A DNA stretch of 64,000 nt from Catellatospora bangladeshensis (GTDB lineage: Bacteria; Actinomycetota; Actinomycetes; Mycobacteriales; Micromonosporaceae): NCBI RefSeq assembly GCF_016862575.1, contig NZ_BONF01000034.1, forward strand, positions 1 through 64,000, written 5' to 3'. Shown piece after piece: positions 1-64,000 of the stretch. The notes below the pieces were generated by a model, which was given only the letters and a program-made list of their open reading frames with translations, had not been told where the DNA came from and did not search any database. Numbering within the stretch: the stretch's first letter is position 1; each line of letters opens with the position of its first letter. The translations under genes and the position numbers were made by a program.

Positions 1-39
1 CTTACGTGGTTGCGTCCTCCGGCCGCATCCGTGCCGGTG

Positions 40-969
40 TCAGTGCTCGATCGGGTGCATGACGGCGACCGGGCTGTGCGCGTGGTGGGCGAGGGTGAGG
101 CTGACCGAGCCGAGCAGCAGACCGGCGAACCCGCCCCGGCCCCGCGAGCCGACCACGGTCAGCGCGGCGCCCTGGGAGGCCTCGACCATGCTGTGCTCGG
201 GGTTGAGGCTGCGTACGGCGCGGGTTTCGATGCCGAGGCCGGGGTGCTCGCTGAGCAGGCGGCTGGTCGCGGCGGCCAGCAGCCGCTGTGCGCCTTCCTC
301 GGCGGCGCGCTCGGCCTCGGCCTGCTGCGCTTCGCCGCCGGGGCCGAGGTGGAACCACGGCTGCGGCCAGTAGACGTGCACGATGATCAGGGGCACGTCG
401 CGGCCGGCCGCCTCCTGCGCGGCGAAGATCAGTGCGGCCTGCGCGGCGGGAGATCCGTCGATGCCGACCACGACGGGTCCGGCCGGCTCCGGCTGCACCG
501 GCGCGGCCTCGTCGTCGGAGCCGGTTCCGGCGGGGCGTACGACGATGACGGGCCCGTGGGCGTGTGCGGCGACCTGGGCCGACACCGAGCCGAGCAGCAG
601 TTCGGCGAAGCCGCCGAGGCCGCGGCAGCCGACGACGGTGACCGCCGCGGTGCGGGACCGCTCGATGAGCGCGGCGGCGGGGGTCTGGGTGAGCTGCTCG
701 GCGTACACCTCGCCGAGCGAGGGCTGCTGCTTGCGCAGCGTCTCGACCAGTTCGGCGAGGTCCGCGTCGATCGCGGCACGGGTCGCGGACTCGTCGAACC
801 AGGCCTCGGCGAGCGCGACGGTGCCGTACCCCCACATCGGGCTGACGTAGCAGTAGAGCAGGTGCAGGGGCGCCTCGCGGCGGGCGGCGAGGGCGGCGGC
901 GTGGTACGCGGCGGCGTGGCTGGACGGGGAGCCGTCGACGCCGACGATGACGGGCCGGTGGGTGCTCAT
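40..969 (-). CDS. Tandem universal stress protein (two UspA domains)
   Basis: Cytoplasmic nucleotide-binding stress protein of 309 residues with two UspA repeats. Each repeat begins with a VVGIDGS/VVGVDGSP strand (around residues 8 and 161) and ends with the ATP-binding signature G-x2-G-x9-[12 protein letters not shown] then LLLGSVS in the first repeat, [10 protein letters not shown] then LLLGSVS in the second. Both repeats therefore look competent for ATP binding. A longer reading frame starts at 1011, but the ATG at 969 is preceded by AGGAG at a normal distance and begins directly at the conserved strand, so I chose it. It stands alone, followed by a TetR gene on the same strand. In actinomycetes such tandem Usp proteins are usually induced by hypoxia or dormancy; no operator is visible here. 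Confidence 0.93.
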
Positions 970-1048
970 GGGAGGGCTCCTGTTCCGCGAGGGTGTGTGC
1001 CGTACCCCCAACCCTGTCGCTCGCGGGGCGGCCCGGTCAGTGCCGCCA

Positions 1049-1066
1049 GGCCCGCGTGGGCGGGCC
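1049..1066 (-). terminator. Short GC hairpin after the TetR gene
   Basis: Perfect 7-bp stem GGCCCGC/GCGGGCC with a 4-base loop, located about 20 bases beyond the stop codon of the minus-strand TetR gene. There is no T-run, as is usual for GC-rich actinomycetes, so terminator function is inferred. Confidence 0.4.
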
Positions 1067-1086
1067 CTTGGTCCCGTCCGGTCGTC

Positions 1087-1695
1087 TCACGGGAGGCGGC
1101 GTCCGGGCCGGACGGCGCCGGTGAGGACCGCGGTCACGGCCCGGTGCACGGCCTCGGTGGTGGGCGGGGTGCCGGTGCGGTCGGCGTGCAGCAGGTGCAC
1201 GGTGCCGATCAGCATCGCGGCGAGGGTGTCGGTGTCGACATCGGAGGCGAGGCGGCCGAGTTCGCGTTCGGCGGCCAGGTAGCGGCCGATCATGATCGCG
1301 GCGTCGGTGAGCACCGGGACGCCCGCCGGCCAGGCGTCGCGCAGCCGGGCCCGCAGCTCGTCGCGGTAGCTGACCAGGGCGACGATCGCCACCGCGGCGG
1401 AGCGGAACAGGCCGGTGAGGGCCGCGGTGAGGTTGGCGTCGACGGTGTTCGTGCCCGCCGTTTCGAGCAGGGCCGCGGCCTGCGGGTCGAGCCGGCCGAT
1501 GCGGTCGAGCACGAAGGCGGCGAGGAAGTCGTCGAAGTCGGCGAAGTGGCGGTGCAGCACGCCCTTGGCGACCCCGGCCTCGGCGGTGAGGGCGCGGCTG
1601 GTCAGGGCGCTGGGTCCGTCCCGCAGCAGGATGCGCTCGGCGGCGTCGAACAGCTGCTCGCGGATGTCGCGCAGGGCCACTCCGGTCGGTGCCAC
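1087..1695 (-). CDS. TetR-family transcriptional regulator
   Basis: DNA-binding repressor of 202 residues. The N-terminal 60 residues form a classical TetR helix-turn-helix (REQLFDAAERILLRDG, then TSRALTAEAGVAKGVLHRHF); the rest is an all-helical ligand-binding domain of unknown specificity. An ORF extends to 1746, but the GTG at 1695 has AAGGAG seven bases upstream and leaves the palindromic operators free in the promoter, so I prefer it. It is divergent from the methyltransferase at 1747. Two near-perfect inverted repeats sit between them, so it probably represses both itself and the methyltransferase. Confidence 0.9.
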   Translation of the reverse strand: MAPTGVALRDIREQLFDAAERILLRDGPSALTSRALTAEAGVAKGVLHRHFADFDDFLAAFVLDRIGRLDPQAAALLETAGTNTVDANLTAALTGLFRSAAVAIVALVSYRDELRARLRDAWPAGVPVLTDAAIMIGRYLAAERELGRLASDVDTDTLAAMLIGTVHLLHADRTGTPPTTEAVHRAVTAVLTGAVRPGRRLP

Positions 1696-1715
1696 CGGTT
1701 CTCCTTCGGGTTGAC

Positions 1716-1755
1716 GAGTGGGCGCTCGCCCACTCATAGTGGGCACATGCCCACT
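1716..1755. promoter_or_regulatory. Twin palindromic operators between tetR and the methyltransferase gene
   Basis: Two inverted repeats with almost the same half-site: GAGTGGGCG-ct-CGCCCACTC (1716-1735) and AGTGGGCA-ca-TGCCCACT (1738-1755). Their centres are 21 bp apart, two helical turns. The second covers the ATG start (1747) of the methyltransferase gene, which has no room for a ribosome binding site and may be leaderless. The arrangement fits two TetR dimers on the same DNA face. Confidence 0.75.
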
Positions 1756-2553
1756 CTACCGCCCGAGCCCTCGTCCGACGCCCTGCGCCAGGTCGCTCAG
1801 TCGTTCGGCACCGACGCGGCCCGCTACGACCGGACCCGCCCGCCGTACCCTGCCGAGCTGATCGCCCGCATCGTCGCGGCCAGCCCCGGACCGGCGGTTC
1901 TCGACGTGGGCTGCGGCACCGGCATCGCCGCCCGGCAGCTGCGCGACGCGGGCTGCACGGTGCTCGGCGTCGAGCCGGATCCGCGCATGGCCGAGACGGC
2001 CCGCGCCGGAGGCATCCCGGTCGAGGTGGCGACGTTCGAGCAGTGGGAACCGGCCGGCCGCGTGTTCGACGCCGTGGTCGCCGGGCAGGCCTGGCACTGG
2101 GTCGACGCCGAGGCCGGAGCCGCCCAGGCCGCACGGGTGCTGCGGCCCGGCGGCCTGTTCGCCGCGTTCTGGCACGTGTTCCAGCCGCCACCGGCCGTGG
2201 GCGAGGCCTTCGCTGCGGCGTTCCGGCAGGCGGCGCCCGCGGCACCGGTCGACGTGTCGCTGCTGAGGCAGCCCGCCGACGCGTACCGGATGATGTGCGA
2301 CCGGACCGCCGCCGGGCTTCGCGCCGCGGGCGGGTTCAGCGCGCCGGAGCGGTGGCACTACCACTGGGAAATGCCCTACACGCGCGACGAGTGGCTCGCG
2401 CTGCTGCCCACGCAGGGACTGATGACCAGGCTCGCGCCCGAGCAGGTGGCGCGCGTGCAGGCGGACGTCGGGGCCGCGATCGACGCGATCGGCGGCGGTT
2501 TCACGATGGCGTACGAGACCGTCGCGATCGCCGCGAGACGCGAGGCGGCCTGA
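1747..2553 (+). CDS. Class I SAM-dependent methyltransferase
   Basis: Soluble methyltransferase of 268 residues. SAM-binding motif I is VLDVGCGTG (around residue 48), followed by the acidic motif II GVEPDPRMAE; a later AWHWVD segment and VLRPGG motif are typical of the Methyltransf_11/UbiE-like group whose substrates are small molecules. The substrate cannot be read from the sequence. The start ATG lies inside a palindromic operator directly beside the divergent tetR gene and has no Shine-Dalgarno sequence, so the mRNA may be leaderless. Control by that TetR protein is likely, which suggests modification of a toxic or antibiotic-like small molecule; that role is inference. Confidence 0.9.
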   Translation: MPTLPPEPSSDALRQVAQSFGTDAARYDRTRPPYPAELIARIVAASPGPAVLDVGCGTGIAARQLRDAGCTVLGVEPDPRMAETARAGGIPVEVATFEQWEPAGRVFDAVVAGQAWHWVDAEAGAAQAARVLRPGGLFAAFWHVFQPPPAVGEAFAAAFRQAAPAAPVDVSLLRQPADAYRMMCDRTAAGLRAAGGFSAPERWHYHWEMPYTRDEWLALLPTQGLMTRLAPEQVARVQADVGAAIDAIGGGFTMAYETVAIAARREAA

Positions 2554-2643
2554 TCGCGCTCTCGCTCATCCGGGTAGGGTGAGGGCAGGTGTGCCGGGAA
2601 GTCTGGTCGGCGATTCCGTCAGCCTGACCGGAGGAGCCCGGCC

Positions 2644-3972
2644 GTGAACGCACCCGCCCGCCGCAAAGTCATCTTCGGACGGGGCTCCTGGCCCGAAGCC
2701 CGCCGCCTGGCCGACATCCTGCGCCTGGAGACCGTGGGCGGAGCGCTCCTGCTGGCCGCCGCCGCCGTCGCCATGATCTGGGCCAACTCCCCGTGGGCAC
2801 CCGCCTACGAGGCGCTGCGCGAGTACGAGATCGGCCCCGCCTCGCTGCACCTGCACCTGCCGCTCGGCGTGTGGGCCGCCGACGGGCTGCTCGCGATCTT
2901 CTTCTTCGTCGCCGGGCTGGAGCTCAAACGCGAGTTCGTCGCCGGCGACCTGCGCGAACCCGCCCGCGCGGCCGTTCCGGTGGCCGCCGCGGTGGGCGGC
3001 GTGCTGCTGCCCGCACTGATCTACACGCTGGTCAACCACGGTGACCCGGCCGCCCGCGCCGGATGGGCGATCCCCACCGCCACCGACATCGCCTTCGCGC
3101 TGGCCGTGCTCGCCGTCGTCGGCCGCAACCTGCCCACCGGCCTGCGTACGTTCCTGCTCACGCTCGCGGTCGTCGACGACCTCATCGCCATCGTGATCAT
3201 CGCCTTCGTGTACACCGAGACCCTGCACCCGCTGCCGCTGGCCGCCGCGCTGCTGCCGCTGGCCGCGTTCGGGGTCCTCGTGCAGCGGCGGATCAGGTCG
3301 CCGTGGCTGCTCGTCCCGCTTGCCGTCGCCACCTGGGCGCTCGTGCACGCCTCGGGGGTGCACGCGACGGTCGCGGGGGTGCTGCTCGCGTTCACCGTGC
3401 CGGTGCTGCCGCGCGACCCGGAGGGCGGTGCCCACCAGGGGCTCGCAGCGCGGTTCGAGCACCGGTTGCGGCCGGTCTCGGCAGGGCTGGCGGTGCCCGT
3501 GTTCGCGCTGATGAGCGCCGGGGTGGCGCTGGGCGGCGCCGCCGGGCTGGCCGCGTCCCTGTCGTCGGGGGTCTCGGTGGGCATCGTCGCGGGCCTGGTC
3601 CTGGGCAAGGTCGCCGGTGTGCTGGCCGCGACCGCGCTGGTGGCCCGGTTCACCGCGGCGCGGCTCGACGACGGTCTGGCCTGGATCGACATCTTCGGCC
3701 TGGCGATGCTCACCGGCGTTGGGTTCACCGTGTCGCTGCTGGTGACCGACCTGGCGTTCGGCCCCGGGTCAGCGGCGGCGGGCGACGCCACGATCGCCGT
3801 GCTGGCCGGGTCGGTGGCCGCCGCCGTCCCCGCCGCCGTGGTGCTGCGCCTGCGCGACCGGGCATACCGCAAGCTGGCCGAGGCCGAGCGGGTCGACGCC
3901 GACCACGACGGCATACCGGACGTCTACCAGGTTCGGGCAGCTGAGCTCCCAGAACGCTCCGAGCCGGCGTAG
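2644..3972 (+). CDS. nhaA: Na+/H+ antiporter NhaA
   Basis: Integral membrane antiporter of 442 residues that exchanges cytoplasmic Na+ (or Li+) for external protons at alkaline pH. The NhaA hallmarks are present: [13 protein letters not shown] near residue 87, PTATDIAFA near 144, and the essential adjacent aspartates in VVDDL (D178, D179). About eleven or twelve hydrophobic segments are visible. GGAGGAG lies seven bases before the GTG start. The last 35 residues are polar ([11 protein letters not shown] segment), a short cytoplasmic tail. It is monocistronic: a hairpin follows 40 bases after the stop. Confidence 0.97.
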
Positions 3973-4013
3973 AGCCAGGTTCTGTCTTGCGGCTCATGGG
4001 CGCGCGGCGCGAC

Positions 4014-4041
4014 CGTGCAGCCGTGGATCCGCGGCTGCACG
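4014..4041 (+). terminator. Hairpin downstream of nhaA
   Basis: Perfect 10-bp stem CGTGCAGCCG/CGGCTGCACG with an 8-base loop, 41 bases after the nhaA stop. Probable factor-independent or pausing terminator. Its presence argues against a translation start at 4015 for the next small gene. Confidence 0.6.
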
Positions 4042-4083
4042 ACGGACGGCGGTGCCGTGACCACCATCGATACAGTGCCGAAC

Positions 4084-4419
4084 ATGGCAGACACAGCGGT
4101 GACGATGACCGTCAAAGTGGGTGCGTTCAGGCACTCGTGGCACGCCCTGCACGTCACCGCCACAGTGATGACCGGCGGGTGGTGGTTCGCCGTATACGTG
4201 CTGCACGCCGTCCTTTGGACGCTGAACCGGGCCAGCGTGACACTGGAGATCCCGCGGGGCGGCCGGATCGAGTACCGCGACGGCTACCCCAACGTCCTCA
4301 TGGAAGACGAGTACTTGACGCCGCGCTCAGCAAGGGAGCGGTTCATCACGTACGGCCCGTGGGTCATCCCCGCGGTGGTGGTCGCCGGACTCGTCACCAT
4401 GCAACTGGCAAGCGGCTGA
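4084..4419 (+). CDS. Small two-helix membrane protein, unknown function
   Basis: About 111 residues; I do not recognise the family. Two hydrophobic segments are visible: VTATVMTGGWWFAVYVLHAVLW (split by Trp pairs, near residues 25-46) and YGPWVIPAVVVAGLVTMQLA at the C-terminus. Between them lies a polar loop rich in charged residues (RGGRIEYRDGYPN). The frame is open from 4015, but that codon lies inside the nhaA terminator hairpin. The ATG at 4084 (residues MADTAVTM) follows a GATACA -10-like element and may be leaderless; GTG at 4057 is an alternative. It stands alone between nhaA and a divergent gene. Confidence 0.6.
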   Translation: MADTAVTMTVKVGAFRHSWHALHVTATVMTGGWWFAVYVLHAVLWTLNRASVTLEIPRGGRIEYRDGYPNVLMEDEYLTPRSARERFITYGPWVIPAVVVAGLVTMQLASG

Positions 4420-4502
4420 GCATTGCCGCAAACGAAGAACGTCACGGCGTCGACCACCAGCCCGTCCACCAACCAGGCGATTCATGACAACGGCAGGCGT
4501 GC

Positions 4503-4937
4503 CTACGGTTCCTCGCCGGCCGCGACGCGCAGCAGCACGTCGGCATGGCAGGGCACGGGGTTGCCGTAGGCGTCCGTCAGCGGGCACCAGCAGGCCAGGT
4601 CACGGCCGTGCAGGTGCTGCCGGATGGGCGGGATGAGCAGCGCCGGGTAGCGCAGCAGGTGCGCGCGGAACAGGCCGACCGCGTCGGCCCGGTCGGCTAC
4701 GGGCCGGATCTCGTAACCGCCGGGCCGGTCGGCGTCACCGGGGTACACCCCGGGCGGAGCGCTGCCCTCGTACGGCTTCGCGTACCCGCCGGGGAACTGC
4801 TGCACCATCGCCCCGACCTCGAAGGGATTGCCCCACCGGGTCGGCCTGGTCACGATGACCGCGCCCTCAGGCAGCTGCCAGCCCTTCACCCGCCGTCGCT
4901 GGATCCGCTGCGGTGGCGTGCCGTCCTCGACTCCCAT
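4503..4937 (-). CDS. DUF4326 domain protein
   Basis: Protein of 144 residues with the DUF4326 signature: a TRWGNPF motif near the N-terminus (residue 32) and a GRDLACWCP...PCHADVLL block at the C-terminus. Family function is not established; the Cys-Trp-Cys and Cys-His pair suggest a metal or redox site, which is inference. The frame is open to 4964, but the ATG at 4937 is preceded by GGGGGGA at good spacing. It is transcribed away from the sulfonate transporter operon and shares a 110-base gap with it. Confidence 0.82.
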   Translation of the reverse strand: MGVEDGTPPQRIQRRRVKGWQLPEGAVIVTRPTRWGNPFEVGAMVQQFPGGYAKPYEGSAPPGVYPGDADRPGGYEIRPVADRADAVGLFRAHLLRYPALLIPPIRQHLHGRDLACWCPLTDAYGNPVPCHADVLLRVAAGEEP

Positions 4938-5010
4938 GTGTCCCCCCGCCGCCACCGTAGTCACGACACGGGCGCGGCCGCCACCGCATGCACCGTCCCA
5001 ACATGTAATT

Positions 5011-5036
5011 CCTACTTGACCGATGGGATTTATAGG
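5011..5036 (+). promoter_or_regulatory. Candidate Rrf2-regulator site, copy 1 (taurine/sulfonate operon)
   Basis: A 26-bp element starting CCTACT and ending TATAGG, with core ACTTGACCGATGGGATTTA. It lies 15 bases before the first gene of the importer. It shares 20 of 26 positions with the element in front of the Rrf2 gene (9342-9367) and 16 of 26 with one upstream of the sulfate operon (13803-13828). The TATAGG end could double as a -10 box, which would make it a repressor site. Confidence 0.6.
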
Positions 5037-5050
5037 CTCACGATCTTCAC

Positions 5051-5863
5051 GTGTCCGACCACTCCCCCGCGACCGCGCGGCGCGCCCGCACCATCCTGCT
5101 GCGGCTCGGCGCCGTCGTGCTGCTCGTCGCGGCCTGGTGGGCCGTCGCCGCCGCCGAGATCTGGCCGCAGGTCTTCGTGCCCGCTCCGCAGGCGGTCTGG
5201 CAGCAGTTCCTCGACACCGCGGGCCTGAGCGACACCGCCCGCCCCGGCTGGGCCGGCTACTCCCTGGGCGAGCACCTCACCGCCAGCCTGCGGCGCATGG
5301 CCCTGGGCTGCGCGTACGGCATCAGCGGCGGCCTGGTCCTGGGCCTGCTGATCGGGCTCGTCCCCGCGATCGACGCGGCGCTCGGCCCGGCGGTCACCTT
5401 CCTGCGCACCCTGCCGCCACTGGCCTACCTGAGCCTGCTGGTGATCTGGTTCGGCATCGACGAGGCGCCGAAGGTGTGGCTGCTGATGCTGGCCGCGCTG
5501 CCGCCGGTCGCGGTCGCCACCGCCGACGCGGTCCGCGGCGTCCCGGCGGACTACCTGAACGCGGCCCGCTCGCTGGGCACCCGGCGGCTGCTGCTGCCGT
5601 GGCGGGTGCTGCTGCCCGCCGCGGCGCCCGAGATCCTCACCGGGATCCGGCTGGCCGTCGGCGTCGCGTACACCACCGTGGTGGCGGCCGAGACGGTCAA
5701 CGGCGTGCCCGGCATCGGCGGCATGATCCGCGACGCCCAGCGCTACAACCAGACCGACGTGGTGGTGCTCGGCATCATCCTGATCGGCCTGTCCGGCCTG
5801 GCCTTCGACAGCCTGCTCCAGCTCGCACAGCGGCGGCTCACGCCCTGGCGCGGGCGCATCTGA
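5051..5863 (+). CDS. ABC transporter permease, taurine/sulfonate type (TauC/SsuC-like)
   Basis: Membrane subunit of 270 residues with about six helices and the BPD_transp_1 fold. The EAA-type loop that contacts the ATPase reads YLNAARSLGTRRLLLPWRVLLP (around residues 172-193). The best family match by eye is the SsuC/TauC group importing sulfonates or taurine as sulfur sources. It starts with GTG close to a candidate -10 element and lacks a clear ribosome site, so it may be leaderless. It is followed 24 bases later by the binding protein and then the ATPase, so the three form one operon. Nitrate or thiamine-precursor transporters of the same superfamily are less likely given the sulfate operon nearby. 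Confidence 0.88.
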   Translation: MSDHSPATARRARTILLRLGAVVLLVAAWWAVAAAEIWPQVFVPAPQAVWQQFLDTAGLSDTARPGWAGYSLGEHLTASLRRMALGCAYGISGGLVLGLLIGLVPAIDAALGPAVTFLRTLPPLAYLSLLVIWFGIDEAPKVWLLMLAALPPVAVATADAVRGVPADYLNAARSLGTRRLLLPWRVLLPAAAPEILTGIRLAVGVAYTTVVAAETVNGVPGIGGMIRDAQRYNQTDVVVLGIILIGLSGLAFDSLLQLAQRRLTPWRGRI

Positions 5864-5887
5864 CCCACCCATGAAGAGAGGATTCCT

Positions 5888-6943
5888 GTGAACCATTCTG
5901 TCGACCGCCGGCGCCTGCTGCTGGGCGCCCTGGGCCTGGCCGCCGCACCGGTGCTGGCGGCCTGCACCGGCGACGACGCCGAGCCCGCTGCCGGGAGCAG
6001 CGGCGGTGCGCCGAAGCAGCTGCGCATCGGCTACCAGCTCATCCCGAACGGCGACCTGATCGTCAAGGATCTGGGCTGGCTGGAGGCGGCCCTGCCGGGC
6101 ACCACGGTGGTGTGGAGCAAGTTCGACTCCGGCGGCGACGTCAACACCGCCATCCTCGCCGGGAGCCTGGACATCGGCCTGGCCGGGAGCAGCCCGGTGG
6201 CCCGCGGACTGGCCGCGCCGCTGAACATCCCGTACGCGGTGCCGTGGATCTTCGACGTGATCGGCGACAACGAGGCGCTGGTCGTGAAGCAGGAGATCGC
6301 CGACCTGGCCGGGCTGGCAGGCAAGAAGATCGCCACACCGTTCTCGTCCACCTCGCACTACAGTCTGCTGGCCGCGCTGGCCGGGGCGGGCGTGCCGGAC
6401 GGCAGCGTGAAGATCATCGACCTGGAGCCGCCGGAGATCCAGGCGGCCTGGCAGCGCGGCGACATCGACGGCGCGTACGTGTGGACGCCCGTCCTCGCCG
6501 AGCTGCGCAAGACCGGCAAGGTGCTGGTCACCAGCCGCGAGCTGGCGGGCAAGGGCAAGCTCACCGCCGACCTGGCCGTGGTGCGCACCGAGTTTCTGCA
6601 GCAGTATCCGCAGGTCGTCAAGGCGTGGATCCAGCAGCAGGACCGCGCCGTGAAGCTGGTCCGCAGCGACAAGACCGCCGCCGCGCAGGCGATCGGCCGC
6701 CAGCTCAACCTGGACGCCGACGAGGCGGGCGCCCAGCTGTCCGAACTGGTCCTGCTCGACGCCGCCGAGCAGGCGGGCGCCGACTACCTCGGCACCCCGG
6801 CCGCGCCCGGCAAGCTCGCCGAGAACCTGCACAACGCCGCGCAGTTCCTGGTCGGGCAGGGCAAGCTGCCGTCCGCGCCGGAGCTGGGCGTGTACCAGAA
6901 GGGCCTGGCCGTCCAGGCGCTGGCCGATGCCGCCGCGGCCTGA
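5888..6943 (+). CDS. Taurine/sulfonate-binding lipoprotein (TauA-like)
   Basis: Extracytoplasmic solute-binding protein of 351 residues. The N-terminus has DRRRLLLG, resembling a twin-arginine signal, followed by a lipobox LAAC, so the mature protein is a membrane-anchored lipoprotein. Sequence such as YQLIPNGDL, LAGSSPVARGL and NEALVVKQEI follows the TauA pattern, where the SSP segment contacts the sulfonate. It is the second gene of the operon and overlaps the ATPase gene by 17 bases. Ligand choice between taurine and other alkanesulfonates cannot be settled here. Confidence 0.88.
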   Translation: MNHSVDRRRLLLGALGLAAAPVLAACTGDDAEPAAGSSGGAPKQLRIGYQLIPNGDLIVKDLGWLEAALPGTTVVWSKFDSGGDVNTAILAGSLDIGLAGSSPVARGLAAPLNIPYAVPWIFDVIGDNEALVVKQEIADLAGLAGKKIATPFSSTSHYSLLAALAGAGVPDGSVKIIDLEPPEIQAAWQRGDIDGAYVWTPVLAELRKTGKVLVTSRELAGKGKLTADLAVVRTEFLQQYPQVVKAWIQQQDRAVKLVRSDKTAAAQAIGRQLNLDADEAGAQLSELVLLDAAEQAGADYLGTPAAPGKLAENLHNAAQFLVGQGKLPSAPELGVYQKGLAVQALADAAAA

Positions 6944-7721
6944 CCTGCTCGCCGCACCCGACAGCGCCACCGCCACCGCGGTGGCGCTGTCCGGCGTACG
7001 GCACGAGTACCGCTCCGGCGGGCGGCGCATCCTGGCCCTCGACGGGATCGACCTGCGGCTGGCGGCGGGCGAGTCGCTGGCCGTGGTCGGCCCGTCCGGC
7101 TGCGGCAAGAGCACCCTGCTGCGCATGATCGCGGGCTTCCTGCGCCCGTCGCACGGGGAGATCCGGGTCGGCGGCGAGCCGGTGACCGGGCCGGGGCCGG
7201 ATCGGGGCGTGGTGTTCCAGCAGCCCCGGCTGTTCCCGTGGCTGTCGGTGCGCGGCAACGTGGCCTACGGCCTGCGCGAGGCCGGCTGGGCGCGGTCCCG
7301 GCGGCGCGAGCGGGTCGAGCAGCTGCTGGAGCTGGTCGGGCTCGGCGACGTGGGCGGGCTGCGGCCGTACGAGCTGTCCGGCGGCATGCAGCAGCGGGCC
7401 GCCATCGCGCGGGCGCTCGCCCCGGATCCGGCGATCCTGCTGCTGGACGAGCCGTTCGCGGCGCTGGACGCGCTGACCCGCGAGCGGCTGCAGGAGGAGC
7501 TGCGCGGCATCTGGCTGCGTACGGGCAAGACTCTCGTGCTGGTGACGCACAGTGTGGACGAGGCGGCGCTGCTGGGCAGCCGGGTCGTCGTGCTCAGCCC
7601 GCGGCCGGGCACGGTGGTGCTGGACGAGTCCTCGGCGCTGCCACGGGTCGAGCAGGCGCGCGAGACGCCGGAGTTCGGCGCGCTGCGGACCCGGATCCTG
7701 CAGGCGGTGCGCGGCGAATGA
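6927..7721 (+). CDS. ABC transporter ATP-binding protein (TauB/SsuB-like)
   Basis: Nucleotide-binding subunit of 264 residues that powers the importer encoded by the two preceding genes. Walker A is GPSGCGKST, the Q-loop VVFQQPRLFPWL, the signature LSGGMQQR, Walker B ILLLDEP and the switch histidine LVTHSVDEA. The first 20 residues overlap the end of the binding-protein gene in another frame. A strong hairpin follows five bases after the stop. Confidence 0.93.
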   Translation: MPPRPDLLAAPDSATATAVALSGVRHEYRSGGRRILALDGIDLRLAAGESLAVVGPSGCGKSTLLRMIAGFLRPSHGEIRVGGEPVTGPGPDRGVVFQQPRLFPWLSVRGNVAYGLREAGWARSRRRERVEQLLELVGLGDVGGLRPYELSGGMQQRAAIARALAPDPAILLLDEPFAALDALTRERLQEELRGIWLRTGKTLVLVTHSVDEAALLGSRVVVLSPRPGTVVLDESSALPRVEQARETPEFGALRTRILQAVRGE

Positions 7722-7725
7722 CGCT

Positions 7726-7763
7726 GCCCCCACCTCGTCTCCGTCCCTGGGCGAGGTGGGGGC
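7726..7763 (+). terminator. Terminator of the sulfonate importer operon
   Basis: Perfect 12-bp stem GCCCCCACCTCG/CGAGGTGGGGGC with a 14-base loop, starting five bases after the stop codon. It lies between convergent genes and may serve both strands. Confidence 0.8.
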
Positions 7764-7805
7764 AGCGGACCCGGGCGGCTCCGCTCCGCCCGGGAGTCCA
7801 GCGGG

Positions 7806-9245
7806 TCAGGTCCGGGCGACGCGCAGCACGCCCGTGACGTTGCCCTGGTAGTAGACGCCGTTCAGCGCCGTGCCGGCCGTCTGGATCGGGTTGACCAGCG
7901 CCGAGCCGAGCAGCACCTTGTCGGACACCGCGCCGGTGCGGGCGTCGACGGCGGCGAAGTAGAACGGGTCGAGTTCGCCGAGCACGCCGTCCTGGATCGC
8001 GGTGTAGAGCTTGCCGTCCGCCGTGGACAGCCGCGGCAGCGCGGCCGAGCGGGTCGCGGTCTCCCAGGCGACGTCGCAGCCGCTGCCGTCGGCACGCACG
8101 TCGACCCGGACGAGGCCGCCGGTGAACGTGGCGTCCTCGGGCACGCTCGGGCCCGCGTCCGGCGGCAGGGCCGGGTAGTCGTAGCCGTAGGTATTGGTGA
8201 GGAAGACGCTGCGCCCGGCGGCGACGGGCGCGTTCTCGGTGCCGCTGGCGGCCTGGGCGGTGAACAGCGGGCGGGTGCACACCGGTGCGCCGTCGGCGGT
8301 GCGCAGCACGATCAGGTTCATGCGCGGGACGGCGTTGTCGGTGATGGTGACGTACTCGGTGCCGGTGGCGGGGCCGAAGAACACGGGGGTGGCGCCGCTG
8401 CCCCAGCTGAGCTGGCCGGGTTTGCGGGCCGGGCCGCGGTCGTAGGCGTGGCGCCAGCGCAGCACGGGTGTGCCGGGGGTGTTCGCGTCGAACAGGTAGA
8501 GCGCGTGGTCGCTGGTGACGGCGACGCCGCCGGGCACGGTGGACAGGCTGTTGGCGATGCGCTCGCCCGCGGGCAGGCGGTACGCGTGCACGCCGCCGGT
8601 GGCCGGGTCGTAGACGCCGACGCCGCCCGCGGCGGTGACGAACCAGACCCGGCGGTCGTATCCGGCCAGCACCCCGACCACCGAGTCGGCGGCGTCCACG
8701 GCCGCGGCCAGCGAGACCTTCTCCACCACGCGCAGCGTCCAGATGCCGAACAGGCCCCGGCTGTGGGCGATGCGCAGCAGGTCCCGGTTGCCGTCGACGA
8801 CCACGACCCGGTCGGCGTCGTCGAGGTAGGCGTAGACGCCGCCGAGCAGGTTGCCCCTGGCGATGGACAGGCGGGCCAGGGAGTTGCCACTGCCCCGGTC
8901 GAGCAGGTGCAGCGCGGGAGCCTGGCCGAGGATGTCGGTGCACAGCGCGAGCAGCTGCCCGTCGCCGCGGTGCAGCAGGGTCGGGCAGGCGGCCAGCAGG
9001 GTGGCCCGACTCGCGGCCAGTGGCGCACCGGCGGGGCCGGGCTGGGCGAAGGTCTTGGCGGAGGCGCTGTCGCCGTGGGTGCTGGCGCCGCCGGCCGGGG
9101 CGGTGGCCGGGTTCTGCGGGGCGGCCGGGCCGAACTCGGGGTATGCCCCGGCGGCCGGGGCGCCGGTGAGGGCGGCGGCCAGCAGCACGCCGATCACCAG
9201 CGGCGCGGCCGGGCGGGTGAGTCTCCGGCGCGAAATGGGGGTCAA
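7806..9245 (-). CDS. Secreted beta-propeller (PQQ-like repeat) protein
   Basis: Exported protein of about 479 residues with a classical signal peptide (RRRLTRPAAPLVIGVLLAAA ending AGA-YPEF). The body contains repeated blade-like segments such as LLGGVYAYLDDADRVVVVDG, DHALYLFDAN and GKLYTAIQDG, typical of PQQ-like or WD-type propellers, but no metal or PQQ ligands can be assigned. The frame reaches an ATG at 9290 whose GGAG touches the codon. I prefer the TTG at 9245 because AGGAG lies seven bases upstream and the signal peptide then sits at the N-terminus. It faces the Rrf2 gene, and the gap holds an inverted repeat with the spacing of the regulator motif. Substrate and role unknown; co-location suggests a part in sulfur compound handling (inference). 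Confidence 0.72.
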   Translation of the reverse strand: MTPISRRRLTRPAAPLVIGVLLAAALTGAPAAGAYPEFGPAAPQNPATAPAGGASTHGDSASAKTFAQPGPAGAPLAASRATLLAACPTLLHRGDGQLLALCTDILGQAPALHLLDRGSGNSLARLSIARGNLLGGVYAYLDDADRVVVVDGNRDLLRIAHSRGLFGIWTLRVVEKVSLAAAVDAADSVVGVLAGYDRRVWFVTAAGGVGVYDPATGGVHAYRLPAGERIANSLSTVPGGVAVTSDHALYLFDANTPGTPVLRWRHAYDRGPARKPGQLSWGSGATPVFFGPATGTEYVTITDNAVPRMNLIVLRTADGAPVCTRPLFTAQAASGTENAPVAAGRSVFLTNTYGYDYPALPPDAGPSVPEDATFTGGLVRVDVRADGSGCDVAWETATRSAALPRLSTADGKLYTAIQDGVLGELDPFYFAAVDARTGAVSDKVLLGSALVNPIQTAGTALNGVYYQGNVTGVLRVART

Positions 9246-9292
9246 GGTGCTGCTCCTGGAGTCGGCGGTCCATCCAGTGCGGACGGTCATCT

Positions 9293-9318
9293 CCTACTAT
9301 CCACATAGACACAGTAGG
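9293..9318. promoter_or_regulatory. Inverted repeat CCTACT-N14-AGTAGG before the propeller gene
   Basis: A 26-bp inverted repeat with half-sites CCTACT and AGTAGG (7-bp arms if the flanking T and A are counted). It has the same outer sequence and length as the element before the sulfonate operon but a different centre. It lies 48 bases upstream of the preferred TTG start. Confidence 0.5.
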
Positions 9319-9341
9319 AATACAAGACTCGTTGCCGAAAT

Positions 9342-9367
9342 ACCACTTATCCGATAGGATTTATAGC
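9342..9367. promoter_or_regulatory. Candidate Rrf2-regulator site, copy 2 (own promoter)
   Basis: Element with core ACTTATCCGATAGGATTTA, matching the copy at 5011 at 20 of 26 positions. It sits 45 bases upstream of the Rrf2 gene's GTG start, so autoregulation is likely. Confidence 0.6.
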
Positions 9368-9411
9368 TATAGGGGTGATGGCCGTTCCGTCCGAACAGGA
9401 GTGCGCGGACC

Positions 9412-9834
9412 GTGCACATATCGGCGAGACACGACTACGCGATGCAGGCGATGCTGGCCATCGCCGCGGCCGGCGGCCGGCTGGTGAACACCAACGAGCT
9501 GGCCGCCCTGCAGGGCATCCCCGCGACCTACCTGCCCCCGCTGCTCTACGACCTGCGCCGCGCCGAGCTGCTGAGCAGCCGCCCCGGCAACGTCGGCGGA
9601 TACAGCCTGGCCCGCGGCGCCGACCGGATCACCGTCGGGGACGTCATGCGCGCCGTCAGCGGCGAGCTGAGCAGCATCCGGGGCCGCCCGGCGCAGTCGG
9701 TCAGCTACGTCGGCGCCGCGCGGGCCCTGCCCCGGCTGTGGCGGTCGGTGCACTCGCTCACCGCCGAGCTGCTCGACGGCATCACCCTGCGCGACCTGCT
9801 CGACGAGCTGCCCGAAAGCGCCGCCGGGAGATGA
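9412..9834 (+). CDS. Rrf2-family transcriptional regulator
   Basis: DNA-binding regulator of 140 residues. It shows the Rrf2 winged helix: SARHDYAMQAMLAIAA at the N-terminus, the recognition part LAALQGIPATYLPPLLYDLRRAELL, and the wing GNVGGYSLARGADRITVGDVMRAVSG. It contains no cysteine at all, so unlike IscR or NsrR it cannot carry an iron-sulfur cluster by Cys ligation and should sense through a small molecule or a partner protein, as CymR does. It starts with GTG, with CAGGAG ten bases upstream. It lies between two sulfur importers, and near-identical motifs precede each unit, so it is the probable local sulfur regulator. Confidence 0.9.
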   Translation: MHISARHDYAMQAMLAIAAAGGRLVNTNELAALQGIPATYLPPLLYDLRRAELLSSRPGNVGGYSLARGADRITVGDVMRAVSGELSSIRGRPAQSVSYVGAARALPRLWRSVHSLTAELLDGITLRDLLDELPESAAGR

Positions 9835-9837
9835 GCG

Positions 9838-9917
9838 GCGCGGCCGGACCACCCGCGGGGCGGACGGTGGGCGATTCCGACGTCCACCGTCTCCCCTGCG
9901 GGCCCGCCCGGCCGCGC
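9838..9917. terminator. Large bidirectional hairpin between rrf2 and cysA
   Basis: An 80-base interrupted palindrome: outer arms GCGCGGCCGG/CCGGCCGCGC, middle arms CCCGCGGGG/CCCCTGCGGG and inner arms GACGGTGG/CCACCGTC. It fills the gap between the convergent rrf2 and cysA genes and ends nine bases before the cysA stop, so it can terminate both. Confidence 0.7.
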
Positions 9918-9925
9918 GACGTGCC

Positions 9926-10909
9926 TCAGACGGCGCCGACGACCTGCGACCGGCTCTCCGCCCCCGCGACCTCGGGCGCGACCCGCACCTGCACCTCGGA
10001 CCCGGCGTGCAGGCCGAGGGCGAGGAACTCGTTGCGGTTGAGGGTGACCGTGACGGTCTGCTCCCCCACCGCCACCTCCACCCGGATCTCGAAGCCGATC
10101 CGCGTGATCCGCTTGACCAGCCCGGACGCCGCGCCCGGGTCGCTGCCGGGGGGCAGCAGCTGCAGGTCGTGCGGGCGTACGAGCCGGTCGCCCAGCTCCG
10201 TGACCGGGCCCAGGAAGCGCATCACGAAGTCGTTGGCCGGCCGGTCGTAGAGCTCGTCGGGCGAGCCGATCTGCTCCACCCGGCCCTCGTTGATCACGAC
10301 GATCTCGTCGGCGACCTCCAGGGCCTCCTCCTGGTCGTGCGTGACGAAGACCGTGGTGACGTGGACCTCGTCGTGCAGGCGGCGCAGCCAGTCGCGCAGC
10401 TCTTTGCGGACCTTGGCGTCGAGCGCCCCGAACGGCTCGTCCAGCAGCAGCACGCTCGGCTGCACGGCCAGCGCGCGGGCCAGGGCCATGCGCTGGCGCT
10501 GGCCGCCGGACAGCTGCGCGGGCAGCCGGTCGGCGAACTGGGACAGGTGGACCAGCTTGAGCAGCTCGTCGACCCGCTCCCGGATCTCCGCCTTGGGCTT
10601 CTTGCGGATCTCCAGTCCGAACGCGACGTTGCGCGCCACCGACAGGTGCTTGAACGCCGCGTAGTGCTGGAACACGAAGCCGACGTTGCGCTTCTGCGGA
10701 GACAGGTTGGTCGCGTCGACGCCCTCGATCTGGACCCGGCCGGTGTCGGCCGTCTCCAGCCCGGCGATGATGCGCAGCAGCGTCGACTTGCCGCCGCCGG
10801 ACGGCCCGAGCAGGGCGGTGAGCCCGCCGGACGGGATGCTGACGGAGACGTCGTCGAGGGCGACGAAGTCCCCGAACCGCTTGGAAACTCCAGTGATCTC
10901 GATGCTCAA
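9926..10909 (-). CDS. cysA: Sulfate/thiosulfate import ATP-binding protein CysA
   Basis: ATPase subunit of the CysPTWA sulfate importer, 327 residues. Walker [11 protein letters not shown]-loop [16 protein letters not shown] (the YAAFKH stretch is characteristic of CysA), signature LSGGQRQR, Walker B VLLLDEP and H-loop FVTHDQEEA are all present. A TOBE-type regulatory domain occupies roughly residues 235-320 ([10 protein letters not shown] onward). Its start overlaps the end of cysW by four bases, so it is the last gene of a tightly coupled four-gene operon. Confidence 0.97.
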
Positions 10910-11733
10910 CGGTCTTCCTTAGGGCGGAGGGCGGAGACGACGATGATGCAGGCCACGGCGACCAGGGCGAGGAGGAAGGCGGTGGCGTACGCGCCGCCCT
11001 TGTCGAAGTTGAGGTACTTCTCCTCCACGACCAGCGTGGCGGTGCGGGTGTCGCCGAGCACGTTGCCGGAGACGACCTTGACCGCGCCGAACTCGCCCAG
11101 CGACCGGGCGAGGCTGAGCACGACGCCGTAGATGACGCCCCATTTGATCGAGGGCAGGGTGATGCGCAGGAACGTCTGCAGGGCGTTGGCGCCGAGGCTG
11201 CGCGCCGCCTGCTCCTGCTCCTCGCCGACCTCCTCCAGCACCGGCACGACCTCGCGGATCACCAGTGGCAGCGCCACGAACACGGTGGCCAGCACGATGC
11301 CGGGGGTGGAGAAGATGACCTGGATGCCGGCGTCCTCCAGGGTGGGGCCGAACCAGCCGGTGCGCCCGCCGTAGACGAGCACCAGCGACAGGCCGACCAC
11401 GATCGGGGACACCGACAGCGGCAGGTCCAGCAGCGCGGACAGCCACCGCTTGCCGGGCAGGTCGTAGCGGACCAGCAGCATGGAGATGCCGACCCCGAAC
11501 ACCGTGTTGATCACCACGGCGATCAGCGCCACCTGCACGGTGAGGCTGAGCGCGTGGATGACGTCCGGGTCCTCCAGGATGCCGTTCAGGTTCTCCATGC
11601 CGTCGGCGAAGGTGTTCTTGGCGACCAGGTACACCGGCCACGCCACCAGGAAGAACAGGTAGACGATGACCAGCAGCCGGACCAGGTAGGCGCCGGGGCC
11701 GCGCTTGTTGCGCGACAGTGCTCGCTCAGCCAC
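10906..11733 (-). CDS. cysW: Sulfate ABC transporter permease CysW
   Basis: Membrane subunit of 275 residues with about six helices. The EAA loop reads [21 protein letters not shown], and [13 protein letters not shown] near residue 200 is the CysW-family hallmark. The gene overlaps cysT by eight bases upstream and cysA by four downstream. The C-terminus ends in a short charged tail (RPKEDR). Confidence 0.96.
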
Positions 11734-12571
11734 GCCGCACCAGCCTCCGCTGCAGGTAGTCGACCAGGATCAGCACCACGAACGAGATCACCAGCAGGAT
11801 CGTGGCGACCGCCGCGGCGCTGTCGAGGTTGTCGTTCTCGATGCTGCTGAGGATGCGCACCGAGGTGACCTCGGTCTGGTTCGGCAGGTTGCCCGACAGC
11901 AGCACCAGCGAGCCGTACTCGCTGACCCCGCGGGCGAACGACAGCGCGGCGCCGGCCGCGATGGCCGGCGTCAGGCTGGGCAGGATGATCCGCCGGAACA
12001 CGGTGATCCGGCTCGCGCCCAGCGACATGGCCGCCTCCTCGACGTCGCGGTCCAGTTCGGCCAGCACCGGCTGCACGGTGCGGACCACGAACGGGAGCGT
12101 GACGAAGAGGAAGGCCAGGAAGACCGCCTGGCGGGTGTTGGCGATGTCGATGCCGAGCGGGCTCTTCGGCCCGTACAGCGACAGCAGCACCAGGCCCGCG
12201 ACGATGGTCGGCAGGGCGAACGGGATGTCGATGATGATCTCGAGGATGCGCTTGCCGAAGAAGCGGTCCCGGACCAGCACCCACGCGATCATGGTGCCGA
12301 TGACGATGTTCACCAGCGTCACGGCGAAGGCGGTGCCCACGGTGAGCTCGATCGCGGCCAGCGTCTGCTCGGTGGTCACCGCCTCCCAGAAACCGGCCCA
12401 GCCGCCCGTCGTCGCCGTGACGACCACGGCGGTCAGCGGGATCAGCACGAGCAGGCTGAACCACAGCATCGCCACGCCGAACCCCAGGCCGGAGACCCGG
12501 GTCAGGGGGCGTCCATGCCGGATCGGCCGGCGGGTGACCGCCGGCCGATCCGAGGTGAGCGTCGTCGTCAC
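11726..12571 (-). CDS. cysT: Sulfate ABC transporter permease CysT
   Basis: Partner permease of 281 residues, paralogous to CysW. It carries the EAA segment DRDVEEAAMSLGASRITVF and the family motif FARGVSEYGSLVLLSGNLP. About 30 residues precede the first helix and are Arg/Pro-rich. It overlaps the binding-protein gene by four bases and cysW by eight, consistent with coupled translation of a stoichiometric heterodimer. Confidence 0.96.
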   Translation of the reverse strand: MTTTLTSDRPAVTRRPIRHGRPLTRVSGLGFGVAMLWFSLLVLIPLTAVVVTATTGGWAGFWEAVTTEQTLAAIELTVGTAFAVTLVNIVIGTMIAWVLVRDRFFGKRILEIIIDIPFALPTIVAGLVLLSLYGPKSPLGIDIANTRQAVFLAFLFVTLPFVVRTVQPVLAELDRDVEEAAMSLGASRITVFRRIILPSLTPAIAAGAALSFARGVSEYGSLVLLSGNLPNQTEVTSVRILSSIENDNLDSAAAVATILLVISFVVLILVDYLQRRLVRRG

Positions 12572-13599
12572 TTAGCCTTGCCCGAGGCTGCGATGATCTT
12601 GACGATGATGCCCTCCTTCTCGTCGAAGAACTTCTTCGACAGCGCCGACCAGCTCTCGAAGTCCTTCGACACGGTCAGCAGCTTCTGCGGCGCCGGGAAC
12701 GGGTTGTTAGGGTCCTTGGCACCCTCGACGCCCTTGGTGTCGACGCCCTCGATGATCGGCCGGAAGCCCTTGAGCGCGAACTGGCGCTGGCCGTCCTTGC
12801 TGAGCACGAAGTCCAGCCACTCCTTGGCCTTCGGGTCGGCGTTGGTGAGGATGGCGCCCGGGTTCTCGATCAGGATCGTGGTGTTCGGCACGACCCAGTC
12901 GAACTTCTCGCCGGCCTGGGTGGCCAGGATCGCCTCGTTCTCGTAGGCGAGCAGCACGTCGCCGGTGCCGCCGAGGAAGGCGGTGGTGGCGTCACGGCCG
13001 CTGCCGGGCAGGGCGACGACGTTGCCGAACAGCTTGGTCACGAACTCCGTGGCCTGGGCGTCGGTGCCGCCGTTGGCCGCGATGTGGCCCCACGCCGCCA
13101 GCGCGTTCCAGCGGGCCGCGCCCGAGGAGGCCGGGTTCGGCGTGACGATCTGGATGCCGGGCTTGACCAGGTCGTCCCAGCCCTGGATGTTCTTCGGGTT
13201 GCCCTCGCGCACCGCGAGCACCACGATCGAGGACGACACGATGCCCTTGTTCGGGCCGGCGTTCCACTCCTTGGCCACCAGGCCGGCGTCGACCAGGCGG
13301 GTCACGTCGCTGGAGACCGAGAAGTGCACGTAGTCGGCCTTGAGGCCGGCCACCACGGCGCGGCTCTGGTCGCCGGAGGCGCCGTAGGAGGTCTGGAACT
13401 TGACGCCCTTGCCCGCGTCGGTCTTGTTCCACTCGGCCGCGATCGCCTTGTTGGCCTGCTCGGGCACTGCGAACCCGACGATGTGCAGCGTGGCGTTGGA
13501 ACCCGGGGTGCCGCTTTCCTCACCACCACCGCCGCAGGCCGACAGCGCCAGCACGGCGGCGACGGCGAACGCGGCGGTTGCTCTGATCCGGTTCTTCAT
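12568..13599 (-). CDS. sbp: Sulfate-binding lipoprotein
   Basis: Solute-binding protein of 343 residues, first gene of the sulfate operon. The signal peptide ends in the lipobox LSAC followed by a Gly/Glu linker, so it is membrane-anchored. Family landmarks of Sbp/CysP proteins are present: QTSYGASGDQSRAV, DYVHFSVSSDVTRLVDAGLV, VREGNPKNI.GWDDLV, TPNPASSGAARWN and LLAYENEAI. The ATG has AGGAGG at optimal spacing. A long leader (more than 200 bases) separates it from the matching Rrf2-type element, so the promoter could be distant or a nearer weak copy at about 13687-13710 could be the functional one. Confidence 0.95.
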   Translation of the reverse strand: MKNRIRATAAFAVAAVLALSACGGGGEESGTPGSNATLHIVGFAVPEQANKAIAAEWNKTDAGKGVKFQTSYGASGDQSRAVVAGLKADYVHFSVSSDVTRLVDAGLVAKEWNAGPNKGIVSSSIVVLAVREGNPKNIQGWDDLVKPGIQIVTPNPASSGAARWNALAAWGHIAANGGTDAQATEFVTKLFGNVVALPGSGRDATTAFLGGTGDVLLAYENEAILATQAGEKFDWVVPNTTILIENPGAILTNADPKAKEWLDFVLSKDGQRQFALKGFRPIIEGVDTKGVEGAKDPNNPFPAPQKLLTVSKDFESWSALSKKFFDEKEGIIVKIIAASGKAK

Positions 13600-14038
13600 G
13601 GGGAACCTGTCCTCCTCAGGGCGCTTTTGGGCGCACCGAACCCCGCCGGGGCCACCGGCGAGATCGGCAAACTTCGATGTAAGGGGGTTTGGCTATCTGG
13701 ATATGACAGGGTCAGCCGGTATGCCTACGCAGCATCTATGCGGCGAATCGAATGCTTTCGGCACCCGGGCGGCATGGTCCGGCTCGACCACGAAACGAAT
13801 ATCCCACTAAACCGCTAGACTTTCAAGACTTTGTCAGCGCGACGACGTCGCCGTCCCGTCCAGGTCTGCCGAGCCGTCCAGCCGACCCCACCCGCCCGTC
13901 CGGACATCCCTGCTGCGTAACGGCTTTGCCCGCACGGCGCCGTCCACTCCCGACAGCGATGGCGCCGGGGTGCGACCCCGCGAATGTGATCGCCGTCTCG
14001 GCCAGGTCGGGACCTTTGCCCTGCTCACCGCCCCTGCC
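13600..14038. other. Intergenic region upstream of the sulfate operon
   Basis: About 440 bases with no convincing gene. It should hold the sbp promoter. I see the regulator-like element at 13803-13828 and a weaker relative around 13687-13710 (on the minus strand TATCC-A-GATAG). The right part is Pro/Arg-type GC-rich sequence whose open frames have no family character. Confidence 0.5.
13803..13828. promoter_or_regulatory. Candidate Rrf2-regulator site, copy 3 (sulfate operon)
   Basis: Element with core ACTAAACCGCTAGACTTT. It matches the copy at 5011 at 16 of 26 positions and the copy at 9342 at 17 of 26. Shared consensus of the three: ACTnnnCCGnTnGnnTTT. It lies about 200 bases upstream of the sbp start. 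Confidence 0.5.
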
Positions 14039-14186
14039 GTGGACGCGCGATGCCCGTTACGCCCCGGCCAGCCGTGCACGCTGTGCCAGCTCGACGTCAC
14101 CGGCCCAGGATTGCCCGCTCGTCTACCTGGTCATGTCCGATGACGAGCTGCGCGACGGCGTACGCCGCGGCGGCGAGGCGGACTGA
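14039..14186 (+). pseudogene. Frameshifted small Cys-rich protein (DUF6767-like)
   Basis: Two adjacent frames together spell one small protein. Frame one, from GTG 14039, reads DARCPLRPGQPCTLCQLDVTG; after the bases around 14103-14107 the sense continues in another frame as QDCPLVYLVMSDDELRDGV and runs to the stop at 14186. Joined, the piece has four or five Cys spaced like a small actinobacterial family that I remember as DUF6767 (name from memory). Both halves have G/C third positions, which supports coding origin. The join needs one extra base or two missing ones, so it is a decayed gene or a sequencing error. No good ribosome site is visible. Confidence 0.45.
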
Positions 14187-14189
14187 GCT

Positions 14190-14669
14190 TCAGCGCCACG
14201 GCTCCTCGGCGGCGCCGGGCTGCCGGTCGTGGTGGTCCAGCAGCCTGGACAGCAGCCCGATCAGCTGCTCGCGCTCCCCGGGCGCCAGCGGCGCGAGCAG
14301 CTCCTCCTGGCGCACGGCCAGCTCCTTCTCCAGCAGCCGCAGCTGCCGCCTGCCCTCGGCGGTCAGCGAGACGATGTTGCGCCGCCGGTCGGACGGATCC
14401 GGGGCACGCTGAACCTGGCCGCGCTCGGCCAGCTCGTTGATCGCCGCCACCATGTCGCTGAGGTGGATGCCACTGCGGCGGCCAAGCGCGGCCTGGCTGG
14501 CCGGGCCGTGTTCGGCCAGCGTCGCCAGCAGCCGGTAGTGGTAGCCGCGCGCGCCCACCGCAGCGAAGCCGTCGCCCACCAGGCGCTGCGCGTGACCAGC
14601 CGTCTGGCTGAGCAGCCAGCTCGGCAGGCTTCGCCAGCTCGGTGGATTCTCGTCGGCTCTGTCGTCCAT
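14190..14669 (-). CDS. MarR-family transcriptional regulator
   Basis: Repressor of 159 residues with the MarR winged helix: YHYRLLATLAEHGPASQAALGRRSGIHLSDMVAAINELAERG, then the wing RAPDPSDRRRNIVSLTAEGRRQL. The DRRR..L.T wing motif is diagnostic. The C-terminal helix forms the dimer interface. It is divergent from an epoxide hydrolase gene, and the 107-base gap contains a 9-bp-arm palindrome and three evenly spaced AACGTT boxes, so it probably represses that gene in response to a phenolic or epoxide-like ligand (ligand is inference). Confidence 0.93.
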   Translation of the reverse strand: MDDRADENPPSWRSLPSWLLSQTAGHAQRLVGDGFAAVGARGYHYRLLATLAEHGPASQAALGRRSGIHLSDMVAAINELAERGQVQRAPDPSDRRRNIVSLTAEGRRQLRLLEKELAVRQEELLAPLAPGEREQLIGLLSRLLDHHDRQPGAAEEPWR

Positions 14670-14685
14670 GTGAGGAGTCTAACGA

Positions 14686-14748
14686 ATCGTTCGGAAGCCG
14701 AACGATCGTGATAACGTTCAGAGCACAAACGTTAGTACGACAAACGTT
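14686..14748. promoter_or_regulatory. MarR operators: palindrome plus three AACGTT boxes
   Basis: First, a perfect inverted repeat ATCGTTCGG-aag-CCGAACGAT at 14686-14706. Then AACGTT at 14713, 14728 and 14743, exactly 15 bases apart, two of them within AAACGTT. The cluster lies between the divergent marR and hydrolase starts. Confidence 0.65.
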
Positions 14749-14776
14749 TTGAGGCTGAACGACTTCAGGAGACGCC

Positions 14777-15856
14777 ATGATCACGCCGTTTCACATCGAC
14801 ATCCCGCAGGCCGACCTCGACGACCTGAACGACCGGCTCGCCCGCACCCGCTGGCCGAACGAGGTCGCCGGCACCGGATCGCACTACGGCTTCCCGCTGG
14901 AGCGGCTCAAGACGCTGGCAGAGTACTGGCGCACCGGGTACGACTGGCGCGAGCACGAGGCCGGGCTCAACGAGCTGCCGCACTTCACCACCGAGATCGA
15001 AGGCCAGCGCATCCACTTCGTCCACGTGCGCTCGGACAACCCGGACGCCCTGGCGCTGATCCTCACCCACGGCTGGCCCGGCTCGTTCCTGGAGTTCCTG
15101 GACGTGATCGAGCCGCTGCGGCGCGACTTCCACCTGGTCATCCCGTCCATCCCGGGGTACGGCTTCTCCGGGCCGACCCACGAGCGCGGCTGGGACATCG
15201 TGCGGGTGGCGCGGGCCTGGGCCGAGCTGATGCGCCGCCTGGGGTACGGGCGCTACGGCGCGCAGGGCGGCGACTTCGGCTCGGGCATCTCGCTGGCCCT
15301 CGGCGCCATCGCGCCCGAACAGGTCGTCGGGGTGCACGTCAACTACCTCCCGACCCGCCCGGACCCGGACGCCGGAGTCGTGCTGTCCGCCTCCGACGAG
15401 GCGCGGCTGGACAAGGTCCGGCAGCTGATGGCCAACCGCCCGGCATACCAGGCGCTGCTGGCGACCACCCCGCAGACCATCGGGTACGCGCTGACCGACT
15501 CGCCCGTCGGCCAGCTCGCCTGGATCGCCGAGCGCTTCGCCCAGTGGACCGATCCGCGCACGCCGGTCGGCGACGACCGGATGCTCACCGACATCTCGCT
15601 GTACTGGCTGACCGCCACCGCGGCCTCCTCGGCGCGGCTGCACCGCGACGCTCCGCGCGGGATCCCGGCCTGCCCGGTGCCGGTCGGCGTGGCGGTGCTC
15701 CCCCACGACATCACGCAGTCGGTGCGGCCGCTGGCCGAGCGGCTGTACGACATCCGGCACTGGTCGGAGTTCGAGCGCGGCGGCCACTTCGCCGCGATGG
15801 AGGTGCCGGACCTGTTCGCCGCGGACGTCCGGGAGTTCTTCGGCAGGCTCGCCTGA
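14777..15856 (+). CDS. Epoxide hydrolase (EHN domain plus alpha/beta hydrolase)
   Basis: Soluble hydrolase of 359 residues opening epoxides to diols. The N-terminal EHN domain (residues about 1-105: DDLNDRLARTRWPNE, YDWREHEAGLNELPHF) precedes an alpha/beta hydrolase core. The oxyanion-hole motif is HGWPGS (around 97), the nucleophile Asp lies in GGDFGSG (around 165), and the catalytic His in GGHFAAME near the C-terminus. AGGAG stands before the ATG. Divergent control by the MarR protein is likely. Juvenile-hormone or limonene-type epoxides cannot be distinguished. Confidence 0.93.
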   Translation: MITPFHIDIPQADLDDLNDRLARTRWPNEVAGTGSHYGFPLERLKTLAEYWRTGYDWREHEAGLNELPHFTTEIEGQRIHFVHVRSDNPDALALILTHGWPGSFLEFLDVIEPLRRDFHLVIPSIPGYGFSGPTHERGWDIVRVARAWAELMRRLGYGRYGAQGGDFGSGISLALGAIAPEQVVGVHVNYLPTRPDPDAGVVLSASDEARLDKVRQLMANRPAYQALLATTPQTIGYALTDSPVGQLAWIAERFAQWTDPRTPVGDDRMLTDISLYWLTATAASSARLHRDAPRGIPACPVPVGVAVLPHDITQSVRPLAERLYDIRHWSEFERGGHFAAMEVPDLFAADVREFFGRLA

Positions 15857-15931
15857 TCGGTCAGCTTTCGAGAAGCGCGGCGCAGGTCGGCGCGGTTAGC
15901 GTGACGGCCTGTCGCCAACCGAGGAGGGTCC

Positions 15932-16156
15932 ATGAACTGGAACAGAGGCATCCGGCAGTTCCACCGCTGGACGTCGGTCGTCTTCACGCTGACCGTCATC
16001 GCCACCTTCATCGCCCTGGCACAGGAGGAGCCCTTGGTGTGGGTGTCCTACGTGCCGCTGCTGCCCCTGTTCCTGCTCCTGTTCAGCGGCCTCTACCTGT
16101 TCGCGCTGCCGTACGTCGCCAGGTGGCGGGCCGGGCGCTCGGCGGCCGCGAGCTGA
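15932..16156 (+). CDS. Small two-helix membrane protein, unknown
   Basis: Protein of 74 residues. A polar N-terminus with RQFHRWTS is followed by a helix VVFTLTVIATFIALA, a short loop and a second helix VPLLPLFLLLFSGLYLFALP, ending in an Arg-rich cytoplasmic tail. GGAGG lies before the ATG. Codon bias matches its neighbours. I do not know the family. It is convergent with the beta-lactamase-fold gene. Confidence 0.75.
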   Translation: MNWNRGIRQFHRWTSVVFTLTVIATFIALAQEEPLVWVSYVPLLPLFLLLFSGLYLFALPYVARWRAGRSAAAS

Positions 16157-16166
16157 CCGGCGCGCC

Positions 16167-17405
16167 TCAGCAGACGGCCTTCTGGAACGGGGCAGGCATC
16201 GGCGGCGCATGGTCCGGGGTCATGTGCGCGGCGATCTGCCGGAACAGCAGGTCGCTGGCGTTGGGATAGTTGCCCTGGCAGTCGAAGGCGCCCGGCAGGT
16301 AGGTCACCGCGACCGAGATGCCGACCTTCTCGGCGGGCAGGAACGCCTCGGTCGCGCTGTAGCCGCCCAGCAGCGGGTTCTGCAGCAGCCAGCCGCCGGA
16401 GCGGACCACGCCCAGGCCGTAGTTGTACCCCTCGACCTGGGTGAAGCAGGAGGGTTTGCAGTTGTCCTGCGGGTGACCGAAGCCGAGCAGGTTCGGGTCG
16501 GTCATGGCGCGGTAGCTCGCCTCGGACAGCAGCGTTCCCTCCCCCACCGCGATCGCGGTCCGGGCCATGTCGTCGATGGTGGTGGTCTGGCTCGCGCCGT
16601 TCGGGGTGCCCCAGTCGGCGTTCCAGAACGTCGCCTCCTCGTAGAACCCGGTGCCCGCCGGGACGCCCAGCGCCTGGCGGCGCTCGGAGCTGAACGAGTG
16701 CAGCACCGGCTCGGGGATGGCTCCCGTGTTGTTCGCGACGGTCTCGCGCAGGCCCATCGGTCCCAGCACTTTCTCGCGCAGCAGCACGTCGAGCGGTTTG
16801 CCGCCGATCTTCGCGAGGATCTCGCCCAGGATCATGAAGTTGGTGTGCGCGTAACTCCAGTTGCTGCCGGGCGGGAACTGGACCGGCCGGGAGAACGCGT
16901 ACTTCATCCGCTCCTCGAAGGTCCAGGACTGGAAGGGGTCGGCGTTGAAGGCCGCGTTCCAGGCCGGGTCGGTCTCGAAGTCGGGATACCCGCTGGTCTG
17001 GTTGGCGAGCATCTTCAAGGTGACCTTGCCCGCCTCGGGGAGGGCGGGCATCCAGCGCTCGACCGGGTCGTCGAGCTTGGCTTTGCCCTCCTCGGTGAAG
17101 AGCAGGAGCAGCGTGCCGAGGTACGCGAACGCGACGGCGCCGTTGCGGAACCGCATCGCGGTGGTGGCGGGCACGCCGTCCAGCGACTCGCCGAACGCCT
17201 GGCTGGTGATCACCTGGTCGCCCTTGGTGACCTTGAAGACGGCGGCCCTCAGCGAGCCGGCGGTCATACCGTCGCGGACGATCTTCGCGACCGCCTCCGC
17301 CTGCGGGCTGGGCGCCCCGGTCGCCTGGGTCGCCGCACCGGCGGGCGCCGTACATGCCCCGAGCAGGAGGGCGGCCGCGAGCAGCAACCGCGAATGAAAG
17401 TTCAC
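16167..17405 (-). CDS. Beta-lactamase-fold lipoprotein lacking the catalytic Ser and Lys
   Basis: Exported lipoprotein (lipobox LLGAC, Cys18) of 412 residues with the fold of serine beta-lactamases/peptidase S12: LDDPVERWMPALPEAGKVTLKMLANQTSGYPDF and GPMGLRETV are typical framework segments. The active-site region that normally reads FRxGSxTK is FRNGAVAF here (residues 86-93), so the nucleophile is Ala90 and the general base position is Phe93. The usual YxN becomes YAH. It is therefore probably not a hydrolase but a binding or signalling pseudoenzyme. It starts with GTG without an obvious ribosome site; TATCCT upstream could be a -10 box of a leaderless mRNA. Confidence 0.85.
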   Translation of the reverse strand: MNFHSRLLLAAALLLGACTAPAGAATQATGAPSPQAEAVAKIVRDGMTAGSLRAAVFKVTKGDQVITSQAFGESLDGVPATTAMRFRNGAVAFAYLGTLLLLFTEEGKAKLDDPVERWMPALPEAGKVTLKMLANQTSGYPDFETDPAWNAAFNADPFQSWTFEERMKYAFSRPVQFPPGSNWSYAHTNFMILGEILAKIGGKPLDVLLREKVLGPMGLRETVANNTGAIPEPVLHSFSSERRQALGVPAGTGFYEEATFWNADWGTPNGASQTTTIDDMARTAIAVGEGTLLSEASYRAMTDPNLLGFGHPQDNCKPSCFTQVEGYNYGLGVVRSGGWLLQNPLLGGYSATEAFLPAEKVGISVAVTYLPGAFDCQGNYPNASDLLFRQIAAHMTPDHAPPMPAPFQKAVC

Positions 17406-17560
17406 GATTGAGGATATCTGCGCATTCGGCCCTAACGGGTGACAACCGGCGAAACGGATTCATCTCCCCGCTGGGGGTGTCCGCGCATGTCAGAGGCGTC
17501 AGGTCTACTGACCGGACGGCGCGGCGCCCTGCCGCCGTCCGATGTGTGAGGGGATCAGCG

Positions 17561-18643
17561 GTGGCCGACCTGAAAGACAACATCAACGACGCGAGCATCG
17601 CCCGGCTGGCGGCCGCCGTCAGCCGGGTGCACCCGGCGTTCCCGGCCGCGGGCTTCGCCGCCGCGGCCGCGACCGGGCTCGCGCCGCTGGCCCTCAAGCA
17701 GCGCGTATCCGTGGTCGCCGGCGCGCTCGCCGCACACCTGCCGCAGCCGTTCCCGCAGGCCGGGCGGGTGCTGCGGGAGACCGTCGCGGCGACCCCGCTG
17801 GACATGTGGAGCGCCTGGCCCGCCACCGAGTACGTCGCCGTGCACGGGCTGGGCCACCCCGACGACGCGCTCGACACCCTGTCCGCGCTGACCTCGCATG
17901 CCACGGCCGAGTTCGCGATCCGCCCCTACCTGGCCGCGCACCCTGAGCACACGCTGCGCCGCCTGCACGTCTGGGCCGAGGACCCCGACCAGCACCTGCG
18001 CCGCCTGGCCTCCGAGGGCTCCCGGCCGCGCCTGCCCTGGGCCTCGCGCGTGCCGCTGCTGGCCGATCCGCAGGTCACCATCCCGCTGCTGGACCGGCTG
18101 CACGACGACCCCGAGCCGTACGTGCGCCGCTCGGTGGCCAACCACCTCAACGACATCACCAAGGACCACCCGGACACCGCCCTGGCCACCGCGCGCCGCT
18201 GGGCCGCCACCGGCGGCGGCGCCGCCTGGGTGGTCCGGCACGCGCTGCGCTCCCTGGTCAAGCAGGGGCACCCGGAGGCCCTGGAGCTGCTCGGCTACGA
18301 CCACGGCGCGGACGTGGCCGTCACCGGCCTGACCGTCACGCCCGGCACGCTGCCCATCGGCGGGCAGGTCACCATCGCGTTCACGCTGACCGCCGGGGCC
18401 GGGGCGCGGGCCGCCGTGGACTACGTCGTGCACCACGCGGGAGCCCGCGGGCCCCGTGCGCCGAAGGTGTTCAAGCTGACCACGGCCGACCTCGCGCCCG
18501 GCGTGCCGCGCGAGATCACCCGCCGCCACACCTTCCAGCACGTCAGCGTCCGGCGCCTGCACCCTGGCCCGCACCGCATCGACATCCAGGTCAACGGCCG
18601 TGTCCTGGCCGGAGCCTCGATCACCCTGCTCGACGGCGAGTGA
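17561..18643 (+). CDS. DNA alkylation repair protein (HEAT-like, AlkC/AlkD superfamily)
   Basis: Soluble protein of 360 residues. Helical HEAT-like repeats span about residues 20-260; the block RRLASEGSRPRLPW followed by LLDRLHDDPEPYVRRSVANHLNDITKDHPD is the recognisable signature of the actinobacterial DNA alkylation repair group. Residues 265-355 form an all-beta extension (LTVTPGTLPIGGQVTIAFTL...). Family members excise N3- or N7-alkylpurines without base flipping, by superfamily inference. The frame is open from 17354, but GTG 17561 has GAGGGG about eight bases upstream and starts at the first conserved helix. Single gene. Confidence 0.85.
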   Translation: MADLKDNINDASIARLAAAVSRVHPAFPAAGFAAAAATGLAPLALKQRVSVVAGALAAHLPQPFPQAGRVLRETVAATPLDMWSAWPATEYVAVHGLGHPDDALDTLSALTSHATAEFAIRPYLAAHPEHTLRRLHVWAEDPDQHLRRLASEGSRPRLPWASRVPLLADPQVTIPLLDRLHDDPEPYVRRSVANHLNDITKDHPDTALATARRWAATGGGAAWVVRHALRSLVKQGHPEALELLGYDHGADVAVTGLTVTPGTLPIGGQVTIAFTLTAGAGARAAVDYVVHHAGARGPRAPKVFKLTTADLAPGVPREITRRHTFQHVSVRRLHPGPHRIDIQVNGRVLAGASITLLDGE

Positions 18644-18653
18644 CCGCCGTTGC

Positions 18654-18824
18654 TCAGCCGGAGCAGCCGCCGCCCGGGTCGGCGGGCACGGCGAACGGGT
18701 TCACGGCGATCGGCTGCCGCCCGGACCGCTCGCGCAGGTCCGGCTGCGGCTCGTCGGGGGAGCTGAACACCAGCGTCGTCTGCAGGCGCACACGCGCCGG
18801 ACGGTCAGCGGCCACGGCTGTCAA
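18654..18824 (-). CDS. Small hypothetical protein, 56 residues
   Basis: Unrecognised. The TTG at 18824 has GAGGAG six bases upstream. The product (LQTTLVFSSPDEPQPDLRER and RQPIAVNPFAVPADPGGG segments) is Pro/Asp-rich with no helix or signal. The frame stays open to 18980, but the upstream part is Arg-rich and lacks character. It is convergent with the alkylation repair gene, eleven bases apart. Confidence 0.45.
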   Translation of the reverse strand: MTAVAADRPARVRLQTTLVFSSPDEPQPDLRERSGRQPIAVNPFAVPADPGGGCSG

Positions 18825-19039
18825 CTCGGGCTCCTCGGTGGTCGGTCGGTGCCGCGCCCGTCTCGGTGCGGCTGGACGCGACCATACCCACCGGATGCGA
18901 CAGATAACTCGGCTTTTTCGACCATCGGACGTCCGGCGGCCGGAGTTTGGGTTCCGTACCCTCGGGTAGGCGCCAGCCACGGCCGGTCCCTGTCCGCACC
19001 GGGACGGCCCTCTTGCGCGCGCCGCCCCCGGGAGTCAGC

Positions 19040-20296
19040 ATGCCCACCTCCGACATCGCCCCGCCACCGACCTCCGAGGCGCTCGCCGAAGCCCGCTGGC
19101 AGGCGGGCCTGCGCTCGGTGCAGCAGCGGCTGCGCGCGGGCCGCGACCGCACTCCCCTGGTGCTACCGGACTTCGGCGACCAGCACGAGGAGGAGACCCC
19201 GGCCGACGCCGACCAGGCGGTCCCCTACTGGCTGCGCCTGGCCGGCGCGTGGGGCTGGCGCTTCCTCGTCCTGGCCGCCGTCGGCTGGGTGCTGCTGTCG
19301 CTGGCCGCGCGGCTCGCCCAGGTGCTCGTCCCGCTGGCCATCGCGCTGCTGCTGGCGGCGCTGCTCTCCCCCGCGGTGCAGGTCCTGCGCCACCGGCTGC
19401 GGCTGCCCGCCTCCCTGGCCACCGCCCTCGTGCTGTTCGGCGGGGTGCTCGGCGCCGTCGGCCTGGTCACGCTGCTCGTCACCCAGCTGATCGACGGCAC
19501 CCCCGAACTGAGCGAGAACGCCTCGGCCGGCCTGCAGCAGATCCGCGAGTGGCTGCGCACCGGGCCGCTGCACCTGTCCACGCACCAGCTCGACACCGCC
19601 GTCGACGCCGGCGCCGCCTGGGTGCGCGACAACCGGCAGAACCTCACCAGCGGGCTGTTCGCCACCGCCGGCGCGAGCTTCCAGATCCTCGTCACCGCGA
19701 TGCTGATCCTGGTCGTGACGTTCTTCTTCCTGCGCGACGGGCGGCGGCTGTGGCACCTGGCGATGATCGCCGTGCCGCGGCGCGCGCGGCGGCCGGTGCT
19801 GGAGGCGGGCAACGCGGGCTGGCTGACGCTGGTCGCGTACGTGCGGGCCACCGTCATCGTCGCGTTCATCGACGCGCTCGGGATCGGCCTGGCCCTGGTC
19901 CTGCTCCGGGTCGAGTTCGCGTTCGTGCTGGCCGCGCTCGTGTTCCTGGCGTCGTTCATCCCGATCCTCGGGGCGACCGTGTCCGGGGCGGTGGCGGTGC
20001 TCGTCGCGCTCGTCGACCAGGGGCCGGTCACCGCCGTGATCGTGCTGGCCGCGGTGATCCTGGTGCAGCAGCTCGAAGGCCACGTGCTCCAGCCGCTGAT
20101 CATGGGGCGGGCCGTGTCGATCCACCCGCTGGCGGTGATCGTGGCGCTCGCCGCGGGCGTCGCCATCGCCGGCATCGTCGGCGCGCTGGTCGCGGTGCCG
20201 ATCGTCGCGGTGCTCAACACCGCGCTGCGGCACCTCATGCAGGGCCGCCAGCCCGCCCCCGACGCCGTCGTCGTCAGCGCGGACCCGACCCCCTGA
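19040..20296 (+). CDS. AI-2E family (PerM-like) membrane transporter
   Basis: Integral membrane protein of 418 residues. After a 70-residue polar N-terminus come two close helices (FLVLAAVGWVLLSLAARLAQVLVPLAIALLLAALLSP, seen as two spans), a long soluble loop of about 90 residues and a C-terminal helical bundle with LEGHVLQPLIMGRAVSIHPLAVIVAL, the family hallmark. Substrates in the family range from autoinducer-2 to Na+/H+; none can be assigned. ATG 19040 has GGAG upstream; the longer frame from 18947 begins in an Arg/Pro stretch without character. Confidence 0.92.
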   Translation: MPTSDIAPPPTSEALAEARWQAGLRSVQQRLRAGRDRTPLVLPDFGDQHEEETPADADQAVPYWLRLAGAWGWRFLVLAAVGWVLLSLAARLAQVLVPLAIALLLAALLSPAVQVLRHRLRLPASLATALVLFGGVLGAVGLVTLLVTQLIDGTPELSENASAGLQQIREWLRTGPLHLSTHQLDTAVDAGAAWVRDNRQNLTSGLFATAGASFQILVTAMLILVVTFFFLRDGRRLWHLAMIAVPRRARRPVLEAGNAGWLTLVAYVRATVIVAFIDALGIGLALVLLRVEFAFVLAALVFLASFIPILGATVSGAVAVLVALVDQGPVTAVIVLAAVILVQQLEGHVLQPLIMGRAVSIHPLAVIVALAAGVAIAGIVGALVAVPIVAVLNTALRHLMQGRQPAPDAVVVSADPTP

Positions 20297-20329
20297 CCCG
20301 GCCCGGCCACGCCCGGCCGGGCGGGGGCG

Positions 20330-20394
20330 AAGATCGCTGTCTCGTGTCGAAATGCTGAGTTCAGCCTGAGGTTTGGACACGGGACAGCGATCTT
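20330..20394. repeat. Long interrupted palindrome after the AI-2E gene
   Basis: Two 19-base arms, AAGATCGCTGTCTCGTGTC and GACACGGGACAGCGATCTT, pair at 18 of 19 positions around a 27-base loop that itself contains GCTGA-gt-TCAGC. Position fits a terminator, but the length and near-perfection resemble a dispersed intergenic palindrome. Confidence 0.7.
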
Positions 20395-20472
20395 GCCCGG
20401 TGGGTGGGTGCCTTCGCCGCCGCAGCGGCGGGCCTGGTGTCAGGCCGGGTTCGGCCGGGTACGAGACCTGGC

Positions 20473-20766
20473 ATGAGCGAACCGACTTTCACGCCGCCCG
20501 CGGAGGACTTCGAGCCGCCGCCCGAGGCGGAGCCCTTGCCCGAGCCCAAGGGCGGCGACCTGCCCGAGCACGCCCACGACCAGGACGGCGCGCAGGCCCG
20601 CGCCGAGTCCCCGAGGCGTGACCCGCAGGTGCCGGATGACCGGGACACGCCACCGCCGGGCATGGACGACTACGGCACCACGCCGGGCGGCCAGCGGCGC
20701 AGCGACACCCTGGACGACCGCCTGGCCCGCGAGGAGCCCGACTCGGTCGGCGAACCGCCGGACTGA
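20473..20766 (+). CDS. Small acidic, Pro-rich protein (DUF5709-like tail)
   Basis: Soluble, probably disordered protein of 97 residues rich in Glu, Asp and Pro. The ending DTLDDRLAREEPD resembles the closing motif of DUF5709 proteins, so I place it there tentatively. No catalytic residues or signal. It lies in a block of envelope/stress genes and is followed by a hairpin shared with a convergent gene. Confidence 0.65.
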   Translation: MSEPTFTPPAEDFEPPPEAEPLPEPKGGDLPEHAHDQDGAQARAESPRRDPQVPDDRDTPPPGMDDYGTTPGGQRRSDTLDDRLAREEPDSVGEPPD

Positions 20767-20781
20767 TCCCGCACATACGAC

Positions 20782-20813
20782 GAGGGTGGCCCCGCCGGAG
20801 CAGGGCCACCCTC
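20782..20813. terminator. Bidirectional terminator hairpin
   Basis: Perfect 11-bp stem GAGGGTGGCCC/GGGCCACCCTC with a 10-base loop, between the convergent genes ending at 20766 and 20827; followed by CTCTC. Confidence 0.8.
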
Positions 20814-20826
20814 TCTCATCGCAGGC

Positions 20827-21225
20827 TCAGCGCGTGGCGCGCCTGCCGACCAGGTACGCCACCAGCACGGCCGCGGCGCCGACGGCCCACGGGGTGGGGT
20901 TGGCGCGGATCCGGTCGCGCAGGTCGCGGCCGAGGGCCTCCCACTGCTCGGTGCTGCGGGGCATCCGGTCGGCCAGGTCGTGCGCCAGCTCGGCGGCGTG
21001 GTCCTTGACCAGGCCCGCCGTCTCGACGGTCCGGTCCTTGACCGCCAGCGCGGCGGTGCCCGCCTCGTCCTTGAGGGTCGCCGCCTTGTCCGCGATCTCC
21101 CGCCCGGTGGCGGTCAGCGTCTGCCTGACCTCGTCCGCACGCTCGGCGACCGCCGCGCCGGCGTCGGTGGCACGCTGCGTGACCTGGTCGACAGCGGCCT
21201 CTACGTTCTTGTCCTTCGGTGGCAT
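20827..21225 (-). CDS. DUF3618-like protein, coiled helix plus C-terminal membrane anchor
   Basis: Protein of 132 residues. A long amphipathic Ala/Asp/Lys-rich helix (residues 5-90: repeated patterns such as VTQRATDAGAAVAERADEV) precedes a single C-terminal helix AVGAAAVLVAYLVG and an Arg tail. The helix repeats resemble LEA or YtxH proteins and the end resembles DUF3618. A tail-anchored stress protein associated with the membrane is the likely description; the exact role is unknown. Confidence 0.75.
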   Translation of the reverse strand: MPPKDKNVEAAVDQVTQRATDAGAAVAERADEVRQTLTATGREIADKAATLKDEAGTAALAVKDRTVETAGLVKDHAAELAHDLADRMPRSTEQWEALGRDLRDRIRANPTPWAVGAAAVLVAYLVGRRATR

Positions 21226-21351
21226 GACGTCAAGTTCCCTTCGCAGACTGTGGTGCGAACCCGATACCCGCCGATCGGGGCGCTAATCACCGGGCGGGCC
21301 ACCAGCTCACGGTCCGGATTAGGCGCCGCCGCGGCGCGGTATGTAGCCGCC

Positions 21352-22344
21352 ATGTCAGACCACCCCGAGACCTCCCCCTCCACGCCCCCGCCACCGGACG
21401 CGGGGCCCCGCAGCCCTGCGCAGTTCAGCCTGCGTTCCTGGTGGGCGGTGCTGCGCCGCACCGCCAAGGAGGCCGACACCGACAGCCTCCAGGTATGGGC
21501 GGCCGCGCTGACCTACTACGGCGTGCTGTCGCTGTTCCCCGGCATCCTGGTGCTGGTCGCCGTCGTCGGGCTCATCGACGACCGGCTCGTCGACGACGTG
21601 CTCGGCGAGGTGTTCCCGATCATGCCCGGCGCGGTGCAGGAGATCTTCACCGCCGCACTGGAGAACGTGCAGGCCAACGATGCCAAGGCCGGGATCGCCG
21701 CGCTCATCGGTCTGGCCGTGGCGATGTGGTCCGCGTCCGGCTACATCGACGCGTTCATGCAGGCGTCCAACGCCGTCTACGACGTGCCGGAGGGGCGGCC
21801 GCTGTGGAAGCGGCTGCCCCTGCGGCTCGCCGTCACGCTGGTCACCGGCGTGCTGCTGGTCGCCAGCGTGCTGATCGTGGTGCTCAGCGGCCGGCTGGCC
21901 GAGGCCGTCGGCGACGTGCTGGGCCTGCCCGGACCGGCCGTGACCGCCTGGCAGATCCTCAAGTGGCCGGTCCTGGTGATCCTCATCGGAGCGATGTTCG
22001 GGCTGCTGTACCGGGCCTCGCCCAACGCGCGGCAGGGCGGCTTCCGGTGGATCACGCCGGGCTGCGCGGTCGCGGTCGTGCTGTGGGTGGCGGCGTCGGC
22101 CGGTTTCGGCTTCTACGCCGCGCACTTCGGCTCGTACGCCGAGACCTACGGCAGCCTCGGCGGCGTCATCGTGTTCCTGATCTGGCTGTGGCTGTCCAAC
22201 CTGGCGCTCCTGCTCGGCGCCGAACTCGACGCCGAGCTGGAGCGCCAGCGGGCCATCGCCGCCGGGCACCCGGCCGGGCAGGAGCCTTACCTGCAGATGC
22301 GCGACAGCAAGGCCGTCGAGCCCGGCGACAAGCAGCACCTCTGA
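21352..22344 (+). CDS. YihY/BrkB-family inner membrane protein
   Basis: Membrane protein of 330 residues with six helices. It contains the family landmarks AAALTYYGVLSLFPGILVLVA, AMWSASGYIDAFMQASNAVYDVPEGRP, YRASPNARQGGFRWITPG and the last-helix block GSLGGVIVFLIWLWLSNLALLLGAELDAELERQR. Once thought to be RNase BN, the family is now regarded as membrane proteins of unknown transport role. The ATG at 21352 follows the divergent DUF3618-like gene; the upstream frame extension is not coding. Convergent with the MMPL gene, 18 bases away. Confidence 0.95.
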   Translation: MSDHPETSPSTPPPPDAGPRSPAQFSLRSWWAVLRRTAKEADTDSLQVWAAALTYYGVLSLFPGILVLVAVVGLIDDRLVDDVLGEVFPIMPGAVQEIFTAALENVQANDAKAGIAALIGLAVAMWSASGYIDAFMQASNAVYDVPEGRPLWKRLPLRLAVTLVTGVLLVASVLIVVLSGRLAEAVGDVLGLPGPAVTAWQILKWPVLVILIGAMFGLLYRASPNARQGGFRWITPGCAVAVVLWVAASAGFGFYAAHFGSYAETYGSLGGVIVFLIWLWLSNLALLLGAELDAELERQRAIAAGHPAGQEPYLQMRDSKAVEPGDKQHL

Positions 22345-22362
22345 CCCGCCCGCCGGACCGCC

Positions 22363-24753
22363 CTAGCTCTCCCGCCGGGGCGGCTCGGCCGCGGGCCGCT
22401 CCGACTCGGCCGCGGGGACCGACTCGGCCGCGGACACCGGCTTGGACCGGGACATCGGCTTGGACTGAGACACCGGCTCGGGCTCCGACACCGGCTCGGG
22501 CTCGGACACCTCGGGCTCGGGTTCCGGCTGCCGCTGGTGCACGACCTTGCGCACCCGCTCCAGACGGCCCCGGCCGCCGACCGCCTCCATGACGGTCAGC
22601 AGCGCCGGGGCCAGCACCGAGCGCACCACGAACGCGTCCAGCAGGATGCCCACCGACAGCGCGAACGCCAGCTCCCGGAACGGCCGCAGCGGCACGATCG
22701 CGAGCAGGCCGAAGCTCACCGCGAGGGTGAACGCCGCGGTGCGGATGGCCCGCGCCGACTGCGGCAGGGTGATCGCCAGCGCCTCGCGCAGCGGCCGGTG
22801 CCGGGCCTCGTTCCAGGCCGGGCCGATACCGAAGATGTTGTAGTCGGAACCGAGCGCGACCAGCAGCACCGCGGCGGCGAACGGCACGTAGAAGGTCAGC
22901 CCGTCCGCGCCGAGGTGCTCCTGGAACAGCCAGGTGGTCGCACCGAGGGTGGCCCCGATGGCCAGCACGCTGCACGCCAGCAGCGCCAGCGGCGCCCACA
23001 GGGCCCGCAGGTAGAGCATCAGGAACAGCAGGTTCGCGGCGAGCGCTGCCAGCGCGATCCGGCCCAGGTCGGACATGGTCTGGTCGACGATGACCTTGGC
23101 GATGGCGGTGTCGCCGCCGAGGCTGAACCCGGTGCCGCCGAGCCCGGCGGCGTCCAGCAGGCCGGGCAGGTCCGCGTCCAGGCTGGTGAGGGTCCGCACG
23201 GCGGTCGCGCCGAGCGGCTCGTCGTCCAGCACGAGCAGGTAGCGGGCCGCGCCGCCGTCGGGCGACCGGAACAGGTTCAGCTCGGACGGGATGGCCCGGT
23301 CGGCCGGGCCGATGACGGCCGCCACCCCGGTCCGCTTCGACAGCTCCTGCTGCAGCCGGGTCAGCTGCTCGGTGCGGGCGGCCACGCCGTCGCCCTCCAG
23401 CAGCAGCTCGGTGGGCGACAGGATGCCCGCGGCGAAGCCCGCCTCGGCCTCGGCGGCGGCCTTACGCGCGGGATGGTCCGCCGGGAGGGCCTCGACGAAC
23501 GAGACGCCCAGGCCCATGTGCCGGGCGGGCAGCGCGGCGGCGACCAGGCCGCCGACGCACAGCAGCAGCACCGGCAGTGCCACCAGGGGCCGGGTGAGCA
23601 GCCGGGCCCACCGGCCGCCGGTGTGCTCCGGCTGCTCGGCAGGGTCGGCGGTGGCCGCCCGGCGGCCCGGCGCCCACAGCGCGGCGCCCCCGAGGATCGC
23701 CAGCAGGGCGGGGACCAGCGTCACCGACACGAGCATGCCGATGAGCACGGCGACGGCCATGCCCGGCCCGAAGGCCCGGAACGCGGCCGAGTCCGCCACG
23801 ATCAGCGCACCGGTGCCCGCGGCCGCGGTCGCCCCGGCGGTGGCGATGATCGGGGTGAACCGGGAGGCCGCCTGGCGGGCCGCCTCCAGCCGCCCCTCCC
23901 CCGCCGCCAGGCGCGTACGCACGCCGGACAGGTAGAACACGACGTAGTCGGTGACCACGCCGAGCAGCAGCGCGACCAGCAGCGGTTGTGTCTCCTGCGG
24001 CACCGGCACGCCGAACCGGCCCGCCAGCTCGCCGCCGACGTGCAGCGTCAGCATGATCGCGATCCCGGCCACGCCCAGTGCGAGCAGCGGCGCGACCAGT
24101 GACCGGAACGCCACCGCGACGATGACGAACACGGCCACGACGGTGATCGCCTCCAGCCACGGCAGCGACGACAGCACGATGCCGCCCTGCTCGACGCGGG
24201 CGGGCACGGAGCCGGTCACGCCGACCACGGCGTCGTCGGCGTCGTACTGCTCGGCGGCGAACTTCTGCGCGGCTTCGAGCTGTTCGGCGAAGCTGGCGTC
24301 GGGGGCGGTGAACAGCATGGTGATCACCGTGGTGCCGTTCTCGCGGGCGCCCGGCAGCAGCTTCAGCGTGTTCGCGACCGGGATCGCGGCGAGGATCGCG
24401 GTGTCCGCGAGCTTGCCCTCGCTGACCGCCTGGGCGCGGGCGACGGCGTCGGCCTGCACCGAGGCGGGCAGCCCGTTCGGGTCGCGCTGCACGATCGAGA
24501 TCCGGCTCAGCAGCGGCAGGCCGAACCGTTCGAACGAGCGGACCTCGCTGCGCACCGCCGGGTTGTCCACCGACACGAGCTGCCCGAGGTCGCTGCCGCC
24601 CTGGCCGAGCGCGGGCAGGTACACCATCGCGGCGGCCGTGGCGGCCAGCCAGGCCAGCACGATCACCCAGCGCAGCCAGACCACGATCTCGGCGTACCAC
24701 TCCAGCAGGAAGCTGGGCCGCCACCGGCTGCGCGGCATCGGTTCGGTGCTCAT
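22363..24753 (-). CDS. MMPL-family (RND superfamily) transporter
   Basis: Inner-membrane exporter of 796 residues with two halves, each having one helix, an extracytoplasmic domain and five helices. Landmarks: GVVTDYVVFYLSGVRTRL in the first half and ALGSDYNIFGIGPAWNEARHRPLREAL in the second, both carrying the proton-relay Asp-Tyr pair, and TPIIATAGATAAAGTGAL. Actinobacterial MMPL proteins export lipids or glycolipids to the envelope. The C-terminal 45 residues are an unusual low-complexity tail of Ser-Glu-Pro and Ser-Lys-Pro units. GGAG precedes the ATG. Confidence 0.94.
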   Translation of the reverse strand: MSTEPMPRSRWRPSFLLEWYAEIVVWLRWVIVLAWLAATAAAMVYLPALGQGGSDLGQLVSVDNPAVRSEVRSFERFGLPLLSRISIVQRDPNGLPASVQADAVARAQAVSEGKLADTAILAAIPVANTLKLLPGARENGTTVITMLFTAPDASFAEQLEAAQKFAAEQYDADDAVVGVTGSVPARVEQGGIVLSSLPWLEAITVVAVFVIVAVAFRSLVAPLLALGVAGIAIMLTLHVGGELAGRFGVPVPQETQPLLVALLLGVVTDYVVFYLSGVRTRLAAGEGRLEAARQAASRFTPIIATAGATAAAGTGALIVADSAAFRAFGPGMAVAVLIGMLVSVTLVPALLAILGGAALWAPGRRAATADPAEQPEHTGGRWARLLTRPLVALPVLLLCVGGLVAAALPARHMGLGVSFVEALPADHPARKAAAEAEAGFAAGILSPTELLLEGDGVAARTEQLTRLQQELSKRTGVAAVIGPADRAIPSELNLFRSPDGGAARYLLVLDDEPLGATAVRTLTSLDADLPGLLDAAGLGGTGFSLGGDTAIAKVIVDQTMSDLGRIALAALAANLLFLMLYLRALWAPLALLACSVLAIGATLGATTWLFQEHLGADGLTFYVPFAAAVLLVALGSDYNIFGIGPAWNEARHRPLREALAITLPQSARAIRTAAFTLAVSFGLLAIVPLRPFRELAFALSVGILLDAFVVRSVLAPALLTVMEAVGGRGRLERVRKVVHQRQPEPEPEVSEPEPVSEPEPVSQSKPMSRSKPVSAAESVPAAESERPAAEPPRRES
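22376..22515 (-). repeat. Degenerate SEPEPV/SKPM repeat in the MMPL tail
   Basis: Protein-level tandem units VSEPEPVSEPEPVSQSKPMS and related AAES units at the C-terminus of the transporter, reflected in imperfect 18-base DNA repeats (cacnggctcgggctccga type). Length is likely to vary between strains. Confidence 0.55.
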
Positions 24754-24936
24754 CGGGCGGCTCCTCGTGGCATGACAGTCCTCCCCACCGCGGCCCGGCC
24801 CACGCCGGTGCGGTTCTGTGCGAATAGAAGGCGGGCCGGCGGTACACGGCCCGCCGATGTCACTGCGGTGCCCGGCCGGGAGCCGGGCAAACGTGCCGCC
24901 CCGGCGGGCGGCGCGGAATCCGGGCGCGGACGCGAT

Positions 24937-24969
24937 GGAGCCCGTGCCCCGCAGGGAGGCACGGGCTCC
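24937..24969 (-). terminator. Terminator of the DUF4235 gene
   Basis: Perfect 12-bp stem GGAGCCCGTGCC/GGCACGGGCTCC with a 9-base loop, 14 bases past the minus-strand stop at 24983. Confidence 0.75.
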
Positions 24970-24982
24970 GCGACCCGGCGGG

Positions 24983-25249
24983 TCAGTCGGGCCAGCGGCC
25001 CGTCAGCGACTTGACCGCGTGCGCACCGCCGCGGTCGACGGCCGCCTTGACCAGGCCGAAAATGGCGCCCTGCACCGCCGCGGCGACCAGGATCTCGGCC
25101 ATGCCCTTGGTCCGGTCGGTGGCGTGGGGCGCCTCGCGCGACCCCGAAGCCACCCGCCAGACCTGCTTGAACGCCGCACCCGCGATCGCACCGGCGAGCA
25201 CGCCGCCGACGATGCCGATCGGCTTGTACATCACCGTCTGTTTGTTCAT
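24983..25249 (-). CDS. DUF4235 membrane protein
   Basis: Protein of 88 residues with the full DUF4235 pattern: MYKPIGIVGGVLAGAIAGAAFKQVWRVASG near the N-terminus and EILVAAAVQGAIFGLVKAAVDRGGA at the C-terminus, giving two membrane helices flanking a charged loop. Function unknown, common in actinobacteria near stress genes. It is divergent from the CsbD gene, with a 127-base shared promoter region. Confidence 0.93.
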   Translation of the reverse strand: MNKQTVMYKPIGIVGGVLAGAIAGAAFKQVWRVASGSREAPHATDRTKGMAEILVAAAVQGAIFGLVKAAVDRGGAHAVKSLTGRWPD

Positions 25250-25376
25250 GGCGCGCCCATACCCGCCTGGCCCGGGTTCAGTCCACCCGGCCGCAGTGGA
25301 CGATCATCGGCCAGGTTTCGCCCGGCAGCGGTCCGGGAAGTCGAGGGTCAGCATCAACGACCGGACGGAGCTGAAC

Positions 25377-25586
25377 ATGGGTGCGCTGGACGAGGCGAAG
25401 CACAAGGGCCAGGAGCTGCTCGGCAAGGCCAAGGAGAAGGTCGGCGACCTGACCGACAACCACTCCCTGCAGGCCGAGGGCCTGGCCGACCAGGCCAAGG
25501 CGAAGGTCAACCAGGCCGGTGACGAGGTCCGCGACGCGGTTCGCGGGCGCGACCGCGACGAGGACGACCTGCGCTCCGAGCGCTGA
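25377..25586 (+). CDS. CsbD-family stress protein
   Basis: Small hydrophilic protein of 69 residues. The CsbD motif is clear: GALDEAKHKGQELLGKAKEKVGDLTDNHSLQAEGLADQAKAKVNQAG. Members are strongly induced by general stress sigma factors in other bacteria, but their mechanism is unknown. GGAG lies six bases before the ATG. A 14-bp hairpin follows. Confidence 0.95.
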   Translation: MGALDEAKHKGQELLGKAKEKVGDLTDNHSLQAEGLADQAKAKVNQAGDEVRDAVRGRDRDEDDLRSER

Positions 25587-25603
25587 GCCCGGCCTTCCGC
25601 CAC

Positions 25604-25636
25604 ACGTGGCCCGCCCCTCGCCGGGGCGGGCCACGT
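25604..25636 (+). terminator. Terminator after the CsbD gene
   Basis: Perfect 14-bp stem ACGTGGCCCGCCCC/GGGGCGGGCCACGT with a 5-base loop, 18 bases after the stop, followed by TGCTGTTT. Confidence 0.85.
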
Positions 25637-25772
25637 TGCTGTTTGCCGGGTACTCGTGACGATCGGCGCGAAACGTCACGGGCGGCGGGCGGGGCGGGCC
25701 GCCGCCGGGTTTACCGGCGCGCCGATCGGGAGAAGTTGCCCGTACAAGATTCATCTGCCTGTGGAGGACATC

Positions 25773-25979
25773 ATGCGACTCAACGAAGACGACATCGTCG
25801 CCTCGCAGGGACCCGGCGGTGAGGGTCCGGCCGACGCGGGCGCCGGTGAGCCGGCCGACCCGAGCGAGCACGACGGCGGCGCGGACGGCGGCGCGGAGAC
25901 CGAGGGTCCGGAGGACGCCGGTGCCGGTGACAGCGTGGACGCCGACGAGCACGACGGAGGAGCAGACGGCGGTGCCTGA
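25773..25979 (+). CDS. Small acidic tandem-repeat peptide, possible modified-peptide precursor
   Basis: Protein of 68 residues that I do not recognise. A 12-residue N-terminal part MRLNEDDIVASQ is followed by two 27-residue-period repeats, each starting EGP(A/E)DAGAG and ending in the identical EHDGGADGGA (residues 32-41 and 59-68). It has no signal peptide or hydrophobic stretch, and composition is almost only Asp, Glu, Gly, Ala and Pro. GTGGAGGA precedes the ATG. The stop overlaps the start of the JmjC-type oxygenase gene by eight bases, and the oxygenase's ribosome site lies inside the second repeat. A leader plus repeated core beside a modifying enzyme fits a ribosomally made, post-translationally hydroxylated peptide; an acidic accessory protein is the alternative. 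Confidence 0.75.
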   Translation: MRLNEDDIVASQGPGGEGPADAGAGEPADPSEHDGGADGGAETEGPEDAGAGDSVDADEHDGGADGGA

Positions 25980-27198
25980 GCTGCTCGGGTACGCAGCGCC
26001 GGGCTCGCCGAGCCCGGCGCTGCGGCGCTGCGTGGGCGACCCGGACGGCTTCGCCCGGACGTACTGGGGACAGCGGCCGCTGCTGCGGGACACGGGCGGC
26101 TTCGCCGACCTGCTGGACCTCGACGCGGTCGACGAGCTGCTCAGCGTCCGCGGGCTGCGCACCCCGTTCCTGCGCGTGGCGCACGAGGGGCAGCTGGTGC
26201 CCGCCGCGCGGTTCACCGGCGGCGGCGGGCTGGGCGCCGAGGTGGGCGACCAGGTGCGCGACGACCGGGTGCTGGACCTGCTGTCCGCCGGGGCGACGCT
26301 GGTGCTGCAGGGCCTGCACCGGATCTGGCCGCCGCTGCAGGAGTTCTGCCTGGACCTTTCCGCGGAGCTGGGGTGCGCGGTGCAGGCCAACGCCTATTTG
26401 ACCCCGGCCGGCAACCAGGGCTTCGCCACCCACTACGACACCCACGACGTGTTCGTGCTGCAGGTCGCGGGTGTCAAGCACTGGCGGGTCCACGAGCCCG
26501 TGCAGCCCGATCCGCTCGAACGCCAGCCCTGGGGCGGCTTCGCCGACGAGGTCGCCGCGACGGCGTCCGGCCCGGCCCACCTGGACCACGTGCTGTCGCC
26601 CGGCGAGCTGCTGTACCTGCCGCGCGGCTGGCTGCACGCCGCCGCCGCGGTCGACGCGACCAGCCTGCACATCACGCTGGGCCTGCGCCGCCCGACCCGG
26701 TACACCATCGCGCAGGCTCTGCTCGACCTGGCGTGCGCGGACCCGCAACTGCGCGCCGGGCTGCCGCTGGGCCTGGACCTGACCGACCCCGCGCAGCTGG
26801 CCCCGCATCTGGCCGCGACGGTGGAGGCGCTGCACGACATGGCGCGCAAGGCCGACCCGGCGGACGTCGCCCGGGCCCTGCGCACCGGGCAGTGGACGGC
26901 GCACCGCCCGGCCCCGGTGCGCCCCGTCGCGCAGGCCGCGTTCGCCGCCGGGCTGACCGACGGGGACCTGGTGCGGGTCCGCCCCGGGCTGCGCTTCACC
27001 TGTGTGGACGGACGGCTGGAGCTGCCCGGTGGCCGGACGCTGACGTTCCCAGCCGGCTGCCAGGAGGCGCTCGCGGCGGTGCTCGCGGGTCCGCCCGTAC
27101 GCGTCGGCGAGCTGCCCGGCCTCGACGACACCGAGTCCCGGCTGGTCCTGGTGCGGCGGCTGCTGCGGGAGGCGGTCCTGGTCCCCGCCGGAGGCTGA
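25972..27198 (+). CDS. JmjC/cupin-type Fe(II) 2-oxoglutarate oxygenase (ROXA-like)
   Basis: Protein of 408 residues of the cupin-like JmjC group that hydroxylates protein side chains (bacterial YcfD hydroxylates ribosomal protein uL16; family knowledge). The iron triad is visible as H154-x-D156 in FATHYDTHD and H222 in LPRGWLHAA. YLTPAGNQG and VKHWRVHEP are other core motifs. The C-terminal part (about 245-408) contains a helical dimerisation-type region and a winged-helix-like end (RPGLRFTCVDGRLELPGG). The GTG start overlaps the small peptide gene by eight bases with GGAGGAG nine bases upstream, so translation is coupled. The coupled peptide is the obvious candidate substrate; a ribosomal protein is the alternative. 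Confidence 0.88.
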   Translation: MPELLGYAAPGSPSPALRRCVGDPDGFARTYWGQRPLLRDTGGFADLLDLDAVDELLSVRGLRTPFLRVAHEGQLVPAARFTGGGGLGAEVGDQVRDDRVLDLLSAGATLVLQGLHRIWPPLQEFCLDLSAELGCAVQANAYLTPAGNQGFATHYDTHDVFVLQVAGVKHWRVHEPVQPDPLERQPWGGFADEVAATASGPAHLDHVLSPGELLYLPRGWLHAAAAVDATSLHITLGLRRPTRYTIAQALLDLACADPQLRAGLPLGLDLTDPAQLAPHLAATVEALHDMARKADPADVARALRTGQWTAHRPAPVRPVAQAAFAAGLTDGDLVRVRPGLRFTCVDGRLELPGGRTLTFPAGCQEALAAVLAGPPVRVGELPGLDDTESRLVLVRRLLREAVLVPAGG

Positions 27199-27239
27199 GG
27201 CCGGGTTTGCCCGTCCCGGCGAGCGGGGATCCGGATGCC

Positions 27240-27734
27240 ATGCATCTGCCCATCAATCACCGGCTCCGGCCGCACTGGCGCCTGCTGGCCGGGCTGTGCG
27301 GCGCGTACCTTCTGGCGTTCGGCGTGCTCGGCGTGGTGGCCACGGCGGGCCTGCCGCTGTTCGACCGCGCGGACACGCACGTGCTCGGCCTGCGGGCGAA
27401 CCCGGCGTTCGCCTGGCTGTCGCTGCTGGCGGGCGGGGTGGTGCTGCTCGCCGCGATCGTCGGGCGCGACCTGGCCCACTGGGTGAACCTGGGCGCGGGC
27501 GGCCTGTTCCTGCTCGTCGGCCTGGCCATGCTCGCACTGCTGCAGACGCCGCAGAACGTGCTCAACTTCGAGGTGGCGACCTGTGTCGTGGCCCTGCTGA
27601 TCGGCACGGCGCTGCTCACGGCGGGGCTCTACGGCAAGACCGGCACCCCGCGGGAGTCGGCGGCCGAGGAGGTCCTGCGCCACAGCACCCGGCCCGGTGA
27701 CAAGTTCACCGTGCGCCCGGAGTCCGGCGCGTAG
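27240..27734 (+). CDS. DUF4383 four-helix membrane protein
   Basis: Protein of 164 residues with four membrane helices (LLAGLCGAYLLAFGVLGVVA, LSLLAGGVVLLAAIV, LFLLVGLAMLALL, CVVALLIGTALLTAGLYG) and the DUF4383 signature HWVNLGAGGLFLLVG and QTPQNVLNFEVAT. The C-terminal tail is polar. Function unknown. It follows the oxygenase gene by 41 bases and may be in its operon. Confidence 0.9.
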   Translation: MHLPINHRLRPHWRLLAGLCGAYLLAFGVLGVVATAGLPLFDRADTHVLGLRANPAFAWLSLLAGGVVLLAAIVGRDLAHWVNLGAGGLFLLVGLAMLALLQTPQNVLNFEVATCVVALLIGTALLTAGLYGKTGTPRESAAEEVLRHSTRPGDKFTVRPESGA

Positions 27735-27750
27735 TCACTGCTGCGGCACG

Positions 27751-27789
27751 GGGCGGCGGATGGGCGACCATCCGCCGCCCGTTCCTTTT
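27751..27789 (+). terminator. Strong intrinsic terminator after the DUF4383 gene
   Basis: Perfect 13-bp stem GGGCGGCGGATGG/CCATCCGCCGCCC with a GCGA tetraloop, followed by GTTCCTTTT. The best canonical terminator in the window. Confidence 0.9.
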
Positions 27790-27937
27790 CCGCGGCAGAG
27801 GCACCCGGCCGCGAACCGATCGAGATATGAAAGATCACGTGTGGCGGGATGGTACGGCGGCGGACCTACAATTCGTGCACATCGCCGCACCACCGGTGCC
27901 CCGCGCCCGTCCGGTGCACTGCCCGCTGAGGTGAAGC

Positions 27938-30781
27938 TTGCCCGTCCACTTCGACCTGCTCGGCCCGCTGACGGTGTCGCGTGACGGCCGGCCGGTCCCG
28001 CTCGGCTCGACGAAACAGCAGCTCGTCCTTGCCGTGCTGCTGCTGCACCCGGGCGAGACGGTGACCGTCCTGGAGCTGACGGCGGCGCTGTGGAGCGGCG
28101 ATCCGCCCGACTCCGCGGCGGCCAACATCCGCACCTACGTCCGCGGCCTGCGCCAGGCCCTCGACGGCGGCCAGGACGGCCGGATCCACACCACGGCCGG
28201 CGGCTACCTGCTGCGGGTGGACCCGGGCGAGCGGGACCTGGACCGCTTCGACGCCGCCGCGGCGCGGGGCCGGGCCGCCCTGGCCGCGGGTGACGCGCGC
28301 GGCGCCGCCGCGGCCATGGCCACCGCTGTGAGCCTGTGGCGCGGACCCGCGTTCGCCGGGCTTCCCCTGCCCCGGCGCATCGACGCCCGCGTCGCGCAAC
28401 TGGCCGAGCGGCGGCTGCTGGCCGAGGAGGACCACGCCGAGGCACGGCTGGCGGTCGGCGAGCCGGCGGCGGCGGTCGCCGGGCTGCGTACGCTGCTGCA
28501 CCGGCATCCGCTGCGCCAGCGCGCCTGGGCGCTGCTCATGCGCGGCCTCTACCGCACCGGTGACGTGTCCGGCGCGCTGGCGGCGTTCCGGCAGGCTCGG
28601 CTGGTGCTGGCGGAGGAGACGGGCATGGACCCCGGCCCCGAGCTGACCCGGCTGCACGACGACGTCCTGCACCACCGCCTCGACACGCACCCCGCCGGTC
28701 CCGGCCGCGGCGCGGCAGCGCGGCCGGTGTCGGGGCGCCCGCAGCAGCTGCCGCTGGCCGTGCCGGGCTTCGTCGGCCGCAGCGCCGAGCTGGCCCTGCT
28801 CGACGGGTTCCTCACCGGCCCGGCAGACCGCCCGGCCGGGGTGGACATCGCCACCGTCAGCGGCATGGCCGGCGTCGGCAAGACCACCCTGGCCCTGCAC
28901 TGGGCACACCGGACGCTCCACCGCTTCCCCGACGGCCAGCTCTACCTCAACCTGCGCGGCTACGACGACGGCGACGCGGTCAACCCCGCCGACGCCCTGG
29001 TCACCTTCCTCGAGGCGCTCGGGGTGCCGATCGGCCGCATCCCGAGCAGCACCGACGCCCGCACCGGGCTCTACCGCAGCCTGCTCGCCGACCGCCGCAT
29101 GCTCGTCGTGCTCGACAACGCCCGCGACGCCGCCCAGGTGCGCCCGCTGCTGCCCGGCGCGGGCCGGTGCGCCGTCCTGGTGACCAGCCGTGACCAGCTC
29201 GCCGGCCTGGCCGCCGCCGAGGCCGCCCGGCCGCTCACCCTCGACGTGCTGACCGAGCCGGAGTCCCGCAACCTGCTGCGCGGCCGCCTCGGGCCGGAGC
29301 GGCTCAGCGCGGAACCCGGGGCGGTCGCCGACATGATCGAGCTGACCGGCCGCCTGCCGCTGGCGCTGTCCATCGTCGCGGCCCGGGTGGCCGCCCGGCC
29401 GTCCTTCCCGCTCGACGCCGTCGCCGCGCAGCTGCGTACGTCCGAGGACCGGCTCGCCGCCCTGGCCGACGGCGACCTCCGCCGGGTGTTCTCGTGGTCG
29501 CACCGGGCGCTGAGCCCCGACGCGGCACGGCTGCTGCGGCTGCTGGGCCTGCATCCGGGACCGGACCTGACCGGCGCGGCCGCCGCGGCGCTGTGCGGGC
29601 GGTCCCGGGCCGAGATCGGCGCGCCGCTGCGCGAGCTGACCCGGCTGCATCTGCTCACCGAGCACCTGCCGGGGCGCTACCACCTGCACGACCTGCTGCG
29701 CACGTACGCCGCCGAGCTGGCCCGCGACGGCGAGCAGGAGGCGGAACGGCACGCCGCCCGGGGCCGCATGTACGACCACTACCTGCACAGCGCCCGCCCC
29801 GCCGCCGTGCTGCTGCAGCCGACGTGGACGCCGATCGAGCCCGAGCCCGCCCGGCAGCCGGGCACGTACGTGCCGATCGCCGACCGGGCCGCGGCCACGG
29901 CCTGGTTCAACGCCGAGCATCCGGTGCTGCTGCGGGTGCTGCGCCAGGCCGCCGAGACCGGCCACGAGCGGTACGCCGGGCAGCTGGCCTGGACGCTGGC
30001 CGCCTACCTCGCCCCGCGCGGCCTGTTCCAGGACCAGCTCACCGCCCAGCAGACGGCGCTGGCCGCGGCCGAACGCATCGGCGACACCGAGGCGCAGGCA
30101 CTGGCCAGCCGGATGCTCGCGCGAGCGCTCATGCGGCTCGGCGACCACGACGCGGCCGAGCACCACATCCGGCGCGCGCTGGACCTGTACGGGCAGCTCG
30201 GTGACCTGGCCAGCATCGCGCTGGTGCTGCGGCAGTACACCGAGCAGTGCACGCGGCGCGGCCGGCTGGACGAGGCGCTGGCGCACAGCGCCGAAGCGCT
30301 GCGGGTGTCCCGGCTGATCGGCAACGACTACGCCGAGGCGCGCGCCCTGAACACGAAGGGCTACCTGCACGCCCTGAACGGCGACTACGTGCAGGCCGTG
30401 GCCGACTGCACGGAGGCGCTGGCCCGGCAGCGGCGGATGGGCGACCGGGTGGGCCAGGCCGCGACCCTGGACAGCCTGGGTTTCGCGTACCACCGCCTGG
30501 GCGATCCGGCCGAGGCGGTGGCCTGCTTCGAGCAGTCCATCGAGCGCTTCCGCGAGTCGGCGAACCGCTTTCACGAGGCCGAGACCCTCACCCGGCTCGG
30601 CGAGGCGCAGGAGGCGCTGTCCGACCTGCCCGCGGCGGTGGAGGCCTGGCGGAGGGCGGTGCGGATCTACGACGAGCTGGGCGACGCGGCGGCCGAGCCC
30701 GCGCGGCGGCGCCTGGCCGAGCTGACCGGGGAGGAAAGTGTGGCGCAGATCACCACACTCAGGTCCTCAAACGAGGGATAG
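27938..30781 (+). CDS. AfsR/SARP-type transcriptional regulator (BTAD, NB-ARC, TPR)
   Basis: Large regulator of 947 residues. Order: OmpR-type winged helix (1-90, FDLLGPLTVSRDGRPVPLG to GGYLLRVDPGE), bacterial transcriptional activation domain (about 95-240, ending LAEETGMDPGPELTRLHDDVL), NB-ARC ATPase (P-loop GMAGVGKTT near residue 310, YLNLRGYD, LLVLDNARDAAQV-like Walker B, LPLALSIVAAR) and C-terminal tetratricopeptide repeats from about 640. Such proteins activate secondary metabolism or differentiation genes, with the ATPase/TPR part as a switch. The TTG start has GAGGTG just upstream. No biosynthetic cluster lies in the window, so the target is unknown. Confidence 0.95.
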   Translation: MPVHFDLLGPLTVSRDGRPVPLGSTKQQLVLAVLLLHPGETVTVLELTAALWSGDPPDSAAANIRTYVRGLRQALDGGQDGRIHTTAGGYLLRVDPGERDLDRFDAAAARGRAALAAGDARGAAAAMATAVSLWRGPAFAGLPLPRRIDARVAQLAERRLLAEEDHAEARLAVGEPAAAVAGLRTLLHRHPLRQRAWALLMRGLYRTGDVSGALAAFRQARLVLAEETGMDPGPELTRLHDDVLHHRLDTHPAGPGRGAAARPVSGRPQQLPLAVPGFVGRSAELALLDGFLTGPADRPAGVDIATVSGMAGVGKTTLALHWAHRTLHRFPDGQLYLNLRGYDDGDAVNPADALVTFLEALGVPIGRIPSSTDARTGLYRSLLADRRMLVVLDNARDAAQVRPLLPGAGRCAVLVTSRDQLAGLAAAEAARPLTLDVLTEPESRNLLRGRLGPERLSAEPGAVADMIELTGRLPLALSIVAARVAARPSFPLDAVAAQLRTSEDRLAALADGDLRRVFSWSHRALSPDAARLLRLLGLHPGPDLTGAAAAALCGRSRAEIGAPLRELTRLHLLTEHLPGRYHLHDLLRTYAAELARDGEQEAERHAARGRMYDHYLHSARPAAVLLQPTWTPIEPEPARQPGTYVPIADRAAATAWFNAEHPVLLRVLRQAAETGHERYAGQLAWTLAAYLAPRGLFQDQLTAQQTALAAAERIGDTEAQALASRMLARALMRLGDHDAAEHHIRRALDLYGQLGDLASIALVLRQYTEQCTRRGRLDEALAHSAEALRVSRLIGNDYAEARALNTKGYLHALNGDYVQAVADCTEALARQRRMGDRVGQAATLDSLGFAYHRLGDPAEAVACFEQSIERFRESANRFHEAETLTRLGEAQEALSDLPAAVEAWRRAVRIYDELGDAAAEPARRRLAELTGEESVAQITTLRSSNEG

Positions 30782-30959
30782 ACCTCGCCGCCGACATGTC
30801 GTGATCGCCCTCATACCCACCCTGGAGCGCCTTCCACCCCGGCCCTCGATCCCCCCTGAGCAGAGTGCCGTGTTCGGCCGCAGGAAAGGCCCCAGCACCC
30901 TTTTGATCTTGAATGTGTACGGGCGGCCGGACCGCGGCATCGTCACTACGGTGGCCCGC

Positions 30960-31487
30960 ATGCCAGAACTGATCCTGCCCACCACCCGCCTGCATGCCGA
31001 GTTCCTGGAGTGCCACCAGGAGTGGGGTCCCGGCCTGCACGAGGACGGCTTCGGCCTCGGCCCCGGCGACGACGTGCACTCGCCCGAGGGCTTCGCCGCC
31101 TGGGTGCACGAGCGGACCCGGCTCACCCACCCCGCCGGAGCGCCCTGCCCGGACGAGCCGCACGGCTCACCCCGCTGGCTCGTCGAGCACGGCCGGGTGC
31201 TCGGCGGTTTCGCCCTGCGGCACCGGTTCGACCCGCTGCGCGGCCACATCGGCTACGGCGTACGCCCCTCCGCACGCCGCCGCGGCCTGGCCGCCTGGGC
31301 GCTGGGCGAGATGCTCGGCGAGGCGCGCGCCGCGCTCGGCGTCGACCGGGTGCTGCTGGTCTGCGCCGTGGACAACGTCGCCTCGGCCCGCACCATCGAG
31401 CGCAACGGCGGCGTCTTCGACGACATCCAGGACACCGAGCTCGGCTCGATCCGGCGCTACTGGATCGATCTGGTCCCGACCGCGTGA
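30960..31487 (+). CDS. GNAT-family N-acetyltransferase
   Basis: Protein of 175 residues. The acetyl-CoA binding motif appears as GYGVRPSARRRGLAAWALGEML, followed by VLLVCAVDNVASARTIERNGGVFDD, the usual GNAT strand and helix. The N-terminal third (HEDGFGLGPGDDVHSPEGFAAWV) is family-specific. The substrate is unknown; similar proteins acetylate amino groups of small molecules or ribosomal protein N-termini. The ATG at 30960 lies 178 bases after the SARP stop. Confidence 0.88.
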   Translation: MPELILPTTRLHAEFLECHQEWGPGLHEDGFGLGPGDDVHSPEGFAAWVHERTRLTHPAGAPCPDEPHGSPRWLVEHGRVLGGFALRHRFDPLRGHIGYGVRPSARRRGLAAWALGEMLGEARAALGVDRVLLVCAVDNVASARTIERNGGVFDDIQDTELGSIRRYWIDLVPTA

Positions 31488-31495
31488 ACGCCGGA

Positions 31496-31521
31496 GGCCG
31501 GGCCGCGCGGGCGGCCCGGCC
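31496..31521. terminator. Bidirectional terminator between GNAT and propeller genes
   Basis: Perfect 11-bp stem GGCCGGGCCGC/GCGGCCCGGCC with loop GCGG, nine bases after one stop and ten before the convergent one. Confidence 0.8.
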
Positions 31522-31531
31522 CCGGCAGCGG

Positions 31532-33226
31532 TCACTCCGCCGGCGGCAGCGTGATGCGCAGGAACCGGGTGCCGGCGCCGCCCGGCGCGGTGCCGCCGGC
31601 GGCGATCCACACCGTGCCGCCCACGCCGGACGCGGCCGTGTACAGCTGCCCGTAGGTGCCGACCAGCACCGGCTGCACGTCGGCGATGTCGTCACCGTCG
31701 AGCGAGATCCGGTAGAGTCGGGCACCGGTCGCGCACGCGACGTAGACGACGGTGCGCACCACGGCCAGGCCGCCGCAGCCGCCCTCCCCGGCCGGGAACA
31801 TGTACTTGGGCGCGACGAGGCTGGACGACGCACATCCGGCGCCCGACCTCGACTCGGTGCCCTCGCACATCGGCCAGCCGTGGTTGCCGCCCTTCACCAC
31901 GAGGTTGGTCTCGTCCTCGACGGTGTCGCCGTACTCCTGCATCCACAGCTTTCCGCGCGCGTCGAAGGCGAGGCCGCGCGGATCGCGGTGCCCGTAACTC
32001 CAGATGTAGCCGCCGAACGGGTTGCCCGACGGCACCTTGCCGTCCGGGTTGAACCGCAGCACCTTGCCCGCGAGGCCGGCCATGTTCTGGGCCAGGCGCG
32101 GCACCCCGGCGTCGCCGGTGGCGACATACAGCTTGCCGTCCGGCCCGAACCGCAGCCCGCCTCCGTTGTGGACCTTGCCGCGCGGGATGCCCACGACCAG
32201 AGACTCCATCGAGCCCCCGTCCAGCCCTGCGGCGCGCAGGCGCAGCCGGACGATCCGGCTGTCCGTCGCCGTGGTCTGGAAGGCGTACACCCAGCGGTCC
32301 TTGGCGAAGGTGGGCGCGACGGCCAGGCCCAGCAGCCCGCTGTTGCCGGTGCCCACGGTGCCCGGCACCGTGCCCAGCGGCTTGGACTGTCCGGTGCGCG
32401 GATCCAGCAGCACGACCTCGTGCTGGTCACGCCGCGCGAACAGCACCGTGCCGTCGGGCAGCGGCGCGAGCGCGGAGACCGTCGCGGCGTCCTCGGCGAC
32501 GACGCCGACCTCGCACAGCATCGTGCAGGACTTGCCCGCGGTCACCTCTATCCCCGCGCTGGGGGCCGACAGGTTGCCCTGCCCGTCGCGGGCGCTCACG
32601 TGGTAGCGGTGCCTGCTGTCCGGGGGCACCCCGAAGTCGGTGAAGCTGAACCGGTCGCCCGCGCTGCCCGCCACCGTGCCGACCTTGCCGCCGTCGCGGA
32701 ACACGTCGTACGCCGTCACCCCGACGTCGTCGGCGGCCGCCTGCCAGGTCATGGTGACCGTGGTGCCGTCGGCCGTGGCCTTCACCCCGCCCGGCGCGGC
32801 GGGCGCCTTGGCGTCCGATCCGCACTCCGGCGGCGTCACCACGAGCGTCTCGCTCGGCGGCGACACGTTGCCCGCCTCGTCCTGCGCCTTGACCTGGAGC
32901 TGCCACTGCTGCGCGGGCGCCGCCTCGATCACCGCCGAGGTGTGCTCAGCGTCGATCTCGGCGAGCACCTGCCCGTCCCGGAGCACCGCATACCAGGTGA
33001 CCTCGCGGTCGTCGGAGGAGGCGGCCCAGCTCACCGCGGCCGAGCGGCAGGTCGTCTCACCCAGGCTGACCCCGCCCGGCGCGGTCGGCGGCTGGACGTC
33101 CGGCGGCGGCTCCGGCCAGCGGACGATCAGGACGGCGAGCCCCACGACCGCGAGTACGAGCAACCCGGTGAGCAGCCGGGAGCCACCCGAGGAGGAGGCG
33201 ATGGGCGACGGGGCGACGGGCGTCAT
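31532..33226 (-). CDS. Membrane-anchored glucose/sorbosone dehydrogenase-like propeller with FN3 domains
   Basis: Protein of 564 residues. An N-terminal anchor LLTGLLVLAVVGLAVLIV (residues 18-35) is followed by two fibronectin type III domains (about 44-130 and 140-230, each with APGGV and D..GN.S.PS motifs) and a C-terminal six-bladed propeller of the PQQ glucose/sorbosone dehydrogenase fold (LLGLAVAPTFAKDRWVYAF, KVHNGGGLRFGPDGKLYVATGD, YSYGHRDPRGLAFD-type, EYGDTVEDETNLVVKGGNHGWP). The YGHRNPQGL and NHGWP motifs that surround PQQ/calcium in soluble glucose dehydrogenase are recognisable, so sugar oxidation outside the cell is plausible. The initiator lies 99 bases from the divergent-side TetR gene end. 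Confidence 0.87.
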   Translation of the reverse strand: MTPVAPSPIASSSGGSRLLTGLLVLAVVGLAVLIVRWPEPPPDVQPPTAPGGVSLGETTCRSAAVSWAASSDDREVTWYAVLRDGQVLAEIDAEHTSAVIEAAPAQQWQLQVKAQDEAGNVSPPSETLVVTPPECGSDAKAPAAPGGVKATADGTTVTMTWQAAADDVGVTAYDVFRDGGKVGTVAGSAGDRFSFTDFGVPPDSRHRYHVSARDGQGNLSAPSAGIEVTAGKSCTMLCEVGVVAEDAATVSALAPLPDGTVLFARRDQHEVVLLDPRTGQSKPLGTVPGTVGTGNSGLLGLAVAPTFAKDRWVYAFQTTATDSRIVRLRLRAAGLDGGSMESLVVGIPRGKVHNGGGLRFGPDGKLYVATGDAGVPRLAQNMAGLAGKVLRFNPDGKVPSGNPFGGYIWSYGHRDPRGLAFDARGKLWMQEYGDTVEDETNLVVKGGNHGWPMCEGTESRSGAGCASSSLVAPKYMFPAGEGGCGGLAVVRTVVYVACATGARLYRISLDGDDIADVQPVLVGTYGQLYTAASGVGGTVWIAAGGTAPGGAGTRFLRITLPPAE

Positions 33227-33324
33227 GTCGGGAATGTAGCGAGGCCGGGACCCTTACACCAGACCCGCGAACGACCTTGCGGAAACGGATTTTCCGCCTC
33301 CGAAACCGGCGGGATACGCGCTGG

Positions 33325-33963
33325 TCAGGCCCCGTCCGGCCGTCCGAAGAGGAGCTCTGCGGCGGACTCCCACTCGGCCACCAGATCCGTCGAGCCGGGC
33401 GCGCGCAGCCACAGGATCTGCAGACCGTCCATCATCGCCGTGATCTGGCGCGCCAGCGACCCCGGCCGGTCGGTCAGCCCCTCGGCCAGCTCGGTGAACA
33501 CGGCCAGGATCTGGTCCTGCCGGGCCACGAAGTAGCCGTGCGCGGGGTGACTCGGGGTCAGCGACTCGGCCTCCAGCACGGCGAACAGGCGCACGATCTC
33601 CGGCTGCGCGGCGTTGCGGCGGACCAGGGCCGCGCACATGCGCCGCAGGTCGACGCCCCGCCACCGGCGCCGGTCGCCACCGGCGAGCTGCCGCTCGTCG
33701 AGGCCCAGCTCGGCGGCCAGGGAACGGGCGTCCTCGGCGTCGCGGTGGTCGAGCACGGCGACGAGCAGGCCGTCCTTGGAGCCGACGTGGTGCAGCAGCC
33801 CCGGCACGGTCAGCCCGCAGCCGTCGGCGACGTCCTGCATGGACAGGCCCCAGAAGCCGCGCTCGGCGATCAGCCGGGTCGTCACCTCCATGATCTGGCG
33901 GCGGCGCTGCTCGGCGGGCAGGCGGGGGCGGTCCCTGCGGTAGGTCGGCGCGGCGTCGGCCAC
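33325..33963 (-). CDS. TetR-family regulator divergent from a GH3 glucosidase
   Basis: Regulator of 212 residues. Helix-turn-helix: RRQIMEVTTRLIAERGFWGLSMQDVADGCGLTVPGLLHHVGSKDGLL. The C-terminal domain holds the common TetR_C arrangement with MDGLQILWLRAPGS. It is divergent from the beta-glucosidase gene across a 110-base gap that contains a TACCTA-c-TAGGTA palindrome. It likely controls the glucosidase in response to a sugar or aglycone; the ligand is inference. Confidence 0.92.
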   Translation of the reverse strand: MADAAPTYRRDRPRLPAEQRRRQIMEVTTRLIAERGFWGLSMQDVADGCGLTVPGLLHHVGSKDGLLVAVLDHRDAEDARSLAAELGLDERQLAGGDRRRWRGVDLRRMCAALVRRNAAQPEIVRLFAVLEAESLTPSHPAHGYFVARQDQILAVFTELAEGLTDRPGSLARQITAMMDGLQILWLRAPGSTDLVAEWESAAELLFGRPDGA

Positions 33964-34034
33964 GGTCGCGGCACCATCCCTCGGCTCGGCTCTTGTGCGG
34001 CGGTATCGCCGTGGTTAGGTTACCCCATGGCTAC

Positions 34035-34047
34035 TACCTACTAGGTA
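34035..34047. promoter_or_regulatory. Palindrome in the tetR/GH3 promoter gap
   Basis: TACCTA-c-TAGGTA, flanked by further TACT/AGTA steps (ACTACC to GTACTAAGTA). It lies 27 bases upstream of the glucosidase ATG in the only AT-rich stretch of the gap, the expected place for the TetR operator. Confidence 0.5.
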
Positions 34048-34073
34048 CTAAGTAAGCCCGGAGAGGAACCCGC

Positions 34074-36299
34074 ATGAGCCACGACCCGCGCCTGGCCCGC
34101 CTGAGCACCGCGGAGAAGGCCGCACTGACCAGCGGCAGCAACTTCTGGCACACCACCGCCGTGGGCGACGTGCCCTCGATCCTGGTCACCGACGGCCCGC
34201 ACGGCGTACGCAAGCAGCCCGCCGGGGCCGACCTCGACCTGGGCGCCAGCGAGCCCGCGACCTGCTTCCCGCCCGCCGTCGCCCTCGGCTCGACGTGGGA
34301 CGCCGAACTCGTCGGCCGGGTCGGCGCCGCGCTCGGCCGCGAGGCCCGCGCCATGGGCGTCTCCGTGCTGCTCGGGCCCGGCGTCAACCTCAAGCGCACC
34401 CCGCTGGGCGGCCGCAACTTCGAGTACTACGCCGAGGACCCGCTGCTCACCGGCGTGCTCGCCACCGCCTGGGTGCAGGGCCTGCAGAGCCAGGGCGTCG
34501 GCGCCTCGCTCAAGCACTTCGCGGTCAACAGCCAGGAGACCGACCGGATGCGCGTCAGCGCCGACGTCGACGAGCGCACCCTGCGCGAGCTCTACCTGCG
34601 CGCCTTCCAGCGGGTGGTGCGGCAGGCGCAGCCGTGGACGGTCATGTGCGCCTACAACCGGATCAACGGGGTGTACGCCGCCCAGCACCGCTGGCTGCTC
34701 ACCGAGGTGCTGCGCGGCGAGTGGGGCTTCGAGGGCCTCGTGGTGTCCGACTGGGGCGCCGTGGTCGACCGCGTCGCGTCCGTGCACGCCGGGCTCGACC
34801 TGACCATGCCCGGCCCCGACGACGCTGGCGACCGCGCCCTGGTCCAGGCCGTCGAGCAGGGCGAACTCGACCCCGCCGACCTCGACACCGCCGCCGCCCG
34901 GGTCCTCGCGCTGGTCGACAAGGCCGTCGCCGCGGCCGACCCCGGAGCCACCTACGACCAGCAGGCCCACCACGCGCTGGCCCGCGAGGCCGCCGCCCGC
35001 GGCGTCGTCCTGCTCAAGAACGACGGCGGCCTGCTGCCCCTGCCCCGGCAGGGGGTCTCGCTCGCGGTCATCGGCGAGTTCGCCCGCACCCCCCGCTACC
35101 AGGGCGGCGGCAGCTCGCAGATCAACCCCACCCGGCTCGACGACGCGCTCACCGAGATCACCACGCTCACCTCGGCGCCGGTCGTCTTCGCAGCCGGCTA
35201 CCAGCCCGACGGCACCGCCGACGACACCCTGCTCGCCGAGGCCGTCGCGGCCGCCCGCGGCAGCGACGTCGCCGTCGTCTTCGTCGGCACCGCACACGAG
35301 ACCGAGGGCCGCGACCGCGACGACCTCGACCTGCCCGCCGCGCACCGCGCCCTCGTCGAGCAGGTGGCCGCCGCCAACCCGAACACCGTCGTCGTGCTCA
35401 GCAACGGCGCGGTCCTGCTGACCTCCCCCTGGGACCGGGCCGTGCCCGCGCTCGTCGAAGGCTGGCTGCTCGGGCAGGCCGGCGGCGGCGCACTGGCCGA
35501 CGTGCTGTTCGGCGTGGTCAACCCGTCCGGGCGGCTCACCGAGACGGTCCCGCTCCGGCTCGCCCACCACCCGTCCCACCTCGACTTCCCCGGCGAGGCC
35601 GGGCACGTGCGCTACGGCGAGGGCCTGCACGCCGGATACCGCGGCTTCGACGCCCGCGAGCAGGAGGTCGCGTACCCGTTCGGGCACGGCCTGTCCTACA
35701 CCACGTTCGGCTACGGGCAGGCCACCGCGACCGTGTCCGGCGACGTGATCGAGGTGCGGGTGCCCGTCACCAACACCGGCGACCGGGACGGCCGCGAGGT
35801 CGTGCAGCTGTACGCGAGCCTGCCCGGCTCGCCCGTCCGCCGCGCCCCGCGCGAGCTGAAGGGCTTCACCGTCGTCGACGTCGCCGCCGGGCAGACCGCC
35901 GAGGCCGTGATCCGCGTCGACCGCGCCGACCTGGCGTACTGGGACCCGCGCCTGGGCCGCTGGGCCGTCGAGGGCGGCGGGTACCTGCTCGCCGCCGGCG
36001 CGTCCTCCCGCGACCTGCGCGCCTCGGTGACGGTCGAGGTCACCGGCGACGACACCCGCGCGCCGCTGACCGGCGACTCGTCGCTGGGCGAGTGGCTGGC
36101 CGACCCGCAGGGCGCCGCCGTGCTCGGGCAGGCGCTCGCCGCGTCCGCCTCCGGCAACAGCGCGCTGGCGGCGATGGCGGCGGACCCGGGGGTCTCGCTG
36201 TTCCTGGCCAGCCTGCCGCTGAGCCGGCTGGCCAAGTTCCCGGGCAGCACCTTCGGCCCCGACGCGATCGAGCAGCTGGTCGCGGCGGCGAACGCGTAG
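34074..36299 (+). CDS. Glycoside hydrolase family 3 beta-glucosidase
   Basis: Cytoplasmic enzyme of 741 residues without signal peptide, hydrolysing beta-linked glucosides or similar. GH3 barrel domain: DGPHGVRKQ, GPGVNLKRTPLGGRNFEYYAEDP, KHFAVNSQETDR (substrate-binding KH) and the nucleophile Asp in VVSDWGA. The alpha/beta sandwich domain contains GGGSSQINP and TEGRDRDDLDLP, where the acid/base Glu is expected. A C-terminal fibronectin-like domain (VPVTNTGDRDGREVVQLY) follows. GGAGAGG precedes the ATG. The substrate could also be a plant saponin or cello-oligosaccharide taken up by the cell. Confidence 0.96.
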   Translation: MSHDPRLARLSTAEKAALTSGSNFWHTTAVGDVPSILVTDGPHGVRKQPAGADLDLGASEPATCFPPAVALGSTWDAELVGRVGAALGREARAMGVSVLLGPGVNLKRTPLGGRNFEYYAEDPLLTGVLATAWVQGLQSQGVGASLKHFAVNSQETDRMRVSADVDERTLRELYLRAFQRVVRQAQPWTVMCAYNRINGVYAAQHRWLLTEVLRGEWGFEGLVVSDWGAVVDRVASVHAGLDLTMPGPDDAGDRALVQAVEQGELDPADLDTAAARVLALVDKAVAAADPGATYDQQAHHALAREAAARGVVLLKNDGGLLPLPRQGVSLAVIGEFARTPRYQGGGSSQINPTRLDDALTEITTLTSAPVVFAAGYQPDGTADDTLLAEAVAAARGSDVAVVFVGTAHETEGRDRDDLDLPAAHRALVEQVAAANPNTVVVLSNGAVLLTSPWDRAVPALVEGWLLGQAGGGALADVLFGVVNPSGRLTETVPLRLAHHPSHLDFPGEAGHVRYGEGLHAGYRGFDAREQEVAYPFGHGLSYTTFGYGQATATVSGDVIEVRVPVTNTGDRDGREVVQLYASLPGSPVRRAPRELKGFTVVDVAAGQTAEAVIRVDRADLAYWDPRLGRWAVEGGGYLLAAGASSRDLRASVTVEVTGDDTRAPLTGDSSLGEWLADPQGAAVLGQALAASASGNSALAAMAADPGVSLFLASLPLSRLAKFPGSTFGPDAIEQLVAAANA

Positions 36300-36417
36300 G
36301 CCCGTTACCTCCCCCGGGTGAGGTCCGGGACGGAAAGCCGACTCAGCGGGCATGCGCCCCGGTCCGAGCGATAAGGCTGTTTTGTACACAGCCGGCGCCG
36401 TCCGGCCGGGAGCGTGC

Positions 36418-36455
36418 GGCCGCCTCCACCCTCGCGCGACGGGGTGGAGGCGGCC
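36418..36455 (+). terminator. Hairpin downstream of the GH3 gene
   Basis: Perfect 14-bp stem GGCCGCCTCCACCC/GGGTGGAGGCGGCC with a 10-base loop, 120 bases past the glucosidase stop. Confidence 0.65.
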
Positions 36456-36500
36456 GGCACACCGTCGGCCGCCGGCACCGGCCCGGACGGGGGAGGGCAT

Positions 36501-36812
36501 GTGAGCGGCTTGCTCGTCGGCACCGGCTGGGGCGGCCTGATCCGCCGCCGGGTGCGCGACTCCGCCGAGATCGCCGCGGTCCGGCGGGACTGGCCGGACC
36601 TGCATACCCACGAGTTCGTGGCCCCGCGCCTGACCGAGCAGGACGCCGTGCAGGCCGCCCGCGCGGAACTCGCGTACTGGTGGCGCAGCCCGCTGCGGCC
36701 CCGGCTGACCGTGGTCCGCATCAGCGCCAACGACTTCCGCATCCACCGCCACCGCCGCGACTGCCGCGCCCCCGACTGCCCCGTCTCCACCCGCCGCCCC
36801 ACCCCCCGCTGA
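36501..36812 (+). CDS. Hypothetical protein, 103 residues
   Basis: Not recognised. GTG start with GGGAGG upstream. The protein is basic, with LHTHEFVAPRLTEQDAVQAARAELAYWWRSP in the middle and a His/Arg/Cys-rich end (RIHRHRRDCRAPDCPVS) that could bind metal or nucleic acid. No membrane segment. Codon use matches neighbours, so it is probably real. Confidence 0.55.
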   Translation: MSGLLVGTGWGGLIRRRVRDSAEIAAVRRDWPDLHTHEFVAPRLTEQDAVQAARAELAYWWRSPLRPRLTVVRISANDFRIHRHRRDCRAPDCPVSTRRPTPR

Positions 36813-36841
36813 CACGGGTCCCACCCGCCTCGCCCCGCACG

Positions 36842-36922
36842 CTTGATCGTCCGACTTGCCTGGCGAGCGGGCGTATCTTGCGCGCGCATTCGCCCATGTG
36901 CCTGGCAAGTCGAGCGATCAAG
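36842..36922. repeat. 81-base imperfect palindrome
   Basis: Left arm begins CTTGATCG-tc-CGACTTGCC-t-GGC and continues to GGGCG; the right arm is its complement (CGCCC ... GCC-a-GGCAAGTCG-ag-CGATCAAG) with only a few mismatches; the loop is 17 bases with alternating CGCGCGC. Not between convergent genes, so more like a dispersed repeat than a terminator. Confidence 0.7.
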
Positions 36923-37082
36923 GCGCCGCGGCCGCGGGGCCGGCTCGGCGGCGGGCTGTCAGCGCCACGGTGGGGCTCAGGGCGATTCTGTGGTGTGGGT
37001 ATGCGGGCGGCCGGGTGACTTTCCCCCGGCGGCCACGGTTCCAGCTGGACATCCGATGGCGTGACCGCGAAACTACTGTTAG

Positions 37083-37097
37083 TGAAAACGATTGTCA
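37083..37097. promoter_or_regulatory. Zur/Fur-like box
   Basis: TGAAAACGATTGTCA, which differs by one base from the actinomycete Zur consensus as I remember it (TGAAAACGATTTTCA). The next downstream start is 94 bases away (37191). No known zinc-regulated gene (znu, ribosomal protein paralogue, CobW-type GTPase) is adjacent. Confidence 0.55.
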
Positions 37098-37190
37098 GTG
37101 CTACCGGCTCCTGCAGCTCGCGGCCTGACAGCCCGTTGGGCACGGTCGTGGCCGGACAGCGGTCACCCCGGCCCGGAGAGGGGCGGCGTC

Positions 37191-37457
37191 ATGGCAGACG
37201 AACCGGAGCACGAAGGCATCGCCGACGTCCCCGCGGGCACCTGGATCGTGGTGAGCGGCGAGCAGGTCGGCGTCGGCGACGCGGTGACCGTCGACCTGGG
37301 CGAGCCGACGCGCGGCGTCATCTGCGACGTGGACAGCACCCGGGGCCTGCCGATGGTGCGGGTGCAGGGCGCCGCCACCACCGACGAACCGCTGGTGATG
37401 ACCCCCGGCCAGATCATGGGCCGGGCCACCGACGGCGGCCGGTCCGGGCGTGGCTGA
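37191..37457 (+). CDS. Small hypothetical protein, 88 residues
   Basis: Soluble acidic protein. The sequence GTWIVVSGEQVGVGDAVTVDLGEPTRGVICDVDSTRGLPMVRVQG looks like a small beta-barrel of SH3/KOW type. No Cys/His cluster except a single Cys. ATG with GGAGAGG upstream. It is the first gene after a Zur-like box and could be under its control (inference). Convergent with the SDR gene, five bases apart. Confidence 0.65.
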   Translation: MADEPEHEGIADVPAGTWIVVSGEQVGVGDAVTVDLGEPTRGVICDVDSTRGLPMVRVQGAATTDEPLVMTPGQIMGRATDGGRSGRG

Positions 37458-37462
37458 CCCGT

Positions 37463-38299
37463 TCAGGCCGGATAGTCGGTGGAGACGGTGACGTCCGCCC
37501 AGGCCTCCGTCTCGGCGAGGCGGGCGTGCTCCGCCTCGCGGGCCCGCTGGAGGGCGTCGGTGCCGAGCAGCAGCCGCCGGGGCGGCTCGGCGGCGTCCAC
37601 CAGGTCGATGAGGACCTGCGCGGCCCGCACCGGATCGCCCGGCTCGCTGCCCTGGTAGGACTCCCGGAACTGCAGGAACCTGCCCACGGTGGCCTGGTAG
37701 TCCGCCCCGACCGGCGCGGCCGTGCGCCCGGCCCCCGCCGACCACTGCGTCCGGAACCCGCCCGGCTCGACGATGGTCACCTTCACCCCGAACGGCGCGA
37801 CCTCGCTGGCCAGCACCTCGGAGAACCCCTCCACCCCGAACTTCGCGGTCTGGTACGCCGCCAGCCCCGGCGTGCCGCCGACGCGCCCGCCGATGGAGGA
37901 GAACTGCAGCACGTGCCCGCGCCGCTGCCGCCGGAGCACCGGCAGCGCCGCCCTGGTCACGTTGACCACGCCGAACAGGTTCGTCTCCAGCTGCGCCCGG
38001 AACTCCTCGTCGGGTGTCTCCTCGATGGACCCGGAGACGGCGTACCCGGCGTTGTTGACGAGCACGTCCAGCCCACCGAAGGCGTCGACGGCCACCTGCA
38101 CGGCGTCGCGGGCCGCGGCGGCGTCGGTCACGTCGAGGGCCACCGCTCGGACCCGCTCGCCGTGTTCGCGTACCAGCTCGTCGAGGGTCTCCGGGCGGCG
38201 GGCGGTGGCCACGACGTTGTCGCCGTGCGCCAGCACAGCCTTGGCGAGTTCATATCCGAACCCGCTGGACGTGCCGGTGATCAGCCAGGTCCTGGCCAT
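37463..38299 (-). CDS. Short-chain dehydrogenase/reductase
   Basis: NAD(P)-dependent oxidoreductase of 278 residues. Cofactor motif TGTSSGFG (residues 8-15) followed by ATARRPETL suggests NADP preference; NNAGYAVSG is the structural NNAG motif; the catalytic Ser lies in QFSSIGG and the Tyr/Lys pair in YQTAK. This is the classical SDR group often annotated only as oxidoreductase. The substrate is unknown. The minus-strand start shares a 270-base gap with the carboxylase gene. Confidence 0.93.
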   Translation of the reverse strand: MARTWLITGTSSGFGYELAKAVLAHGDNVVATARRPETLDELVREHGERVRAVALDVTDAAAARDAVQVAVDAFGGLDVLVNNAGYAVSGSIEETPDEEFRAQLETNLFGVVNVTRAALPVLRRQRRGHVLQFSSIGGRVGGTPGLAAYQTAKFGVEGFSEVLASEVAPFGVKVTIVEPGGFRTQWSAGAGRTAAPVGADYQATVGRFLQFRESYQGSEPGDPVRAAQVLIDLVDAAEPPRRLLLGTDALQRAREAEHARLAETEAWADVTVSTDYPA

Positions 38300-38395
38300 G
38301 GTCGTCCCCCTTTCGCTCAGGTTCTAGGCTGGCCCAGGGAGGCCGTCGCGGGGCGGGATCGGCGATCTCTCCCAACCGGACGGGCAACTTTCCCG

Positions 38396-38419
38396 GAAAT
38401 GGTGTCCATTGTCCATTTC
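38396..38419. promoter_or_regulatory. Inverted repeat upstream of the carboxylase and SDR genes
   Basis: GAAATGG-N10-CCATTTC, a 7-bp-arm palindrome in an AT-richer stretch, about 100 bases from the SDR start and 150 from the carboxylase start. A second one, CGCTGTGC-N11-GCACAGCG, lies at 38455-38481. Possible operators; the regulator is unknown. Confidence 0.4.
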
Positions 38420-38513
38420 GACGGGCTCCGCTGTTGGTGGATCTCTACAAAATTCGCTGTGCAGAGCTGATACGCACAGCGGTTACCTACTGGCGAGTAA
38501 GTGCGAAGGTTTA

Positions 38514-38549
38514 GAACAGGGACCCCGCCCCTGAATGGGGTCCCTGTTC
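38514..38549 (+). promoter_or_regulatory. Hairpin in the 5' leader of the carboxylase gene
   Basis: Perfect 13-bp stem GAACAGGGACCCC/GGGGTCCCTGTTC with a 10-base loop, ending 20 bases before the GTG start and seven bases before GGAGG. No plus-strand gene ends upstream, so it is a leader structure and not a terminator of another unit; it could act as an attenuator or stabiliser. Confidence 0.6.
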
Positions 38550-38569
38550 GGTTCTTGGAGGCATACCCG

Positions 38570-44014
<5,445 letters not shown>

Positions 44015-44028
44015 CCGCCTGACCTGAC

Positions 44029-44072
44029 CGAAGCTCCCGCCATGCCGTTCCAGCAGCATGGCGGGAGCTTCG
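44029..44072 (+). terminator. Terminator after the carboxylase gene (repeat family, copy A)
   Basis: Perfect 17-bp stem CGAAGCTCCCGCCATGC/GCATGGCGGGAGCTTCG with a 10-base loop, 14 bases after the stop. Arm sequence is shared with hairpins at 47109-47160 and 58631-58674. Confidence 0.85.
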
Positions 44073-44121
44073 TTCGCGGACGGCCCCGCGCTGTCGGAGT
44101 GCCTCTTTAGACTCCGCGGCC

Positions 44122-44514
44122 ATGGTGACGGTGACCTTCGTCGACGAGACGACCGCGGGCGAACGCGGCACAGCATGGCATCTGGAGATCTTCGAGGAGC
44201 GGCTCACGCTGCGCGAGATCATCAGGCGGCGGGTGTTCCAGGAGGTGGCCGAGCACAACGCGGCCGGTGCCGAGGTGTTCCGCGGGCTGATCCAGCCCGG
44301 CGACACCGAGCGCGCCCTCAACGGCCTCGAGGCGAAGACCCACCGGCGCGTGGACGCGGAGAAGCAGTTCGCGCGGGCCGTGGAGGCGTTCTCCCGCAAC
44401 GGGTTCGTGGTGCTCGTCGACGATCGGCAGGTCGAGGAGCTCGACACCGAGCTGCACCTCGGCCGCGACACCGAGGTCACGTTCCTCAAGCTCGTCCCGC
44501 TGGTGGGTGGCTGA
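44122..44514 (+). CDS. Conserved-looking hypothetical paired with a DUF4132 protein
   Basis: Protein of 130 residues, unrecognised. Mostly alpha/beta soluble sequence: WHLEIFEERLTLREIIRRRVFQEVAEHN, then FRGLIQPGDTERALNG and FVVLVDDRQVEELDTELHLG, ending VTFLKLVPLVGG. No signal or membrane span. The ATG follows a TAGACT -10-like box by about ten bases with no ribosome site, so it may be leaderless. Its stop overlaps the DUF4132 gene start by one base (TGATG), which indicates a functional pair. Confidence 0.75.
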   Translation: MVTVTFVDETTAGERGTAWHLEIFEERLTLREIIRRRVFQEVAEHNAAGAEVFRGLIQPGDTERALNGLEAKTHRRVDAEKQFARAVEAFSRNGFVVLVDDRQVEELDTELHLGRDTEVTFLKLVPLVGG

Positions 44515-46997
44515 TGGCACCGACGGCGCAGCACCCGCAGCAGGTCGCCGAGCTGAAGCGGCGCCTCACCTCCGGCGACAGCGTCGCGGTCATGGAGCAG
44601 CTGGTGGTCCTCGCCGAGGCGAGCCACGGGGCCTGGGGATTCGGCGGTCCCTCGGTCAAGGACGTGTTACACCCGCTGCCCGGCCCGCGGAAGCAGGAGC
44701 TGCTCGGCCAGCTGCTCGACCAGGCCCGCACGGCACGCGGCGCAGCCGGCGCGGACCACCTGTTCGAGCTGGCCGAGTGGCTGGTGCGGCGGCTGTCCCT
44801 ACCTGACCCCGGCGACGCAATAGCGCTGGTGCTGGAGGTAGAGGGGCAGCGGTGGATGTGCCATGATCCGAGCCTGGTCAGCACCGCCTGGGGTCTGCTC
44901 GACCTGGGCCGGGAGCTGCCCGCCGACTTCCTGGCGATGATGCGCCGCACGGTCACCGGCAGCTACCGCCCGAAGGAGTTCCCGGCGCTGCTCGCCAAGG
45001 TCCCCGCCCAGCCGCTGCTCAACCTCGGCGAGGCCTGGTCGGACCGGGTGCTGGCCGACGTGGCGGAGCTGGGGCAGCCGTGGTACGACCTGGTCGCGCA
45101 TGCCGCGACCGCGACGTCCACGAAGATCACTAAGGCGTTCGAGGCGCGTGGCCGGGCACTGCTCGACGCCGTCGGCATGGACAAGGCTGCCGTCGTGCTG
45201 ACCGGCTGGCTGTCCCTGGTCGGCCGCCCCCGCACCCGGCCCGTGGTGCGCCGCCATTACGACAGCGACGTCAACGAGCTGTTCGACCCGGTCAACGCGA
45301 CCGTGCTGCGTGGCCTGATCTGGCTGGCGGGCCTGCTGCCGCCGCAGCCGGACCTGGCCCGGCTGCTGGGCGCGATCGTAGACACCTCGCTGCGCAAGGC
45401 GGCCGGGGTCGGCCCGCGCTCTCCGAAGATCGCCAACACGGCCGTGCACACCCTGGCCCGTGTCGACTCCGACGACGCGCTGGCGCAGATCGCGCGGCTC
45501 GCCGCCCGCGTCACCTTCAAGGGCACTCTGAAGGAGCTCAACACCGCGCTGGACACCCGCGCGGCCGCCCTCGGGCTGAGCCGCGCGGAGGTCGAGGAGC
45601 TGGCCGTGCCGACGTACGGGCTGACCGAGGTCGGCCTGCGCGTCGACCACTTCGGCGACGTGCGCGCCGAGACCACGGTCGGCGCCGACGGCGTACGCAC
45701 CACCTGGTTCGCCGCCAACGGCCACCCTGTGAAGGCGGCGCCCGCCGCGGTGCGCCGCGACCACGCCGACGAGCTGCGCGAGCTGAAGGCGGCCGGCAAG
45801 GACATCGACAAGATGGTCACCGCCCAGTCGGAGCGGCTCGACCGCCAGTTCCTGGCCCAGCGCACCTGGACCTACCCGGCCTGGCGCGCCCGCTACCTCG
45901 ACCACCCGCTGCTGGGCACGCTCGCCCGCCGCCTGATCTGGCTCGTCGGCGAGCAGGCCGTCGCCTGGTCGGACGGCGGCCTGACCACGGTGGACGGCAC
46001 CGCCGTGACCCCGGGTGACGGGGCGGAGGTGCGGCTGTGGCACCCGATCGGCAGGCCGGTCGAGGAGGTGCTGGCGTGGCGGGAACGGCTGGAACGCGAC
46101 CTGGTCGTGCAGCCGTTCAAGCAGGCCCACCGCGAGGTTTACCTGCTCACCGCGGCGGAGGAGAACACCCGGACCTACTCCAACCGGTACGCCGCGCACG
46201 TCCTGCGCCAGCACCAGTTCCATGCGCTGGCCGCCATCCGCGGCTGGCGCAACCGGCTGCGGCTCATGGTCGACGACGAGTACCCGCCGGCCACCCGGGA
46301 GCTGCCCGAATGGGGTCTGCGCGCCGAGTTCTGGGTCGAGGGCCTCGGGCAGGAGTACGGCGACGACACCACCGAGAGCGGCGCGTACCTGCGCCTGGCC
46401 ACCGACCAGGTGCGCTTCTACGCCGCGGACGCGCCCGAGCACAGCGCGCACGCGGGTGGCGGCGGCTACCACCTGGGCTGGCGCGGCCGGCCCGGCGACG
46501 GCATCCCGCTGGAGCAAGTGCCGCCGCTGGTGTTCAGCGAGGTGATGCGCGATGTGGACCTGTTCGTCGGTGTCGCCAGCGTCGGCAACGACCCGACCTG
46601 GCAGGACGGCGGCCCCGACGGGCGGTTCGCCGACTACTGGGCCTCGTACAGCTTCGGCGAGCTGACCGCGACCGCGCAGACCCGCCGTGACCTGCTGCGG
46701 CGGCTCGTGCCGCGGCTGGCGATCGCCGACCGCGCCACCGTCGAGGACCGCTTCCTCGTGGTACGCGGTGACCTGCGCACCTACCGGATCCACCTGGGCT
46801 CGGGCAACATCCTGATGAGCCCGAACGACCAGTACCTGTGCATCGTCCCGAACCAGCGTGCCGACTCCGGGTCCGGCGGGGTGTTCCTGCCGTTCGAGGG
46901 CGACCGCGTGCTCGCGGTGATACTCAGCAAGGCGATGCTGCTGGCCCGCGACACGGCCATCACCGACCCCACCATCACCCACCAGCTCCGACGCTGA
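44514..46997 (+). CDS. DUF4132 domain protein
   Basis: Large soluble protein of 827 residues. The N-terminal two thirds are helical, repeat-like sequence (TNTALxHTLARVDSDDALAQIARLAARVTFKGTLKELNTALD segment). The DUF4132 part occupies roughly 490-827: WRLWHPIGRPVEEVLAWRERL-type, VQPFKQAHREVYLLTAAEENTRTYSNRYAAHVLRQHQF, AEFWVEGLG, and the end DLRTYRIHLGSGNILMSPNDQYLCIVP. The family includes the old E. coli MolR annotation, but its biochemistry is unknown. It is translated from an ATG overlapping the stop of the 130-residue partner. Confidence 0.9.
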   Translation: MAPTAQHPQQVAELKRRLTSGDSVAVMEQLVVLAEASHGAWGFGGPSVKDVLHPLPGPRKQELLGQLLDQARTARGAAGADHLFELAEWLVRRLSLPDPGDAIALVLEVEGQRWMCHDPSLVSTAWGLLDLGRELPADFLAMMRRTVTGSYRPKEFPALLAKVPAQPLLNLGEAWSDRVLADVAELGQPWYDLVAHAATATSTKITKAFEARGRALLDAVGMDKAAVVLTGWLSLVGRPRTRPVVRRHYDSDVNELFDPVNATVLRGLIWLAGLLPPQPDLARLLGAIVDTSLRKAAGVGPRSPKIANTAVHTLARVDSDDALAQIARLAARVTFKGTLKELNTALDTRAAALGLSRAEVEELAVPTYGLTEVGLRVDHFGDVRAETTVGADGVRTTWFAANGHPVKAAPAAVRRDHADELRELKAAGKDIDKMVTAQSERLDRQFLAQRTWTYPAWRARYLDHPLLGTLARRLIWLVGEQAVAWSDGGLTTVDGTAVTPGDGAEVRLWHPIGRPVEEVLAWRERLERDLVVQPFKQAHREVYLLTAAEENTRTYSNRYAAHVLRQHQFHALAAIRGWRNRLRLMVDDEYPPATRELPEWGLRAEFWVEGLGQEYGDDTTESGAYLRLATDQVRFYAADAPEHSAHAGGGGYHLGWRGRPGDGIPLEQVPPLVFSEVMRDVDLFVGVASVGNDPTWQDGGPDGRFADYWASYSFGELTATAQTRRDLLRRLVPRLAIADRATVEDRFLVVRGDLRTYRIHLGSGNILMSPNDQYLCIVPNQRADSGSGGVFLPFEGDRVLAVILSKAMLLARDTAITDPTITHQLRR

Positions 46998-47008
46998 CGT
47001 GCCACCCG

Positions 47009-47038
47009 AGCCGGGGCCGCACACAGCGAGCCCCGGCT
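47009..47038 (+). terminator. Hairpin after the DUF4132 gene
   Basis: 9-bp stem AGCCGGGGC/GCCCCGGCT with a 12-base loop, 11 bases after the stop, followed by TGACC. First of two hairpins in this convergent gap. Confidence 0.6.
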
Positions 47039-47108
47039 TGACCGGAACCCGAGTCCGGAGTGGACGATGCCGTGTGGCCTGATCGGCGCCCATGTGGCGG
47101 ACGCTCCA

Positions 47109-47160
47109 TGATCGAAGTTCCCGCCATGCTGTCAGAACAGCATGGCGGGAGCCTCGATCA
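47109..47160. terminator. Large hairpin between convergent genes (repeat family, copy B)
   Basis: 24-base arms pairing at 22 positions, centred on CATGCTGT-caga-ACAGCATG and including TCCCGCCATGC/GCATGGCGGGA. It lies 14 bases before the stop of the minus-strand ROK gene. Confidence 0.8.
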
Positions 47161-47174
47161 GGTAAGGGCGGGTG

Positions 47175-48092
47175 TCAGACAGGGCTGGTCGTGGTGGAGC
47201 GGGCCAGCAGGACGGAGCCGATCAGGGCGGCGTCCTGGGCGAAGGGCGACACCGAGACCTCCGGCACGTACGGCAGCACGGGCGTGATCCGCTCCACCAG
47301 CAGCCGGCGCACCAGGTCGCTGCGGGCCACGCCGCCCACCAGCACGATGCGCTGCGGGTCGAGCAGCAGGCAGCAGGTGACCACGTGCCCGGCCAGCGCC
47401 GCGACCCGGTCGAGCAGCGCGTCGCGCGCCACGCCGGGCCGCTCGGCCGCCTCGCACAGCCCGGCCGCGCCGCCGGGGATGCCCAGCGACGCCGCCAGCT
47501 CGTCGAGCGCGTGGCCGGAGAAGCGCCGCTCCAGCGACGGCTGCGGTGAGCCCGGCCAGTCGCCGCCGGTCGGCGCGTACGCGATCTCCCCGGCCGCGCC
47601 CTGGAAACCGGGCACGACCCGGCCGTTGACGGTCACCGCCGCGGCCACGCCGGTGCCCAGGCCGATCACCAGGCCCGGGTCGGCGTCGACGAGCGCGCCG
47701 CGCTCCAGCTCGGCGGCGGCGGCGGCGTTGAGGTCGTTGGCGACGCGGACCCGGCTGATGCCCAGCCGCGCGCGTACGGCCTCGGCCAGCCGCAGGTCCT
47801 CCCAGCCCGGCACGTTGGGCGCGAAGTCGATGCCGTGCTCGCGGACGATGCCGGGGGTGGCGATCCCGGCCGCCACCAGGGTGCCGCCGGTCTCCAGCAC
47901 CATCCGCTCGGCCTGGTCCAGCGCCCGGTCCAGGGCCTGCGCGGCGCCGCGCGAGGCCAGGGTGGGCAGCCGGTCGGTCAGCAGCAGCCTGCCGTCGCCG
48001 GTGCTGACCCCCACGGCCATCTTGGTGCCGCCGAAGTCGATGCCGAGCAGGCGTTCGTGCTCGCCGGGCCCGGTGCTGATCGTCATCGTCAC
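47175..48092 (-). CDS. ROK-family sugar kinase-like protein
   Basis: Protein of about 305 residues with the ROK fold. Phosphate motif GIDFGGTKMAVGV (from residue 17), catalytic region VRVANDLNAAAAAELERG, adenosine motif GLGTGVAAAVTVNGRV and LLDPQRIVLVGGVARSD. It lacks the ROK zinc motif (CxCGxxGCxE): the place is GAAGEIAYAPTGGDWPGSPQ, as in a subset of actinobacterial members. Probable cytoplasmic hexose or aminosugar kinase. GTG 48092 overlaps the preceding lyase gene by four bases (GTGA); the ATG at 48086 is an alternative. Last gene of a seven-gene minus-strand block. Confidence 0.87.
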   Translation of the reverse strand: MTMTISTGPGEHERLLGIDFGGTKMAVGVSTGDGRLLLTDRLPTLASRGAAQALDRALDQAERMVLETGGTLVAAGIATPGIVREHGIDFAPNVPGWEDLRLAEAVRARLGISRVRVANDLNAAAAAELERGALVDADPGLVIGLGTGVAAAVTVNGRVVPGFQGAAGEIAYAPTGGDWPGSPQPSLERRFSGHALDELAASLGIPGGAAGLCEAAERPGVARDALLDRVAALAGHVVTCCLLLDPQRIVLVGGVARSDLVRRLLVERITPVLPYVPEVSVSPFAQDAALIGSVLLARSTTTSPV

Positions 48093-49549
48093 CGCCCGGC
48101 CGTCTCCGTCACCACGGCGGCCAGCGTCGCCTCGGCCGCGCGGATCCGCTGCCGCAGCTCCCGCGTCCGCGCCTCCACCCGCTCGAACGAGCCGCGCAGC
48201 AGCCGCACCTGCGCCCGCACCGCGTCCTGGCCGGGGCCGTCGGGCTGGGCCCGGCGCAGCACCAGCTCGGGGCGGTTCGCGGCGTCGATGAGGTCGGCGA
48301 TCGCCGCCTCGGTCACGCCCTCCTGCACGCCGACCGCGTCGGCCGCCGCCCGCACCTTCTCCGGGGTCCAGGTGCCGGGCTCGCCCTCGCGCACCAGCCG
48401 CCCGACGATCGAGTGGCCACCCCGGAACGGCACCCCGTGCCGGGCGAGCGCGTCGGCGGCGGCGGTCGTCGTCGCGCCGCTGCGCACGATCTGCTCCGCG
48501 GTCGGCGTACGCAGCGGCTCCAGCTGCTGGAAAAGCCCGTCGAGCAGGCTGAAGAAGCGCTGCGCGCGGTCGTTGCTGTCCCACAGCCGCACCTGCACGT
48601 CGGTGGTGGCGTTGTTGGAGTCCTCCCACCACGCCGCGCCGACGTTGTTCAGCACCGACGCCGCGTCGGCGGCCGTCGCCCCGGCCATGGAGACCAGGTG
48701 CTCCAGCACCACCGGGTTGCGCTTCTGCGGCATGATGCTGCTGCCCTGGGTGAAGTCCGGCGGGGTGACCACCCACTCCCAGCTCAGCCAGTCCATCAGG
48801 GTGCGGGCCAGCCGCGCGCCGGTGGCCAGCGCCTGGGCGTTGAGGGTGCCGTTGCGCATCAGGTGGTCGGCTCCGGCGACGGCCTCGTACGAGTTGACGA
48901 TGACCTCGTCGAAGCCGAGCAGCTCGGCCAACCGGCCCGAGTCGATGTCCAGGTCGGTGCCCGCGAAGGCGCAGGACCCCAGCGGCGAGCGGTTCAGCTC
49001 GTGCAGCAGGTCCAGGTAGGCCTGTGCCTGCCCGGCCAGCGCCTCGGCGTAGCCGGCCAGGGCGTGCCCGATGCTGGTGGGCTGCGCGGGGCGGCGGTGG
49101 GTGTACCCGATGATCACGGTGTCGGCGTACGCGTCGGCCCGGTCCAGCAGGACGGCCCCGGCGCTGGTCAGCGCGTCGAGCACGGCGAGCACCTGCTCGC
49201 GCAGGATCATCCGGAACACGCCCGCGTCCAGGTCGTTGCGGCTGCGGGCGAGCTGCACGTTCAGCTCGCCGGTGCTGATGCCGCAGGCCTCGGCCAGGCG
49301 CCGCTCCAGGGTGTAGTACACGTCCTCGACGCTGCCGTCGTACCCGAACTCCGCGGGCCGGTCGCCGTCGAGCACCAGCAGCCCCCGCAGCAGCTGGGTG
49401 GCCGAGGCGGCGGGGATGAGGCCCTGCTCGGCGAGCATCACCACGTGCGCCTTGCTGGCGTGCACCATCGGTCCGTACAGGTGCGCGGCGTGGTGCTCGA
49501 AGGCGACGCGGAGGTGATGCCGCTGGTAGACGGTCAGGTTCGGTTCCAT
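48089..49549 (-). CDS. Argininosuccinate lyase-like enzyme (fumarase/aspartase superfamily)
   Basis: Enzyme of 486 residues. Superfamily signature GSSIMPQKRNP at 269-279; ASL-type conserved regions ARSRNDLDAG (101-110) and GYTHRRPAQPTSIGH (149-161, carrying the catalytic His). These place it closest to argininosuccinate lyases, which cleave C-N bonds releasing fumarate. It is probably not the housekeeping ArgH, because it sits in a transport/catabolic block without arg genes and its C-terminal domain is divergent. GGAAGG lies before the ATG. A lyase acting on an aspartyl or amidino conjugate is an inference. Confidence 0.88.
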   Translation of the reverse strand: MEPNLTVYQRHHLRVAFEHHAAHLYGPMVHASKAHVVMLAEQGLIPAASATQLLRGLLVLDGDRPAEFGYDGSVEDVYYTLERRLAEACGISTGELNVQLARSRNDLDAGVFRMILREQVLAVLDALTSAGAVLLDRADAYADTVIIGYTHRRPAQPTSIGHALAGYAEALAGQAQAYLDLLHELNRSPLGSCAFAGTDLDIDSGRLAELLGFDEVIVNSYEAVAGADHLMRNGTLNAQALATGARLARTLMDWLSWEWVVTPPDFTQGSSIMPQKRNPVVLEHLVSMAGATAADAASVLNNVGAAWWEDSNNATTDVQVRLWDSNDRAQRFFSLLDGLFQQLEPLRTPTAEQIVRSGATTTAAADALARHGVPFRGGHSIVGRLVREGEPGTWTPEKVRAAADAVGVQEGVTEAAIADLIDAANRPELVLRRAQPDGPGQDAVRAQVRLLRGSFERVEARTRELRQRIRAAEATLAAVVTETAGR

Positions 49550-49581
49550 CGGTGGCCTTCCGTTGAGGTTGCGGCGAGTGG

Positions 49582-50382
49582 TCAGTCGGCGCCGGGTGCC
49601 GTGGGCAGCGGCGCCGCGACCCACGCGGTGAGCAGTTCGGCCAGGCGCGCGGCGGCGAGCTGCCGCACCCGCGTCCCGGCCTCGGCGCCCGCCAGTGAGA
49701 CGTGCCCGGACCAGCCCTGCCAGGGCTCGGGCCGGGATTCGATCAGGACGTAGGGGTGCGGGGTGTCCAGCCGGGGGCGCGGCGGCAGGTCGGCGGCCGC
49801 GTCCAGGTGCACCGCCTGCGGGTCGAAGCCGAGCACGGCGGAGGTCTCGTACGCGCCGCCGTGCCCGCGGGAGATCTGCTCGCCGAACAGCTCGGCGGTC
49901 TCGGCCGGGGTCACCAGCTGGAACCAGTTGGCCAGCAGCAGGCTGGCCAGGCGGCGGCCGGAGACCCACTCCATCGCGGCGCGCACGGTGGACATGTTGG
50001 CGTCGTGGCCGTTGACCACCAGCACACGCGGGAACCCGGCGGCCACGACGCCTTCGATGACGTCGCACAGGTAGCCGAGGGCGACCTCGGGCCGGATCGC
50101 GATGGTGCCCGGCCACGGCCGGGTCTGTCCGGGGCACGCGGCGTACGGCACGGCCGGGAACGTGACGGCTTTCAGCGGCGAACCGGCCAGCTCGGCGGCG
50201 AACCCGTCGGCGAGGATGAGGTCCGTGCCCAGCGGCAGGTGCGGGCCGTGCCACTCGACCGCGCCGACCGGCAGCACGGCGAAGTCGGCGGCGGCCGCGA
50301 CGCGGGCCAGCTCGTGGCCGGGCAGGCGGGTGACGGGCAGCAGCCCGCCCCCGCGCTCCCAGGCCGTGATCAGTTCGTCCAT
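49582..50382 (-). CDS. Creatininase-family amidohydrolase
   Basis: Enzyme of 266 residues. Metal ligands expected in the family are visible: E43, H45 and D54 in VEWHGPHLPLGTD, a later GHD in NGHDANMSTV, and E178 in HGGAYETS. Creatininase-family members open cyclic amides or cleave C-N bonds in small molecules (creatinine, formamidopyrimidine, mycofactocin maturation). Start overlaps the permease stop by 13 bases, so it is co-translated with the transporter. It likely processes the imported compound. Confidence 0.92.
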   Translation of the reverse strand: MDELITAWERGGGLLPVTRLPGHELARVAAAADFAVLPVGAVEWHGPHLPLGTDLILADGFAAELAGSPLKAVTFPAVPYAACPGQTRPWPGTIAIRPEVALGYLCDVIEGVVAAGFPRVLVVNGHDANMSTVRAAMEWVSGRRLASLLLANWFQLVTPAETAELFGEQISRGHGGAYETSAVLGFDPQAVHLDAAADLPPRPRLDTPHPYVLIESRPEPWQGWSGHVSLAGAEAGTRVRQLAAARLAELLTAWVAAPLPTAPGAD

Positions 50383-52088
50383 TGCTCCGCCTGCCGTCCG
50401 CCGTTCTCCAGCCTGCTGGAGAACCACATCACCACGAAGATCAGGACGATCTGGAGCATGCCGTACGCGGCGGCGGTGCCCAGCTCGAAGGAGTACATCC
50501 GGTTGTTGATCGCCACCGAGATGGGGACCGTGGACGAGGTGTAGATGAGCACCGAGGCCACGAACTCGCCGACGCCGTGCACGAACGCCAGCAGCGCGCC
50601 GACGATGACGCCGGGCAGCATCAGCCGCAGCGTGATCGTGCGGAAGGCGCGCCACCAGCTCGCGCCCAGGTTGCGGGCCGCCTCCTCCAGCGTGGGGTCG
50701 ACCACCGCCAGCGCCGCCGAGCTGGACCGGAACACCATCGGCAGGAAGCGCACGAAGTACGCCAGCGGGATGATCCAGAAGGTGCCGATCAGGGCCTGGC
50801 CGAGGCTGAACGTGCTGCCGGTGCTGAACGCCGAGATCAGGTTGATCGCGACCACGGTGCCGGGCAGCGCCCACGAGATCATCACGGCCATGTCCAGCAG
50901 GGCCCGGCCGCGGAAGTTCAGCCGCCGCACGGCGTAGGCGATGAGCACGCCGATGACCACGCAGCCGACGGTGGCGATGAGGCTCATCTGCACCGAGTTG
51001 AGGATCGGCTGCAGCGACTTCGGGTCGGTGAAGATCGTGATGAAGTTCTCCACCGTGTACGCGCTGGGGATCACCTCGCTGGTCCACGACCCGTCCTCGG
51101 AGAACGCCACCAGCGCGATCGTCGCGACCGGGGCGAGCAGGACCAGCGTGGCCAGGATCGAGGCGGCCAGCGCCAGCCAGCGCCCGAACGGGTTGAGGAT
51201 CTCGCGCCGCTGGTGGGCCACGCCCTTGGACTGCGACCGGTAGCTGCGCCGCCCCTCGTACCACCGCATCAGCAGCAGGAACAGGATCGACACGATGCCC
51301 AGCACGGACGCATAGGTCGAGGCCATCGGCAGGTCGCCGTTGGTGCGGTTGATGTAGATCTGCATGGTCATGGTCTGGCTGACCCCGAACAGCAGCGGCG
51401 CGGTGTACGAGGCCAGCGACGTCATGAACACCAGCAGCGACGCCGACACCATGGCCGGGGTGAGCATGGGCAGCAGCACGGTGCGCCATACCCGCAGCCG
51501 TCCGGCGCCCAGGTTGTAGGCGGCCTCCTCGACCGACGGGTCCATGCCGGCCAGGGCCGCCGACGCCGCCAGGTAGAAGAACGGGTACATGGTGAACGTG
51601 TGCACCACCAGCACGCCCGCGATGTCGTCGAAAGCGAGCACCGGCCGCTCGGCGCCGAACAACTGCTGCAGCGCCCGCGGCAGGATGCCGATGTCGCTGT
51701 ACAGCAGCTGGAACGCGATCGCGCCGATCAGCGGCGGCAGCGCGGCCGGGACCAGGATGAACGCCTCGATCAGGCGCCGCCCGGGGAAGGCGAACCGCTT
51801 GAGCAGGAACGCCATGCCGACCCCGACCACCCCGCACAGCAGCACGCTGGCCAGCGAGATGAACAGGGAGGTGAACAGCGACGCGCGGGCCACCCCGGAC
51901 GAGGAGAAGAACACGGCGTAGTTGGCGGTGCCGTCCTCGCTGACGCTCTCCACGAACGTCGCCAGCATCGGCTGCACGACGTATCCCCACAGCACCAGCG
52001 CCAGGGGCGCCACGAGCAGGTACGGGAACCACGCCGAGCCCGCGCCCTCCCTGAGCCTGCGGTTCAGGTTCACGGCGAGCGCGCTCAC
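50370..52088 (-). CDS. ABC transporter permease, two domains on one chain
   Basis: Membrane protein of 572 residues made of two BPD_transp_1 units, about twelve helices. Each has an EAA loop: DPSVEEAAYNLGAGRLRVWRTV in the first half and DPTLEEAARNLGASWWRAFRTI in the second. This fused organisation is typical of FbpB/ThiP/AfuB-type importers. GTG 52088 overlaps the ATPase gene by four bases (GTGA). Together with the ATPase and binding protein it forms a complete importer. Confidence 0.93.
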   Translation of the reverse strand: MSALAVNLNRRLREGAGSAWFPYLLVAPLALVLWGYVVQPMLATFVESVSEDGTANYAVFFSSSGVARASLFTSLFISLASVLLCGVVGVGMAFLLKRFAFPGRRLIEAFILVPAALPPLIGAIAFQLLYSDIGILPRALQQLFGAERPVLAFDDIAGVLVVHTFTMYPFFYLAASAALAGMDPSVEEAAYNLGAGRLRVWRTVLLPMLTPAMVSASLLVFMTSLASYTAPLLFGVSQTMTMQIYINRTNGDLPMASTYASVLGIVSILFLLLMRWYEGRRSYRSQSKGVAHQRREILNPFGRWLALAASILATLVLLAPVATIALVAFSEDGSWTSEVIPSAYTVENFITIFTDPKSLQPILNSVQMSLIATVGCVVIGVLIAYAVRRLNFRGRALLDMAVMISWALPGTVVAINLISAFSTGSTFSLGQALIGTFWIIPLAYFVRFLPMVFRSSSAALAVVDPTLEEAARNLGASWWRAFRTITLRLMLPGVIVGALLAFVHGVGEFVASVLIYTSSTVPISVAINNRMYSFELGTAAAYGMLQIVLIFVVMWFSSRLENGGRQAEQWTN

Positions 52089-53158
52089 GGCTTGACCACC
52101 CACAGCCGGTGCGGCGCGAGCAGCAGGCCGACCTGGTCGTCGATCTTGATGCCGTCGGGGGCGTCGACCACCGACACCATCAGCTCGTCGCCCGCGACGT
52201 CGACGGTCAGGTTGGTCGCCATGCCGGTGAACTCGATGCCGGTCACCTTGCCGGGCAGCGCGCCGTCGGCCGTCGGGCCGGCCAGCCGGACCTGCTCGGG
52301 CCGGGCCGACACCAGCGCGGTGTCGCCAGACTTGAGGCCGTGGCCCTCGGGCGCGCCGATGCCGATCCGGGCGCCGCTGGGCAGCCGCAGCTCCAGCCCG
52401 TCGGCGGAGGCCTCGGCCACCGGCAGCTCCAGCACGTTGCTGCGCCCGATGAAGCGGGCCACGAACGCGTTGGCGGGGCGGTGGTACACCTCGTGCGGGG
52501 TGCCGACCTGCTGCACCTTGCCGCCGTACATGACCGCGATCCGGTCCGACATGGCCATCGCCTCGGCCTGGTCGTGCGTGACGTACAGCGCGGTGGTGCC
52601 GGCCTCGCGCTGGATGCGGCGGATCTCGGAGCGGGTCTCCTCGCGCAGCTTGGCGTCGAGGTTGGACAGCGGCTCGTCGAGCAGTAGGATGCGGGGGCGG
52701 ATGACCAGCGCGCGGGCCAGCGCGACGCGCTGCTGCTGGCCGCCGGACAGCTGGTCGATGCGCCGCGTGCCGTAGCCGGCCAGGTGCACCTGGGCCAGGG
52801 CCTGCTCGATCCGCTCGGCGGACGCGGCCCGGCCGATCTTGCGCACCTTGAGGCCGTAGGCGACGTTCTGCGCCACGGTCATGTGCGGGAACAGGGCGTA
52901 GTTCTGGAACACCATGCCGGCGTCGCGCTTGTTGGGCGCCAGCCTGGTCACATCCTGGTCACCGAAGTGGATCTGGCCCGCGGTGGGGAACGCGAAACCG
53001 GCGACCATGCGCAGGGTGGTGGTCTTGCCGCACCCGCTCGGCCCGAGCAGGGTGAAGAACTCGCCGGCGGCGATGGTGAGGCTGACGTCGTCGACCGCGG
53101 CGGCGTCGCCGCCACGGGAGAAGCGCTTGCTCACCGATCTCAGCTTGACGTCGATCAT
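52085..53158 (-). CDS. ABC transporter ATP-binding protein (PotA/FbpC type)
   Basis: ATPase of 357 residues. Walker A GPSGCGKTT, Q-loop GMVFQNYALFPHMTV, signature LSGGQQQR, Walker B ILLLDEPLSNLDAKLRE and YVTHDQAEAMAMSD; a TOBE_2 domain follows from about residue 280 (SARPEQVRLAGP). Iron, polyamine, phosphonate and sugar-phosphate importers share this type, so it does not define the substrate. Confidence 0.94.
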   Translation of the reverse strand: MIDVKLRSVSKRFSRGGDAAAVDDVSLTIAAGEFFTLLGPSGCGKTTTLRMVAGFAFPTAGQIHFGDQDVTRLAPNKRDAGMVFQNYALFPHMTVAQNVAYGLKVRKIGRAASAERIEQALAQVHLAGYGTRRIDQLSGGQQQRVALARALVIRPRILLLDEPLSNLDAKLREETRSEIRRIQREAGTTALYVTHDQAEAMAMSDRIAVMYGGKVQQVGTPHEVYHRPANAFVARFIGRSNVLELPVAEASADGLELRLPSGARIGIGAPEGHGLKSGDTALVSARPEQVRLAGPTADGALPGKVTGIEFTGMATNLTVDVAGDELMVSVVDAPDGIKIDDQVGLLLAPHRLWVVKP

Positions 53159-53237
53159 GGGGGTGGTCTCCTGCCGAGCGGGGCTGGACCGCCGCCGTGG
53201 GGGGACGGCAGCGGTCCAGCGGGGGGTGTTGAACCGG

Positions 53238-54287
53238 TCAGCCCTTGTTCTTGATCTCGGCGTTCCAGTGGTTGATCCAGGCGGTCTCGTTGGTGCCGAT
53301 GACGGCCCAGTCGACGTCCATCGGCTTGAGGCCGAGCTTGGTCAGCCACTCCGGCTCGCCGGAGATCGCCACGGCCGGGATCTGGAAGAAGTCCTTGGCC
53401 AGCTCCGCGCGCAGCGCGTTGTCGTACAGGAACTCCAGGAACAGCTTGCCGCCGGTACTGTTGCCGCCCTTGACCAGCGCGACGCCGTCGACCAGCACGG
53501 GGGCGCCGGAGGCCGGCATCACGTAGCCGAACGGCATCTTCGACTGCTCCGACTGCAGCAGGATGTCCTGCAGGTTCCAGGCGCTGACGACACCCTGCTC
53601 GCGGGACATCTTCAGGTACAGGTCGGTCGGGTTGGCCGCGTACTCGACGGTGTTGGCGTCGAGCTTCTTCAGCCAGTCGTAGCCGGGCTGCGGGTTGGAG
53701 CCGTCCTTCGACAGCCGCTGGATCATGGAGGAGTAGATCGATCGCATGGTGCCCGAGGCGGCCACGTCACGGATGATGATCTTGTCTTTCCACTGCGGCT
53801 GGATCAGGTCGTCCCAGTCCTTCGGCGCCTGGTCGGGGGTGAGCGCCTTGTTGTTGTACATGATGACCTCGGGCAGCAGGATCTCCCCGAACCAGCGGCC
53901 CTGCGCGTCCTTGTACCGGGCGTCCATCTGCCCGGCGAAGGCTGGCTGCCACGCCTCCAGCAGGTCCTCGCCGGCACCGGCGGACAGACCCTGCTGGGTG
54001 CCGCCCCACCACACCGAACCCTGCGGGTTGCTCTTCTCGGCGCGGACCCGCTCGAGCACCTCCTGGGCGCCCATGTTCAGGACCTCGACCTTGTTCTTGT
54101 ACTCCGGGTACTTGGCCGTGAACTTCTCGACCACGAAGTCGGTGACCTTCTTGTCCCGGGCGCTGTAGACGGTGAACTTCTCCGCCGCGGCACCGGAGGG
54201 CGACGCCTCCGGCTCGCCGCCTCCGCAGCCGGCCAGGCCGACGGCGACCACGGTGAACGCGACGGCGAGTGCCGTACGACGCTTCAT
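53238..54287 (-). CDS. ABC transporter solute-binding lipoprotein (FbpA/AfuA type)
   Basis: Exported lipoprotein of 349 residues (lipobox VGLAGC). Type 2 periplasmic binding fold with FTVYSARDKKVTDFVVEKFTAKYPE, EVLERVRAEKSNPQGSVWWGG, MYNNKALTPDQAPKDWDDL and KGGNSTGGKLFLEFLY. Members bind Fe(III), thiamine, 2-aminoethylphosphonate or hexose phosphates. The Tyr pair that holds iron in FbpA is not evident, so a phosphorylated or acidic organic solute is more likely (inference). ATG 54287 has GGAGG at good spacing. Confidence 0.9.
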   Translation of the reverse strand: MKRRTALAVAFTVVAVGLAGCGGGEPEASPSGAAAEKFTVYSARDKKVTDFVVEKFTAKYPEYKNKVEVLNMGAQEVLERVRAEKSNPQGSVWWGGTQQGLSAGAGEDLLEAWQPAFAGQMDARYKDAQGRWFGEILLPEVIMYNNKALTPDQAPKDWDDLIQPQWKDKIIIRDVAASGTMRSIYSSMIQRLSKDGSNPQPGYDWLKKLDANTVEYAANPTDLYLKMSREQGVVSAWNLQDILLQSEQSKMPFGYVMPASGAPVLVDGVALVKGGNSTGGKLFLEFLYDNALRAELAKDFFQIPAVAISGEPEWLTKLGLKPMDVDWAVIGTNETAWINHWNAEIKNKG

Positions 54288-54332
54288 GTAAACCTCCACG
54301 AGGGGAGCTGCCGAGGCAGCAGTGGATGGGAT

Positions 54333-55487
54333 TCAGTTGGTTGCGGACTGGCGCACCGCCGCGGAAAGGGCGTAGCTGATCGCGCCGTGCAGCACCGCCT
54401 GGCCGCCGAGCACGGCCCGGCGCACCTCGGTGGGTGCGGGGACCTTCGCGGTGACCAGACCCTGCAGCTGAGCCAGGGCCGCGTCGTCGAGCTCGGCCGC
54501 GGCGCCGCTGAGCAGCACCCGGCCCGGATCGACGACACACGCGCAGGAGATGATCAGCCTGGCCCAGGCGTCGAGCACCTCGTCCAGATATGACCTGGCC
54601 GCCGCCGACCGTGCCGCGAGCTCTACCAGCTCGCGTACGGGCGACTCCGGCCGCCGGCCCGGGTTGAGCGAGACGAGCCGCTCGGCGATGGCGTTCGCCG
54701 ACCAGAGCGCCTCGAACGGGCCGACCCCCCCGTAGGATCGATCGGCCGCGGCGAACAGGGGCATGAACCCGACTTCGCCGGCCGCGCCGCTCTTGCCGCG
54801 GCGCACCTTCCCGTCGAGGATCAGCCCGGCGCCGATGCCGTCGGCGACATGCAGGAGCAGCAGGTCGTCGACGTCCTTGCCGGCGCCGGCCACCTGCTCG
54901 CCCGCGGCCATGAGGTTGACGTCGTTGTCCACGACGACGGGAACCCCGAGGTTGCGCTGCACGGACTGCCCGATCGGCAGGGCCTCGACCAGGCCCACCG
55001 AGGGCGCGAGCCGGACGGCTCCGTCGGCGGAGACGCCCGGCACCGCGATGGCCACCCCGCACAGGGAGGGCCTGCTGCCGGCGACCAGTTCGAGAACGAA
55101 CTGGCAGACCGTCTCCACCACGTCGCCGCCCATCCGCGCCGTGCGGTGGGCGATGACCACGCCGTTGCTGTCGGCGATCTCGCAGCTGATGCGCGGTGCC
55201 TCCAGGGACACCGCGGCCACGAGCTCGGCCCGCGGGTTGAACTCCAGCATCGTGCGCGGCCGGCCGTTGGTGCTGGCGCCCGGGCCGCGCTCGATCAGGT
55301 AGCCCTCTGCGATGAGGTTCCTCACGAGGGCGGTGAGAGTCGCCGGCGGCAGCCCGGTGCGCTCGGCCAGGTCGACCCGGGACAGCACCCGAGCCTCCCG
55401 AGCAGCCGATATAACCGACTGCCGCTTGATTTCACGCGAACGTTCCCGGCTGACCGGGCTCGTCGGCACCTTCTCCACGGCGATCAC
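54333..55487 (-). CDS. ROK-family transcriptional repressor
   Basis: Regulator of 384 residues. N-terminal winged helix (about 15-80: EIKRQSVISAAREARVLSRVDLAERTGLPPATLTALVRNLIAEGYLIERG) followed by a ROK sugar-binding domain (VAIAVPGVSADGAVRL, VVVDNDVNLMAAGEQVAG, HVADGIGAGLILDGKVRRGKSGAAGEVGF). The zinc Cys cluster of NagC/Mlc is absent. Divergent from the PIG-L gene. Matching palindromes lie just before its own start and before the PIG-L gene, so it probably represses both arms until a sugar or sugar phosphate binds. Confidence 0.92.
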   Translation of the reverse strand: MIAVEKVPTSPVSRERSREIKRQSVISAAREARVLSRVDLAERTGLPPATLTALVRNLIAEGYLIERGPGASTNGRPRTMLEFNPRAELVAAVSLEAPRISCEIADSNGVVIAHRTARMGGDVVETVCQFVLELVAGSRPSLCGVAIAVPGVSADGAVRLAPSVGLVEALPIGQSVQRNLGVPVVVDNDVNLMAAGEQVAGAGKDVDDLLLLHVADGIGAGLILDGKVRRGKSGAAGEVGFMPLFAAADRSYGGVGPFEALWSANAIAERLVSLNPGRRPESPVRELVELAARSAAARSYLDEVLDAWARLIISCACVVDPGRVLLSGAAAELDDAALAQLQGLVTAKVPAPTEVRRAVLGGQAVLHGAISYALSAAVRQSATN

Positions 55488-55492
55488 CGTTT

Positions 55493-55511
55493 CTTTCTAG
55501 AGATAAGAAAG
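55493..55511. promoter_or_regulatory. Candidate ROK operator 1 (own promoter)
   Basis: CTTTCT-agagata-AGAAAG; on the minus strand it contains TTTCTTAT, also found in the element at 55848-55870. It ends six bases before the repressor's GTG start. Confidence 0.5.
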
Positions 55512-55847
55512 TCCTGCGTCAAGTAACGAAAAGATCACGACCGCGGCGCCACCCGCACGCGCCCTGCCAGTGCAGGAGCTTCAGGGACCGGCCACTGTCG
55601 CGAAAGGAGCGTAGTGGCAGGGGTCTGCGGCGCGCAAAGGCTCACAAACAGTGCACATCAGCCGACGCACCGTCGCCCGATTTTTATCATCGCGAAAAAA
55701 GTACGACGCGAAGTCTTGACTCCGATTCGAACGGATCTCTAGCGTATCGCCGCAGAGACGCCCCCAGTCTCCGCACTTCTAGGCACAGGTACCACTCGCG
55801 TCTGTCCCATCTGGACGGACGGGCCACCCCTGCGTGGCAGTCACTGA

Positions 55848-55870
55848 TTCTCGTAAATTTCTTATGAGAA
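55848..55870. promoter_or_regulatory. Candidate ROK operator 2 (PIG-L promoter)
   Basis: TTCTCGTAA-atttc-TTATGAGAA, 9-base arms pairing at 8 positions, containing TTTCTTAT. It lies 37 bases upstream of the PIG-L ATG. Confidence 0.55.
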
Positions 55871-55906
55871 TTAACTGTTGGCTCCGTACCGAAGAGGTAA
55901 CCGCCC

Positions 55907-58600
55907 ATGCAATGGCGCACCAAAGCCATGTTCGCCGTCAGCGGCCTGCTCGCCCTAGGCCTGGCCGGCCCGGTCTACGCCGGCCAGAGAGCACCGCACA
56001 ACCCCTCCCCCATCGACCTCGACGTGATGTTCATCGGGGCGCACCCCGATGACGAAGCCGGCCAGCTCGGCATGTTCGGGTACTGGAACGAGACGCACGA
56101 CATCAAGGCCGGGGTCATCACGATGACCCGCGGCGAGGGCGGCGGCAACGCCGTCGGCCTCGAGGAAGGCCCCGACCTCGGCATCCTGCGCGAAGCGGAA
56201 GAGCGCAAGGCCGTCGGCTGGGCCGGGGTCGAGAACATCTACAACCTCGACGCCCTCGACTTCTACTACACCGCCAGCGCGCCGCTGTCGGAGCAGATCT
56301 GGGGCTACCACGAGTCGCTGTCGCGCATCGTGCGCGTGCTGCGCACCACCAAGCCCGAGGTCATCATCACGATGAACCCGTCGGCGACCCAGGGCAACCA
56401 CGGCAACCACCAGGAGGCCGCGATGCTGGCGGTCGAGGCGTTCTACGCCGCGGCCGACCCGACCGCGTTCCCGGAGCAGATCACGCAGGAGGGCCTGCGG
56501 CCGCACCGCGTCGCCCGCCTGTTCCAGGCCGGTGGCAGCGGCACCGGCGCGAGCGGCCAGGCCTGCGAGACCTCGCCGTTCACCCCGGCCGAGCCCACCA
56601 ACGTCGTCTTCGGCACCTGGACCGGCTACGAGTCGGCCCGCCACGAGGGCACCCGGTGGAACCAGGTCAACGTCTGGGCCCGCCGCGAGTACGTCTCGCA
56701 GGGCTGGGGCAACAGCGCCGACGCCACCACCAACCCGGCGAGCATCGGCTGCAACCGCATCACCATGATCGACAGCCGGACGCCGTACCCGGACCCGACC
56801 GCCGGCGGCACCGCGGCGCTGCAGGGCACGAGCATCCGCGCGCAGGGCGGCCTGCCGCTCGGCACCGAGCTGCACGTACGGCCGGGTTGGGAGGTCCTGT
56901 CGGGCGTCCCGTTCCAGGTCGACGTGAACGTCCGGGCCGGTGACACGCTCACCGGCGCGAAGGTGGACCTGGAGGTCCCGGCCGGCTGGTCCGTCACCGG
57001 CGGCCACACGTACGCCAAGCTGAAGGCCGGCCAGGAGAAGGTCGCCACCTTCACCGTGACCCCGGCCGCCGACCTCACCGTCGGCCGGCGCTTCCGGGTC
57101 AAGGCCACCATGACCACCGACAACGCCGGTTCCGGCAGCAACACCGGCCTGGTGCAGGCCACCGCGCCGGTGCGCGGCACGCTGGAGCCCCTGCCGGAGG
57201 TCGGCAACTTCCGCGAGTGGACCGTGGAGAACAACGTCCAGTCCCTGGACGCCCTGATCCCCTCGATCCTGCCCATCCCCAGTGGCGGCACCCGCACCGT
57301 GCGGGTCGACCTGAAGAACTACAGCAACGCCGCCCAGTCGGGCACGGTCGCGCTGCAGCTGCCCGCAGGGTTCACCGTCGCGGAGCCGTCGCGCTCCTAC
57401 AGCGACCTGGCGGCGGGCGCCACGACGTCGGTGTCGTTCACCGTCACCAACTCCGACGCGTCCCTGCCGACCGCCAACCGGGCCCCCAACGACGGCGCGT
57501 ACCAGGTGCGCATCGCCACCGGGTTCAACGGCGGCAGCGCCACCGAGAACGGCGTGTTCAACCTGGTGCCCGTCACCACCGTGCCCAAGGCCGCGACCGC
57601 TCCGGCGGTGGACGGCACGGCTGGCGCCGGCGAGTACACAGGTGAGGTCATCGACATCTCCACCCGCTGGGAGGGCTCCGCGGTCACCGCCGCCGACCTG
57701 TCCGGCACCGCCCGGGTGACCTACACCGACGACGCCCTCTACTTCCTGGTGGACATCACCGACGACGTGATGGGCAAGCCGCTGCTGGGCATCGACTGCA
57801 AGCGTCCGCGCCGCGCCGACAGCGTCGAGATCGGCATCGACCCCCGCAACGGCTCGGCGAACACCTCCACGGTGTTCAACGTGGCGGTCTTCCCGATCAC
57901 CGACGACCCGGCCAACGGCAACCCGCCGTGCTTCGCCCGCGAGCGCGACAACCGCCAGGGCGGTCCCGCGACCGCACCCGGCCTGCAGGTCGCCTCGCAC
58001 GTCAGCAGCCCGTACACCGGTTACCGGGTCGAGGTGAAGGTCCCGTTCAGCGTCCTGCCGGACAACGTGGACCCCGCCAAGATGGGCCTGAACATCCTGG
58101 TCAACGACTCGGACACGCAGGACCTGTCGACCCAGTCCCGGATCGGCTGGTCCACCTTCAGCGGCGTACGGGCCGACCCGTACCGCTGGGGCGTGGCGAC
58201 GCTGCCCGGCCTGCCCGGCCTGGCCTCCGCGCCGCAGGCGCCGATCATGCCGGACACGGCCGCGCGCAGTGTGAACTCGCCGCAGACGATCCTGCAGTCG
58301 GCCGCCGACGGGGTCGCGCCCGGTGGCTGGACCGAGCTGGACGCCAAGACCCTGCGGATCGAGAAGGTGACCAAGCGCACCGGCTCGGTCGACGTCGAGC
58401 TCAAGTCGAAGGCCGCCGGCACCGCCCGGATCTTCATCTGGGACGGCTCGCAGGTCCTGGCCTCCGACGTGGTCACGCTCGGCCGCAACGCCAAGGCCAC
58501 CGTGCGGCTGACGCTCGGCGCGGCCCTGCCTGCCGGGGCGACCCTGCTGGTGTCCTACGAGTCCGGCACCGGCACCCTCGGCGCCGCCGCCAAGCTCTGA
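55907..58600 (+). CDS. Secreted multidomain PIG-L deacetylase
   Basis: Secreted protein of 897 residues. Signal peptide (about 1-25, ending VYA-GQ). PIG-L/LmbE domain at about 36-290: zinc motif AHPDDE (45-50) and HGNHQE (165-170) supply the ligands; TRGEGGGNAVGLEEGPDLGILREAEE is also diagnostic. Two immunoglobulin-like NEW3-type beta domains follow (about 310-420, with VPAGWSVTG, and 440-560, with LPAGFTVAEP), then a CBM9-like domain (about 575-765: APAVDGTAGAGEYTG, DSVEIGIDPRN, YRVEVKVPFSVLP) and a beta C-terminus. PIG-L enzymes remove N-acetyl from GlcNAc-type sugars. Domain set suggests action on an extracellular polysaccharide or glycoconjugate; divergent importer genes would take up the product. 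Confidence 0.93.
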   Translation: MQWRTKAMFAVSGLLALGLAGPVYAGQRAPHNPSPIDLDVMFIGAHPDDEAGQLGMFGYWNETHDIKAGVITMTRGEGGGNAVGLEEGPDLGILREAEERKAVGWAGVENIYNLDALDFYYTASAPLSEQIWGYHESLSRIVRVLRTTKPEVIITMNPSATQGNHGNHQEAAMLAVEAFYAAADPTAFPEQITQEGLRPHRVARLFQAGGSGTGASGQACETSPFTPAEPTNVVFGTWTGYESARHEGTRWNQVNVWARREYVSQGWGNSADATTNPASIGCNRITMIDSRTPYPDPTAGGTAALQGTSIRAQGGLPLGTELHVRPGWEVLSGVPFQVDVNVRAGDTLTGAKVDLEVPAGWSVTGGHTYAKLKAGQEKVATFTVTPAADLTVGRRFRVKATMTTDNAGSGSNTGLVQATAPVRGTLEPLPEVGNFREWTVENNVQSLDALIPSILPIPSGGTRTVRVDLKNYSNAAQSGTVALQLPAGFTVAEPSRSYSDLAAGATTSVSFTVTNSDASLPTANRAPNDGAYQVRIATGFNGGSATENGVFNLVPVTTVPKAATAPAVDGTAGAGEYTGEVIDISTRWEGSAVTAADLSGTARVTYTDDALYFLVDITDDVMGKPLLGIDCKRPRRADSVEIGIDPRNGSANTSTVFNVAVFPITDDPANGNPPCFARERDNRQGGPATAPGLQVASHVSSPYTGYRVEVKVPFSVLPDNVDPAKMGLNILVNDSDTQDLSTQSRIGWSTFSGVRADPYRWGVATLPGLPGLASAPQAPIMPDTAARSVNSPQTILQSAADGVAPGGWTELDAKTLRIEKVTKRTGSVDVELKSKAAGTARIFIWDGSQVLASDVVTLGRNAKATVRLTLGAALPAGATLLVSYESGTGTLGAAAKL

Positions 58601-58630
58601 CGGCGCCTGACCAGCCACACCACCGATGAA

Positions 58631-58674
58631 CGAAGCGCCCGTCATGCTGGCAGAACAGCATGACGGGCGCTTCG
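58631..58674. terminator. Hairpin between convergent genes (repeat family, copy C)
   Basis: Perfect 19-bp stem CGAAGCGCCCGTCATGCTG/CAGCATGACGGGCGCTTCG with a 6-base loop, 30 bases after the PIG-L stop and 35 before the convergent one. Confidence 0.85.
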
Positions 58675-58708
58675 GCCGTGACAGCGCAGGTTCGCCTGGC
58701 CGCGACGT

Positions 58709-59809
58709 TCAGCGCGTCGTCACTCGCACCACGTACGACGAGGCGCTGTCGACCACGACGCGGTAGGTGATCTCCTGAATCTGGCTGTCGTCGTGGTACA
58801 GGGAGAATCCCGCCAACTCGCCAAGGTGGGTGAGATCGACCCCTTGACTGAGCTTCCTGCCCTGCAGAACATCCGCGATGCCACCCAGGAAGTTGGTCGC
58901 ATCGCCGGGCGGCCGTGTCGGCGAGCGCACCGTCACATCGAGTTCGACCTCGTCCTGAACGCAGGTCCAGCCGGCCCGCTCCGCCGCTGCGGCGGCTGCT
59001 TCCAGTAGGCGCACCACCCGATCACGCTGCCGATGTTCTGCAGCGAACAGCGACTTCGCCTCGTTCTTCAAAGGCGGAAGGCCGCTGACGGCGAACATGA
59101 CGGCCGGACGGTCCCCGGCACCGTCCGTGCCGGTGCGCTCCGCGTTCCACACGGCGTGATCGACCATCCACGGGGTCACCGGCCGGTGGAGCAGCACCGT
59201 GAGCTCATCCGCCACCCGGGTCACCAGATGACGAGCTTCCCTGGCATCGACGTGGCAGCCGTGCCGCGCGAGCCAGCGAAGGACCATCCGGTCTGGCTTG
59301 ATCACGTCGTCGCGCCCGCAGAGCATCCACAGGTAACCCCGCCGCACGCCGTGCTGACCGTCGCCTGGGACATCGGCCAGCGCCCGCTCCACGCTGTCCC
59401 AGCGGGCCTGATCGGCCATCATCTCGGCTACTGCGGCGAGATCGCAGACGTCGTGGTCCACGAGTTTCCGGGCATACCTGAGGACAGCGTCCGCCTTCGG
59501 GATGCCTCCCCTGGCCGAGGTGAGCTGCCCGTTGGTGACCTGACGCAAGGCCGCCGCGGTGGAATAACGGGTCAGCAGAACCGGCAGAGGCAGCGGATCG
59601 GGCGGCAGAGGCTCGGCAGCACCGACCACTGGCCGCTCGTCACCGTTGGCATTCGCCACCCGGCGCACAAGCGGTTCCACAACCTCGTCATACCGGCTGG
59701 CGATCGACCAGACCGCGTCGATCACGCAGTACGAGAGGCTACGCCAACGCCGGTGTCGCGGAGCGGGATCAAGAGCGGCCACCGCAGTGACGACCTTGTC
59801 AAAGGACAT
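58709..59809 (-). CDS. Two-domain protein: HhH-GPD-like N-terminus and RusA-like C-terminus
   Basis: Protein of 366 residues. Residues about 100-185 resemble a helix-hairpin-helix DNA glycosylase/endonuclease III core: LADVPGDGQHGVRRGYLWMLCGRDDVIKPDRMVLRWLARHG (residues 144-184). Residues about 236-366 resemble the RusA Holliday-junction resolvase fold: a start FAVSGLPPLKNEAKSLF, a LDVTVRSP strand, then GDATNFLGGIADVL (D303, D313) and YHDDSQIQEITY (D340, D341), the places where RusA has its catalytic aspartates. Both assignments are by eye and the fusion is inference. ATG 59809 is weakly supported; the frame is open to 59965. Confidence 0.7.
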   Translation of the reverse strand: MSFDKVVTAVAALDPAPRHRRWRSLSYCVIDAVWSIASRYDEVVEPLVRRVANANGDERPVVGAAEPLPPDPLPLPVLLTRYSTAAALRQVTNGQLTSARGGIPKADAVLRYARKLVDHDVCDLAAVAEMMADQARWDSVERALADVPGDGQHGVRRGYLWMLCGRDDVIKPDRMVLRWLARHGCHVDAREARHLVTRVADELTVLLHRPVTPWMVDHAVWNAERTGTDGAGDRPAVMFAVSGLPPLKNEAKSLFAAEHRQRDRVVRLLEAAAAAAERAGWTCVQDEVELDVTVRSPTRPPGDATNFLGGIADVLQGRKLSQGVDLTHLGELAGFSLYHDDSQIQEITYRVVVDSASSYVVRVTTR

Positions 59810-59922
59810 GTCAGGCAGGATGCCCGAACGGCCACCTCGGCGGCATCGGCCACCAGGGCCCGGGTTGCTGACGCACCGATGCACTTGACAATGATCCTCC
59901 TCCACAGTGGACGATTGCCGTC

Positions 59923-60846
59923 GTGAGAATCCTTGTGATCGGCGGCAGCGGCCTGATCGGCGCACATGTGGCGGACGTGCTCAGCGAGCGCGGGCACACC
60001 GTCTCGACCGTGGCGCGCACCGCCCGGCCGGGCGTCGACCACGTGCTCGACGTGGAGACGGCGCCGGTCGAGCAGCTCCGTCCGCTGCTGGCGGGCCTGG
60101 ACGGTGTGGTTTACGCCGCCCGCACTGACGAGCAGCGGCCACTGCGCAAGCCGATCCACCCCGCCTTCCGGCGGGACATGGTCGATCCGCTGGTACGCCT
60201 GTTCAGTGCCGCGCGCGAGGAAGGGCTGACTCGCGGCGTCGTCATGGGCTCGTACTACACGTACTTCGACCGGCTGCACCCGCAGTGGCGCCTGGCCGAC
60301 CGCCACGTCTACATCTGCTGCCGCCTGGAGCAGGCGCGCGAGGCACGCGAGGCCGCCGGCCCCGGGCTGCCTGTCGCGATCCTGGAGCTGCCGTTCGTGT
60401 TCGGCCGGGCCGGTGACCGGCTGCCGAACTGGGCCGGTCCGCTGGACGGCTGGGCCAGGTCGCGAGCGCCGCTTGCCGCGCCGACCGGCGGGACCGCCGC
60501 GACCTCGGCGCGGAACGTCGCCGAGGTCGCTGTGGACGCGCTCGAACGGGGCAGCGGCGAGGACATCCCCATCGCCGACGAGAACCTCACCTGGCACGAC
60601 ATGATCAGCCGGATCGCGTCGGCCGCGGGGCGTCCCCGGCCGGTACGCCGCCTGCCGGGCTGGCTGGTCCGGGTGTCCATGCGGCTCGGGGCCGTGCAGC
60701 AGGCGCTCGCCCGTAAGGAGTCCGGGATCAACCCGGCCCACTTCGGCGATCTGCTGCTCAGCCCGCTGTTCGTGGAACCGGTGACGGGCCGCTCGCTGGA
60801 CACCGCGATCCACGAGACGTTCCCCGAGAAAACACCACCCGCGTAG
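59923..60846 (+). CDS. NAD-dependent epimerase/dehydratase-like protein
   Basis: Extended-SDR protein of 307 residues. Rossmann motif GGSGLIGAHVA (residues 7-17). The usual catalytic YxxxK is altered: the position has YICCR in DRHVYICCRLEQAREA, so a Lys is missing and activity as an epimerase is doubtful; atypical members act as reductases or regulators. VAILELPFVFGRAGD and WHDMISRIASAAGRPRPVRRLP are family landmarks. GTG start. It may be co-transcribed with the small gene at 60875. Confidence 0.85.
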   Translation: MRILVIGGSGLIGAHVADVLSERGHTVSTVARTARPGVDHVLDVETAPVEQLRPLLAGLDGVVYAARTDEQRPLRKPIHPAFRRDMVDPLVRLFSAAREEGLTRGVVMGSYYTYFDRLHPQWRLADRHVYICCRLEQAREAREAAGPGLPVAILELPFVFGRAGDRLPNWAGPLDGWARSRAPLAAPTGGTAATSARNVAEVAVDALERGSGEDIPIADENLTWHDMISRIASAAGRPRPVRRLPGWLVRVSMRLGAVQQALARKESGINPAHFGDLLLSPLFVEPVTGRSLDTAIHETFPEKTPPA

Positions 60847-60874
60847 CGAGGCAAGACATGCGACCATTTTCGCC

Positions 60875-61102
60875 ATGCAGCTGTTCGACGAACGAATCGT
60901 GGCACCGCGGGACCTCATGATCAGCGAGATCATGGTCAACAACAGCTGCTACTTCATCGAGCTTGAGCAGGCGTTGTTCGTGCGCAAGGGCGAGACACTG
61001 TGGCTGGACCACCTTCAGCCGGTCGTCGAGCGCCGGGACGGCACGGTGGCCCGTCCCAGGTCGACGTGGTCCACGGTCAAGTGGGCGTACAAGCTCCTGT
61101 GA
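60875..61102 (+). CDS. Small hypothetical protein, 75 residues
   Basis: Unrecognised soluble protein. SEIMVNNSCYFIELEQALFVRKGETLWLDHLQPVVERRDGTV shows alternating beta pattern; it lacks a signal. The ATG is 29 bases after the epimerase stop without a clear ribosome site. Its codon use is less GC-biased at the start than its neighbours. Confidence 0.55.
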   Translation: MQLFDERIVAPRDLMISEIMVNNSCYFIELEQALFVRKGETLWLDHLQPVVERRDGTVARPRSTWSTVKWAYKLL

Positions 61103-61167
61103 CCGCTGGCCGAGGTCGTCCCGGCCGGGGGCAGTACTTCGATCACGGGTGATGGGATACTCCCCCG

Positions 61168-61617
61168 ATGACCGTTCCCGCGCGCCTCAGCATCGTGACG
61201 CTCGGCGTGACCGACCTCGGCCGCTCGACCGCGTTCTACCAAGCGCTCGGCTGGCCGCTGTCCGCCCGCTCGTCCGGCGAGATCAGCTTCTTCCGGACGG
61301 GCGGCGCGCTGCTGGCCCTCTATCCCACCGCGGAGCTGGCCGCCGACGCGCTCCTGCCGGCGCAGGACGTCACCGGCTTCCGGGGCAGCACCTGCGCCAT
61401 CAACGTGGGCTCGGAATCCGAGGTGGACGAAGCGCTCGCCGTCGCCCTGGCGGCCGGAGCGGAGCTGCTCAAGCCCGCGCAGAAGGTCGAGTGGGGCGGC
61501 TACTCGGGCTACTTCGCAGACCCGGATGGGCACGCCTGGGAGGTCGCGTACAACCCGTTCTGGCCCCTCAACGACCAGGGTCTGCCCGAACTGCCGGAGC
61601 CTGCCCAGCCCGCGTGA
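61168..61617 (+). CDS. VOC-family (glyoxalase/dioxygenase fold) protein
   Basis: Protein of 149 residues with two beta-alpha-beta-beta-beta modules. LSIVTLGVTDLGRSTAFYQALGWPL starts the first and GGYSGYFADPDGHAWEVAYNPFWPL ends the second; the Glu of AWEVAYNP is the usual metal ligand. Substrate unknown; such stand-alone proteins act as glyoxalases, dioxygenases or antibiotic-binding proteins. Convergent with the JAMM gene. Confidence 0.92.
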   Translation: MTVPARLSIVTLGVTDLGRSTAFYQALGWPLSARSSGEISFFRTGGALLALYPTAELAADALLPAQDVTGFRGSTCAINVGSESEVDEALAVALAAGAELLKPAQKVEWGGYSGYFADPDGHAWEVAYNPFWPLNDQGLPELPEPAQPA

Positions 61618-61702
61618 CCGCCCGTCCCGCCGGGCACGGGCTCAAGCCCGCCGACGCGCTCGCGCTGGAGCAGGGTGCGGTGATCCCGGCAGCTGAGCGG
61701 TG

Positions 61703-61748
61703 CGTGCGTGGCCGCCCCCGGCCCAGGCGCCGGGGCCGGCCACGCACG
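61703..61748. terminator. Hairpin between VOC and JAMM genes
   Basis: 12-bp outer stem CGTGCGTGGCCG/CGGCCACGCACG enclosing a second GC-rich pairing (CCCCGG with CCGGGG). Ends 19 bases before the stop of the minus-strand gene. Confidence 0.75.
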
Positions 61749-61766
61749 TGACGCAGGTCCGCCCTG

Positions 61767-62753
61767 TCAGACCGCGTCGCCCGCCAGCACCGTGCCGGGC
61801 CGCTCACCGGTTTCCGCGGACGGCGCCTGCTCGATGCGCGAGGAGCCCTCGTCCCCCTGCCAGTGGCGCAGCGCTTCCGACAGCGCGCCGAGCGCGTCGT
61901 GCAGGCGCCGCGCCCTGGCCCCCGGCTCGGCCAGCACCGCCTTCAGGGTGAGTCCGCTCTGCTGGGCGGACAGCACCGCCGCCGGGGGCGCCCCGTATCC
62001 GTCCTCGTACGCGTAGACGGCTTTGACCCGCTCACCGGCCACGACGGTCTCGCCGGCCCATACCACCATCTCCCGCCGCAGGACCGGCTTGAGCCACGGG
62101 AAGCCGGCCAGCCACCTGTTGTCGAACGCGATGGCCGCCTGCCGGTCGCCCTCCGTGGGCTGCGCGGCGGGCCGGCCCGCCGCGAGCACCGCCTCGGTGG
62201 CCCTGCCCAGCGCCGCGCTGATCGGGCTGGTGCCCTTGCGCAGCTGCACCGACCGCGGGGAGATCCGCAGCATCTGCCGGTGCCCGCGCAGGAAGAGGTG
62301 GTGACCCTGCCGGGTCAGACCGTGCTCGTCCAGCGCCAGCGACGACAGCACCAGGTCGTGGGCGTATCGGCCGTCGTTGACCAGCGCGTGGCCGGTGTGG
62401 TGGTCGCCGCCGCTCAGCTCGGCGTACCCGTTGGGGTGGTGGCTGTGCCAGAGCCCCAGGAACTCCACGTCCGGATGCTCCTGGATCAGCCGCTGGTACA
62501 CCCGGAACTGGTACTCGTTGTCGGAGTAGTGGTGCACCGCCGACCGGTCCGCGAGCGGGCCGTCGTCGATGAAGCCGCCGACGACGATCCGCAGCTTCGC
62601 CAGCTCGCGCCGCCAACTGCGCGACGAGGCGTCGAAGTCGCCCTCGATCCACCCGACGAACTTGCCGCCGACCTCGTAGTCGGGGCTGGCCCCGATCTCG
62701 TCGCGGACACGCTCCAGCACGTCCTCGTAGAACTCCAGGATCAGCTCGCTCAT
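61767..62753 (-). CDS. JAMM/JAB-domain isopeptidase of a ubiquitin-like system
   Basis: Protein of 328 residues. The N-terminal 150 residues form an MPN/JAMM metalloprotease domain: Glu27 in DYEVGGKFVG and the zinc-binding HSHHPNGYAELSGGD (His103, His105, Ser114, Asp117). Such enzymes cut ubiquitin-like proteins from targets or trim their C-terminus. Residues 160-328 are an extension I cannot assign (AAIAFDNRWLAGFPWLKPVLRREMVVWAGE, later a helical stretch LHDALGALSEALRHW). The start overlaps the E1-like gene by four bases (ATGA), so it is the last gene of the operon. Confidence 0.92.
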   Translation of the reverse strand: MSELILEFYEDVLERVRDEIGASPDYEVGGKFVGWIEGDFDASSRSWRRELAKLRIVVGGFIDDGPLADRSAVHHYSDNEYQFRVYQRLIQEHPDVEFLGLWHSHHPNGYAELSGGDHHTGHALVNDGRYAHDLVLSSLALDEHGLTRQGHHLFLRGHRQMLRISPRSVQLRKGTSPISAALGRATEAVLAAGRPAAQPTEGDRQAAIAFDNRWLAGFPWLKPVLRREMVVWAGETVVAGERVKAVYAYEDGYGAPPAAVLSAQQSGLTLKAVLAEPGARARRLHDALGALSEALRHWQGDEGSSRIEQAPSAETGERPGTVLAGDAV

Positions 62754-63604
62754 GCCGCGCCCTCCGGCGTGGCGTCCTCCGGCGTGCCGCCGCAGTCGAG
62801 GTAGCAGCTGCGCTGGGGCTTCACGAGGACCCGGGTCGTCGCGTAGTGGTGCGCGAAGACGTCCTTCTCCGGCCGGATCCCCACGGTCAGCCAGTTGAAC
62901 GACAGCCGCGGCACGTACGACGACCTGCCGCCCATGAGCACGCTCCAGGCCATGTGCGCGTGCAGTCCCGCCACGATCGCGATGTCGACGGGCAGGCCGG
63001 AGGTCACGAAGTCGGCGTTGCCGATGCCGTAGCGCTCCCGCCGCTCCTCGCTGGTGAGGTCGAGCGCGTTCTCCAGGTTCAGCTGGTTCGCGTCGGCGAC
63101 CATCTGCATGCACGCGAAGCAGCCGGTGGCGCCCGGCGCGTACAGGTAGATCTGGCCGCCCACGCCCGTGCGCATCACCGAACCGGTCAGGCAGGGCCGC
63201 CGCAGCCGTACGCACTCGGCGTTGATCCAGCTGCGCACGGCGGGGTTGTCCACCGCGCAGATGACCAGGTGCGACCCGGCGGCCGCCGCCTCGAAGGCGT
63301 CCGACTGCTGCACGTCGGCGGCGTGCGCGTCGACCACGGCCGCCGGGTTGCGGTCCATGATCCAGTCGTGCAGCACGTCGACCTTGGGCCTGCCCAGGTC
63401 GGCGCGGCGGCCGGGGTGCTTCACCAGGTTGACCGGCTCCAGGACGTCCGGGTCGAACAGGTGCCAGCGGGCGATGCCGGCCATCGCCAGCGGCTGGAGC
63501 AGGGTCGCCCCGCCGCTGCCGAGACCGACCACGGTGACCGCCAGCTGGTTGACCGGCGAGTCCTCGAGCAGGTGCGCGATCCGTGCCGTGTCGAGCTTCT
63601 CCAT
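62750..63604 (-). CDS. ThiF/E1-like adenylating enzyme
   Basis: Protein of 284 residues that should adenylate the C-terminal Gly of a ubiquitin-like protein. ATP-binding VVGLGSGGATL (25-35), the acidic LFDPDVLEPVNLVKH (49-63), the basic GRRADLGRPKV (65-75) and ICAVDNPAVRSWIN (115-128) match MoeB/ThiF/E1 proteins. Two Cys pairs, C162-x2-C165 and C267-x3-C271, form the typical structural zinc site. Cys131 or Cys138 (ECVRLRRPCLTG) could be a thioester Cys. It follows the E2-like gene by six bases and overlaps the JAMM gene. Confidence 0.93.
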   Translation of the reverse strand: MEKLDTARIAHLLEDSPVNQLAVTVVGLGSGGATLLQPLAMAGIARWHLFDPDVLEPVNLVKHPGRRADLGRPKVDVLHDWIMDRNPAAVVDAHAADVQQSDAFEAAAAGSHLVICAVDNPAVRSWINAECVRLRRPCLTGSVMRTGVGGQIYLYAPGATGCFACMQMVADANQLNLENALDLTSEERRERYGIGNADFVTSGLPVDIAIVAGLHAHMAWSVLMGGRSSYVPRLSFNWLTVGIRPEKDVFAHHYATTRVLVKPQRSCYLDCGGTPEDATPEGAA

Positions 63605-63610
63605 CGTCGA

Positions 63611-64000
63611 TCAGTGCCCCTGTTCGGTTCCGGGCCAGTAGCCGTTGTGCCGGTACACCTCGTACTTGTTCAGCCAGATCGCGGCCTTGGCCACCGCCAC
63701 CGCCACCGAGTAGATGGGCCGCCACTGGTCGGGCCGCATGATGCACATGTTGCCCTCGACGTAGGCGTGCGGGCAGCTCTCGATCGCCCAGCCGTTCGGG
63801 AAGATCTTGGGCAGCCGGTGGGGGTAGTCCGACGGCAGCGCGACGTAGATCGCGTACTGCCGCCGCAGGTTCGTGGTGAGCTTGCCGTGCACCTGATAGG
63901 TGTTGCCGGACGCGGCCCACCGGAACTGCGGGAACGCGTTCGCGAGCCGGGCCTGCTCGACCGCCCACCGGTTCCTGCCCCGCAGGTCCTCGCCCAGGAT
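63611..64000 (-). CDS. E2-like (UBC fold) conjugating protein, 5' end outside window
   Basis: About 129 residues are visible and the frame continues through the window end, so the N-terminus is missing. The visible part shows the E2 pattern: FPQFRWAASGNTYQVHG, YAIYVALPSDYPHRLPKIFP (the E2 YPxxxP strand) and then SCPHAYVEGNMCIMRPDQW, where the Cys after EGNM lies at the E2 active-site position, followed by the helix VAVAVAKAAIWLNKYEVY. The C-terminus WPGTEQGH is family-like. It is the most upstream visible gene of an E2-E1-JAMM operon; a ubiquitin-like protein gene is expected upstream. Confidence 0.85.
   Translation of the reverse strand: MLGEDLRGRNRWAVEQARLANAFPQFRWAASGNTYQVHGKLTTNLRRQYAIYVALPSDYPHRLPKIFPNGWAIESCPHAYVEGNMCIMRPDQWRPIYSVAVAVAKAAIWLNKYEVYRHNGYWPGTEQGH

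Follow-up and report, generated by a model that had tools for sequence, protein, structure and literature searches.

We have analyzed an operon at the edge of a 64-kb stretch of Catellatospora bangladeshensis DNA (positions 1 to 64,000 of contig NZ_BONF01000034.1, hereafter the window) that encodes an E2-like, an E1-like and a JAMM protein, and we ask what such an operon conjugates. Operons that combine E1, E2 and JAB genes but lack a recognised ubiquitin-like protein were catalogued as early as 2006 as types 6a to 6c (PMC1779556). CBASS has supplied one answer to the substrate question for these operons, the cyclase itself. The sequences described here make a second answer probable, in which a short peptide modifier would replace the beta-grasp protein of a ubiquitin-like conjugation operon.

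Organization of the operon

The features of the locus are as follows.

Contig 64041-64199 (just outside the window), minus strand: peptide gene, proposed modifier, 52 aa; ATG start, ribosome-binding site AGGAGG
63611-64039 (window part 63611..64000), minus strand: E2-like conjugating enzyme gene, 142 aa; PADLOC E2 match, 3-sequence profile
63743..63745, minus strand: predicted active-site Cys99 codon of E2; 3-member alignment
62750..63604, minus strand: E1-like adenylating enzyme gene (ThiF family), 284 aa; Pfam ThiF match
61767..62753, minus strand: JAMM metallopeptidase gene, 328 aa; metal-site motif, weak profile matches
62403..62447, minus strand: JAMM metal-site motif HSHHPNGYAELSGGD, His103 to Asp117

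The three minus-strand genes are arranged as the initial annotation described them, with E1 six bases after E2 and the JAMM gene overlapping E1 by four bases, and the frames are confirmed. The reported Cys after EGNM is present in E2 (YVEGNMC), but the gene is cut by the window edge; its true start is at contig 64039, so that the first 13 E2 residues fall outside the window. The stop of the peptide gene is one base ahead of this start. Upstream of E2, the peptide gene is followed by genes for a sigma factor with DUF6596 and for a YCII protein; the operon adjoins the sigma factor gene past the peptide, and also a glyoxalase-family gene. None of nine scanned neighbouring proteins is a nucleotidyltransferase, in agreement with the cyclic nucleotide synthase having been reported absent, nor did the scan of these neighbours turn up an effector gene. 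Of the nine, only one is part of a transporter, the product of a solute-binding protein gene at a distance of about 7.5 kb. Just upstream of the operon is what was judged by eye to be a decayed kinase-like fragment.

By its sequence, this appears to be a ubiquitin-like conjugation operon with no cyclase and with E2 and E1 unfused. E1 and E2 are recognised by profile, the JAMM protein by its motif and weak profile matches, and the candidate donor Gly is near-terminal and would need trimming to become terminal. A ubiquitin-like protein or a nucleotidyltransferase had been looked to upstream; the sequence beyond 64000 encodes instead the 52-aa peptide, which has no Pfam or NCBIfam match. On sequence evidence the upstream gene is unrelated to beta-grasp proteins, one of two findings that in the initial annotation would together count against its reading, the other being predicted structures unlike the E2 or E1 folds. 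Sequence profiles do back the E2 and E1 assignments.

The E2, E1 and JAMM proteins

The E2 match to Pfam UQ_con is weak and under the cut-off (0.021), while the PADLOC E2 model matches at 4.6e-11. A profile of three E2 sequences finds solved eukaryotic UBC enzymes with E values of 6e-7 and 7.6e-7, in a search where unrelated FadL-type porins mark the noise level at 0.003; Cys99 and His91 are invariant in the 3-member alignment. The E1 protein matches Pfam ThiF at 8.8e-31, and the Gly-rich loop (VVGLGSGG) and four cysteines (CFAC and CYLDC, that is Cx2C and Cx3C) noted earlier are present, the latter being a possible zinc site. Among solved proteins the E1 profile matches MccB best (1.4e-24), by a narrow margin over UBA5, MoeB and ThiF. 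An extra conserved Cys for an E1 thioester was looked for in the E1 sequences and not found.

The JAMM protein carries WHSHHPNGYAELSGGD. The metal-site motif is complete and conserved, although profile matches are weak (Pfam Prok-JAB 0.028; PADLOC JAB 1.5e-4) and a 3-sequence profile found no JAB structure among solved structures. The signature WH[ST]HHx7S[GSD]GD is present at 9 of 9 loci and in 0 of 11 comparators. After the JAMM domain comes a C-terminal extension of about 160 residues, for which neither Pfam nor NCBIfam gave a match. AlphaFold models made without an alignment had mean pLDDT values of 44.3 (E2 fragment) and 33.4 (JAMM), too poor for fold comparison.

The peptide gene and its tail

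The base composition of the peptide gene is coding-like (GC3 0.85 versus GC2 0.36). Among 44 predicted genes in the window, one has such a coupled ORF with a ribosome-binding site, a Gly tail and coding-like GC3, as scored by script; the seven family loci described below were judged by eye. The peptide ends in a near-terminal Gly followed by DYRADM. A near-terminal Gly with a variable tail of 2-6 residues is found in all eight peptides of the window and GYF types; the conserved Gly is itself terminal in none of the eight, and the Mesorhizobium tail is just EY.

The window peptide is significantly similar to those of G142 (Z 6.8) and Mesorhizobium (Z 4.2), with 0 of 500 shuffles as good in either case; the G142 and Mesorhizobium peptides are not significantly similar to each other (440 of 500 shuffles equally good). 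The four GYF peptides match among themselves with Z 31-41, and their pN/pS, uncorrected, lies between 0.35 and 0.68 in 6/6 pairs; judged by these sequences they are under purifying selection. Between the two types no significant similarity was found, either by Smith-Waterman comparison, where the window peptide gave Z -0.7 to 0.1, or by hhalign (E 0.068, probability 0.5%); the case for a kinship between them is one of shared position, size and tail. No description of this type of peptide was found in the literature covered by our search of CC-licensed papers.

Distribution of related operons

A search of 354 genomes from the bacterial family gave seven loci of this E1 family, and at 7/7 a gene for a peptide of 52-66 aa is coupled to E2 or E1. 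Family loci are those with E1 E values below 1e-100, a threshold fixed after the gap to the next match (7.8e-41) had been seen, and coupling means that the peptide ORF stops at most 15 bases from the start of the next E2 or E1. Peptide starts in G169, G1019, G118 and G049 were picked by eye within longer ORFs. The same search gave nine weaker E1 matches, five of which were glanced at. The operon is missing from the corresponding site of a sister species; the locus is accessory.

A Mesorhizobium plasmid carries genes for a peptide, E2, a Cys-less E2-like protein, E1 (frameshifted), JAMM, a metallo-beta-lactamase-like protein and a patatin, and the peptide-first order is common to the window, G142 and Mesorhizobium. 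In Bradyrhizobium the E1 begins with an in-frame N-terminal fusion to a sequence resembling the peptide, and a further gene of the operon, by eye nucleotidyltransferase-like, has a product that ends LFGSTFGA. A Roseomonas ThiF locus amid insertion sequences gave no convincing peptide.

In a 396-genome search of the phylum with the A9 E1 profile, 138 genomes have matches beyond 1e-20 and only G003 beyond 1e-100. Further contig scans of genomes gave one Vibrio ThiF (28% identity), and the E2 profile gave one weak match in 398 genomes of the Vibrio phylum. No relatives were found in the viral contigs scanned, and a phage search gave one 2-kb record at 32%. The E2 matches in G156, G153, G064 and G456 were set aside as CBASS-like, a nucleotidyltransferase-like gene lying, by eye, right before E2; those on a Clavibacter plasmid and an Enterococcus plasmid were set aside on the same by-eye observation.

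Comparison with known systems

Type II CBASS (Cap2/Cap3) also has E1, E2 and JAMM enzymes, and the window E2 and E1 score highest on the PADLOC E2 and E1-E2 models. The CBASS donor likewise lacks a beta-grasp fold: cGAS is conjugated via a C-terminal Gly or Ala (PMC10097602). Unlike Cap2, the window E1 and E2 are unfused, and the JAMM motif is HxHH...SxGD versus HxHP (of five CBASS loci, four have HxHP and one has HSHH without the GD pattern). Assignment to CBASS was rejected, as E1 and E2 are not fused and neither the operon nor the nine scanned neighbours include a CD-NTase gene. Since some relatives have an unfused E2 next to a gene of nucleotidyltransferase-like type, the missing CD-NTase decides the matter more than the unfused Cap2.

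The initial annotation was right that the operon has the genes of a conjugation system, with E2 and E1 separate, but the Bil-like or Bub-like layout it suggested is unsupported. In Bil, as here, modifier, E2, E1 and JAMM are separate genes. However, BilA has two ubiquitin-like domains whereas the window peptide has 52 aa and no known domain, and a beta-grasp (ISG15-like) modifier gene was not found by sequence. According to PMC11354881, the JAMM partner trims the BilA precursor so that a Gly is exposed, and the BilD E1 has a Cys domain besides two adenylation domains, versus 284 aa and one ThiF match here. The Bub or polyubiquitin-like (6e) operons, like that of the window, have a small gene ahead of genes for E1 and E2-like proteins; an example locus is annotated with a DUF6527 gene as well as multiubiquitin domains. 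Bub chemistry runs through oxyester intermediates and involves a serine protease. The window operon has no multiubiquitin domain gene, and its peptide has no Pfam or NCBIfam domain.

Pup and UBact are short modifiers as well (roughly 60 aa), but for Pup a glutamine-synthetase-like ligase makes the attachment, via a C-terminal Glu, and not a ThiF-type E1 with a UBC-type E2. The 6A-MBL systems (NCBIfam NF058523, type 6a) share E2, E1 and JAB activities with no known ubiquitin-like protein, and an MBL gene that is also present in the Mesorhizobium relative. The window operon was not placed among them: its E1 (P0003) reaches 56.5 bits where the cut-off is 320, P0002 and P0004 have no match, and glyoxalase-family and sigma factor genes, not an MBL gene, adjoin it. 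A separate peptide is absent from 3/3 6A-MBL loci examined. Type 6a is one fused E2-E1-JAB protein next to an MBL gene in Iyer et al. 2006 (PMC1779556).

MccB is by sequence the top structural relative of the window E1 profile, and adenylation of a peptide C-terminus is predicted here. In the case of microcin C7, a 7-residue peptide is activated at its C-terminus by the E1-like MccB; that pathway is not known to include an E2 or a JAMM. A natural-product pathway, in which the E1-like protein would activate the peptide in the manner of MccB, at its C-terminus, and a small bioactive product would be tailored or released by the E2-like and JAMM proteins, would accord with the narrow lead of MccB, the precursor-like size of the peptide and its possible C-terminal processing site. 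We regard it as unlikely, as an E2 with an invariant Cys and a JAMM protein form a conjugation toolkit, and no transporter or immunity-like gene directly adjoins the operon among the nine neighbours scanned.

A proposed conjugation cycle

We propose that the 52-aa peptide is produced as a precursor from which the JAMM protease would trim the residues past the conserved Gly, at a predicted site (VQG|DYRADM). The exposed Gly carboxylate would be adenylated by E1, and the peptide transferred to Cys99 of E2, which would join it to a putative target amine or to E2 itself; reversal by the JAMM protease is possible. We infer every chemical step of this cycle, and a role in phage defence would be a further step of inference.

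The peptide-modifier reading is favoured because the window peptide gene has a ribosome-binding site and is coupled, because such coupling is found at 7/7 family loci, and because near-terminal Gly and tail recur in 8/8 peptides. It also draws on peptide homology in shuffles, purifying selection on GYF peptides, the JAMM signature (9/9 versus 0/11), MccB as nearest solved E1 relative and the similar sequence fused to the Bradyrhizobium E1. Precedents, by analogy, are BilA trimming by JAMM and conjugation of cGAS without a beta-grasp fold. The reading is weakened by the lack of similarity between window and GYF peptides (and between those of G142 and Mesorhizobium), starts picked by eye, the missing extra E1 Cys, the frameshifted Mesorhizobium E1, and the lack of an effector neighbour. 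It is weakened too by the Gly being terminal in 0/8 peptides, the short EY tail, the unusable AlphaFold models, and the related 6A-MBL type, without a separate peptide in 3/3.

The Bradyrhizobium fusion, which leaves the peptide-like stretch without a free C-terminus, would also suit an unconjugated peptide, acting as an adaptor or regulator of E1 or E2 or as a leader peptide, with the true modifier encoded elsewhere in the genome; the product ending LFGSTFGA could then be the Bradyrhizobium donor. This too we consider improbable: the conserved near-terminal Gly, variable tail and accompanying JAMM fit a processed modifier, and no other plausible candidate was found between the sigma-factor gene and E2. 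Decay of a type II CBASS or Bil operon, its donor gene lost and the peptide being a chance ORF, would fit the CBASS-type E2 scores and the kinase-like fragment but is very hard to credit, given intact, tightly packed reading frames, coding-like composition, and G142 and Mesorhizobium operons that likewise have the peptide first and whose peptides significantly resemble that of the window.

Significance

By analogy, the donor may be supplied by the gene in front, a CD-NTase in CBASS and a short peptide in window-type operons. In 6A-MBL it is perhaps the MBL protein (ends THGLR, KHGDDD, MRAG), and in Hymenobacter and Indioceanicola perhaps a Pro-rich peptide (ends VGQQ, QVG). The peptide of about 50 aa is likely a new kind of protein tag. 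The chances are about even that it belongs to a new conjugation branch, with a stand-alone tail of 50-66 aa, cleavable after Gly, and its own E1, E2 and HxHH-type JAMM, and that the engine may take any suitably tailed donor. If true, another answer to the substrate question would be a short peptide, of a kind that gene callers and domain searches may miss. Such a peptide would be a very small genetically encoded tag and would reveal how little of ubiquitin is required by the machinery, and a set of orphan conjugation operons would become testable.

Operon and upstream peptide

The operon crosses the window edge on the minus strand of the contig and comprises four genes:

64041-64199, minus strand, outside the window: 52-aa peptide
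63611-64039, minus strand: E2-like protein, 13 residues of which are cut off by the window edge
62750-63604, minus strand: E1-like protein
61767-62753, minus strand: JAMM protein

The initial annotation of the three enzyme genes as E2, E1 and JAMM was upheld, as were their positions. The E1 clearly belongs to the ThiF family (Pfam 8.8e-31). For the E2, Pfam gives a weak match (0.021) and the PADLOC E2 models a clear one (4.6e-11), and a three-sequence E2 profile finds solved eukaryotic UBC enzymes at 6e-7. Profile matches of the JAMM protein are weak, and its own profile did not recover a JAB structure in a search of solved structures; Glu27, His103, His105, Ser114 and Asp117 are present in the expected order and invariant among the three sequences aligned. 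Among solved structures, the E1 profile comes closest to MccB, UBA5, MoeB and ThiF, nearly equal at 1.4e-24 to 1.2e-22, with Cap2 weaker (3.1e-9).

The subtype had been said to depend on the upstream gene. The gene preceding E2 was located, but it encodes a 52-aa peptide, MNETQRLERLLDEQLDDTPIIINEDGTIQPASDPNARGLAMVDVQGDYRADM, which matches nothing in Pfam or NCBIfam and is not a recognisable ubiquitin-like protein. The gene has an AGGAGG ribosome-binding site and its stop lies one base from the E2 ATG; no other plausible gene was found between the sigma-factor gene and E2. The peptide is shorter than a beta-grasp domain, which measures ~70-75 aa in the repeats that PMC1779556 describes. Its sequence suggests, by eye, one helix, a stretch resembling a hairpin (PIIINEDGTIQ) and a flexible tail.

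Further along the contig, outside the window (64215-64479, minus strand; 6216-6480 of fetched locus L004), two short fragments, beginning MALGTLPRMAPEQ and PGPLDRLIAKLLAKDPGARPS and lying in different frames, resemble by eye parts of a Ser/Thr protein kinase; the space between the sigma-factor and peptide genes may therefore hold a decayed kinase gene.

Distribution and gene order

A six-member E1 profile was searched against 354 genomes of the family Micromonosporaceae. Matches at or below 1e-30 occurred in 16, seven of them at 2.3e-113 or better, the next best being 7.8e-41. Six of the seven loci are profile members or the window itself, and the figure counts loci, not independent finds; G1019 and G118 were found by the profile and are not among its members. 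In a 396-genome phylum sample only G003 scored better than 1e-100, with a profile that gave the window itself only 1.2e-35.

Peptide loci in seven Micromonosporaceae genomes (the window and those with G handles) and in Mesorhizobium: gene order; peptide length; C-terminal end (slash after the near-terminal Gly)
Window; peptide, E2, E1, JAMM; 52 aa; G/DYRADM
G142; peptide, E2, E1, JAMM; 56 aa; PYG/EYA
Mesorhizobium sp. AR10 plasmid NZ_CP080523.1; peptide, E2, second E2-like, E1, JAMM, MBL-like, patatin-like phospholipase; 57 aa; LGG/EY
G003 and G169; peptide, E1, JAMM, E2; 58 aa; GYF plus one residue
G1019 and G118 (the latter of the window's genus); peptide, E1, JAMM, the sequence read covering the operon that far; 58 aa; GYF plus one residue
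G049; JAMM, E2, peptide, E1; 66 aa; FGG/ARVR

Peptide starts in G169, G1019, G118 and G049 were picked within longer ORFs, using ribosome-binding sites and alignment. In the GYF peptide genes, uncorrected pN/pS values are 0.35-0.68 in six of six pairs, which fits translation under selection. As a control, coupled ORFs of 45-70 aa occur at 8 of the 44 predicted window genes, two with a ribosome-binding site; at one of the 44 the coupled ORF combines such a site with a Gly tail and a base composition like that of coding sequence, a combination seen, as judged by eye, at the seven family loci.

At the Mesorhizobium locus the E1 gene is frameshifted. A gene annotated as a Phd/YefM antitoxin (4380-4910 of fetched locus L025) encodes an E2-like protein with a Phd-like N-terminus and Ser replacing the catalytic Cys. 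With an active E2 next to one that appears inactive, the arrangement recalls eukaryotic Ubc13/UEV, in which an active E2 is paired with an inactive E2-like protein. The MBL-like protein matches a candidate defence family in PADLOC (2.2e-8) and falls below the Pfam cut-off. The phospholipase matches Pfam (6.3e-15) and nothing in PADLOC; by analogy with the CBASS effector CapV, a phospholipase according to PMC10097602, it hints at defence at this one locus. Some 2.3 kb downstream of the G142 operon (12131-15223 of fetched locus L012), a 1030-aa protein has weak TPR matches and, by eye, a P-loop-like motif.

Kinship of the peptides

Similarity was tested for 45 peptide pairs in all. The window peptide resembles those of G142 (Z 6.8) and Mesorhizobium (Z 4.2), with 0 of 500 shuffles as good in either case; G142 and Mesorhizobium are not significantly similar to each other (440 of 500). 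Among the four GYF peptides similarity is strong (Z 31-41, 0 of 500), and G049 scores Z 4.3-7.8 against them (0, 1, 0 and 0 of 500). Between the window peptide and the GYF and G049 peptides no significant similarity was found (Z -0.7 to 0.1); our claim is therefore limited to a shared position, size and tail design and does not extend to proven common descent. A profile-profile comparison of the groups gave E 0.068 (probability 0.5%), and a single cross-group pair, G118 and G142, gave Z 3.1 (8 of 500). The E1s of both groups align as one family.

Proposed mechanism

In each of the eight peptides a near-terminal Gly is followed by 2 to 6 residues, the GYF tails being G/YFG (twice), G/YFS and G/YFR. 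This pairing of a JAMM protease with a conserved Gly and a variable stub has a parallel in BilA: according to a review (PMC11354881), BilC, the JAMM partner of BilA, trims it so that the reactive Gly becomes exposed. The JAMM proteins carry WH[ST]HHx7S[GSD]GD at nine of nine loci (the eight peptide loci and Bradyrhizobium) and at none of 11 comparators (five CBASS, two of them identical in sequence, three 6A-MBL, two with Pro-rich peptides and one multiubiquitin), in two of which the pattern search found no JAMM motif. We propose that JAMM would trim the peptide and E1 would adenylate it, after which it would pass to Cys99 of E2 and be conjugated. Apart from those of the zinc-like site, the six aligned E1s share no invariant cysteine, and E1 may therefore pass the adenylate directly to E2.

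On a Bradyrhizobium barranii plasmid (NZ_CP088281.1), the N-terminal stretch of E1 resembles the G049 peptide by eye and weakly matches the GYF-peptide profile (E 0.005 in a 7-sequence search). The fusion cuts both ways for the reading of the peptide as a modifier: it supports a tie between peptide and E1, but the fused peptide has no free end. This operon may be CBASS, because nucleotidyltransferase-like (by eye), dsDNA nuclease-domain and TIR genes are present.

Other possible donors

Three 6A-MBL loci (L117, L118 and L119) were found in 224 genomes. None of the three has a peptide gene of its own; in each, a gene judged by eye to be MBL-like directly precedes the E2-E1-JAB gene, its product ending THGLR, KHGDDD or MRAG, and this protein may itself be the conjugated donor. 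Plasmids of Hymenobacter sp. NBH84 and Indioceanicola profundi carry ThiF (602 and 560 aa) and Mov34 genes with no annotated cyclase nearby. Pro-rich ORFs lie directly before their ThiF genes:

L035, upstream of 3322: Pro-rich ORF
L070, 2798-2974: Pro-rich ORF

The Hymenobacter ORF has 58 aa and ends VGQQ, that of Indioceanicola 52 aa and QVG; the two are related (Z 6.3), and their products are possibly disordered modifiers. Such arrangements suggest that the gene in front may supply the conjugation tail in each operon type.

Two other arrangements were seen. On a Clavibacter plasmid (3919-5393 of fetched locus L030), an E2 gene that lacks annotation comes after a nucleotidyltransferase-like gene (by eye), an arrangement like that of a short CBASS. 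Loci L038-L040, from distant genomes of the phylum sample, have further pairs of JAB-like and E1 genes, with a gene for a ~350-aa protein after them.

Accessory nature and possible role

Few genomes of the family carry the operon (7 of 354). At the corresponding site of the sister species G051, whose flanks are 91% and 93% identical to those of the window, there is no operon, and only 336 bases separate the glyoxalase-family and sigma-factor genes that flank it in the window's genome; G118 has a GYF-type operon at another genome position. The system is therefore accessory. Its neighbours in the window are ordinary. We found no prior description of this peptide operon in the CC-licensed papers searched, and the NCBIfam 6A-MBL model is a sign of existing related work. 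We regard the operon as a putative new form of bacterial ubiquitin-like conjugation, to which family resemblance, one Mesorhizobium locus and a patchy distribution give roughly an even chance of a role in phage defence.
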